From the NCBI GenBank assembly GCA_016937255.1, contig JAFGWG010000187.1, positions 1 through 39,967 of the forward strand: 39,967 nt of DNA. Direction: 5' to 3'. Made by a program: the position numbers and the translations under genes. This document shows positions 1 to 39,967 of this stretch, piece after piece. The stretch is from Bacteroidales bacterium. GTDB taxonomy: Bacteria > Bacteroidota > Bacteroidia > Bacteroidales > DTU049. How positions within the stretch are numbered: the first letter of the stretch is position 1; every line of letters starts with the position of its first letter. The notes beneath the pieces are model-generated. The model searched no databases and was not told the DNA's origin. It saw only the letters and a list, made by a program, of their open reading frames with translations.

Positions 1-97
1 AAAATCTACGATTCCAAGCCCACCGCATTGTCATTTTGCGTAGCGGCGGACGTTGGAATGCAGATTTTTTGAAAAAGCTATTCTGCGATGAAAGTGA

Positions 98-1552
98 TTA
101 TTCCTTAACCCGCCCTTTTGAGATCAAAAGCAAACCAAGAAATGTCAGAATTCCATTAATAATAAGCAATTCAAATCCGAATTTATAGCCATTAAATAAT
201 TCTTCGCTGAAATAGCTGAGCCCGTAGCTGACAACCGGAGCAGCTAATACTGGAAGCAGTACCCATTTATCTCTGATAGCCCATTTGGTAAACATTCCAA
301 AAGCAAAAAGCCCAAGCAACGGCCCATAGGTGTATCCTGCAATAGTAAAGAGTTTATCAATGACACTTTTGTCGTTTACCATTTCAAAAATGATAATAAG
401 ACCCCATAACACAAATGCAAAGGCAAAATGAATTATTCTCCTTGTATTTTTTTGCTTTTTCTCATCCCAATCTCGGCGTCTTAATCCTAAAATATCTATT
501 GAAAATGCCGTAGTAAGTGCGGTCAAAGTTCCATCTGCGCTAGAATAGGCTGCTGAAATGATTCCGATAAGGAAAATGACTCCGGCAATAATAGGCAAAT
601 GATGAAAACTGATCATGGGAAACAAATCATCGCTCATTTGCGGTATGGCAATAGAAAACTCGTTGGCAAACATGAAAAGTGCTCCACCTAAAACAAGAAA
701 TAAAATATTGACAATCAATAAAATACCACTAAATGTAAATATATTTTTTCTGGCATCTCTCAGGTTTTTACAGCTCATATTTTTCTGCATCATATCCTGA
801 TCCAGCCCAGTCATGGCAATGGTAATAAAAGCTCCGCTTACCAATTGCTTCAGCCAGTGATTTTTTGCGGTAAAATCGTAAACCATCACATTGCTATAAT
901 CGCTATTAATCACTTTAGCCACAAGTGCTGAAAATGAAATATCCATTTGTCCGGCAATTAAAAACAAAGTCAGAATAAGAGCCAGCAGCATAAAAGTGGT
1001 TTGCAAGGTATCTGTCCATACAATAGTGCGCACTCCGCCCTGATAGGTGTATAAAAGAATAAGAATGATAAATACTGCTGTGGTTACAAAAAAAGGAATC
1101 CCAAAGCTATCGAAAACAAAAATTTGCAAGACATTAATAACCAAAAACATACGCAAAGAGGAACCCAGTGCCCGACTCAGAATGAAAAACCAAGATCCTG
1201 ATTTCATGGAATTCAGTCCAAAGCGTTCGCCAAGGAATGAATACACTGAGGTAAGCTGCAGTTTATAATACATGGGTAGCAGCACAAAGGCAATGACCAC
1301 ATAGCCCAGCATATACCCGACAACAATCATTAGATAGCTGAATCCGGTTGCACCCACCCAGCCTGGAACCGACATGAAAGTAACTCCCGATAAAGAACTG
1401 CCGATCATTCCATAAGCAACGATATACCAAAGCGAACGACGATTGCCAAGAAAATAGGTGTCATTTGTGGCTTTGCGCCCGGTAATCCAGGAAATAAGAA
1501 AAATTAAAGAAGTATAGGCCAGAAAGACCAGAAGTATGGTGGTAGCATTCAT
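98..1552 (-). CDS. Sodium:solute symporter family (SSS) transporter
   Basis: This 484-residue protein is almost entirely hydrophobic and carries about 13 predicted membrane helices. The N-terminal part has the SSS-type sequence: GNRRSLWYIVAYGMIGSSLSG near residues 36-56, followed by a Gly-rich helix (PGWVGATGFSY). This is the Na+/substrate core region of the family. It should sit in the inner membrane and couple Na+ entry to uptake of a small solute. The substrate cannot be read from the sequence. It starts with ATG 9 bp after the stop of the APS-reductase gene, so it is the last gene of the queE-OmpA-cysH run. The neighbour invites a guess of a sulfur compound, but nothing in the protein supports that. 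Length is normal for the family. Confidence 0.9.
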   Translation of the reverse strand: MNATTILLVFLAYTSLIFLISWITGRKATNDTYFLGNRRSLWYIVAYGMIGSSLSGVTFMSVPGWVGATGFSYLMIVVGYMLGYVVIAFVLLPMYYKLQLTSVYSFLGERFGLNSMKSGSWFFILSRALGSSLRMFLVINVLQIFVFDSFGIPFFVTTAVFIILILLYTYQGGVRTIVWTDTLQTTFMLLALILTLFLIAGQMDISFSALVAKVINSDYSNVMVYDFTAKNHWLKQLVSGAFITIAMTGLDQDMMQKNMSCKNLRDARKNIFTFSGILLIVNILFLVLGGALFMFANEFSIAIPQMSDDLFPMISFHHLPIIAGVIFLIGIISAAYSSADGTLTALTTAFSIDILGLRRRDWDEKKQKNTRRIIHFAFAFVLWGLIIIFEMVNDKSVIDKLFTIAGYTYGPLLGLFAFGMFTKWAIRDKWVLLPVLAAPVVSYGLSYFSEELFNGYKFGFELLIINGILTFLGLLLISKGRVKE

Positions 1553-1561
1553 AGAAAAGAA

Positions 1562-2266
1562 TTATTTAACGTGGAGTCCACATTCCTTATTTTCAGGATT
1601 TTCCCACCACCATCGACCGGCTCTGAAGTCGTCTTCTGCAGAAACGGGTCGTGTACATGGAAGACAGCCTAAACTGCGATAACCATTATCCTGAAGCGAA
1701 TTATAAGGAATATCCAATTCTTTTATCTTTTCCCAAACCTCAGATTCAAAAAGATCGGCTATGGGATTAATTTTAATAAGACCAGTATGAACATCTAATT
1801 CAAATATTGGAAGATTGATGCGGGTTACACTTTGCTCACGTCGAAGACCTGTAATCCATGCAGCTTTTCCTTGCAGTGCTCTTTGCAAAGGCTGTGTTTT
1901 ACGAATAGAACAACATAGCTTGCGTTTTTCAATGCTATCGTAAAACAGGTTGATGCCATGTTCCGAAACCATTTCCTCTACTTTTTCACGATCTGGAAAT
2001 TGAGCATGTATTTTTATAGTATATTTTTTCTCGGTTGCAGCAATGGTATCGTAAGTTTCTTGCGGAAGCCGACCGGTATCAAGCGTAAAAAAGTAACAAT
2101 CGTGTTTTGCTTCGGCAATCATTGCCGTTACATATTGATCTTCGACACTAAGGCTACTTGCCATTGCAATCAGACCATCAATATTTTTAAATGCAAAATC
2201 AATAATTTCTATAGGACTTGCTTTTTTAAGTTCCTCATTCCATCGATCAATCAATTCCTGCTTCAT
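1562..2266 (-). CDS. cysH: Assimilatory adenylyl-sulfate (APS) reductase, CysH family
   Basis: The 234-residue protein reduces activated sulfate (APS or PAPS) to sulfite in the cytoplasm for cysteine synthesis. Visible motifs are SSLSVEDQ near residues 38-44 (nucleotide loop), TLDTGRLPQET at 61-71, and the C-terminal ECGLH with the catalytic cysteine at 229. Cys118-Cys119 and Cys201-x2-Cys204 are the ligands of a [4Fe-4S] cluster. The cluster marks the thioredoxin-dependent APS-type enzyme rather than the cluster-free PAPS type. The gene lies 6 bp after the OmpA-domain gene and 9 bp before the symporter, so it is probably cotranscribed. No other sulfate-assimilation genes (cysDN, sir) are in this window. 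Start is the ATG at 2266. Confidence 0.93.
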   Translation of the reverse strand: MKQELIDRWNEELKKASPIEIIDFAFKNIDGLIAMASSLSVEDQYVTAMIAEAKHDCYFFTLDTGRLPQETYDTIAATEKKYTIKIHAQFPDREKVEEMVSEHGINLFYDSIEKRKLCCSIRKTQPLQRALQGKAAWITGLRREQSVTRINLPIFELDVHTGLIKINPIADLFESEVWEKIKELDIPYNSLQDNGYRSLGCLPCTRPVSAEDDFRAGRWWWENPENKECGLHVK

Positions 2267-2272
2267 ACTATT

Positions 2273-4177
2273 CTATTGTGCAATAACTTTAAATTCTGTT
2301 CTTCGGTTGTTGGCTCTTCCTTCTTCTGTTGCATTGGTATCAATGGGCTGCGAATCGCCATAACCTTTGAAACTCATTCTCGTCGCGGCAATTCCCTTCT
2401 CAGTTAAATAAGTATATACCGCTTTGGCTCTATTTTCAGATAATACGCGATTGTGCTCTTTTGAACCGGTATTGTCGGTATGTCCACCAATTTCAATTTT
2501 CAAAGAAGTATTCGATTTCATCAATTCATAAAGTTTATTCAACTCCACAAATGATTCCGATTTCAGTTCATACTTGTCGGTATCGAAGAAAATATTTTTC
2601 AAAACCACAGTCCCTGTATTACTAATAGGCTGTAAATCAATATTTTTAGTCACCGGATCTATTTTAGAGTGATTTCCTGAAAGGCTAAAATTTTCTGAAT
2701 AAAACAAATAACCTTTGTGACTTACACTCAGTCCATAATCTTTATCCGTAGGAATACATAGTAGAAAAGAGCCGTTTTCATCTGCTGTTGCAGCAGTAAT
2801 GAGTTCACCTGTTTCCAATTCATATAATTCAAAACTGGCTTCGAGCGGTTCTCTATCTTCTTTATCGCGTACTACACCTTTAAGATAAGTAACTGCAACC
2901 GGGCGGGCATCCTCATACAATGGGAAAGTATAAATATCCATTCCTGAATTACCCTTAATATCGCTGGCAAAATAAGCTGTTTCACCTGAAGCACTTACAA
3001 AAAGGAAGGCTTCATCGCGATGAGAATTAATGGGATAACCAATATTTACAGGATCACTCCATTGATTATCACCAATTTTACGTGAAATAAAAATATCGAA
3101 ACCTCCCATTCCTAGATGTCCGTCGGAAGTAAAATACAAAGTCTGCCCATCGGGGTGAATGAAAGGCGACATTTCGCTGCGATCTGTATTAATATTTGAC
3201 GGCAGTAGCACAGGCGTTGACCAGCGACCATTATCTCCAAAATATGACACATAAATATCCATATCGCCATCGCGAGCAGAAGTAAAATATATGGTACGAC
3301 CATCCGGGCCAATACTGGGTTGACTATCCCATTTTGTAGAATTCAATATTTTCAAATTTGTAGGATAATCCCAGCCACCTTTATATGGTTTTGACATATA
3401 AATATCGCAACTTCCTTTTCCCCCCTCGCGATTACAAGCAGTAAAATAAAAAGTTTGCCCATCAGGACTAATGCTGTGTGCTCCCTCATTATCCGGACTA
3501 TTCAGGGTATTACCCATAGGAATAGCCTGTGTCCATGCGCTACCTACCTTTTTACTATAAAAGAAATCTTCCTGCATACGACCAGCAGATACATCAGAAG
3601 GAATCAGGCGTGTAAAAATAATCATCGATTCATCAGCAGTTAATGCTGGAGAGTACTCCGAGTGCTCAGTATTAATGGCTGGGCCCATACTTTCAAAATC
3701 AAATGGCTTAGGATGAGCAATTTGGTCAATGGCGAAATCGCATTGCAGCACAGCTTGTTCAGCCTGAGACTTAATGCCAATCTTAGTATCTGAACGTGCA
3801 GCAAGTTTCGCGAAATTTATTTTAGCATCTTCATACAACCCAAGTTTCAATTGGAGTCGTCCAACAATTAAGAAAGTATTCGGGAAAAAGTCTTCATCCA
3901 GTGCCAGCGATTGCTGATAATACTTAATAGCTGCGGTATAATTCTTCATTTCCTCATACATCGTACCAAGCATAATATATGGTTCAACGAATTTTGGATC
4001 ATATACAATTGCATTATTAAAGTACTTCTCAGCATCTTCATATTCAAATTTTTGCATAGCATCTATACCCAACTCATAGTGCTTGATGGCTTTTTTATTT
4101 TTGGTAGAATAACTTGTCTGAGCAAAGACAGAAACCGAAAAAAGCAATATTGCGATGATAAAAACAATTCTTTTCAT
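2273..4177 (-). CDS. TPR-PD40-carboxypeptidase-regulatory-OmpA envelope protein (PorE-like layout)
   Basis: The protein has 634 residues. A signal peptide ends near FAQ (residues 18-20). TPR-like helices follow (about 28-135), then PD40/WD40-like beta-propeller blades (about 185-400, with repeated DGQT(F/L)YF(T) words), then a carboxypeptidase-regulatory/CnaB-like beta domain (about 430-515). The C-terminal OmpA/MotB peptidoglycan-binding domain (about 525-634) has GGHTDNTGSKEHN, LSENRA and NNRRTEF, which includes the Asp and Arg that hold diaminopimelate. This is the domain order of PorE, the type IX secretion accessory protein of Porphyromonas. Unlike PorE there is no lipobox, so it should be periplasmic or peptidoglycan-bound. 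It lies between queE (9 bp) and cysH (6 bp). A similarly built paralogue sits at 18857-21076, so orthology to PorE is not established. Confidence 0.88.
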   Translation of the reverse strand: MKRIVFIIAILLFSVSVFAQTSYSTKNKKAIKHYELGIDAMQKFEYEDAEKYFNNAIVYDPKFVEPYIMLGTMYEEMKNYTAAIKYYQQSLALDEDFFPNTFLIVGRLQLKLGLYEDAKINFAKLAARSDTKIGIKSQAEQAVLQCDFAIDQIAHPKPFDFESMGPAINTEHSEYSPALTADESMIIFTRLIPSDVSAGRMQEDFFYSKKVGSAWTQAIPMGNTLNSPDNEGAHSISPDGQTFYFTACNREGGKGSCDIYMSKPYKGGWDYPTNLKILNSTKWDSQPSIGPDGRTIYFTSARDGDMDIYVSYFGDNGRWSTPVLLPSNINTDRSEMSPFIHPDGQTLYFTSDGHLGMGGFDIFISRKIGDNQWSDPVNIGYPINSHRDEAFLFVSASGETAYFASDIKGNSGMDIYTFPLYEDARPVAVTYLKGVVRDKEDREPLEASFELYELETGELITAATADENGSFLLCIPTDKDYGLSVSHKGYLFYSENFSLSGNHSKIDPVTKNIDLQPISNTGTVVLKNIFFDTDKYELKSESFVELNKLYELMKSNTSLKIEIGGHTDNTGSKEHNRVLSENRAKAVYTYLTEKGIAATRMSFKGYGDSQPIDTNATEEGRANNRRTEFKVIAQ

Positions 4178-4186
4178 AGTGTAAAT

Positions 4187-4813
4187 TTACGGAATATTAA
4201 TGTATTTATGCGTTTGCAAAGACAATCTCCATCGTGGGTTTTGTTTTATATAAACGACAATTTGAGGTAAAATAGTCTGTACAACGCTCCATTCAGGTTG
4301 AAGCAGTAAAGTACAATTATCATGCACTTTTTTACTCAAAGATTCGGCAAAAGCAAAATCTTCTTTTTTTTCGATGATGACTTTCATTTCATCCGCTTTA
4401 TCGAGCCAACATTCGTGCACTATTGTCCTTGCCTTTGGGCTCATACAAATCCAATCAAATTCACCACTAAAAGGCTCGCTACCAGAAGTTTCTAAAAATA
4501 TTTCAATTCTAGCTTTTTTTAGTCGTTCACACAAGAGATCGAGATTGTAGAGCATGGGTTCGCCACCAGTAAGAACAACAGATTCAGCATTTTCGTACTG
4601 AATATTTTTAACAATCTCATCAATATGCATGGGAGGGAAAATATCAGGATTCCACGATTCTTTTACATCGCAGAAAGAGCAGCCCACATCACAGCCACCG
4701 ATACGCACAAAATATGAAGCTTTACCTGTATTCAAACCTTCTCCCTGGATGCTGTAAAATTGCTCCATTACGGGCAAAAATTCCCCACTATTTACTTTAT
4801 TCTCGTGATTCAT
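4187..4813 (-). CDS. queE: 7-carboxy-7-deazaguanine synthase (radical SAM), QueE
   Basis: The protein (about 208 residues) is a small radical-SAM enzyme. It converts 6-carboxy-tetrahydropterin to 7-carboxy-7-deazaguanine in queuosine (or other 7-deazapurine) synthesis. The cluster-binding motif is GGCDVGCSFCD (C-x3-C-x2-C), close behind the substrate-loop words QFYSIQGEGLNTGKASYFVRI typical of QueE. VLTGGEP follows as the SAM-contact strand. I chose ATG at 4813. An in-frame TTG lies 9 bp upstream but overlaps the likely -7 promoter element. It is the first gene of a tight run with the OmpA protein, cysH and the symporter. The partner enzymes (QueC, QueD, QueF) are not in the window. Confidence 0.93.
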   Translation of the reverse strand: MNHENKVNSGEFLPVMEQFYSIQGEGLNTGKASYFVRIGGCDVGCSFCDVKESWNPDIFPPMHIDEIVKNIQYENAESVVLTGGEPMLYNLDLLCERLKKARIEIFLETSGSEPFSGEFDWICMSPKARTIVHECWLDKADEMKVIIEKKEDFAFAESLSKKVHDNCTLLLQPEWSVVQTILPQIVVYIKQNPRWRLSLQTHKYINIP

Positions 4814-4819
4814 ACGGTG

Positions 4820-4827
4820 CAAAAGTA
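4820..4827 (-). promoter_or_regulatory. Bacteroidota -7 element for the queE run
   Basis: On the minus strand TACTTTTG matches the Bacteroidota sigma-A -7 consensus TAnnTTTG exactly. Its last base lies only 7 nt from the A of the queE ATG, so transcription would begin at or within about 2 nt of the start codon. No good -33 TTTG is visible at the usual distance, so the site is probable, not certain. Confidence 0.5.
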
Positions 4828-4956
4828 CAAAAACAAGAGATTCAGGAAGTATTGAATTCTAATTCTGCACAATTATGTAAGAAATCAACTTGTTGTTTTA
4901 TATAGCCGCGAATGACACTGATGTACACGAATAGTTTTTTTATAATTACATCGAAT

Positions 4957-4976
4957 AATAATGCCAAGGCATTATT
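4957..4976. repeat. Perfect 9-bp inverted repeat with AA loop
   Basis: AATAATGCC, loop AA, GGCATTATT is a perfect 9-bp stem. The design (short arms around AA) recurs at 39326-39343 and 39542-39555. There is no T-tract after it on either strand, so it is not a standard terminator. Confidence 0.75.
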
Positions 4977-4980
4977 CACG

Positions 4981-5011
4981 AATACCACATGTAATTGCAA
5001 ATTACGGTATT
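4981..5011. repeat. Two-part inverted repeat with one-sided bulge
   Basis: AATACC (4981-4986) pairs with GGTATT (5006-5011). Inside it GTAATT (4991-4996) pairs with AATTAC (5000-5005) around loop GCA. The four bases ACAT bulge on the left side only. It directly follows the perfect hairpin at 4957-4976. Confidence 0.6.
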
Positions 5012-5114
5012 AATGGAAGAAAACAACCTATTAAGTTATTGTCTATGTGCTTATTAGTCTCTGCGACATAGAAACGAAGAAAAACATTATTGAATTGAGA
5101 ATCTATTTCAAATA

Positions 5115-8100
5115 TTATCTCACCACCGTAATATTTCCACCAGTATCGATTATTGTTCCGTCGATAAGATCGGCTTTGAAAACATAGAAGTAAACCCCTG
5201 GAGTAACTGGCGTACCATTATATTTTCCGTCCCAACCCAGGTCGATACTGCGGCTTTCAAACACTTTCTCTCCAAAACGATCGTAAATTAAGAATGTCAT
5301 CGTCTCAACAAAATCGCTGCGTACATAAAGCACATCATTTTCTCCATCAGCATTAGGACTGAAGATATTGGGAATATAATACCCTACTTCTCCACAAGGG
5401 AAATCTTCGGCAATAATTGTAGCAGAATCGGTATCAGCACATCCACGATTATCAATTACGGTCACCAAATACAGCCCAGGAGGGATCATTGTATTTGTAT
5501 CTGTTGCCGACGTTGCATCAAGCAAATAGGTATAAGGTGTTTGTCCATTACTGACATTAATAATAACCGTTCCATCATTCGCTCCGGCGCAGGTTTCGTC
5601 AGTTGTGTATATATCAAATACCGGAACCTCAGCCACTTCAATTTGCGACGTATCAGCATCGCCACAGAATCCTGAAATTACATAGTATATGTCATAAAAA
5701 CCTACACCAGCTGTAGCAGGGTCAAAAGTACCGCTTGTAGTATTGGTAATTCCAGTTCCAGCCCAAACACCTCCATTATCAGCCGCTGAGAAATCAAATG
5801 GTGCAATATTTTCACACACATATGCGATATCGCTTATGGTGGCATCAGCATAAGGAATTACGGCTACATCAATACTATCTGAATAATTACAGGCATTGCT
5901 ATCGGTGACCAAAACATAATACTGATTCTGCGTATTGACATAAATGATTTGAGTAGTATCTGCGGTATTCCACAAATAATCTGCCCCAGCATTATTTGCA
6001 TTCAAGAGAAGAGAATCCCCCTGACACAACGTTGTATCATTTCCAAGCCAAAATACAGGAAGAGGATAAACTTCCACACTAAAAAATGCAGTATCAGAAC
6101 ACATATTAGTATCTGTAGCAACAGTAAAATAATTATAAATTCCGGCAGGAGAAGGACTCACTTGCAACAACGTATCCGTACTGCTATCTGACCAAACAAA
6201 AGTTGTTGCGCCATTGGCAATCATAGTTGCTGTATCATTTAAACAAATGGCAGTATCGCCGCTAATGGTTGGCACAGGAAGTGGGAATATTTCCAAATAT
6301 GTACTATCAACATATACACATCCCTGATCGCTTGTTACCACAATATCAATATATTCACTTACAGTTGGCATAAAAGTAATTGAGCTATCTGTTTGTCCAT
6401 ATTCCCAGAGATAGAAAAATCCAGCATCTACCGAAATGGTTGCCGAATCGTTGTAACAAACCGCTGTGTCACCATAGAAATTATAGGCTGGCAAAGGATT
6501 AACCGTAACCATAAAAGTATCGGTTTCAATACATCCATAAGGACCCAGCACTTCAACAGTAAACATAGTATCTGTAGTAATTATTGGATGAATGGTATCT
6601 GTAACTTCGGCATTACTCCAAAGGTATGCTGTTCCGCTTCCCGAAGCATAGATTGTTCCTACTTCATTAAAGCAGACTGAATCTGCACCATAAAGAGTAT
6701 CAAAATCTTCAGGACATGGAATAAACTTCATTATCATAGCATCGGCATAGGCCCCTGATGAACTATTGAAAGAATCATCATAATATCCACCAGCACCAAT
6801 ATCTACAACAGGATGATTACTAGATTTAGTCCAACCAACAACAAATACATTATCTGAAGGTGACACACGAACATCACTTATTCTATCATCAAGACTACCT
6901 CCCATATAGGTTGCCCATTTCATATTAAATAATGAGTCATATTCAACAAGAAAGCCGTCGTAAGATCCATTGCTAATACCATCATAATATGAACCATCGT
7001 TTGGATTAAGAGTTGGTAAATTAGATGAATTTCCATCACCTACAATAAAAATATTGCTTTTTGAATCTATATTAATACCAAAAGCGACATCATGGCCTGC
7101 ACCTCCATAATATGAGGAATAGAGTAAAACCAAGCTATCTGTAAACATCATTTGTACTGCATCTGCAATTCCAGCCACACCAACTTTAGCACTTTGGTAA
7201 TAACCGGCAGATATATTATTTACAACAGGAAAATTTGTAGATTTAGACTGCCCAACCAGCAACATTTTATTGGAGTGAGTAAATATAATATCCTCCAACC
7301 AATCATCAGCAGTACCACCCGCATAAGTAGACCAAATCATTTCACGATTAGTATCAAACATTGTTAAATAAATATCGCAATTTGAAGAATGCGCAGAGGA
7401 GTAGCTACCGGGAATAATATTAACCAAAGGAATATCAGATGCATAAGAATGAAAAGAAACGGCCACTCGTCCTAATGAATCCATATCACAATAAGGCAAT
7501 GCATCAAAACCAGTTCCACCCAAGTAACTTGCCCAAGACAAATTGTAAAGTAAATCGAACTCAACAATATAAGCGTCCATATCACCTGCGGCAATGGTAT
7601 TATCGTAAAATGCTGTACCGTTACTTTGCAATACGATATCTGTACTCGAAGTATGTCCAACAACATATAACCGATTATTCCCTAAAACACAATCATGAAA
7701 TTCATCGACACCACTTCCCCCAAGCAATGTTGACCAAGCCAAATAATCACCAAAAGGGAAAGACATAATAAAACCATCTTCTGTTCCACTAAGAGTATTA
7801 TCATAGTATGCCCCAAGCCCAGGATTTTGAGTTGGGAAATTGTTTGATTGCGTATATCCTACAATAACTAAAGATAATCCATTATAAAAGAGATTCTTAG
7901 GATCATCCTTTCCTGTACCTCCAATATATGTTGCCCAAGTAAGCACTCCATCTTCGGTAAATTTCAACAAAGCAATATCACGATCAGCATCATACACCCC
8001 ATTATAATATGAAATTCCACCTTGATCTAAAGTAGGAAGAAGAGCAGAATAAGTATATGTTAAAACATAAAGAAAACCATTATTATTTCTTTCCATCACA

Positions 8101-8906
8101 ACGGCTCTATCTTCTCCACTACCACCATAATAGGTGGCCCAAACTAATGGGGGGTCTATTGTTATTTTCTCATCAGTTTTCAAAAGTTCTTCTGAAACAG
8201 TAAGAAAAGAAACCTGATTATCATTTAGTTGAAAAGAAATATCTATTGTTTCACCAGATTCTGTATATGAAAACAATTCTCCTTCTTCGATTTGACCAAT
8301 AGAAGTTGTAATCACTAATTTCCCATTTTCAAGATAAAGATCCTTGTATCCCTTATATATCAGTTTAATATCATCAATTTTCGCACCTGGGTTCAGGATG
8401 AAATTATACTTAAGGTTCTCCGCACTTGCAATAAACTCGAGATCAATAAAAGGATAAACATCTTTAAAAACAACTGATTCTAAAGGATTAATTTCTTTAT
8501 AAGTATCTGATCCTTTATATACTGAAACACCGAGGTTATCATTGGTTTTTACTATAGAGTTATTTTTACTTAATTGGCCTCCATCAATATTCAAATCAAC
8601 ACGATGATATTTCACCAATGGATCTTCGGTCTGTCTAAGATTTTCATATTCAGAAGTATTTTCTTTTGAAGATTCAAATTGCTTAAATACATAAGAAAGG
8701 CCATTTTCTGTAATAAAGAAATCTAATTCTGGAGTTTGCATGAAAAACAATACTTCATCAGATTGTGTTTGGTCTGAGGAATAAATCTGGCCAACATTTT
8801 CAAGAAACATCGGAGCATGCTTGGAGTAATTTTCCATTTGTGCATTTACCATTAGAGGCAATATCATCAGAAACGTAGCAATAATTGATAAGTATCTCAT
8901 ATTCAT
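5115..8906 (-). CDS. Secreted multidomain SBBP/SprB-repeat protein with T9SS type B (gliding-motility) C-terminal domain
   Basis: This is a 1263-residue exported protein. The signal peptide ends near VNAQ (residues 19-23). The N-terminal 240 residues (ENVGQ..., ITENGLSYVFK) resemble the DUF7948-type domain that often precedes SBBP repeats. Then come seven beta-propeller-like SBBP repeats marked by W-A/S-T/S-Y-x-G-G-x-x-x-D. Several PKD/Ig-like domains with paired cysteines follow, and an SprB-type repeat (DETCAGANDGTVIINVSNG). The last 85 residues (IPNIFSPNADGENDVLYV, YDRFGEKVF, GVYFYVFKADL, GNITVVR) form the CHU_C/gliding-motility C-terminal domain recognised by the type IX secretion system. 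It is probably a surface adhesin or motility-type protein. ATG at 8906 is used; a second ATG at 8900 is equally possible. No catalytic domain was seen. Confidence 0.92.
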   Translation of the reverse strand: MNMRYLSIIATFLMILPLMVNAQMENYSKHAPMFLENVGQIYSSDQTQSDEVLFFMQTPELDFFITENGLSYVFKQFESSKENTSEYENLRQTEDPLVKYHRVDLNIDGGQLSKNNSIVKTNDNLGVSVYKGSDTYKEINPLESVVFKDVYPFIDLEFIASAENLKYNFILNPGAKIDDIKLIYKGYKDLYLENGKLVITTSIGQIEEGELFSYTESGETIDISFQLNDNQVSFLTVSEELLKTDEKITIDPPLVWATYYGGSGEDRAVVMERNNNGFLYVLTYTYSALLPTLDQGGISYYNGVYDADRDIALLKFTEDGVLTWATYIGGTGKDDPKNLFYNGLSLVIVGYTQSNNFPTQNPGLGAYYDNTLSGTEDGFIMSFPFGDYLAWSTLLGGSGVDEFHDCVLGNNRLYVVGHTSSTDIVLQSNGTAFYDNTIAAGDMDAYIVEFDLLYNLSWASYLGGTGFDALPYCDMDSLGRVAVSFHSYASDIPLVNIIPGSYSSAHSSNCDIYLTMFDTNREMIWSTYAGGTADDWLEDIIFTHSNKMLLVGQSKSTNFPVVNNISAGYYQSAKVGVAGIADAVQMMFTDSLVLLYSSYYGGAGHDVAFGINIDSKSNIFIVGDGNSSNLPTLNPNDGSYYDGISNGSYDGFLVEYDSLFNMKWATYMGGSLDDRISDVRVSPSDNVFVVGWTKSSNHPVVDIGAGGYYDDSFNSSSGAYADAMIMKFIPCPEDFDTLYGADSVCFNEVGTIYASGSGTAYLWSNAEVTDTIHPIITTDTMFTVEVLGPYGCIETDTFMVTVNPLPAYNFYGDTAVCYNDSATISVDAGFFYLWEYGQTDSSITFMPTVSEYIDIVVTSDQGCVYVDSTYLEIFPLPVPTISGDTAICLNDTATMIANGATTFVWSDSSTDTLLQVSPSPAGIYNYFTVATDTNMCSDTAFFSVEVYPLPVFWLGNDTTLCQGDSLLLNANNAGADYLWNTADTTQIIYVNTQNQYYVLVTDSNACNYSDSIDVAVIPYADATISDIAYVCENIAPFDFSAADNGGVWAGTGITNTTSGTFDPATAGVGFYDIYYVISGFCGDADTSQIEVAEVPVFDIYTTDETCAGANDGTVIINVSNGQTPYTYLLDATSATDTNTMIPPGLYLVTVIDNRGCADTDSATIIAEDFPCGEVGYYIPNIFSPNADGENDVLYVRSDFVETMTFLIYDRFGEKVFESRSIDLGWDGKYNGTPVTPGVYFYVFKADLIDGTIIDTGGNITVVR

Positions 8907-8930
8907 TTAGTTACATTAAAATCTTGCAAG

Positions 8931-8971
8931 ACTATTTTGCTCTAGTTTAGACAATAGAGCTGCAAAATAGT
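8931..8971 (-). promoter_or_regulatory. Inverted repeat in the presumed 5' leader of the SBBP-protein gene
   Basis: ACTATTTTGC (8931-8940) and GCAAAATAGT (8962-8971) are perfect 10-base arms. Inside them TCTA (8941-8944) pairs with TAGA (8955-8958), leaving GCT bulged. TGCA words on both outer sides can extend the stem past a 2-nt bulge. If transcription starts just downstream of the -7 element at 8980-8987, this hairpin is the very 5' end of the message. It could stabilise the mRNA or be a protein operator. Confidence 0.55.
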
Positions 8972-8979
8972 TGCATCTA

Positions 8980-8987
8980 CAAAGTTA
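8980..8987 (-). promoter_or_regulatory. Bacteroidota -7 element for the SBBP-protein gene
   Basis: TAACTTTG on the minus strand fits TAnnTTTG exactly and lies about 74 nt upstream of the start codon. A -33 TTTG is not clear; only a T-rich TTTTTTCGA block is near the right distance. It sits in the 158-bp gap between two divergent genes. Confidence 0.4.
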
Positions 8988-9047
8988 CATAAATATTTAA
9001 TCGAAAAAAGAGGAAAAATAATATCCGTTTATCAACGCTGAAAAATG

Positions 9048-9055
9048 TACTTTTG
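9048..9055 (+). promoter_or_regulatory. Bacteroidota -7 element for the Ldh_2-family gene
   Basis: TACTTTTG fits TAnnTTTG exactly. The G is 10 nt from the A of the ATG at 9065, so the leader would be only a few bases long. The -33 region holds a GTTTATC block rather than a clean TTTG. Confidence 0.5.
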
Positions 9056-9064
9056 TAAGAAAAA

Positions 9065-10141
9065 ATGCCTACTAAGTTCACTGTTGAGGAGTTGCACGCC
9101 ATAGTGTACAAAATCTTTCATAAAGCAGGATGCAAGCCCACCGATGCCGATAGTATTGCCGAGGTTTTAATCGCAGCCGAGTTAAGAGGAATTCCTTCAC
9201 ACGGAATTGTGCGCATTAAAGATTATATTGGATTGTATCAGAAAGGCAGAATGAACATGCAACCCGACATCAAAATTGTGCATGAAAGTCCTTCAACAGC
9301 CCTTATTGATGGGGACAATGGTCCGGGAATCGTGGTAGCCAAAGAAGCAATGAAAACAGCTATTGCAAAAGCTTTATCAGCTGGAACCGGCTGGGTTGCG
9401 GTTCGAAACTCAAATCATTTTGGTATTGCAGGATTTTACTCTTTGATGGCAGCGGAAAAAGACATGATAGGAATTGCCAGTACAAATGCAAATGCACTTG
9501 TAGCGCCAACTTTTAGCACAGATAGATTGTTAGGAACCAATCCTATAGCCTTTGCCATACCTGGAAAAGAAGAAAAACCTTTTGTAGCTGATTTTGCCAC
9601 TACTCCAATTGCAAGAGGGAAACTTGAGATCATGGAAAAACAAGGAAAATCTGCTCCCGAAGGTTTCATTCAGGACGAAACAGGAAAATCGAGTACAGAT
9701 CCTTCCATATTAAAACGAGGAGGTGCAATTTTACCTCTGGGTGGAGATTATGAGCATGCCTCGTATAAAGGATATTGCATGGGTGCAATGGTTGATATTT
9801 TATCGGCTGTATTGCCAGGTGCCAATTTCGGACCTTTTGTTCCCCCGCAGGTAGCTTATTTAGAGCCAAAATCAGAAAGTCCCGGAAAAGGATTGGGACA
9901 TTTCTTTGGGGCAATGCGCCTTGATGCATTCAGACCTGCCGAAGAGGTAAAAACCTATTTAGATCAATGGATTCGAACATTCAGAAATGCCAATAGTATT
10001 GACGAAAAGAATAAAGTTCGCATTCCAGGAGAGCCAGAATATGAAAAAGAAGAGAAAATACGTGAAAGTGGAATTGAAATCATTCCCCAAGTATGGGAGG
10101 AATTGCTAAAAACAGCGCATTCGCTAGATCTTAAATTATAG
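9065..10141 (+). CDS. Malate/L-lactate/ureidoglycolate dehydrogenase family (Ldh_2) oxidoreductase
   Basis: This 358-residue NAD(P)-dependent enzyme belongs to the Ldh_2 family, whose fold is unrelated to classical lactate/malate dehydrogenases. Family marks are AAELRGIPSHGIVRI (about residues 37-51, substrate Arg and Ser-His-Gly), RNSNHFGIAGFYS (catalytic-region His118), LLGTNPIAFAIP and YKGYCMGAMVDILSAVLPGA. It oxidises a 2-hydroxy acid (malate, lactate, sulfolactate or a relative) in the cytoplasm; the exact substrate cannot be decided here. It stands alone on the plus strand, divergent from the SBBP protein and separated by 83 bp and a second promoter from grpE. Length is typical. The start is fixed by the promoter just upstream and by the absence of another early Met. 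Confidence 0.9.
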   Translation: MPTKFTVEELHAIVYKIFHKAGCKPTDADSIAEVLIAAELRGIPSHGIVRIKDYIGLYQKGRMNMQPDIKIVHESPSTALIDGDNGPGIVVAKEAMKTAIAKALSAGTGWVAVRNSNHFGIAGFYSLMAAEKDMIGIASTNANALVAPTFSTDRLLGTNPIAFAIPGKEEKPFVADFATTPIARGKLEIMEKQGKSAPEGFIQDETGKSSTDPSILKRGGAILPLGGDYEHASYKGYCMGAMVDILSAVLPGANFGPFVPPQVAYLEPKSESPGKGLGHFFGAMRLDAFRPAEEVKTYLDQWIRTFRNANSIDEKNKVRIPGEPEYEKEEKIRESGIEIIPQVWEELLKTAHSLDLKL

Positions 10142-10181
10142 TAAACCAGCATAGCTGACAAAACGTCGCATGGCAGTGCAC

Positions 10182-10198
10182 TGGCAGGATTTTTGACA
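10182..10198 (+). promoter_or_regulatory. Sigma-54-like -24/-12 promoter ahead of grpE-dnaJ
   Basis: TGGCAGGATTTTTGAC resembles the sigma-54 consensus TGGCAC-N5-TTGC. GG at 10183-10184 and the G at 10195 have the required -24/-12 spacing; the -12 dinucleotide is GA instead of GC. The predicted start near 10208 is 17 nt before the grpE ATG. Just upstream are the perfect palindrome CAGTGCACTG (10174-10183) and the words TGACAAAACGTC and TGGCA, which could be activator sites. Confidence 0.4.
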
Positions 10199-10224
10199 TT
10201 GGTGCGATTGGAAAATTGCAAGCT

Positions 10225-10824
10225 ATGAGTAAACGAAAAGAGAAGAAAAAAATGAAAGAAAAAGAGCACGCAGTTGAAAATAAGGAAACAACTGAAAATA
10301 AAGAGATTAACGAAGAAATCATTCAGAGTGAACTGATTGAAAACGAGGAAAAAGATATTGAATGTCCCGATGCTGTAACCGACACACTTGAAAGTTTGCA
10401 AATTCAAAATTCAGAATTGCAGGACAAATATGTCAGGTTAATGGCCGAATTCGAGAACTTCAAAAAGCGTACACGTCAGGAAAGACTAGATTTGATAGAT
10501 ACTGCTGCCTCGAACATGATTATCAGCTTATTGCCCATCATTGATGATATGCAACGCGGATTAGAATCAACAGAGGAAATAGAAGACGTAAAGATTGTGA
10601 AAGAAGGATTCGAGCTGATATACAACAAATTACATGGTATTTTGAAGCAAAAAGGACTTGAAGCCATGGACTGCAAAGGCAAGGAGTTTGACACCGATTA
10701 CCATGAAGCCCTTACCATGGTAGAGAATAAAAAAATGAAAGGTAAAGTAGTGGAAGAAATAGAAAAAGGGTACACTTTAAAGGGAAAAGTAATACGCTTT
10801 GCCAAAGTTATAGTAGGAAATTAA
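10225..10824 (+). CDS. grpE: Nucleotide exchange factor GrpE
   Basis: The protein (199 residues) releases ADP from DnaK in the Hsp70 chaperone cycle. The N-terminal 60 residues are a very charged Lys/Glu stretch and a long dimerising coiled coil. This leads into the GrpE core: [20 protein letters not shown], then [14 protein letters not shown], a helical pair, and a C-terminal beta wing with [12 protein letters not shown] and [13 protein letters not shown] chose ATG at 10225; an in-frame TTG 9 bp earlier is less likely. dnaJ follows after 10 bp, so the two are one transcript. dnaK is not in the window. Confidence 0.96.
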
Positions 10825-10834
10825 TTTCAAGCAG

Positions 10835-11986
10835 GTGAGTAAAAGAGATTATTACGAAATATTAGGTGTTAGCAAGGATGCCAGTGAAAGTGAGCTAAAA
10901 AAAGCTTATCGAAAGAAGGCCATTGAATATCATCCTGACAAAAACCCTGATAATGCAGAAGCCGAAGAAAAGTTTAAGGAAGCAGCTGAAGCATACGAAG
11001 TTTTGAGCAATCCACAAAAGCGCAGTCGCTACGACCAATTTGGGCATGCAGGAATGAGCGGTGCTGCCGGCGGTGGTTTTGGTGGTGGAATGTCAATGGA
11101 TGATATTTTCAGCAATTTTGGCGATATTTTTGGCGATTTTTTCGGCGGAGGTTTTGGAGGATTTGGTGGACGCACCCAATCAAGACAAAGGGTAGTGCGT
11201 GGTTCAAATTTGCGTATCAGAGTGAAACTCAACCTTGAAGAAGTTGCTAATGGCGTAGAAAAGAAAATCAAAGTTAACAAACAGGTTCATTGTGATACTT
11301 GTGGTGGAAGCGGAGCTAAAGATGCCAGTAAAATGGGGACATGCCAAACCTGTAATGGTAGTGGCCGTGTAACTCGTATCAGCAATACGTTTCTTGGTCA
11401 AATGCAAACCGCATCTACCTGCCCCCGGTGTAATGGTGAAGGTAAAGTTATTACCGACCGTTGTACTACATGTAGTGGTAGCGGGCTCACCAAAGGAGAA
11501 GAAATTATTTCCATAAAAATTCCTGCAGGTGTTGAGCATGGAATGCAACTCAGTCTGTCAGGAAAAGGGAATGAAGCTCCTCGTGGAGGTGTTCCTGGCG
11601 ATTTAATCGTTCTGATTGAAGAAAATGAGCATGATATATTTAAACGAGACGGAATAAATATCCTTTATGAACACAGCATCTCTTATACCGAAGCGGTATT
11701 GGGAACAACCGTTGAAATTCCAACACTAGGTGGCAAAGCAAGAATTAAAATTCCTTCAGGCACGCAAGCCGGTAAATTATTCCGCCTTCGTGGGAAAGGA
11801 ATTCCTGAAGTAAACGGATATGGTAAAGGCGATTTAATCGTTAGTGTAAATATTTGGGTACCCTCAAGCGTTACCAAAGAGGAGAAGAAACTATTGGAGG
11901 AGCTAAAAACACAGAAGAATTTCATTCCCGATCAAGACAAAAAAAGCAAATCATTTTTCGATCGCATGAGAGAATATTTTGAATAA
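10835..11986 (+). CDS. dnaJ: Chaperone protein DnaJ
   Basis: This is a complete type I DnaJ of 383 residues, the co-chaperone that stimulates DnaK ATPase and holds unfolded clients. The J domain (1-66) has HPD at 33-35. The Gly/Phe region (about 70-125) is long and rich in GGGFGG. Four zinc-finger repeats CxxCxGxG follow: [24 protein letters not shown] and CTTCSGSG. The C-terminal substrate domains have GDLIVLIEE and LRGKGIPE. The start is GTG, 10 bp after the grpE stop; the sequence [12 protein letters not shown] fits all DnaJ N-termini and no ATG fits as well. An ABC transporter pair follows on the same strand. Confidence 0.98.
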
Positions 11987-11996
11987 GACACAACAC

Positions 11997-12923
11997 ATGA
12001 ACTTTTTTGAAGCAGAAAACATAACAAAGCACTATGCTGGTCACACCGCTCTTGATGGTGTAAGTATTGAGGTTAAAGAGCAAAGTATTTTTGGATTACT
12101 TGGTCCTAATGGTGCCGGAAAAACTACGTTTATTCGAATTATCAATCAGATTATCGGACCTGATCAAGGTGAAATTCGCATTCGTGGAGAAAAACTTCAT
12201 CCTAATCATATTGCAAATATAGGATACTTACCTGAAGAAAGAGGCTTGTACAAAAAAATGAAAGTTGGTGAACAAGCGATGTATCTTGCCAGGCTAAAAG
12301 GATTGAGTAAAATAGATGCTCATCTAAGACTAAAAGAATGGTTTCAAAAATTTGAAATTGAAAACTGGTGGAATAAAAAAGTTGAAGAACTTTCTAAAGG
12401 CATGGCGCAAAAAGTACAATTCATTGTAACGGTAGTACATGAGCCATCGCTCCTTATTTTTGATGAACCATTTAGTGGCTTCGATCCTATCAATGCTGAA
12501 TTATTAAAACAAGAAATATTACAACTCAGTAAGAAAGGATCTACAATACTATTTTCTACGCATAATATGTCTTCAGTTGAAGAACTTTGCGATAATATTG
12601 CTCTTATCAATCAGGCCAAAGTGATTCTCAAAGGGGAAATGAACAGTATTAAACAGGAGTATAAGACAAATTCTTATCAGCTTAAAATCAGAGATTTGCA
12701 AAAAGAAATTACAGAAATTCTTCCAGAAAACTTCAATATTAAAAAGCTATCAGACATCAATGATTGCAACTCATTTAAGGTTGATCTCCCTGATAATGTA
12801 AGTTCTAACGAATTACTTCAAAAAGTGATGCCTCATGGTCAAATCTCTTCTTTCGAGGAGATTTTACCCACCATGAACGAAATTTTTATTAGGAAAGTTA
12901 CTGAAGCTGGGCACGCAAAATAA
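11997..12923 (+). CDS. ABC transporter ATP-binding protein (NatA/DrrA-like)
   Basis: This 308-residue ATPase powers an ABC-2 type export or Na+-efflux permease encoded next to it. Walker A is GPNGAGKTT, the signature is LSKGMAQKV (variant of LSGGQ), Walker B is LLIFDEPFSGFDP, and the switch His lies in STHNMSS. A C-terminal 70-residue extension (DLQKEITEILPENF...) follows, as in several NatA-like proteins. I use ATG at 11997, 10 bp after dnaJ; an in-frame TTG upstream would overlap dnaJ. The permease begins 6 bp downstream. The substrate is unknown; this family exports Na+, drugs or lipids. Confidence 0.92.
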   Translation: MNFFEAENITKHYAGHTALDGVSIEVKEQSIFGLLGPNGAGKTTFIRIINQIIGPDQGEIRIRGEKLHPNHIANIGYLPEERGLYKKMKVGEQAMYLARLKGLSKIDAHLRLKEWFQKFEIENWWNKKVEELSKGMAQKVQFIVTVVHEPSLLIFDEPFSGFDPINAELLKQEILQLSKKGSTILFSTHNMSSVEELCDNIALINQAKVILKGEMNSIKQEYKTNSYQLKIRDLQKEITEILPENFNIKKLSDINDCNSFKVDLPDNVSSNELLQKVMPHGQISSFEEILPTMNEIFIRKVTEAGHAK

Positions 12924-12929
12924 AATACT

Positions 12930-14264
12930 ATGAACAAGATTTTTATCATTATACGCAGAGAATATCTATCTAGGGTTAAGAAAAGATCTTTTATCATAAT
13001 GACTATTCTTGGTCCTATACTCATGGCTGCACTTTTTGTAGTACCAGTTTATCTTGCCAATATTAGTGATCGTGAATTAAAAGTTGCTGTTCTTGATGAA
13101 ACGGGTCTTTTCTACAATGAATTTAAGGGCAATGAGAAAATCCATTACGAAAACCTATACATGGATTATGTATCAGCGCTCGATCAATTTGAGGAATTGG
13201 GCTACGATGCCCTACTCCATATTCCCGAATCATCGCTCAATAACCCTAATGCTATTAAACTACTATCTACTAGCAATGTAGGGCTCAATCTTGTCAACGA
13301 CATGGAGTCGGTCATTCAGAAAAAACTTGAAGCTCACCGACTGGCTCTATCGGGTATCGATAAAAAAGTTCTTGAAGACATAGAAGTTAACGTCAAAATT
13401 AACACATTTATCTGGCAAGAAGGGGAAGAAAAGCAGAATTACTCTGAAATCAGTTATGCTTTAGGTCTTATCAGCGGTCTGCTCATTTACATTTTCATTT
13501 TCCTCTATGGTGCACAGGTAATGAGAGGGGTAATTGAAGAAAAAACCTCCCGCATCGTTGAAGTAATTGTTAGTTCTGTAAAGCCTTTCCAGTTGATGAT
13601 GGGGAAAATAGTGGGCATTGCATTTGTTGGTCTCACCCAGTTTATTCTTTGGGTTCTTCTTACGGGGGTAATTGTATTAACATTTCAAGAAATAAACCCT
13701 GATTTATTTAAGTATAAATCGCCAGATACCCATATCATTGATAATAAAGGTCTTACACCTAGTGAGATAGCCAATCAACAAGATAGCATTGATTTCTCTC
13801 AGGATAAAGCCAATAACTTATTGGAGGGTATTCGTCAAATTCAGTTTGGTACCATCTTACTAATGTTTCTTTTCTACTTTATAGGAGGATACCTACTTTA
13901 TGCATCACTATTTGCGGCTATTGGATCGGCGGTAGACAATGAAACGGATACGCAACAGTTTATGTTGCCGGTCACCATACCACTTATTCTGGCCATTGTA
14001 AGTCTGCAATTTGTCCTCAATAATCCCGATGGACCAGTTGCCTTCTGGATGTCGATGATTCCATTCACGTCGCCAATTGTGATGATGGCTAGAATCCCTT
14101 TCAACCCTCCTGTAGCTCTTTGGGAAATTGGACTTTCCTTCGGCATGCTTATAATTGGCTTCGTTTTTACAACATGGTTGGCCTCAAAAATATACAGAAC
14201 AGGTATTTTGATGTATGGAAAAAAAGCCAGCTTCAGAGAATTGTTTAAATGGCTTAGATTTTAA
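12930..14264 (+). CDS. ABC-2 type permease (NatB-like)
   Basis: The 444-residue membrane protein pairs with the ATPase just upstream. It has one N-terminal helix (about 20-42, IMTILGPILMAALFVVPVYLA), a roughly 130-residue extracytoplasmic domain, then five or six helices in the C-terminal half. EEKTSRIVEVIVSSVKPFQLMMGKIVG is the coupling-helix motif of the NatB/ABC-2 family and contacts the ATPase. A second periplasmic loop (about 250-295) is rich in Asp and Asn. The pair is cotranscribed with grpE-dnaJ by spacing (6-10 bp), which suggests but does not prove a stress-linked role. The alkD-like gene begins 1 bp after its stop. Confidence 0.9.
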   Translation: MNKIFIIIRREYLSRVKKRSFIIMTILGPILMAALFVVPVYLANISDRELKVAVLDETGLFYNEFKGNEKIHYENLYMDYVSALDQFEELGYDALLHIPESSLNNPNAIKLLSTSNVGLNLVNDMESVIQKKLEAHRLALSGIDKKVLEDIEVNVKINTFIWQEGEEKQNYSEISYALGLISGLLIYIFIFLYGAQVMRGVIEEKTSRIVEVIVSSVKPFQLMMGKIVGIAFVGLTQFILWVLLTGVIVLTFQEINPDLFKYKSPDTHIIDNKGLTPSEIANQQDSIDFSQDKANNLLEGIRQIQFGTILLMFLFYFIGGYLLYASLFAAIGSAVDNETDTQQFMLPVTIPLILAIVSLQFVLNNPDGPVAFWMSMIPFTSPIVMMARIPFNPPVALWEIGLSFGMLIIGFVFTTWLASKIYRTGILMYGKKASFRELFKWLRF

Positions 14265-14265
14265 C

Positions 14266-14949
14266 ATGAAGAAATACGTTCAGGCTCTTGAATCGCATTA
14301 TTTGAAACAATCCAATCCTAAAAAAGCATTTTGGATGAAAAAATATATGCGCAATCAGTTCGATTATATCGGTTTGGCTTCTCCTATTAGAAATGAACTT
14401 AAAACTGAATTTATTAAAGCAAATAGCAAACCTGGCATTGAAGATATTGAGGAGTTTATTTCACTCTGTTGGCAGAGTCCGTATCGAGAGATGCAGTACA
14501 CGGGGATGGAGTTAACATATTCACTTCGCAAGCAATTTCCAAAAGAAATCATTGATGTATTTGAAGAGCTCATCACTCAAAAGAGTTGGTGGGACACAAT
14601 TGATCATATTGCCCCATCGCTTGCAGGTTCATATTTTCTAAAATACCCTGAAGCCAAAATCAAATATGCTGCAAAATGGATGAGTAGCGAGAATCTTTGG
14701 CTAAAAAGGTCTTCAATAATCTTCCAGTTGAAATATAAAAACGAAACCGATACTGATTTTTTATTTCACGCTTGTAAATCTCTTAGTGGAGAAAAGGATT
14801 TTTTTATTCGCAAAGCGATAGGCTGGGCTTTGAGACAATACAGCAAATACGATGCAAATGCTGTAATTTCATTTGTAAAGAACAATGAATTGTCGGCATT
14901 GAGTAAAAAAGAAGCTTTAAAGTGGCTTGAAAATAGGAAAAAGGTCTAG
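14266..14949 (+). CDS. DNA alkylation repair enzyme, AlkD-like HEAT-repeat glycosylase
   Basis: The 227-residue all-helical protein belongs to the AlkD family, which removes bulky cationic 3- and 7-alkylpurines without base flipping. The AlkD active-site words are present: KSWWDTIDHIAPSL (Trp and catalytic Asp), WLKRSSIIFQLKYK (Arg) and FIRKAIGWALRQYSK (Trp). I start at ATG 14266, 1 bp after the permease stop; the reading frame runs further upstream but overlaps the permease. It is the last gene of the plus-strand run. Its stop TAG lies inside the palindrome CTAG, which also gives the stop of the convergent gene on the other strand. Confidence 0.9.
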   Translation: MKKYVQALESHYLKQSNPKKAFWMKKYMRNQFDYIGLASPIRNELKTEFIKANSKPGIEDIEEFISLCWQSPYREMQYTGMELTYSLRKQFPKEIIDVFEELITQKSWWDTIDHIAPSLAGSYFLKYPEAKIKYAAKWMSSENLWLKRSSIIFQLKYKNETDTDFLFHACKSLSGEKDFFIRKAIGWALRQYSKYDANAVISFVKNNELSALSKKEALKWLENRKKV

Positions 14950-15686
14950 AGGTCGTCAAGGAAGTCTTCATCTTCTTCTAGTTCTTCTCCTTTATAAAAA
15001 TTCTTGTTTTCAGTAAGTTTGCCTTCATCATTGTAGAATTTCCACTCACCAATTCTAACATAATCGCCCAGTGAAGCATTCATTTGACGCAAGCCTTCAC
15101 TTTTTATATTGCCATTCCGATAATACTCTTTTGATGTATAAATTCTTTCTTTTTCATCGACCAGCTCAAGAATATTCTGAGGATTACCATTCATATAATA
15201 GAAATTATACTTGATATAGAATTCCAACTTTTTATCGTACTCCTCAATAAATTCAATATTACCATTGGGATAATAATCTTCCCATTTTATAGGACTTTTC
15301 TTTCTATACTCCACTCGAGACCGCAGGGTTCCATCTTTATAATACACTGTTAATAAAGCACTTCCTGTTCCGATCAACTTAAAATTACGTTCAACTTGCT
15401 CATTATCATAATAGTTCTCATAGCCATTAATCAAACGTCCACCTTCGTAATAGCCTTTATGCTTCAATGCACCATTTTCATAATAATCTTTTATAATACC
15501 GCTGCAAGGTCTTTTATCGCATCTTCTAACGCTATCTCCTTCAGTAAAAGAGTTAAAACGCTCATAATATAACATTGGCTCGTCTACATCCTGGGTAACA
15601 TTTTCAAGATCATCGAACCAGTCATCACCCTGGGCAAAAGACAGGCTGACAAGAAACATCAATAATATACTTAGTGTTACTTTCAT
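14946..15686 (-). CDS. Exported MORN-like/YwqK-type repeat protein
   Basis: The protein (246 residues) has a signal peptide ending near SFAQ. It then carries a short acidic stretch and about seven repeats of the form YYxNGxxxxxGxYExG (for example DYYENGALKHKGYYEGGR, DYYPNGNIEFIEEY, EYYRNGNIKSEG). These are the MORN-variant repeats of YwqK-like antitoxin-family proteins, common as exported proteins of unknown role in Bacteroidota. The C-terminus is very acidic (EELEEDEDFLDDL). I start at ATG 15686, 4 bp after the pyrF stop; the frame extends 6 codons further into pyrF. No toxin gene is adjacent. The function is unknown. It is the last gene of the purM-prfA-pyrF run. Confidence 0.8.
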   Translation of the reverse strand: MKVTLSILLMFLVSLSFAQGDDWFDDLENVTQDVDEPMLYYERFNSFTEGDSVRRCDKRPCSGIIKDYYENGALKHKGYYEGGRLINGYENYYDNEQVERNFKLIGTGSALLTVYYKDGTLRSRVEYRKKSPIKWEDYYPNGNIEFIEEYDKKLEFYIKYNFYYMNGNPQNILELVDEKERIYTSKEYYRNGNIKSEGLRQMNASLGDYVRIGEWKFYNDEGKLTENKNFYKGEELEEDEDFLDDL

Positions 15687-15690
15687 AGTT

Positions 15691-16539
15691 TTACTTATGG
15701 GCACTAATAAATGAACTCATTGCATTTTGAAGTTTCTTTGCTTCCGCCGCAGCAGCTTCCGCAAAATCTTCTTCTCCTTTTGCAAATATAATAGATCTCG
15801 ATGCATTAATCAAGATTCCACCGAAATTATTCCATCCTAAATGTAAAACTTCTTTCAGGTTTCCGCCTTGAGCGCCAACTCCAGGGATTAATAAAAAATG
15901 TTCAGGTACAATTTCACGCACTTTTATTAACATATCTGAACGAGTGGCTCCAATCACATACATGGTATTTTCATCACTTCCCCACTCTGATGATACCCTG
16001 AGTACTTTTTCAAAAAGCTTTTCATCCGTTTCTTTGCAAGTACTTAACTGAAAATCATCAGCTCCGGGATTGCTGGTAAGCGCCAGAATAATAACCCATT
16101 TACCTTCAAATGCAAGGAAAGGACTCACAGAGTCAATACCCATGTAAGGCGCAACCGTTACCGCATCAAAATTAAAACCTGATTGTTCTTGATCAAAAAA
16201 TGCTTTTGCATATTGCCCGCTTGTATTTCCAATATCTCCGCGCTTTGCATCGGCAATTAAAAAAACTTCTTCCTTCTTCGACTCAATATACTGCATTGTT
16301 TTCTGCAAACTGATCCATCCGGAAACACCTCTCGATTCATAGAAAGCCAAATTAGGCTTAAAAGCCACAGTATAGGGCAAAACGGCATCAATAATCTGTT
16401 TATTATACTCAAAAACAATATCCTCGTCTGCGTATTTATCTTTAAAAAACGATGGAATTTTGCTGATATCTGTATCCAAACCAACGCACAAAACCGATTT
16501 TTTGCGCAGTATTAAATCTCTGAGTTCTTCTTTATTCAT
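15691..16539 (-). CDS. pyrF: Orotidine 5'-phosphate decarboxylase (long PyrF type)
   Basis: The 282-residue enzyme decarboxylates OMP to UMP, the last step of pyrimidine synthesis. The catalytic motif is DAKRGDIGNTS with the essential Asp-Lys-Asp array. VGLDTDISKIP at the N-terminus and VAPYMGIDSVSPFL fit the type 2 subfamily, which is longer than E. coli PyrF. VIGATRSD and LIPGVGAQGG are the phosphate-binding loops. It lies 9 bp after prfA and 4 bp before the MORN-like gene. Confidence 0.95.
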   Translation of the reverse strand: MNKEELRDLILRKKSVLCVGLDTDISKIPSFFKDKYADEDIVFEYNKQIIDAVLPYTVAFKPNLAFYESRGVSGWISLQKTMQYIESKKEEVFLIADAKRGDIGNTSGQYAKAFFDQEQSGFNFDAVTVAPYMGIDSVSPFLAFEGKWVIILALTSNPGADDFQLSTCKETDEKLFEKVLRVSSEWGSDENTMYVIGATRSDMLIKVREIVPEHFLLIPGVGAQGGNLKEVLHLGWNNFGGILINASRSIIFAKGEEDFAEAAAAEAKKLQNAMSSFISAHK

Positions 16540-16548
16540 ATCATTTTT

Positions 16549-17619
16549 TTAATCAACACCTTCTTTCATTCTTTCAGCGTTTTCAGCCACCTGAAGTGCT
16601 TCAATTACAGGCAGTAAGTCGCCATTTAAAACATTGGTCATATTGTGTATTGTGAGACCGATACGGTGATCGGTAATCCGATTTTGCGGATAATTATACG
16701 TTCTGATTTTAGCAGAACGATCTCCACTAGCAACCATGGTTTTACGTTTACTTGAAACTGCATCGAGATACTTCTGATGCTCAATTTCAAAAATACGACT
16801 ACGCAATACTTTCAAAGCCTTTTCATGATTTTTAATTTGGCTTCGCTCATCCTGACAGGTTACTACAATACCTGTTGGCACGTGGGTTAAACGAACAGCA
16901 GAGTACGTTGTGTTTACTGATTGACCTCCAGCCCCTGAGGAGCAATAGGTATCTTTTCGGATATCACTATCCTTAATTTCTACATCTACTTCATCTGCTT
17001 CAGGCAATACCACAACTGATGCAGCAGAAGTATGAATTCGACCCTGCGCTTCTGTTTCAGGAACCCGTTGCACACGATGCACACCAGATTCAAATTTCAG
17101 GATGCCATAGGCGGAATCTCCCTTCACATTTAGAATAATTTCCTTATACCCACCCATAGTACCTTCAGTGAAATCAACTGTTTCCACTTTCCATTTCTGC
17201 AATTCACAAAAACGAATATACATGCGGTATAAATCTCCGGCAAAAAGGCTGGCTTCATCACCACCAGTTCCGGCTCTCACTTCAACTATAGCATTCTTTC
17301 TATCCTGAGGATCAGAGGGAAGAAGCAATATTCTAATCTCCTCCTCCAACTTATCTTTATTATCATTCAACTCCTCCAGCTCCATTTTTGCCATTTCACG
17401 AAACTCATCATCCTTCTCATTCTGAAGTATTGATTTTGCATTTTCGATATTACTAAGTATATTGGAGTATTCGTGATAAGCATCTACAACAGGCTGTAAT
17501 TCTTTATAATCCTTATTCAATTTTACATACTGCTTCATATCATCCATGAGATCAGGATCCTGAAGTTTCAGTTCTATTTCTTCGTGTTTTTCGGCAATTA
17601 GCCTCAATTTGTCAATCAT
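16549..17619 (-). CDS. prfA: Peptide chain release factor 1 (RF1)
   Basis: The 356-residue factor ends translation at UAA and UAG. GGQ is present in SSGAGGQSVNTTYSAVRLTH, placing the peptidyl-tRNA hydrolysis loop in domain 3. The codon-reading region reads RVPETEAQGRIHTS, so the P-x-T tripeptide is PET where E. coli has PAT; this still marks RF1 rather than RF2 (SPF). Domain 1 (about 1-100) is a helical bundle. No programmed frameshift is needed. It sits between purM (5 bp) and pyrF (9 bp), a grouping of nucleotide-synthesis and translation genes. Confidence 0.97.
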   Translation of the reverse strand: MIDKLRLIAEKHEEIELKLQDPDLMDDMKQYVKLNKDYKELQPVVDAYHEYSNILSNIENAKSILQNEKDDEFREMAKMELEELNDNKDKLEEEIRILLLPSDPQDRKNAIVEVRAGTGGDEASLFAGDLYRMYIRFCELQKWKVETVDFTEGTMGGYKEIILNVKGDSAYGILKFESGVHRVQRVPETEAQGRIHTSAASVVVLPEADEVDVEIKDSDIRKDTYCSSGAGGQSVNTTYSAVRLTHVPTGIVVTCQDERSQIKNHEKALKVLRSRIFEIEHQKYLDAVSSKRKTMVASGDRSAKIRTYNYPQNRITDHRIGLTIHNMTNVLNGDLLPVIEALQVAENAERMKEGVD

Positions 17620-17624
17620 AATTC

Positions 17625-18797
17625 TTAGTTTTCAATCTTCTCAAACTTTCCGTAAGGCGTATCCAATTCAACTTTCCGGCCATTAAATGGCAAGCATTGT
17701 CCAATTACTTTGGCTTCAATGCCCATATTCTGAGCCATATTAATTATGGTATTAGCTGTTTGCATATCTCCAACATACATTTCAAGCCTATGCCCCATAT
17801 TGAAGGTTCTGTACATCTCTTCCGGTTTTGTGCCCGTATCTTTCATTATTGTTGTAAAAAGCGGTGGAACGGCTAGAAAATCGCTTTTAAGCACATGTAA
17901 ATTCTTTATATAGTTGAACGTTTTGAATTGTCCGCCTCCGGTACAATGAATCATTCCTTTAATGTCAGGACGCATAGCATCAAAAACCTTTTTCACAAAA
18001 GGGAGATAAGTACGAGTCGGACTCAAAACCAATTTACCCATATCCACATTTTCAATAGGTGAAGCATCGGTTAGCTTATGTTTTCCTATATATGCATATT
18101 TTTCAATGGTCGGGTCGAAACTTTCTGGATATTTAAAGGCAATATCTTTAGAAAAAATATCGTGTCGGGCAGAACTCAGGCCATTGCTTCCTATACCACT
18201 ATTATATGTATCTTCCCATTCACATTGTCCATAAGAAGAGAATCCGACAATTAAGTCCCCTGCTTCAATTTTTTCATTACTGATAATTTCAGCTTCATTC
18301 AGATAACCGAGTGCTGTAGCATCAACAATTATTGTACGAACCAAATCGCCTACATCGGCAGTTTCGCCACCGCATAATTGAACATCTACACCATATTTCT
18401 TCATTTTCTCTGCAAAAAGCGTATTGCCTTCAATCAATGCAGCAATAACATCTCCACTAATAAGTTGTTTATTTCTTCCAATGGTAGAAGACACAAAAAA
18501 ACGATTGCTTATTCCGGTGCACATCATGTCGTCGGTATTCATTACCATTGCATCGGTAGCAATACCTTTCCAAACAGAAAGATCGCCTGTTTCTTTCCAA
18601 TACGCATAAGCAAGAGCGCTTTTAGTTCCTGCTCCATCGGCATGAAGTACGAGATATCGACTATCCATTCCGGGATCTTTCTGTATTTTACAAAAAGCTC
18701 TGGGAAAAAGATCATCTTCCAGCTTTTTTACCGCTGCATGCACTTCTTCCTTACCAGAGGAAACACCACGCATTAAGTATTTATCCTTTTCGCTCAT
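17625..18797 (-). CDS. purM: Phosphoribosylformylglycinamidine cyclo-ligase (AIR synthase), PurM-like
   Basis: The 390-residue protein is a divergent PurM, which closes the imidazole ring of AIR in purine synthesis. Aligned family marks are VLHADGAGTKSALA (DGxGTK), ATDAMVMNTDDMMCTG, LCGGETADVGD and the C-terminal MGHRLEMYV (in place of MGVGM). It is about 45 residues longer than E. coli PurM, and the N-terminus (KYLMRGVSSGKEEVHAAVKKL) is unlike the enterobacterial one. I believe this is the standard Bacteroidota form. The ATG at 18797 lies only 13 nt beyond a terminator hairpin. prfA follows after 5 bp. Confidence 0.85.
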   Translation of the reverse strand: MSEKDKYLMRGVSSGKEEVHAAVKKLEDDLFPRAFCKIQKDPGMDSRYLVLHADGAGTKSALAYAYWKETGDLSVWKGIATDAMVMNTDDMMCTGISNRFFVSSTIGRNKQLISGDVIAALIEGNTLFAEKMKKYGVDVQLCGGETADVGDLVRTIIVDATALGYLNEAEIISNEKIEAGDLIVGFSSYGQCEWEDTYNSGIGSNGLSSARHDIFSKDIAFKYPESFDPTIEKYAYIGKHKLTDASPIENVDMGKLVLSPTRTYLPFVKKVFDAMRPDIKGMIHCTGGGQFKTFNYIKNLHVLKSDFLAVPPLFTTIMKDTGTKPEEMYRTFNMGHRLEMYVGDMQTANTIINMAQNMGIEAKVIGQCLPFNGRKVELDTPYGKFEKIEN

Positions 18798-18809
18798 ATA
18801 CTACAATTA

Positions 18810-18837
18810 AAAAGCATTCCCCGAAGAGAATGCTTTT
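18810..18837 (-). terminator. Intrinsic terminator after the 750-residue OmpA-type gene
   Basis: AAAAGCATTC (18810-18819) and GAATGCTTTT (18828-18837) form a perfect 10-bp stem around an 8-nt loop. On the minus strand the right arm runs into TTTTTAATTG. It lies 20 bp past the OmpA-gene stop and 13 nt before the purM ATG, so it could act as terminator, as purM attenuator, or both. Confidence 0.7.
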
Positions 18838-18856
18838 GATCATATTTTGGAAATAT

Positions 18857-21076
18857 CTAGTAATCTTGATTCAAAATAACCTTGTCATTTAAATTCGGAT
18901 TATCTGCACCTTCTTCATTGGTGCCACCTTCTTCTTCACCATTATCAACATCCCCGTTATCATCACCATCATTATTGATAATTTCAATTTTCGGATCTAT
19001 CGGAGTATTGGTGTCTTTTTGAGGCACGTAATCGGTTCCTACTATTTCAAAAGTAGTACGACGGTTTAATTGGTGAGCAGCTTCCTGTTCTTTTCTTGAG
19101 GACAAACCGTTTATATATTCTTCTGTCATCACAAGACCTTTTTCGAAGAAGAAAGTATCGCCTTCAAAAATTACAGTTTTATCTTTTTGCAGGAGGCGAG
19201 GTACTCTTTCACCATATCCTTTAGGCTTAATACGATCTGGCTCAATGCCCTGCTCTGTTACGATATAATCTACACAACTTTTAGCACGCTTGAAAGAAAG
19301 TGTATCATTAAACTCATCGGAACCACGAACATCAGTATGAGAGCCGAGTTCGATAATAAGATTTGGATTTTCCTTCATAATTTGCACCAATCCAAGGAGA
19401 CTGTCCTGATACTGAGGTTTAAGATCCCATTTATTGAAATCATAAAGAATATCAGGAAGAACAATAGGTTTCTTTGGTATTGGAACTAAATTGAAATCGT
19501 GTACCAAATCTTTACTTTCTATAAGACCAACTGTAGTTTCTTTACCTTTCTCCGAATAATAATCTACTTTACTAACATTGAGACGATAAGTTGTTTCCTC
19601 CAGAATTTGAGTATTATCGAAATAATAAGAACCGGTTGCATCTGTAGAATCTTGCAGAACAGTTCCATCTGAACCTTCTAATTGCACAAGAGCACCAACA
19701 ATAATTTCCTTGGTACTGTCGTCGCGTACGATACCTGTGAGGGTAAATAGAATTGGAGGCATACGGAATGACCAAATATCGTCATTACCACGACCACCTT
19801 TACGGTTGGTTGTGAACCAACCCATTTCTTTAGCATCGGCTTCCTTCAAATCGTCAGGAAGATCACTAAAAATCATATGAAAGTCATCACCATTTGAATT
19901 GATGGGATACTTCATATTTTCTGGCTCTGTCCATTTACCATCTATTAGTTCGGTTTTGAATATATCGAGTCCACCCATACCGGCGCGACCATTTGTTGAG
20001 AAATACATATAAACATGGTCACCAACCAAACGAATGGTGGGATATAATTCATCACCGGGAGTATTTATAACATTACCAAGGTTTTCAGCTTTTTCAAAAG
20101 GCTTATTCTTTTTCGGACGTTTTACCATCCACAAATCTCTACCACCTTCACCACCAGGCATATTTGATGCAAAAATCATAGTATTTTCATCAATCATAGC
20201 AGGATGACCAACAGTAAATGAATCTGCAGCCAAAGTAATCACTTCAGGCTCACTCCAGGTACGACCCTTTTTCACTGCCACATATATCTCGCAACCCATT
20301 TTCTTCTTTTTCACTGCCTGACAACGTGTGAAATATAACTCTCTGAACTTGGGATCAAAAGTACCGGCTCCTTCATTAGCTTCTGAGTTGATAACGCCTT
20401 CCTCATCTAAAGGAACAGGGGTTCCCCAATTACCCTTACGATCCTTACTAACCACAAAGAAATCTGTAAATGGCAGACCCGTCCAACTATCTGTACCACG
20501 ACCATAGACTTCTTCTCTCGAGGTTGTAAACATGAGTGCTTTATGCTTTTTATCATAATAAGATGGCGCAAAGTCTGCGTTTCTGGAATTTAATTTACGG
20601 TTAGGTTCTACTTCGTATCGTGTAGGATTATCCATCCATGCTACTGCCATATTGCAAGATTCAATGCCAATATCGGCCCGGATATCATCCGGGAATGTTT
20701 TTTTGAACTCCTGAAAAGCAATTAAAGCATCTTCATATTCTCCCATTGCCTTTAATGCATCACCGTATATATAATGGGCATCGGGTTCTGGATACTTAGC
20801 ACTCACCACTCGTTTCATAGTGAGTGAAGCTTTTTTCATATCATTTACATAGTAGTAACAACGACCAATCTGAAACAAAATTCGATTTTTTTCCAGCTTA
20901 TTACCCTTAACTTTAGTATAAGCCTTTTTGTACAGTTGAATGGCGTCGTAATATTTATGCAGTTCAAATTTCTTATCGGCTTCTCCAGCAAAATTCTTTT
21001 GGGCTTTCACAACGCCCTGTGGAACTATTAATAAGGACAAAAGAACTATTAAAATTAGCGAATACCTGTTTTTCAT
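18857..21076 (-). CDS. TPR-PD40-OmpA envelope protein with acidic C-terminal tail (PorE-like layout)
   Basis: This is a second PorE-like protein (739 residues from ATG 21076; the frame is open to 21109). A signal peptide ends near VKAQ. TPR-like helices follow (about 25-140), then PD40 propeller blades (about 160-440, with MFTTSREE, ELYFTRC, MIFASNMPGGEGG and MYFSTNGRAGMGGLDIFKTE), a CnaB/carboxypeptidase-regulatory domain (about 450-530) and an OmpA domain (LGSHTDVRGSDEFN, LSFKRAKS, LNRRTTFEIVG). Two oddities stand out. The OmpA domain has a 40-residue insert between GYGERVP and LNRRT. About 60 residues rich in Asp, Glu, Asn and Gly follow the domain. It lies between purM and secDF and is closed by its own terminator. 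It may belong to T9SS or to general envelope anchoring. Confidence 0.85.
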   Translation of the reverse strand: MKNRYSLILIVLLSLLIVPQGVVKAQKNFAGEADKKFELHKYYDAIQLYKKAYTKVKGNKLEKNRILFQIGRCYYYVNDMKKASLTMKRVVSAKYPEPDAHYIYGDALKAMGEYEDALIAFQEFKKTFPDDIRADIGIESCNMAVAWMDNPTRYEVEPNRKLNSRNADFAPSYYDKKHKALMFTTSREEVYGRGTDSWTGLPFTDFFVVSKDRKGNWGTPVPLDEEGVINSEANEGAGTFDPKFRELYFTRCQAVKKKKMGCEIYVAVKKGRTWSEPEVITLAADSFTVGHPAMIDENTMIFASNMPGGEGGRDLWMVKRPKKNKPFEKAENLGNVINTPGDELYPTIRLVGDHVYMYFSTNGRAGMGGLDIFKTELIDGKWTEPENMKYPINSNGDDFHMIFSDLPDDLKEADAKEMGWFTTNRKGGRGNDDIWSFRMPPILFTLTGIVRDDSTKEIIVGALVQLEGSDGTVLQDSTDATGSYYFDNTQILEETTYRLNVSKVDYYSEKGKETTVGLIESKDLVHDFNLVPIPKKPIVLPDILYDFNKWDLKPQYQDSLLGLVQIMKENPNLIIELGSHTDVRGSDEFNDTLSFKRAKSCVDYIVTEQGIEPDRIKPKGYGERVPRLLQKDKTVIFEGDTFFFEKGLVMTEEYINGLSSRKEQEAAHQLNRRTTFEIVGTDYVPQKDTNTPIDPKIEIINNDGDDNGDVDNGEEEGGTNEEGADNPNLNDKVILNQDY

Positions 21077-21221
21077 ACCCCAGTTATAAGTTTCAATTTT
21101 TGAGACCATTTCGTGATGCTAAATTATAAATTTATTATGAAATAAACGTGATTGACAACAAAAAAATATATTTTAATAGAAAAAATAATGTATTAATTAT
21201 TGTAAGTCACATATAATCAAT

Positions 21222-21248
21222 AAAAAAGGTCGTCAAAAAGACGACCTT
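21222..21248 (-). terminator. Intrinsic terminator of secDF
   Basis: AAGGTCGTC (21226-21234) and GACGACCTT (21240-21248) form a perfect 9-bp stem with a 5-nt loop. On the minus strand it is followed by a TTTTTTA tract. It begins 9 bp past the secDF stop codon. This is the clearest terminator in the window. Confidence 0.9.
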
Positions 21249-21257
21249 CAAAACAGA

Positions 21258-24200
21258 TTATTTTTTAGTCTTATCTTCAAGTTTCTTTTTCGCGAGATCA
21301 TATGAAACTGGAGTCGCAATAAATATTGACGAATAAGTACCAACTAGTACACCCATCATCAACGCAAAGCTAAATCCACGAATCACTTCACCACCAAAGA
21401 GGAAAACAGCCAAAAGTACCACCAAAGTGGTTCCAGCAGTATTGATTGTACGGGACAATGTACTGTTTAGAGCTGCATTCATATTATCTTTAAGTGTACG
21501 CTTAGGATAAAGTCCAATATACTCCCTGATACGGTCAAAAATAATCACAGTATCATTAATTGAATACCCAATAATGGTAAGTATCGCCGCAATAAATGCT
21601 TGATCCACCTCCAGATTAAAGGGTAATATACCATAGAATATCGAGAAAAGACTCACCGTGATTATTGAATCATGGAAAAGTGCAATAACCCCTCCTAGAC
21701 CATAGTACCACTTGTTAAATCGGATTGCGATATAAATAAAGATCGCAATTAAAGCAAAAGCCAACGAATAAATGGCTGATGTTTTAATATCATCGGCGAT
21801 AGTAGGACCTACTTTCTGACTACTGAGTCGGCCAAGGATTTTATTTTCATCATCAGACACAAATTCTTCAAATGTCATGTCTGTATTGAAATATTTCTGA
21901 AGCACACTAAAAATCTGTGTTTCCACAATTGAGTCAGCTTCCTGAGTATTATCGTCAATCTTGTATTTGGTGGTAATTTTCACCTGATTGGCAGAACCAA
22001 AAGTTTTCACTTCAGAACTTTCGCCAAATGATTGAAACAAATCGGAACGAATATCAGTAGTAGAGACGTTTTTATCGAAACGAACAACATAAGTACGACC
22101 ACCGGAAAAATCAACACCATAATTTAGACCTTTGGTTACCAGGAAGAAAATTCCGATTGCGATAACAACTACTGAAAACATTAATGCAACACGACGAGCT
22201 TTGATAAAGTCGAATTTGGAATTTACAAGGAAATTACGTGTTAGTTTAATATCGAAAGAGATATTTTTGTTCTTATCAAGCCAATAGTTAAAGAACATTC
22301 TCGAGATAAAAATAGCAGAGAACAGAGAAGTAAGAATACCAATAATCAAAGTAGTTGCAAATCCTTGAATAGGACCGGCACCAAACCATGCTAAAATAAT
22401 ACCAGTAAGTAATGTTGTTACGTTACCATCAATAATAGCACTGTAAGCATTCTTATATCCATCTTCAACAGCGAGCCTGGTACCCTTTCCGGCTCGCAGT
22501 TCCTCCTTAATACGCTCAAAGATAATTACGTTGGCATCTACCGCCATACCAAGCGTTAGCACAATACCTGCTATACCCGGCAATGTTAATACTGCTCCCA
22601 AAGAAGCCAGTACTCCAAAGACCAGTACAACGTTGGTAATCAAAGCCACATTTGCTGCAATACCCGCCTTAGAGTAAAAGAGCAACATATAAAGAAGAAC
22701 AAGTAAAAACGCAATCAAGAAAGACAACAAACCTGAACTTACAGCTTCGCGACCCAGTGATGGTCCAACAACAGCTTCTTCCACAATACGTGCAGGAGCA
22801 GGAAGTTTACCTGACTTCAACACGTTGGCAAGATCCTGAGCTTCAGCTACAGAGAAATCTCCTGAAATTGAAGATCGACCACTAGGAATTTCACCATTTA
22901 CAGTAGGATAAGAATATACATAATCATCGAGAACAATAGCAATACTTCTGCCTACATTATCACCTGTAAGTTTTTTCCAAACCTTTGCTCCTTCAGAATT
23001 CATTACCATAGAAACTTCAACCTGTCCATTTTGGTCATAATCCTGCCAAGCATCTGCAACCAAGTCTCCTTCTAATGGAGCTTTACCATCGGTATTTTTT
23101 ACACGAATTGCAATTAGGCTAAAAATATTACTGGCATCGGTTTCATTCAAAGGTTTTGCTGTCCAGAGAAAGCGAGCATTTCTGAACAAGTCAGAGGTCA
23201 TTCCAAGATAACGGTTAATAATTGCAGTATCTTTTGCATTGGCATATCCAACCAAAGGGCCCTGACCATCATAATATTGTCCGTCTAATTCCTGAAGGTT
23301 GAGTGTTAAATAAGCAAAGAGAGGATTTTCTTTTGCAAACTGAGCAAACTGAGCAGCCTGACTGGTATCGGTTGACGAAGGATCGTTAACACCATCCAAT
23401 TGTTGCTCCAGAGAATTTCCTGCATCAGCAACAGTAGTATCGGTTTTGGCAGTATCGGTCTCTACAATATCACCAGCAAGTGAATCACCAGCAAGTGAAT
23501 CTGTAACTTCATGACTGAGCATCTTGCGAAGCTGTTCATTGGCCTGCTCAAGCATTGGACGAACTTCTTTAAATTCCCAAGTTTCCCAGAACTCGAGTTT
23601 AGCAGTTCCCTGCAAAATTTTACGAACACGGGTAGGATCTTTAACACCAGGAAGTTCAACGAGAATACGACCCTGAGTACTTAGTTTTTGAATATTTGGC
23701 TGTGTTACTCCAAAACGGTCAATACGTTTTCTCAAAACCAAGAATGTACGATCAATCGCGCCATCGATTTCCTCAGCAAGAATACTTATTACCTCATCAT
23801 CGGTGGTATTGGTATTGATTTTATCGTTCATTTCCCTAGTAAGGAAATAAGTAGCAAGGGGTTTATTAGGATCCAGCTCACGAATACTTTCAACAAAAAG
23901 ATCGAGGAACTCTGTTTGACTGCTTTTACGCTTCTCATTAGCCATATCAATAGCTTTAGAGAAAACAGGACTTTGATTATTACCAGACAAAGCAATAATA
24001 ATATCAGATTCTGAAATTTCAAGCGTTACGTTCATCCCGCCCTTGAGGTCAAGACCAAGATTCAATTCCTTTTCCTTACAGTCGCTGTAAGTATATTTTT
24101 TGATCAGAATATTGTAAACAACTTCGTTGGCCATTGAGTCGAGATAGATACTCTCTTTAAGAGCCGCTAGAGAATCGTATATAACTCTTTCTCTAAGGCT

Positions 24201-24365
24201 GTCGCCGTCCGCAAGGATGATGGCCTCGTTCATGGTCATGTCACTGTAGGCAAAATCCTTTGCATCCTTCTCCACTTGTCGTGTACAAACAGTAAATGAG
24301 AGCGAGAACAAGCTCACTAGAACAAAGATGATAGCAAAAAATCTGATAGTTCCTCTGATTTGCAT
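21258..24365 (-). CDS. secDF: Protein translocase subunit SecDF (fused)
   Basis: The 1035-residue fused SecD and SecF uses the proton gradient to pull proteins through SecYEG. SecD marks are LNLGLDLKGGMNVTLEI, LPGVKDPTRVRKILQGTAKLEFWE and the helix-4 motif GMAVDANVIIFERIKEELRAGK, whose Asp carries protons. The SecF half starts near residue 700 (LNYGVDFSGGRTYVVRF) and has IGYSINDTVIIFDRIREY. The periplasmic P1 domain has a low-complexity insert (about 285-345, rich in Asp, Ser, Thr and Ala) with a DSLAG duplication. Fusion and large P1 are usual in Bacteroidota. It has its own promoter and terminator, so it is probably monocistronic. It should serve export of the secreted proteins in this window. 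Confidence 0.97.
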   Translation of the reverse strand: MQIRGTIRFFAIIFVLVSLFSLSFTVCTRQVEKDAKDFAYSDMTMNEAIILADGDSLRERVIYDSLAALKESIYLDSMANEVVYNILIKKYTYSDCKEKELNLGLDLKGGMNVTLEISESDIIIALSGNNQSPVFSKAIDMANEKRKSSQTEFLDLFVESIRELDPNKPLATYFLTREMNDKINTNTTDDEVISILAEEIDGAIDRTFLVLRKRIDRFGVTQPNIQKLSTQGRILVELPGVKDPTRVRKILQGTAKLEFWETWEFKEVRPMLEQANEQLRKMLSHEVTDSLAGDSLAGDIVETDTAKTDTTVADAGNSLEQQLDGVNDPSSTDTSQAAQFAQFAKENPLFAYLTLNLQELDGQYYDGQGPLVGYANAKDTAIINRYLGMTSDLFRNARFLWTAKPLNETDASNIFSLIAIRVKNTDGKAPLEGDLVADAWQDYDQNGQVEVSMVMNSEGAKVWKKLTGDNVGRSIAIVLDDYVYSYPTVNGEIPSGRSSISGDFSVAEAQDLANVLKSGKLPAPARIVEEAVVGPSLGREAVSSGLLSFLIAFLLVLLYMLLFYSKAGIAANVALITNVVLVFGVLASLGAVLTLPGIAGIVLTLGMAVDANVIIFERIKEELRAGKGTRLAVEDGYKNAYSAIIDGNVTTLLTGIILAWFGAGPIQGFATTLIIGILTSLFSAIFISRMFFNYWLDKNKNISFDIKLTRNFLVNSKFDFIKARRVALMFSVVVIAIGIFFLVTKGLNYGVDFSGGRTYVVRFDKNVSTTDIRSDLFQSFGESSEVKTFGSANQVKITTKYKIDDNTQEADSIVETQIFSVLQKYFNTDMTFEEFVSDDENKILGRLSSQKVGPTIADDIKTSAIYSLAFALIAIFIYIAIRFNKWYYGLGGVIALFHDSIITVSLFSIFYGILPFNLEVDQAFIAAILTIIGYSINDTVIIFDRIREYIGLYPKRTLKDNMNAALNSTLSRTINTAGTTLVVLLAVFLFGGEVIRGFSFALMMGVLVGTYSSIFIATPVSYDLAKKKLEDKTKK
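23470..23499. repeat. 15-bp tandem duplication inside secDF
   Basis: TCACCAGCAAGTGAA occurs twice head to tail (23470-23484 and 23485-23499). It keeps the frame and doubles a DSLAG pentapeptide in the periplasmic low-complexity insert of SecDF. Confidence 0.85.
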
Positions 24366-24409
24366 AATATGTAGTTTAAAAGACTATTTTACAATTTTTT
24401 TTGGAGGTG

Positions 24410-24441
24410 CAAAGATAGAATAAGTGCACGAATAATTCAAA
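24410..24441 (-). promoter_or_regulatory. Promoter of secDF (TTTG-N20-TATCTTTG)
   Basis: On the minus strand TTTG (24441-24438), a 20-nt spacer and TATCTTTG (24417-24410) match both elements of the Bacteroidota housekeeping promoter. The leader to the ATG at 24365 would be about 40 nt. This is the best promoter in the window. Confidence 0.75.
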
Positions 24442-24494
24442 AAATTATGCAAATAAGTTTACATATAATAGTAAATCATATATTTTCGAGCAAG

Positions 24495-24971
24495 TCAAAT
24501 TTTATTCAAATCGAGTTTGAATGCCTTTTGCAGCTGTTTTTTAGTGCAAGATAATGTCAGTATTTTTTTTCTGTAATTAATAGTGGCTTTGCACATTAAC
24601 AGTAGATCTGTTCCTATTATTCCTTCTATTCTGCCAATACCCATCTTTTTGAATGTATCATTTATGATCTCGAGATCCAATAAAACGAAAGAAAATTTAT
24701 TGAATTCCATCTCTCCTGCTTTAAAAGAAACCTTTGCAGCCATATTGGTTTCAAGCTGGCTAGAGCCCAATCCCACAGCCTTCTCACCCGATGGAATAGA
24801 TTTAACCAGAAGATCATATTCATCAGCCATATTTACATCAAAAACTGTGTTTGATGCTCCGGTATCGATAATCATTCTTGCGGGTTTGCCATTCACTTCA
24901 ACCTGCACCGCAATATGAGAAACAAAATCACCGTCTTCAGGAATAAAAAGGATTTGAATTTCCGTTTTCAC
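24495..24971 (-). CDS. Retropepsin-like aspartic protease domain protein
   Basis: The protein is 158 residues with no signal peptide or membrane helix. ARMIIDTGASNTVFD holds the D-T-G-A triad at 36-39, followed by the beta-hairpin flap region and IIGTDLL, the hydrophobic-hydrophobic-Gly motif of pepsin-like folds. One such domain needs to dimerise to be active, as in retroviral and DdiI-type proteases. It starts 2 bp after the LOG-family gene stop, so it is at the end of the uvrA run. Substrate and role are unknown. An inactive peptide-binding domain is possible, but the triad is intact. Confidence 0.82.
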   Translation of the reverse strand: MKTEIQILFIPEDGDFVSHIAVQVEVNGKPARMIIDTGASNTVFDVNMADEYDLLVKSIPSGEKAVGLGSSQLETNMAAKVSFKAGEMEFNKFSFVLLDLEIINDTFKKMGIGRIEGIIGTDLLLMCKATINYRKKILTLSCTKKQLQKAFKLDLNKI

Positions 24972-24973
24972 GA

Positions 24974-25711
24974 TTAAAAATTGGGTTTGAGCTTATATTT
25001 TTCATAAAAATCGCTGATTACAGCAACAGCATCATCGGCGGTATCAACAATTTCGTATAGATTGATATCATCTTCACCGATAGTACCATTTTTCAGCATA
25101 GTTTTCTTGAACCATGCATCAAGATCTTTCCAATATTCTTTACCAACCATTACAATTGGAAAATGTGCAATTTTACCGGTTTGAATCAGCGTCAATGCTT
25201 CAAAAAGCTCGTCGCAGGTACCAAATCCACCTGGAAGCACAACAAAACCTTGGCTGTATTTGGTAAACATGGTTTTACGAACGAAGAAATACTTAAACGT
25301 AATCAGTTTATCATAATCAATATAAGGATTTGATTCCTGCTCAAAAGGCAGTTCTATATTCAAGCCAACCGATTTACCTTTTGCTTTCGAAGCACCTTTG
25401 TTTGCTGCCTCCATAATTCCGGGGCCACCGCCTGAAATTATCCCAAAGCCTCGTTTTACAAGTTTGAAAGCAATTTTTGCGGCAAGTTCATAATTTGGAT
25501 CATCGGGTTTAGTTCTTGCTGAACCAAAAACAGTGACACAAGGTCCTATTTCCGACATTTTTTCAAATCCTTCCACAAATTCTGACATGATTCTAAAAAT
25601 CTGCCATGAATCGTGTGTTTTTATTTCATTCCAATCTTTTGGGGAAAGGGCGCGACGAATTTTGCTTTCTTCTTCACCCCACTCTTCAAATTTCTTATTG
25701 TCAATTTCCAT
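24974..25711 (-). CDS. LOG family protein (TIGR00730), nucleoside monophosphate phosphoribohydrolase
   Basis: The 245-residue protein belongs to the LOG/lysine-decarboxylase-like family. Characterised members cleave cytokinin ribotides or other nucleoside 5'-monophosphates to base and ribose phosphate. The Rossmann motif SGGGPGIMEAANKGA (about 93-107) and the signature PGGFGTCDELFEALTLIQTGK (about 160-180) hold the catalytic Arg/Glu area. It overlaps the uvrA 3' end by 11 bp and is followed by the protease 2 bp on. A true lysine decarboxylase is unlikely. Confidence 0.9.
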   Translation of the reverse strand: MEIDNKKFEEWGEEESKIRRALSPKDWNEIKTHDSWQIFRIMSEFVEGFEKMSEIGPCVTVFGSARTKPDDPNYELAAKIAFKLVKRGFGIISGGGPGIMEAANKGASKAKGKSVGLNIELPFEQESNPYIDYDKLITFKYFFVRKTMFTKYSQGFVVLPGGFGTCDELFEALTLIQTGKIAHFPIVMVGKEYWKDLDAWFKKTMLKNGTIGEDDINLYEIVDTADDAVAVISDFYEKYKLKPNF

Positions 25712-28553
25712 GACTATTGTTTTTACGTTTTAAAAAATATGCTTTCAAATGTTTGCCGGTTAAAGAGTTTTTCTTTGCTGCCAGCTGCTCAGGAGTACCT
25801 ACCCCAACAATCTTGCCACCATTTTTACCTCCCCCGGGACCCAAATCTACAATATAATCTGCAAATGCAATTACATCCAAATTATGTTCTATCACAATGG
25901 CTGTATTGCCTTTTGCAACCAGCTCGTTCATCATTTCCAACAAGACCCTGATATCATCGAAATGCAAACCCGTAGTGGGTTCATCGAGAATATAGAGCGT
26001 TTTCCCACTGGCTTTTCGACTCAGTTCTGACGATAATTTTACCCGCTGTGCTTCTCCCCCACTTACTGTGGTTGATTGCTGCCCCAGTGAAATATATCCC
26101 AGACCGACTTTCTGCAGTGTTTTAAGAATACGACGAATACGAGGATGGTTATCGAAAAACTCAACAGACTGATTTATAGTCATATCCAAAACATCACTAA
26201 TGCTTTTTCCTTTAAATCTTACTTCAAGTGTTTCCTTATTGTATCGTTTACCATAACAATCGTCGCAAGTAACATATACATCGGGGAGAAAATTCATTTC
26301 AATGGTTTTTAAACCTGCGCCTTTGCATGTTTCACACCTTCCGCCACTAACATTGAACGAAAAACGGCCTGGCTTATAACCCCTTGCTTTCGACTCGGGC
26401 AATGATGCATAAAGCTTTCTAATTTCATCGAAAACACCAGTATATGTAGCCGGATTTGACCGAGGTGTGCGTCCGATAGGACTTTGATCAATCTCCACCA
26501 CTTTGTCTATCAATTCTAAACCTTCCAGTTTTTGATAAGACAACGGTTCTTTAAGGGAACGATAAAACTCTCTGCTTATTGATGGGTAAAGGGTTTCATT
26601 CACCAAAGTAGATTTACCGCTTCCTGAAACGCCTGTAACACAAATAAATAAACCCAATGGAAATTCCACATCAATTTTTTGAAGATTATGCCCAGAGGCG
26701 CCTTTAAGAACCAGTCGATCTGCACCAGCAGGTCTTCTTATCTCAGGTAAAGGCATTTGTTTACGACCACTAAGATAATCACAGGTAAGCGATGAGCATT
26801 TCATCATCTCAGACAATTTTCCTTCGGCTGAAATAAGCCCACCTTCTCTTCCGGCGCCGGGTCCCATATCGAGAATATAATCGGCAGAACGAATCATTTC
26901 CTCATCATGTTCCACAACAATGACAGAATTACCCATATCGCGCAATTTTCTAACACTGGCAATGAGTTTCCGGTTATCATCCTGATGCAAACCTATGCTT
27001 GGCTCATCGAGAATATAAAGCACACCTCTAAGGCGGCTACCAATCTGTGTAGCCAAGCGTATACGCTGCATCTCACCGCCAGAAAGGCTGTATGCTGGTC
27101 GATCGAGACTAAGGTATTCGAGGCCAACATCCAATAAAAAAGACACGCGTGAAGAAAGCTCTTTTAGTACATCTGTGGCGATAAGATTTTTTCGCTCATC
27201 GAAATGACTAGGCAATTGTTCAATCCAATCTTTTAAGTCTTGAATATCCAAAGAAGAAATATCGTGAATGGTTTTTCCATCAATTCTAAAATTCTGTGCT
27301 TCACTTTTCAAACGAGAACCATTACAAGCAGGGCACTCAGTCATGTTCATAAAAGAATCTGCCCAACGTTTGACGGAAGGCGTTAATTCCTCCTCATTTT
27401 GTTGTTTCAGAATATTGATTATACCATCGAAAGAAAGATTATAGCTTGACGTAACCCCTACATAATCGTTTTTAAGCGTAAGCATTTCATTTGATCCATA
27501 TAAAATAGCATGGAGAGCGTCTTCGTTTAAGTCAGCAACTTCCTCATCGAGGCTTTGACCATATTTTCGGCAAATAAGTTCTACCTGTTTGTAAATCCAA
27601 TTATTTTTATAGGGACCCAGCGGCGCAATTCCACCATTTCTAATGGTAACTCTTGGCTCCGGAATAACTTTCTTCATATCTATTTCAGACACTTTACCGA
27701 TACCCTTACAATTTTGGCAAGCGCCATAAGCAGAATTAAAAGAAAAAGTATTGGGTTCGGGCATTTCATATGAAATTCCACTTTCCTCACACATCAGATT
27801 GCGGCTAAAGAACTTTTTCTCGCTACTTTCATGCTTTATAATGCTGACATTACCTTTTCCGTAACGCAACGCCAGGTCAAGAGCATCTTTCAGCCTCTTT
27901 GCTGATGCATCCTTCACTTCAATTCTATCAATCAGCACATCGATATCATGAATTTTATACCGATCAATCTGCATTTTGGGTTTAAGCTCCACCAATTCCC
28001 CATCGATATACATTTGCATGAAGCCCATTTTTCGATACTGCTCAAAAAGTTCACGATAATGTCCTTTTCGGGCTTTCACCAATGGTGCAAGAATATAAAT
28101 AAGTTCGCTATCGTAACGCAAACTTATTAAATCACGAATTTCCTTATCACTATACTGAACCATTTCCTTACCGGTTTCGCTAGAATATGCTGTTGAAACG
28201 CGGGCAAAGAGCAATCGAAGGTAATCGTAAACCTCTGTGATGGTGCCCACCGTAGAACGAGGATTTTTAGAACCAGATTTCTGTTCAATAGCAATAACAG
28301 GAGAAAGACCACTAATTTTATCTACATCAGGTCTTTTCAGACCACCCATAAATTGCCTTGCATAAGCGGCAAAAGTATCGAGATATCTTCTTTGACCTTC
28401 AGCAAAAATCGTATCAAAAGCAAGTGATGATTTTCCACTGCCACTTAAGCCGGTAATAACCACCAATTCATTGCGAGGAATGCGTAGGTTTATATTGCGC
28501 AGGTTATGTTCCCTGGCACCAATAATTTCAAGATATACACTTTCTTTAGCCAT
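25701..28553 (-). CDS. uvrA: Excinuclease ABC subunit UvrA
   Basis: The 950-residue protein finds bulky DNA lesions in nucleotide excision repair and loads UvrB. It has two ABC ATPase halves: Walker A GLSGSGKSSLAFDT near residue 34 and GVSGSGKSTLVNET near 640, each with an LSGGE/VSGGEAQR signature and an LDEPSIGLH / LDEPTTGLH Walker B. Zinc-finger cysteines are seen in CQNCKGIGK, CPACNGSR, CETCKGAG and CDDCYG. FAEGQRRYLDTFAAYARQFMG is the UvrB-contact area. Length is normal. It lies 13 bp after the transglycosylase and overlaps the LOG gene. Confidence 0.98.
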   Translation of the reverse strand: MAKESVYLEIIGAREHNLRNINLRIPRNELVVITGLSGSGKSSLAFDTIFAEGQRRYLDTFAAYARQFMGGLKRPDVDKISGLSPVIAIEQKSGSKNPRSTVGTITEVYDYLRLLFARVSTAYSSETGKEMVQYSDKEIRDLISLRYDSELIYILAPLVKARKGHYRELFEQYRKMGFMQMYIDGELVELKPKMQIDRYKIHDIDVLIDRIEVKDASAKRLKDALDLALRYGKGNVSIIKHESSEKKFFSRNLMCEESGISYEMPEPNTFSFNSAYGACQNCKGIGKVSEIDMKKVIPEPRVTIRNGGIAPLGPYKNNWIYKQVELICRKYGQSLDEEVADLNEDALHAILYGSNEMLTLKNDYVGVTSSYNLSFDGIINILKQQNEEELTPSVKRWADSFMNMTECPACNGSRLKSEAQNFRIDGKTIHDISSLDIQDLKDWIEQLPSHFDERKNLIATDVLKELSSRVSFLLDVGLEYLSLDRPAYSLSGGEMQRIRLATQIGSRLRGVLYILDEPSIGLHQDDNRKLIASVRKLRDMGNSVIVVEHDEEMIRSADYILDMGPGAGREGGLISAEGKLSEMMKCSSLTCDYLSGRKQMPLPEIRRPAGADRLVLKGASGHNLQKIDVEFPLGLFICVTGVSGSGKSTLVNETLYPSISREFYRSLKEPLSYQKLEGLELIDKVVEIDQSPIGRTPRSNPATYTGVFDEIRKLYASLPESKARGYKPGRFSFNVSGGRCETCKGAGLKTIEMNFLPDVYVTCDDCYGKRYNKETLEVRFKGKSISDVLDMTINQSVEFFDNHPRIRRILKTLQKVGLGYISLGQQSTTVSGGEAQRVKLSSELSRKASGKTLYILDEPTTGLHFDDIRVLLEMMNELVAKGNTAIVIEHNLDVIAFADYIVDLGPGGGKNGGKIVGVGTPEQLAAKKNSLTGKHLKAYFLKRKNNSHGN

Positions 28554-28566
28554 TATTCTTTTTCAA

Positions 28567-29559
28567 CTACTCTATCACAACACTATCCCGAAAAATAGTA
28601 TAAGGTTCCACAACGCTTTCAATCAATTTAGAATGGCTGAATGTTAGAGGTATTTCAATCTCATAGGTTTTTCCAGATGCCACATATAATTTATCAGAAC
28701 GCAACCAAGGATTGGCATATTTCAGCTCCATATAACTCAGGTTATGTTCGCTTGCAAAATCAACAAGACTATTAATAGTTGCATTTACTTTAATCTTTTT
28801 CGTAGGAATTGGCTGATACAGGTCTTTGTTTCGCATAAAAAACCCATATTGAAAAGGTTGTTCATAAATAAGTTTAAGAGCAAGGATGCGATATACGTAG
28901 CGAGCAGTTTCATCATTGAGTAAAAGTGAGAAATAATCTTCCGTTTTTTGACTTTGAATATCTCGTTTTAGTGCACCGCCACCCATATTATATGCTGCTG
29001 CGGCCAGAGTCCAAGATCCAAATTGATTTTTAGAAGCCAACAAATAGCGGCATGCTGCATCAGTAGATTTTTCAAGATTATACCGATCATCTACATCTAC
29101 AGAAACTTCCAATCCATATTCCTGTGCGGTTCCTTTCATAAATTGCCAAACCCCAGAAGCACCAACTGGCGACACAGCATTGGTCAATTCACTTTCAGCC
29201 ATTGCGAGAAACTTAAAATCGTCGGGAATATTATTTTTGGCTAAGATAGGCTCAATCACAGGAAAAAACCTAGCTGAACGTTTTAATAAAAGTATTGAAT
29301 GAGAATGCCAGTACATATTTCTCACAATTTCATTTTCCAATCTCTCGCGAACGATGATATGATCAACAGGAATGAATTCACCAAAAAGTTCTAAAGAATC
29401 TGGAATATAGGGTACGAATATTTTGTATTCCTGACGAGCCAGATTAAAATACTTTTCATCAGCGTCTTTTTGTTCCTGAATACTGGAAAAAATAAATAAT
29501 TGCAGACCTAGTAAAGCAAGTATAGAGAATGCAAAAGTAAATATTAGCCATTTTTTCAT
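28567..29559 (-). CDS. Membrane-anchored lytic transglycosylase (GH23, MltD-like)
   Basis: The protein has about 330 residues (frame open to ATG 29601). One N-terminal membrane helix (WLIFTFAFSILALLGLQLFIF) anchors it facing the periplasm. The GH23 catalytic domain has FLAMAESELTNAVSPVGASGVWQFM, with the catalytic Glu in AES-E, then GLEVSVDVDDRYNLEKSTDAACRYL and LAAAAYNMGGGALKR. It cuts murein to leave 1,6-anhydro ends. The C-terminus (VDFASEHNLSYMELKYANPWL) looks like one degenerate LysM. I chose the Met just before the membrane helix; the longer start at 29601 would leave only 6 bp to the WecA-like stop. It might open the wall for envelope assembly. Confidence 0.88.
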   Translation of the reverse strand: MKKWLIFTFAFSILALLGLQLFIFSSIQEQKDADEKYFNLARQEYKIFVPYIPDSLELFGEFIPVDHIIVRERLENEIVRNMYWHSHSILLLKRSARFFPVIEPILAKNNIPDDFKFLAMAESELTNAVSPVGASGVWQFMKGTAQEYGLEVSVDVDDRYNLEKSTDAACRYLLASKNQFGSWTLAAAAYNMGGGALKRDIQSQKTEDYFSLLLNDETARYVYRILALKLIYEQPFQYGFFMRNKDLYQPIPTKKIKVNATINSLVDFASEHNLSYMELKYANPWLRSDKLYVASGKTYEIEIPLTFSHSKLIESVVEPYTIFRDSVVIE

Positions 29560-29607
29560 TGATTTCAACATTAAATGGTACAAATTCATTAAGAAAAACA
29601 TGCAAAG

Positions 29608-30714
29608 CTAGACAGATTTTTTGTCTTTTTCAGAAGATTTATAATGATCTTCACTGCGATTGAGATGAGAGATCATAAAGAGAGCTCCAAAAACCAGAAT
29701 TATATATGATCCAAAGCCCAATGTCATAAAAGAATTCCAATCAAAAATCAATTCGATCATTTTCAGAACGACAAAAACAGAAATCAAGCTTATCATTACA
29801 TAAATTAAGGCCACATATCTTTCTTTTAAGCCCAAATAAAACAAATGATGAGTAGTATGATCTTTCCCACCTTGCATAGGAGATCTTCCCGCCACAATTC
29901 TCTTAAAGAAAACGGTTGTTGTATCAGTTATTGGCAGAATAAAAATAACCAAAACCAACATGAGTCTATTGATCGCAGGTACCTCCATCGAAAGATCGAC
30001 AATTTTAATATTCCAGGCATATTTAATACCTAAAAAAGCAACAGCAATACCGAGAAACATAGACCCTGTATCGCCCATAAATAACTTGGATGGATGCCAG
30101 TTATAAAACAAAAATCCGCCGAGAGCCGCAATGAGACCAATAATGACAAAAGCATATGAACCATCCTGAGCCCCATTCAATTGAATGATCACTAAAAAGC
30201 TACTTAAGATACCAATACTCACAACAGTTGAAATGGCATCCATATTATCAAGCAAATTAATGGAATTCATAATTCCAATTACCCATATCATAGTGATGGC
30301 AATATCGAGCCAGTAGATTCCACTAATTTGAATATAGGTGCCTGAAACAATCAGTATGGCTCCTACAAGGATTTGTGATCCAAGTTTCAATAATGGTTTG
30401 GTATTGAAGGCATCATCAAACAAACCAGTTAAAAATCCAATAGATACTGCAAGCATAAAACCGAGGAATTCAGTATTTTTAAATAATACAGCGCCTTCGG
30501 GATCAAGAATTAGGAAGGAAATGATAGAAAGTAAAAAAATAATATAGAATGTAATTCCACCAAAAGAGGGCTTGTCGTCTTTAGTCCATCTAATTTCATC
30601 CATTCTGGTATCTCTTCTCCCCATATTGGAAGAGAATTTCAGAAAGAGACCATTAGTCACAGCTGAAAAGCCTAAGGCCAGAAGAAAAAATATCAAAACA
30701 CTAATCCAATTCAT
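29608..30714 (-). CDS. WecA/MraY-family undecaprenyl-phosphate sugar-phosphate transferase
   Basis: The 368-residue polytopic protein has about 10-11 helices. It moves a hexose- or HexNAc-1-phosphate from a UDP-sugar to undecaprenyl phosphate, the first lipid step of O-antigen or exopolysaccharide synthesis. Family motifs are DDKPSFGG near residue 46, LFDDAFNTKPLLKLG near 115, NSINLLDNMDAIS, KLFMGDTGSMFLG and the sugar-recognition loop GGKDHTTHHLFYLG. The third motif ends DA-I-S where WecA and MraY usually have DG. It lies 10 bp after rmlC and before the transglycosylase, as part of the wza-wzc run. MraY itself is unlikely, since no mur genes are near. Confidence 0.9.
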   Translation of the reverse strand: MNWISVLIFFLLALGFSAVTNGLFLKFSSNMGRRDTRMDEIRWTKDDKPSFGGITFYIIFLLSIISFLILDPEGAVLFKNTEFLGFMLAVSIGFLTGLFDDAFNTKPLLKLGSQILVGAILIVSGTYIQISGIYWLDIAITMIWVIGIMNSINLLDNMDAISTVVSIGILSSFLVIIQLNGAQDGSYAFVIIGLIAALGGFLFYNWHPSKLFMGDTGSMFLGIAVAFLGIKYAWNIKIVDLSMEVPAINRLMLVLVIFILPITDTTTVFFKRIVAGRSPMQGGKDHTTHHLFYLGLKERYVALIYVMISLISVFVVLKMIELIFDWNSFMTLGFGSYIILVFGALFMISHLNRSEDHYKSSEKDKKSV

Positions 30715-30724
30715 ACTCTATTTG

Positions 30725-31276
30725 CTAGTCAAAAGGTGTAAGAAAAGTTTTAAAATTCATTGAAGCCTGCACATCCTTCTCGCTAATAGAAACATCATGC
30801 GTTGGCCAATCTATATTCAGATCTACATCATTCCACTGCAGAGTTCCTTCACTTTCTTTATTATAAAAGGCATTCACCTTATAATTGACAATTGTATTTT
30901 CTTCTAATACCAAGAAGCCATGAGCAAATCCTTCAGGAACAAATAGTTGGTTCTTATTTTCATCTGAAAGAATTGCAGAAATGTATTTTCCATAGGTTGG
31001 AGATGACTTTCTTATATCTACTGCCACATCAAATATTGCTCCTGATATTACACGAACCAATTTTGCCTGAGCAAAAGGTGGCTTTTGAAAATGTAACCCT
31101 CTTAAAACAAATTTCGATGATTTTGATTCGTTGTCTTGAATAAAATTTGAAGAAATACCATTTTCCAAAAATCTGATTTTCTGGTATGATTCCATAAAAT
31201 ACCCACGCTCATCAACAAAAACACGTGGAATCAACAGCACTGGTCCTTCTATATTAAAAGTCTTTACCTCAAGCAT
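30725..31276 (-). CDS. rfbC: dTDP-4-dehydrorhamnose 3,5-epimerase family (RmlC/RfbC)
   Basis: The 183-residue cupin epimerises dTDP-4-keto-6-deoxyglucose at C3 and C5 on the way to dTDP-L-rhamnose. Marks are LIPRVFVDERGYFMESY, FVLRGLHFQKPPFAQAKLVRV (catalytic His62), FVPEGFAHGFLVLEE (His121) and LQWNDVDLNIDWP. I start at ATG 31276, which overlaps the wzc stop as ATGCTTGA; the frame is open further upstream, but that part reads through the wzc tail. rfbA, rfbB and rfbD are not in this window, so the sugar donor must come from elsewhere. A 3-epimerase for another deoxysugar cannot be excluded. Confidence 0.92.
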   Translation of the reverse strand: MLEVKTFNIEGPVLLIPRVFVDERGYFMESYQKIRFLENGISSNFIQDNESKSSKFVLRGLHFQKPPFAQAKLVRVISGAIFDVAVDIRKSSPTYGKYISAILSDENKNQLFVPEGFAHGFLVLEENTIVNYKVNAFYNKESEGTLQWNDVDLNIDWPTHDVSISEKDVQASMNFKTFLTPFD

Positions 31277-33668
31277 GTTTCCTACTGAATAATCTTGCAA
31301 ATTTACCAAAAAATCCTTTGCGACGATACTGCTCCTCTTCGTAATACCCATAGCGATCGTGACCATATCCATAACCATATCCATACGCATAACCTCTCGA
31401 CGATCCGGCTCCAGTAATATCAGGATCTACATTGTTTAAAATCACACTTAGATAGCGGAAATTATTTTCATTATAGAGACGTTCAACATTATAAATAAAG
31501 TTACGCTCGGAGAAATTGGCTCTGATGACATAAATTGGATAATCGGCATTTTGCAAACATTTCATTGCATCGCTTACTAAGCCAATTGGCGGAGTATCAA
31601 TAATTACATACGCATATTTTCCACGTAAATACTCCAACATTTCATTCATTTTTTCCCCAAGAATAAGCTCTGAAGGGTTTATTGGTTCTGGTCCTGCTGT
31701 AATGAAATCGAGATTTGCCAAAGCGCTTTTGCGAATACAATTATCAATTTCTTCGTGCCCTGCAAGAATAGAACTCACCCCTTTTTCATTATCTGTATTA
31801 AAACCAAGGTGAATTTTTGGTTTCCTCATATCGAAGTCCAATACTATTACATTCTCTTCGCTAAAAGCAAGCACACCGGCAAGATTAATGGCAACAAAAG
31901 TTTTCCCTTCACCCGATACCGTGCTGGTAATAGAAATGGTTTTAGGAGTGGATCCATTTTTAATAAACTGGAGATTTGTTCGAATAGCCCTTAAAGATTC
32001 AGCTAGAAGAGAACGAGGTCTGGTATCGACAATAAGTTGACTTACTGGAATATAACTTTTGTATTTAGGAATTACACCCAGAACAGGCACAGCAGTATAG
32101 CGGGTAACATCCTTCAAAGATACTACCTCGTTATAGAGCAAATATTTTAGAATAATAAATCCCAGAGATAAAAGAAATGCAAATGCAAAACCACCCAACC
32201 AAATCATTTTCTTATTTGGAAAAACCGGAACAAAGTTGGGCCTAGCTGGCTCCAATACAATAAGCTGACTCACATAACCAGCGATGGCAATAGAATACTC
32301 TATCTTTTTCTCAATAAGCTGATTATAAAATTTCTCATTTACAGAATAATAACGCTCAAGCCTACTTTGATCATCGGGAATATCAATCATACGCTGCCCC
32401 AGAATACTTGCAATTTTATTTCTTTCTACCACTTGTTGGTGCATATCAGAGTTCAACTTTTTAAGCAAACTACTTGCGCTTTGGCGAATCATTTTCTTGT
32501 GATACAAAATTTGCTGGTCTAAACCTTCAATCACAGAAGAAGATTCTGTCATGGTTAGCAAATATTCGTTCCGTTTGAATTCCAATTCCTGTAATGAATT
32601 TAGATATGGAGACAAATAGGTATAGGATTCTGTTCCCGTAAGCATAGAAATCAAGAAAAGTACATCATTATTTTCATCTTCCACAGATTCAATAAAGCTT
32701 GTCAAGGCATCCTTTTCGTATTTACTTTTAGAAATAAGACGATCAAGTTCCATTAAGCGGGTTTTTAATCCACTTTTATCCTGTATAGTATCCGGATTTG
32801 ATACTGATACTTTCTGCAATGAATCTTCAGAATCATTTAGGTTTTCTTCAACAATACCCAATTGACCATCAATGAATTCCAAAATACTCTCAGAACTTTC
32901 TTTCTGCTGCTCTATTTCAAAAGCCTCAAATTCTGCAGTAATGGCATTCACGATATCCGATGCTTTACTGGCATTAATATCTTTAATGCTTATACGAATG
33001 GTTTTAGCAACATCGTTTACCACACTAATATTTACTTTACGCGAATATTGATCTACCAGATTATCCAAATTATTGAATACAATAATGAACTCCTCATTAT
33101 TCATTGTCTGCATGAAGCCAGCAGTATCATTAGGGGCAATACTCAATGCCAACTGCGGGAGAATAAGACTTTCATAGGGCTGAAAAGACACCTCCTGTAT
33201 CCTTCCATCTATTGAAGGATAATTCAATGACAAATGATCTTCATGCACTGTAAGTTCCATTGATTGTCCAAAGAAACTCGAATCAAGAATTTCATACTGA
33301 ATAGTGAAAGGTGCAGATTTATACAGTTCAAAATTCAGAATCTGACCTTTGGCAAATATGCTAACATCGAGGGGTAAATGTGATAAAACACGACGAATAA
33401 AAACCGATGAGCGCATGATCTCAATCTTTTGGTAGATATCTTCGTCGTAAAGGTTTTTGGTTTCAAAAAGTTTCTGAGCCTTATCGTCGCTATTCAGCTG
33501 AACAATAGTACTCGATTCGTAAATCGGCTGTGTATATCTCAAATAAATGAATAGAAGAAGAAAGAGTGATAAAAAAAACAGAATAATCCACTTCAAGTTC
33601 CTCTTTGCAATATAGGTAAAGAGTTTAAAGTCAAATTCATCGTTAAATTTAGATATCTTCTGTATCAT
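31269..33668 (-). CDS. Wzc-like polysaccharide co-polymerase with tyrosine kinase domain
   Basis: The 799-residue inner-membrane protein joins a Wzz chain-length domain to a BY-kinase and controls polymerisation and export of exopolysaccharide. The first helix is at about 29-47 (WIILFFLSLFLLLFIYLRY). A long periplasmic coiled-coil region follows, with the second helix near 500 (GGFAFAFLLSLGFIILKYLLY). The cytoplasmic kinase has Walker A STVSGEGKTFVAINLA, Walker A' VIVLDFDMRKPK and Walker B YVIIDTPP. The C-terminus is a Tyr cluster (nine Tyr in about 25 residues, many as YG), the usual autophosphorylation tail. The Wza-like gene ends 5 bp upstream and rmlC overlaps downstream. Confidence 0.95.
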   Translation of the reverse strand: MIQKISKFNDEFDFKLFTYIAKRNLKWIILFFLSLFLLLFIYLRYTQPIYESSTIVQLNSDDKAQKLFETKNLYDEDIYQKIEIMRSSVFIRRVLSHLPLDVSIFAKGQILNFELYKSAPFTIQYEILDSSFFGQSMELTVHEDHLSLNYPSIDGRIQEVSFQPYESLILPQLALSIAPNDTAGFMQTMNNEEFIIVFNNLDNLVDQYSRKVNISVVNDVAKTIRISIKDINASKASDIVNAITAEFEAFEIEQQKESSESILEFIDGQLGIVEENLNDSEDSLQKVSVSNPDTIQDKSGLKTRLMELDRLISKSKYEKDALTSFIESVEDENNDVLFLISMLTGTESYTYLSPYLNSLQELEFKRNEYLLTMTESSSVIEGLDQQILYHKKMIRQSASSLLKKLNSDMHQQVVERNKIASILGQRMIDIPDDQSRLERYYSVNEKFYNQLIEKKIEYSIAIAGYVSQLIVLEPARPNFVPVFPNKKMIWLGGFAFAFLLSLGFIILKYLLYNEVVSLKDVTRYTAVPVLGVIPKYKSYIPVSQLIVDTRPRSLLAESLRAIRTNLQFIKNGSTPKTISITSTVSGEGKTFVAINLAGVLAFSEENVIVLDFDMRKPKIHLGFNTDNEKGVSSILAGHEEIDNCIRKSALANLDFITAGPEPINPSELILGEKMNEMLEYLRGKYAYVIIDTPPIGLVSDAMKCLQNADYPIYVIRANFSERNFIYNVERLYNENNFRYLSVILNNVDPDITGAGSSRGYAYGYGYGYGHDRYGYYEEEQYRRKGFFGKFARLFSRKHA
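31363..31394. repeat. Hexamer repeat coding the Tyr-Gly tail of the Wzc-like kinase
   Basis: Five near-identical hexamers (CCATAT or CCATAA/CCATAC on the plus strand) code alternating Tyr-Gly. Slippage here would change the number of phosphorylatable tyrosines in frame. Confidence 0.7.
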
Positions 33669-33673
33669 GTGGC

Positions 33674-34423
33674 TCAGTTGGCAGTAATATTATAGATAAT
33701 GGCAAGAGTAGAAATAAGTGAGAGATATGGTCCCACTTCTTCGAGTATTTTACGGCTGATTCTGCTTTGTGGAGTAACATAAATCAAATCATTGGCCTGA
33801 AGAACAAGTGAAGCATATTGCACCTCATCATATTCCGATAAATCGATCATATATATTTTGCTTGTATTTCCATATCTGCGTATCAATTTTATTTTTTGAG
33901 CTTTGCCATTATTAATTCCACCGACCAAAGCCAATGCTTCCACCAAGCTAGTTTGATCATTTTCAAGAGGAATCACCATGGCTCGTGACTCTCCTCCTCC
34001 GGGAAAAACATAAGCTCTTTTGTTCAGCACTCTCACTTGAACATAGGGTTCAATAATGGTTTTACTATACTCAATCACGAGTAAAGAATCTGCCTCCCGT
34101 GTAGTATAACCGGCAAGATAAAAATATCCCAAAATAGGAAGATTTGCTTTGCCATCGCTTTCGATGGTATATGATATCATATCTCCTGAAAGCGCCTGAC
34201 CATTTACAGCCAAAGGTTCAAGTAGTTTTTCCCCATCATTTGAATAGACTTTAACCGAGATTTCATCACCCTGAGAAAGATAATACTGTGTAGAACTCAG
34301 TAGCTCTGAATTTGGTGACAAAACCTCATGCGACCTCAAATGAAACATCTCATTGGTACTTCTGCAGGAATTTAGAGTTTGCAGAACAACGATTAAGAAA
34401 ATTATTTTTAGTGTTTGCCTCAT
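33674..34423 (-). CDS. Wza-like polysaccharide export lipoprotein
   Basis: The protein has 249 residues. A lipoprotein signal (LQTLNSC, lipidated Cys20) precedes the Poly_export domain (YYLSQGDEISVKVYSNDGE, ILGYFYLAGYTTREADSLLV, PYVQVRVLNKRAYVFPGGGE) and an SLBB-like domain (LVEALALVGGINNGKAQKIKLIRR). The C-terminus (LSLISTLAIIYNITAN) is hydrophobic and could span the outer membrane. It forms the outer-membrane exit for exopolysaccharide together with the Wzc-like kinase 5 bp downstream. Start is the ATG at 34423, first gene of the run. Confidence 0.93.
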   Translation of the reverse strand: MRQTLKIIFLIVVLQTLNSCRSTNEMFHLRSHEVLSPNSELLSSTQYYLSQGDEISVKVYSNDGEKLLEPLAVNGQALSGDMISYTIESDGKANLPILGYFYLAGYTTREADSLLVIEYSKTIIEPYVQVRVLNKRAYVFPGGGESRAMVIPLENDQTSLVEALALVGGINNGKAQKIKLIRRYGNTSKIYMIDLSEYDEVQYASLVLQANDLIYVTPQSRISRKILEEVGPYLSLISTLAIIYNITAN

Positions 34424-34443
34424 TAAAATACAGTTCAGAATGC

Positions 34444-34451
34444 CAAAAATA
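34444..34451 (-). promoter_or_regulatory. Bacteroidota -7 element for the wza-wzc run
   Basis: TATTTTTG on the minus strand fits TAnnTTTG and lies 21 nt before the Wza-like ATG. No clean -33 TTTG is visible. It lies in the 135-bp gap 34424-34558, which holds no gene and no strong terminator. Confidence 0.45.
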
Positions 34452-34558
34452 CCATTTTTTTACTATTTAATAGGTATTAACAGCTACATTTTCCCTACAA
34501 TACGTTGTTAATAATAAAATGTTCCTTTTGAAGGCAAGTTTTTTATTGAGTTTTATAA

Positions 34559-35752
34559 TCAAGAAATATTTCCAAGCATTTCCTTGTACAGTATATGCAT
34601 ATTGGCGACCATGGTTTTATAACTGAATCGCTCAGTCACAAATTTTCTTCCATTTTTCGACATTCTTTCACGCAATTCTTTATCCGAAATCAATTTATAA
34701 AGATTTTCAGCAAAAGCCATATCATCTTCCGAAGCACTAAGCAAAGCAGTATCATTTTCAAGCACAATATCTTCTATGCCGCCAACTCGGGTAGAGACTA
34801 TAGGGCAATTGGCCGCCTGCGCCTCAATTAGACTTACCGGCGTTCCTTCATTCAAAGAACTTAAAGCAACCACATCGAGCCCAGCGACAACACAATCAAT
34901 TTCTTTCTGCCAAGAAGTAAAATGAACCAATTCCGGGGTATGTCCATTTTCACTATATGGAATTCCGTATTCGCTTAGTCGTTCCATTACCATTGGTTTG
35001 GTAAGTCCATCACCGACTATGAAAATCTTAAATTTTGGAGGCTTCATTTCAATTAAATGCCGTATAGCATCAATAAACATCAAATGATTTTTAATTGGAA
35101 CCATACGTCCTACAATCCCAATCGCTATTTCATCATTAGCTAATTGATACTTTTCGCGAAAAGCACGACGTTTTTCGTTCATTCCAGTTTGAAATTTATC
35201 GAGTTCAAAACCCAAAGGAATAATGGAAACCTGCTTTTCATCACAAATACGGTGTTTCTCAATCAGATCAAGCTTTTGACGTTCGCTAAGAGCAATTATT
35301 GCATCAGTCTTTGAAGCAAGATTTCGCTCAATTTGTTTATAAAAACGACTGATTAATCCATTAAAATAGGCATCAAATACGTGACCATGATAGGTGTGAA
35401 CTATAATCGGTACGCCCATTGAATGCGCTGCCCTGCGACCAATAGCCCCCGACTTTGAAGCATGTGTATGTACAATATGAGGCTGAAACTTCTTTATAAT
35501 TTTCTTAATCTTTGCAAGTGCCTGAAGGTCTTTTGCAACATTCACCGATCGGGTTAATTCAGGAATTATTGTAGGCTTTAATCCCAAATTATGAGGAATG
35601 TGCAAACTATCGTGCTCATCTTCTAAATTGGGACCACCAATAAGCATGGTTTCATACTCATCGGGCATGTAGCGCGTTAAAAGGCTGGCGTTATATGTTG
35701 GACCGCCCAGATTAAAGCGGTTCAAAATCCTCAATACTCTTATCTTCTTCAT
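34559..35752 (-). CDS. Family 4 glycosyltransferase (GT-B)
   Basis: The protein has 397 residues (frame open upstream into asnB). The N-terminal acceptor domain starts RVLRILNRFNLGGPTYNASLL, with the Gly-rich loop typical of GT4. THASKSGAIGRRAAHSMGVP follows. The C-terminal nucleotide-sugar domain has GIVGRMVPIKNHLMFIDAI and LSSLNEGTPVSLIEAQAANCPIVSTRVGGIEDIV, which includes the E-x7-E retaining motif. It adds a sugar, substrate unknown, during polysaccharide assembly on the cytoplasmic side. The ATG overlaps the asnB stop as TGATG. It ends 135 bp before the Wza-like gene, which has a promoter of its own. Confidence 0.9.
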   Translation of the reverse strand: MKKIRVLRILNRFNLGGPTYNASLLTRYMPDEYETMLIGGPNLEDEHDSLHIPHNLGLKPTIIPELTRSVNVAKDLQALAKIKKIIKKFQPHIVHTHASKSGAIGRRAAHSMGVPIIVHTYHGHVFDAYFNGLISRFYKQIERNLASKTDAIIALSERQKLDLIEKHRICDEKQVSIIPLGFELDKFQTGMNEKRRAFREKYQLANDEIAIGIVGRMVPIKNHLMFIDAIRHLIEMKPPKFKIFIVGDGLTKPMVMERLSEYGIPYSENGHTPELVHFTSWQKEIDCVVAGLDVVALSSLNEGTPVSLIEAQAANCPIVSTRVGGIEDIVLENDTALLSASEDDMAFAENLYKLISDKELRERMSKNGRKFVTERFSYKTMVANMHILYKEMLGNIS

Positions 35753-37617
35753 CAAGCCATGTATTTCTTCCACCAATTCTGAAAAACAATCAGAGACCAT
35801 ATCGTGCTTTGATACACCGATGCTTTTCCTATCCTCACCTGTGAAAGAAGATAGCCAATATATTCCGGATTAAAAAGCCCTTGCGAACGAATAAAAGAGT
35901 TATTCAACCAACTGTTCTCCAGCTCATTGAGAAGATCTCCCTGTATCCATGACCCTAAAGGTACTTCGAACCCGTGTTTTGGCCGTTTCAGTACTGATGG
36001 TGGTATGATGTCCTGAAAAGCATCCAACAAGATTCTCTTTCCTGTTTTTTTATCAACTTTCCAGTTTGACTGTAAAGAGAAGGCAAAGTTTATTATGCGG
36101 TAATCTAAAAATGGTGAACGCAGCTCCAGCGAATTGGCCATCGACATGAGGTCTGTTTTGCGCAGCATATCACCGTTTAAGACCATTTTCATGTCGGCCC
36201 GAAGGAAAGTATTGAAATCATCGACAGAAACTGTTCCAAGCAAATGCTGAAGCGAATTTCCATAGCTTTGAATATTCGGGCTAAAAATTTTCGTTTTTTC
36301 TTCTTCTGCCATGAAAGAAGCCAGAAAAACATACAAATCATTCCCATTTAATGATGCAGCTTTGCCCATCCGCTGCATTTTGCGCATCAAATCGCCGGCT
36401 TTGGATTTGCGACTGTAGTTCCCGGGAATATGTCTGAGCGATTTCAACAAAGCTCTTTTCGCAGCACTACTCCCCATAATGGCAGCAGCAGCTCTTTGCT
36501 TTCTATATCCACCGAAAATTTCATCGGCAGCATCGCCCGATAAAGCAACCGTTAAATGCTTACGCACAAATTCAGATAAAACATGAACGGCAATAGCTGA
36601 CGAATCGGCAAAAGGTTCATCGAGGTAATCTAAAACCTTGGGCAAAGCATCGAGAAAATCCTTTTCTCTTACCGGAATAAGCTGATGATTGAGCCCATGC
36701 ATCTGTGCAACTTCTTTTGCATACACACTTTCATCGTAATACGGATGATCGGGAAATGTAATGGAAAAAACTTCCATTTTACTGTTTTGCCGGGCCGCAA
36801 GTACGGATACAATGCTACTGTCTATACCTCCGCTCAAAAAAGCACCCAAAGGCACATCCGAAATCATACGTTTGGCAATGGAATCTTCCATCAGCTCACG
36901 CAAATCCTTTTGTGCGTCTTCATACGAGCCCTCGTATTTTCCTTCCGGAATTTCATACCATTGCTTCAGTTCCATTTTGCCTTCGCGAATCATGGCATAA
37001 TGCGCAGCCGGCAATTTTTGAATTCCCTTAAGCATGGTGAAAGGTTCAGGAATATATGTAAACTGAAAATAATCTCGGAAAGACGCCTGATTTAGTTCCC
37101 TTTTTATCGGAAACTCGAGCAAGGCCTTCATTTCCGATGCAAAAATCAGACTCTGCGCATCCTGAAAATAATACAATGGCTTGATTCCATAACGATCACG
37201 GGCCAGAAAAAGTGATTTTTCATGAGTATCATACACTGCGATGGCAAAAAAACCATTGAGTTTATCCAAACAAGCCGGACCATATTGTATGAAAGCCTGC
37301 AAACCCACTTCTACATCACCGGTGGTTTTAAAAGATCTTCCCTGCCCTTCCAATTCTGCTCTGATTTCACGGAAATTAAATATTTCGCCGTTTAGAAGCA
37401 AAATATAGCGTCCGTCATCAGAAATAAATGGCTGGTCTGATGCTTCACTCAGATCAATAATTGACAAACGAGCATGAGCTCCGGCAAAATCTCCGCTTTC
37501 GTGAATTTTATTTCGGTCGGGGCCTCGAAGATGCAGTTTTTGTATAGCCGCAGGCAGAAAAGGAAAAAGAGATTTTCCGTTTTCGGTTAATGCCAAAACG
37601 CCTGCGATACCACACAT
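35752..37617 (-). CDS. asnB: Asparagine synthase (glutamine-hydrolysing)
   Basis: The protein is a 621-residue type 2 amidotransferase. The N-terminal glutaminase has Cys2 as nucleophile (MCGIAGVLA), LRGPDRNK, ARLSIIDLS and LNGEIFNF. The synthetase domain has the pyrophosphatase loop GAFLSGGIDSSIV and ALSGDAADEIFGGY. It makes asparagine from aspartate, or amidates a sugar or peptide in polysaccharide loci, where such proteins are common. Its overlap with the GT4 gene favours the latter, but that is inference. It follows lpd by 9 bp. Confidence 0.9.
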   Translation of the reverse strand: MCGIAGVLALTENGKSLFPFLPAAIQKLHLRGPDRNKIHESGDFAGAHARLSIIDLSEASDQPFISDDGRYILLLNGEIFNFREIRAELEGQGRSFKTTGDVEVGLQAFIQYGPACLDKLNGFFAIAVYDTHEKSLFLARDRYGIKPLYYFQDAQSLIFASEMKALLEFPIKRELNQASFRDYFQFTYIPEPFTMLKGIQKLPAAHYAMIREGKMELKQWYEIPEGKYEGSYEDAQKDLRELMEDSIAKRMISDVPLGAFLSGGIDSSIVSVLAARQNSKMEVFSITFPDHPYYDESVYAKEVAQMHGLNHQLIPVREKDFLDALPKVLDYLDEPFADSSAIAVHVLSEFVRKHLTVALSGDAADEIFGGYRKQRAAAAIMGSSAAKRALLKSLRHIPGNYSRKSKAGDLMRKMQRMGKAASLNGNDLYVFLASFMAEEEKTKIFSPNIQSYGNSLQHLLGTVSVDDFNTFLRADMKMVLNGDMLRKTDLMSMANSLELRSPFLDYRIINFAFSLQSNWKVDKKTGKRILLDAFQDIIPPSVLKRPKHGFEVPLGSWIQGDLLNELENSWLNNSFIRSQGLFNPEYIGYLLSQVRIGKASVYQSTIWSLIVFQNWWKKYMA

Positions 37618-37626
37618 ATAATTTTA

Positions 37627-39018
37627 TTAAAGGTGAATTACTTCGTCGTATGCAGCAGCAACAGCCTCCATTACCGCTTCAGACATGGTCGGGTGCGGAT
37701 GAACAGCCTTAATAATTTCGTGTCCGGTGGTTTCTAGTTTGCGTGCAACCACAGCTTCGGCAATCATTTCGGTAACATGATCTCCAATCATATGCGCACC
37801 CAGCCACTCGCCGTATTTGGCATCGAATATTACTTTAACAAATCCGTCGGTTTTGCCACTGGCTTTGGCTTTTCCACTTGCAGAATACGGGAATTTACCC
37901 ACTTTAATTTCATAACCGGCTTCAAGAGCTGCTTTTTCTGTCATTCCAACAGAAGCTACCTCCGGATAAGTATAGGTACATCCGGGAATATTTTTATAAT
38001 CGAGTGGATCCACATCCATTCCTGAAATTTTCTCCACACAAATAATGCCTTCGTGTGAGGCGACGTGTGCCAGCGCAGGACCATGAACAATATCGCCAAT
38101 GGCATACACGCCATCTACATTAGTGCGATAGAAATCGTCGACCTCAATTTTGCCTTTTTCGTGCTTAATGCCGGTTTCTTCCAACCCAATTCCTTCCAAA
38201 TTTGTGGAAACACCCACAGCAGAAAGCACAATATCCACCTCAACGGTTTCCTCGCCTTTTTTGGTTTTAATCTGCACTTTGCATTTCGTACCCGATGTAT
38301 CCACACTGAGCACTTCAGACGAGGTCATCACCTTCATTTTATTCTTTTTGAAAGAACGCTCGAGTTGCTTAGACACTTCCTCATCTTCGAGGGGAACGAT
38401 ATTGGGTAAATATTCCACAAGGGTTACATCGGTTCCCATGGTTTGATAAAAATAGGCAAACTCGGAACCAATGGCACCACTACCAATCACCAGCATGCTT
38501 TCAGGTTGCTTGTCCAACGTCATGGCTTCGCGGTAACCAATAATTTTCTTTCCGTCTTGTTTCATATTTGGCAATTCACGAGAGCGGGCGCCTGTAGCCA
38601 GAATAATATGATTGGCTTCGTAGTTCTCGGAGCTGCCGTCTTCTTTCTTTACTTCCACTTTCTTGCCCGGAAGCACTTTGCCGAATCCCTGAAGCACATC
38701 AATTTTATTTTTCTTAAACAGAAACTGTATACCCTTGCTCATGGCATCGGCCACACCACGTGAACGGGCAACAACAGCCTTAAAATCGGGTTTTACTTCG
38801 CCGGTAACGGTAATTCCGTATTCTGCGGCATGTTTCATATTATTAAAAACCTCGGCACTTTTCAGCAGCGCTTTGGTTGGGATACATCCCCAGTTGAGGC
38901 AAATTCCGCCCAGTTCAGAGCGTTCTACAACAGCAGTTTTCATTCCGAGCTGAGAGGCTCTGATGGCCGCAACATATCCTCCGGGGCCGCTTCCTATCAC
39001 TATAAGATCGTATTTCAT
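37627..39018 (-). CDS. lpdA: Dihydrolipoyl dehydrogenase (E3)
   Basis: The 463-residue flavoprotein reoxidises dihydrolipoamide of 2-oxoacid dehydrogenase or glycine-cleavage complexes. It has IGSGPGGYVAAIRASQLG (FAD), the redox disulfide GGICLNWGCIPTK (Cys40, Cys45), VIGSGAIGSEFAYFY (NAD), AIGDIV (second FAD contact) and the C-terminal HPHPTMSEAV with His442 and Glu447 as active-site base pair. It starts at ATG 39018 after a probable -7 element. No E1 or E2 genes are adjacent. Its 3' end is 9 bp from asnB. Confidence 0.97.
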   Translation of the reverse strand: MKYDLIVIGSGPGGYVAAIRASQLGMKTAVVERSELGGICLNWGCIPTKALLKSAEVFNNMKHAAEYGITVTGEVKPDFKAVVARSRGVADAMSKGIQFLFKKNKIDVLQGFGKVLPGKKVEVKKEDGSSENYEANHIILATGARSRELPNMKQDGKKIIGYREAMTLDKQPESMLVIGSGAIGSEFAYFYQTMGTDVTLVEYLPNIVPLEDEEVSKQLERSFKKNKMKVMTSSEVLSVDTSGTKCKVQIKTKKGEETVEVDIVLSAVGVSTNLEGIGLEETGIKHEKGKIEVDDFYRTNVDGVYAIGDIVHGPALAHVASHEGIICVEKISGMDVDPLDYKNIPGCTYTYPEVASVGMTEKAALEAGYEIKVGKFPYSASGKAKASGKTDGFVKVIFDAKYGEWLGAHMIGDHVTEMIAEAVVARKLETTGHEIIKAVHPHPTMSEAVMEAVAAAYDEVIHL

Positions 39019-39032
39019 TTCAGAATTTTTTT

Positions 39033-39040
39033 CAAAATTA
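39033..39040 (-). promoter_or_regulatory. Bacteroidota -7 element for lpdA-asnB-GT4
   Basis: TAATTTTG on the minus strand fits TAnnTTTG and ends 15 nt before the lpdA ATG, giving a leader of roughly 8-10 nt. The -33 element is unclear. Confidence 0.5.
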
Positions 39041-39237
39041 CAAAAATCGGAGGAATGAATTATGTTTTATGATATATGATATGTGATTTATGATATAATA
39101 CCTTCAGCATTGATAATATATTTTGATTTTTATGAGGAGTTTTCTTTTTAGCCACTGATACACGGATGTTTTGGAACGCAGACCTGTGACGCAAGTCGTG
39201 AGGACGCAGATTTTAGGATTGCTTGATATCGTACTTC

Positions 39238-39259
39238 AATGCCGACTTATAGCGGCATT
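39238..39259. repeat. 7-bp inverted repeat, 8-nt loop
   Basis: AATGCCG pairs with CGGCATT. It directly follows a TACTTC word, and its right arm starts the block that matches 4968-4987. Confidence 0.6.
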
Positions 39260-39272
39260 ATTCAAACATACC

Positions 39273-39298
39273 ATAGCATTTCACTTTGTTCATGCTAT
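39273..39298. repeat. 7-bp inverted repeat, 12-nt loop
   Basis: ATAGCAT (39273-39279) pairs with ATGCTAT (39292-39298). CC and GG outside can extend the stem past a 1-nt bulge. Confidence 0.5.
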
Positions 39299-39325
39299 TG
39301 GTTGTTTTGTTTAAGATAAACCTGC

Positions 39326-39343
39326 ATGATTGCAAGCAATCAT
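39326..39343. repeat. Perfect 8-bp inverted repeat with AA loop
   Basis: ATGATTGC, AA, GCAATCAT. It has the same design as the hairpins at 4957-4976 and 39542-39555. Confidence 0.75.
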
Positions 39344-39500
39344 TTGGTTTCGCAGATTAAAAGTAAAACGCTATAAACGCAACTACTCACTCGGCGTAGA
39401 TTGCATCTGCGACGAAACTATTTACTGATTTTCTCTACCACGCAATACTCGCTCTCGCAACCACACTCACTCTGTTTTAGCCACGGATGCGCAGATAAAA

Positions 39501-39541
39501 ATGCATTGTATCATACTTCAATGATAACTGATACACTGCAT
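39501..39541. repeat. 13-bp inverted repeat with one mismatch, 15-nt loop
   Basis: ATGCATTGTATCA (39501-39513) pairs with TGATACACTGCAT (39529-39541) except at one position. The loop holds the TACTTCAATG word. Confidence 0.7.
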
Positions 39542-39555
39542 GTCAGCAAGCTGAC
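39542..39555. repeat. Perfect 6-bp inverted repeat with AA loop
   Basis: GTCAGC, AA, GCTGAC. It directly abuts the longer stem at 39501-39541 and precedes the TGCCACGGATG unit. Confidence 0.65.
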
Positions 39556-39641
39556 TTTTGTGCCACGGATGTTTTTTTATGAACACAGATGACGCAGATT
39601 AAACAGATTTCTTATTGATACACCTTCAATGGACACAGATA

Positions 39642-39661
39642 GAATCAGGCGAGCCTGATTC
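39642..39661. repeat. Perfect 9-bp inverted repeat with GA loop
   Basis: GAATCAGGC, GA, GCCTGATTC. It is GC-richer than the surroundings, and no T-tract follows. Confidence 0.7.
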
Positions 39662-39668
39662 GGGGGAA

Positions 39669-39709
39669 ATCCTGCCATCGTTGCGACGAGAGGAGGATCA
39701 TGGCAGGAT
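39669..39709. repeat. Perfect 10-bp inverted repeat, 21-nt loop
   Basis: ATCCTGCCAT (39669-39678) pairs with ATGGCAGGAT (39700-39709). The purine-rich loop is unpaired. Confidence 0.75.
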
Positions 39710-39729
39710 GTGCGGTGGCATTCTCGTTC

Positions 39730-39769
39730 CTGTTCCATGACCCTCATTCTTCGGGACGATGAAACAGGG
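39730..39769. repeat. Long imperfect inverted repeat
   Basis: CCTGTTCCAT (39730-39739) pairs with ATGAAACAGG (39760-39769) at 9 of 10 positions. The inner GACCC and GGGAC can extend it with one mismatch. A T-rich tract follows after 39770, so terminator activity toward the Rhs fragment is conceivable. Confidence 0.6.
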
Positions 39770-39871
39770 ATTTTCTTTCCTATTTTTTGCTTTACCACTT
39801 GGTTTTCTCGTTGGATTTTCGTAATTTTACACTCACAAATTTGATTAGTTTTTAGTCGGCGGAAATACAGC

Positions 39872-39967
39872 ATGAATCTCGAAAAAACTTTGTATATTAG
39901 TCCTCTAATGGTGATGAACGAGCAAGAATATACAAAGCACTACTTCATTGAAGGCGAGCGTGTGGCT
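39872..39967 (+). CDS. Rhs-repeat-type core fragment, 5'-truncated and running off the window
   Basis: The 32 visible residues (LYISPLMVMNEQEYTKHYF, then IEGERVA) resemble the conserved YVSPxxVxxxxxYTKHYYIExERI stretch in the core of Bacteroidota Rhs/YD-repeat proteins. In a full protein that stretch lies deep inside. Here an in-frame TGA at 39842-39844 and the hairpin mosaic lie directly upstream, and there is no signal peptide. This therefore looks like a displaced 3' module (an orphan Rhs tip or a pseudogene) rather than a complete gene. The ATG at 39872 is the only available start. Recognition rests on a short stretch. Confidence 0.5.
   Translation, partial: MNLEKTLYISPLMVMNEQEYTKHYFIEGERVA

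Follow-up and report, generated by a model that had tools for sequence, protein, structure and literature searches.

The window analysed here, a stretch of 39,967 nucleotides, is contig C72 of the genome of an uncultured Bacteroidales bacterium (3.85 Mb, 254 contigs). The protein encoded at 37627–39018 on the minus strand was identified as dihydrolipoyl dehydrogenase (lpd) by a match to the TIGR01350 model, and its best matches among genome contigs were Bacteroidales MAGs. Upstream of lpd, and ahead of an Rhs-like frame whose start is at 39873 and which the contig end truncates, lay a gap of about 855 bp, the longest in the window (the second-longest was 292 bp). Positions 39019–39137 of the gap were AT-rich, structureless DNA (z 0.86); the remainder was a mosaic of repeats. 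The distinctive trait of the region is that it is the sole long gap of the window and is made of dispersed repeats.

Similarity search showed that the stretch was not unique in its own genome, where it had 46 matches excluding itself (47 with itself); the result named in the original prediction as its refutation, a region found nowhere else, was not obtained. When compared with 71 merged regions of the same genome (193 kb of 3.85 Mb in total), 39137–39872 was fully covered by 74 alignments; each base was matched by at least one other region, and all except two bases by at least two. These regions were chosen by similarity to the stretch, to its words or to RAYT families, and the copy numbers given below are lower bounds and the frequencies those of that sample. 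Because the alignment ends fell at recurring internal borders, modules were delimited and named E1 to E9 (Table 1).

Table 1. Modules and words of the mosaic upstream of lpd, with the basis on which each was delimited (z, folding relative to shuffled sequence)
Feature	Positions	Strand	Basis
E1: W1 word (CCACTGATACACGGATG ... ACGCAGATT) enclosing a weak hairpin (other copies: CACGCAAGGCGTG)	39137–39213	+	5 aligned copies including the window; 39168–39215, z -0.15
Tag copy 1, consensus GCATGGTATCGTACTTCA, 2 mismatches	39221–39238	+	Genome pattern search
E2: pair of hairpins (one of the GCCGCCTTTGGCGGC type in further copies; the other ACCATAGCAT...ATGCTATTGGT)	39239–39329	+	9 aligned copies including the window; 39236–39316, z -5.64
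E3: hairpin ATGATTGC-AA-GCAATCAT and CGCAGATT word	39317–39360	+	3 copies including the window; 39315–39352, z -2.63
E4: REP palindrome TCGGCGTAGAT-TGC-ATCTGCGACGA, conserved tail AAACTAT	39388–39425	+	39385–39425, z -3.31; 19 pattern matches; RAYT flanks; covariation
Unstructured stretch ending in W1 word (GCCACGGATGCGCAGAT at 39480)	39433–39499	+	39425–39480, z 0.90
Tag copy 2, 2 mismatches to consensus	39503–39520	+	Genome pattern search; W1-tag order
Hairpin slot: CTGATACACTGC, hairpin GTCAGC-AA-GCTGAC, TTTTGTGCCACGGATG	39528–39574	+	Different hairpins between the same flanks in L003, L121, and L023; 39535–39562, z 0.03
W1 word, long form (GCCACGGATG ... ACACAGATGACGCAGATTAAACAGATT)	39562–39612	+	Phylum-sample pattern search
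E7: hairpin GAATCAGGC-GA-GCCTGATTC	39636–39663	+	Near-identical L018 and L027 copies; 39636–39666, z -4.11
E8: REPIN-like REP doublet (CATGAYCCTC...TCGGGACGATG in two inverted copies) followed by a T-rich tail	39673–39778	+	39667–39772, z -2.77
E9: AT-rich promoter-like leader GTAATTTYRCACTCGCAAATTTGATTAGTTTTTCGTCGGCG	39798–39865	+	9 genome matches including the window, control 0; 39780–39872, z 0.09

Two more mosaics of the same modules were found, at L007 (C230:2532–3400) and L003 (C132:10470–10910). The L007 mosaic had five tags, all in one orientation; other words, e.g., CTCGCAAAGGCGCAAAGAACGC, were present as well. Module copies at seven places (L008, L012, L018, L027, L173, L178, and L179) lay a few hundred bases or less from a contig end, and the repeats therefore probably break assembly; the window's own end falls just past the mosaic, within the Rhs-like frame. 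Repeat search of the window found no inverted pair enclosing the whole stretch. A phage or plasmid origin was rejected, as the stretch had no phage or plasmid match at E 1e-5; one exact composite pattern had 0 matches in viral contigs.

The original prediction had described at least eight inverted repeats between 39061 and 39856, several with perfect arms of 6–10 bp and a 2-nt loop, interleaved with repeated words, at a density far above anything else in the window. Inverted repeats were present, but only four had perfect arms of at least 6 and a loop of at most 6 nt. Three of the four had 2-nt loops: 39326–39343 (arms of 8, loop AA), 39542–39555 (arms of 6, loop AA), and 39642–39661 (arms of 9, loop GA). 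The claim about density did not hold, as this 800-base bin held 4 such hairpins while other bins of the window held up to 6, and hairpin density was discarded as the key property on account of these equal or higher counts. The repeated words were borne out, each occurring at several positions: GCCACGGATG at 39480 and 39562 and CGCAGATT at 39205, 39351, and 39593, both absent from the rest of the window, and CTTCAATG at 39234, 39516, and 39624 as well as at 4 places before 39061. The modular order of word, hairpin, and word that had been noticed was also real and was repeated at other places in the genome.

Folding analysis showed that the whole stretch was moderately better than shuffled sequence (DNA: z -2.12, with 0 of 20 shuffles as good; RNA: z -2.07, with 1 of 20), while several single modules were no better. 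The strongest were E2, E7, and E4 (Table 1), together with 39660–39712 (z -3.29), and the best-folding plus-strand 100-mer of the window started at 39676. The hairpin parts of E1 and of the slot, the unstructured stretch, E9, and 39720–39775 (z -0.83) folded like shuffles. The whole window had 0 Rfam matches at gathering score, and identity with a known RNA family was rejected on this ground; with a whole-region z of about -2, the suggestion that the stretch is a source of structured RNA found no support.

RAYT (TnpA-REP) is a single-strand DNA nuclease/transposase, and genes of this type were found beside copies of E4. The E4 pattern CGTAGATTGNATCTACGNCGAAA had 19 matches at up to 3 mismatches and 0 in the reversed control; these correspond to 18 places, since one palindrome was counted on both strands. 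Six of the 18 places adjoined RAYT genes or fragments, at C51, C85, C17, and C9; these are the four places that this genome was listed as having for the RAYT subfamily of P0001, and E4 was present at each of them. P0001 (181 aa) exceeded the cut-offs of NF047646 (REP-associated tyrosine transposase) and Y1_Tnp, had one PDB sequence match, to 4er8 (TnpArep, E 0.00033), and carried the motifs NHVH, YIHNNP, and WTHH. REP-type transposases, which the original prediction had proposed to look for, were present, and E4 flanks genes or fragments of one of their subfamilies.

Alignment of 14 copies of the E4 stem showed that 92.2% of the cells were paired and that 5 of 11 pairs had changes on both sides. 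Four of five covariation measures were reached by 0 of 500 shuffles and the fifth, further pair types, by 73 of 500; when the alignment was slid out of register, the pairing measures were far lower. Homologous RAYTs were surveyed at 29 loci, one per genome, in other genomes of the order. A strong palindrome lay within 300 nt of the RAYT match at 20 of the 29 loci, at 10 of them on both sides, and strong palindromes occurred in 30 of 56 RAYT flank blocks compared with 10 of 134 distant blocks. These palindromes differed in sequence; several shared a design in which a long stem closes a loop of 3 nt and the halves are TCGGC- or CGAAG-like.

E4 has the form of a REP: it is a short dispersed intergenic palindrome with an 11-pair stem, and some of its copies lie beside RAYT genes of its own genome. 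In the alignment, GTAG lay inside the stem and not 5′ of the hairpin, and E4 was rejected as a classical GTAG-type REP for this reason. Judged from its sequence and neighbours, E4 is a REP by RAYT association, without the classical GTAG tag. In all, the genome held 15 distinct RAYT- or IS200-like places (L031–L036, L188–L200), 2 of them above the NF047646 cut-off; 11 of 13 RAYT-like places scored under the model's curated cut-off. Several had palindromes of their own beside them: CCCCGAAGGGG at L032, GGAATGAATTCC at L031, TGTCAGACGACCTTTGAGGCGTCTGACA at L036, and a AAAACCTGTCAGGTTTT-type palindrome at L191.

E8 matched about 20 places in its own genome. For the doublet analysis 16 copies were aligned and L008, cut by a contig end, was omitted. 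The two halves were inverted in 12 of 15 copies, in which the score of the reverse-complemented left half against the right half was reached by at most 1 of 500 shuffles that keep base composition only; L020, L015, and L023 were the exceptions. E8 thus has the inverted REP pair of a REPIN. Its alignment-wide fold was weak, with 8 pairs of which 3 had changes on both sides, and the pairs predicted in the consensus fold were confined to the right half and the loop. Neither E8 nor E2 had a match at E ≤0.01 in the RAYT loci L031–L036 and L188–L200 (one E2 match had E 0.15), and both were rejected as the REP of a resident RAYT; the cognate RAYT expected of a REPIN was not found for E8 in the assembled RAYT loci, and unassembled DNA could hold one. 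E8 was also rejected as a CGTC REP, because the reverse-strand CGTC sits inside an imperfect stem.

A T-rich tail was present in 11 of 15 E8 copies, and the upstream frame was oriented toward the element in 10 of 14. Because of these two features E8 may end transcription, a weak case that fails for the window copy, whose upstream frame points away. Gene contexts were taken from open frames of at least 90 or at least 100 codons, not curated genes, and cover the neighbours of E2 and E8 and the lpd gaps. Two neighbour tallies assigned a few neighbours differently; the tail and orientation counts come from one of them. Terminator-like sites between 37500 and 39967 numbered 8 compared with 2.4 expected, and two of them lay in the region of the mosaic. 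These observations, together with the promoter-like E9 that precedes several frames, could be read as signs that the region serves lpd or the Rhs fragment in regulation or at the RNA level, through terminators, a small RNA, or RNA processing sites, and that the repeats spread as useful parts. However, five of the eight terminator-like sites lay within lpd and none on E8, no module word was found closer than 5 mismatches in the gap before lpd in 21 relatives (of 80 loci), and the Rfam result, the whole-region fold, and the orientation at the window copy of E8 also speak against such a region, which we regard as very improbable.

With up to 3 mismatches allowed, the tag consensus was found 35 times in the own genome, whereas its reversed control gave 3 matches. 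A W1 word (CAGAT/CGGAT) lay at most 25 nt ahead of 13 of the 17 tags in the merged regions, where 4.2% would be expected; two of the four tags without W1 (L129 and L137) resemble chance matches and were retained in the 17. The composite unit is ordered as W1 word, tag, hairpin, and W1 word. What follows the tag was read by eye in these rows. E2 followed in 4, GAGACGTC-type hairpins in 2 (L007 and L121), three further kinds of hairpin once each (L001, L003, and L007), and a variant of the E4 palindrome once (L005), while five had no hairpin. Tags thus precede six different hairpins, among them a variant of the RAYT-linked REP.

At four places (L001, L003, L121, and L023), three unrelated hairpins were found between CTGATACACTG on the left and TTGTGCC on the right; L007 had the left flank of the slot only. 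The slot hairpin of the window is short. In E2, both-side changes were found in 2 of 15 consensus pairs, and the covariation term was about 0. The energy of hairpins after the tag was set aside as a signal, as it was only weakly below random (-6.2 compared with -4.9, sd 2.6). The occurrence of unrelated hairpins between constant flanks is the most unusual feature of the mosaic, with few copies behind it. A bolder reading, which we consider a long shot, is that W1 and the tag form a fixed platform beside a slot that exchanges unrelated hairpins; the platform would be the target of a RAYT-like single-strand enzyme that puts hairpins in or swaps them, and new REP types would arise by capture into a standing array. 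If the exchangeable slot is true, it would offer a testable case of how new REP types originate and spread. Otherwise, the stretch is an ordinary repeat cluster that explains assembly breaks and warns against reading such gaps as regulatory.

The leader copies of E9 (L242–L250; consensus around CGCAAATTTGATTAGTTTTTCGTC) preceded Rhs-like frames and other frames, two of which we take from their translations to be lipoprotein-like and sigma-factor-like; the leader is possibly a dispersed promoter. The homologue of the Rhs-like frame in L248 matched the Rhs core TIGR03696, and L022 and L248 shared 39798–39966 at 83%, leader and Rhs start included. A recombination hot spot for Rhs modules had also been put forward; the hairpins would then serve as crossover sites, and an Rhs-like fragment does adjoin the mosaic. 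The DNA common to the two Rhs places nevertheless starts at the leader, outside the hairpin modules, and L022 suggests that Rhs fragments occur elsewhere without those modules. Since copies of E2 and E8 adjoin many different frames, nothing ties the mosaic itself to Rhs, and a hot spot of this kind is extremely unlikely.

The distribution of the modules in other genomes was uneven. At up to 1 mismatch the tag occurred 10 times in its own genome; among 392 other genomes of the order, 8 had a single match, and the reversed control matched in 3 genomes. In sequence terms the tag looks essentially private to the lineage. E8 also looks private to the lineage by similarity: in 294 other genomes, with two candidates scored per genome, a single weak match of 46 bases was obtained. 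The whole stretch had short matches in 5 of 58 relatives, with 8 candidates scored per genome. Absence in other genomes is weak evidence, because so few candidates per genome (8 or 2) were scored. Of 296 genomes sampled from the phylum, 40, the own genome among them, contained the W1 pattern ACACAGATNACGCAGATT (control 0), and the W1 word is, as far as this pattern tells, phylum-wide. Genome G446 held 56 copies of the pattern. There the phylum-wide word ACACAGATGACGCAGATT forms a palindrome that has a periodicity of about 10 bases and, in most fetched copies, is nested in an element with GAGACC-type ends; these resemble the IS5-type ends in a table of PMC4596501.

In G446 (L257–L266) a palindrome about 90 bases long had the W1 word at its core and lay inside an element with the terminal inverted repeats GAGACCTCTGAAAAA and TTTTTCAGAGGTCTC; both ends were present in 6 of 10 fetched copies and the left end in 8 of 10. 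In the own genome, the unstructured stretch was matched by L014 (39433–39532, at 79%) and L003, and runs of about 180 bases recurred: L002 matched 39201–39383 and L003 matched 39315–39496. Such an element and such runs would fit a single long MITE of composite build, like BOX or BrickBuilt, which was copied whole and then decayed, leaving the modules as its fragments. This origin appears unlikely, though, as the order and number of modules differ among places (L003 and L007) and E4, E8, and E9 were found alone at many places.

The mosaic is probably best explained as several non-autonomous, mostly palindromic families of interspersed repeats that accumulated in one tolerant gap. The original suggestion of a REP/MITE-like cluster was largely right, since the stretch is not unique, E4 flanks resident RAYT genes, and E8 is an inverted doublet. 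The covariation of the E4 stem, the palindromes beside homologous RAYTs, the order of W1 and tag, and the mosaic-free lpd gap of the 21 relatives examined also speak for the accumulation of such repeats. E4 would spread as a single-stranded hairpin cut and joined by RAYT-type enzymes, which is likely for E4; by analogy, E8 is assumed to have spread likewise, through a RAYT now lost, diverged, or unassembled. Fresh copies would insert into or beside older copies, recombination among the repeated words would shuffle the modules, and copies would pile up where insertion is harmless. No host function would be required, and any ending of transcription by E8 would be incidental. No filled/empty site pair was found, and we infer mobility, with the targeting of older copies and the shuffling. 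L002 and L003 were tried as the empty site relative to the window after E3 and abandoned, as L002 enters a coding end there. Points against the accumulation of palindromic repeats are the lack of intrinsic structure in some modules, the scores of most RAYT-like places under the curated cut-off, the absence of E8 and E2 matches (E ≤0.01) from the RAYT loci compared, the fifth covariation measure of E4, and the position of GTAG inside the E4 stem.

No description of these repeat words or of such mosaics in Bacteroidetes was found in an open-access library. In the available text of PMC6006769, RAYT subclass 2.6 is described as mostly Bacteroidetes, with atypical flanking structures that have copies elsewhere in the genome, and its table gives the motifs NH[LIV]H, YIH[QN]NP, and WQ. 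E4 resembles these structures in flanking RAYT genes and being dispersed, and NHVH and YIHNNP of P0001 fit the table; the WTHH of P0001, however, has T after W where the table has WQ, and the assignment is by motif only (PMC6006769). In the definition given there, a classical REP has the tetranucleotide GTAG or GTGG just 5′ of the hairpin (PMC6006769). Unlike that system, the E4 hairpin has no GTAG outside its stem, and the remaining mosaic is untied to RAYT. The present results put actual sequences to the RAYT-linked palindromes that are called 'atypical' in Bacteroidetes, and one such palindrome sits within composite repeats.

E8 is like the REPINs described in the available part of PMC3116915 in pairing two REPs in inverted order, single REPs being what apparently remains of such pairs, and differs in having only about 20 copies and no cognate RAYT found. 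The CGTC REP, as defined in the accessible text of PMC3733652, has a terminal CGTC outside a stem of 8–9 bp and a tail of CCA. The streptococcal BOX element is also composite, its outer modules being constant and its middle variable, but BOX, as far as PMC3049150 describes it, varies the copy number of one inner module, whereas here unrelated hairpins fill one slot. BrickBuilt of Porphyromonas gingivalis is an intergenic composite element in Bacteroidales with 19 copies and promoter-active parts; its 23-nt tandem repeats and GAGACC-type terminal inverted repeats, as given in the available text of PMC4596501, were unseen in the window stretch. In BIMEs and the Neisseria mosaics, according to the same portion of PMC3733652, different palindromic repeats are clustered in one gap and REPs are interleaved with other families, as they are here; the present stretch differs from the Neisseria mosaics in its repeat families and in the ordered units of W1, tag, and hairpin. 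By analogy, the stretch would work like a BIME or a Neisseria-type mosaic, that is, as a mostly familiar repeat cluster with an unusual layout of word, tag, and hairpin.
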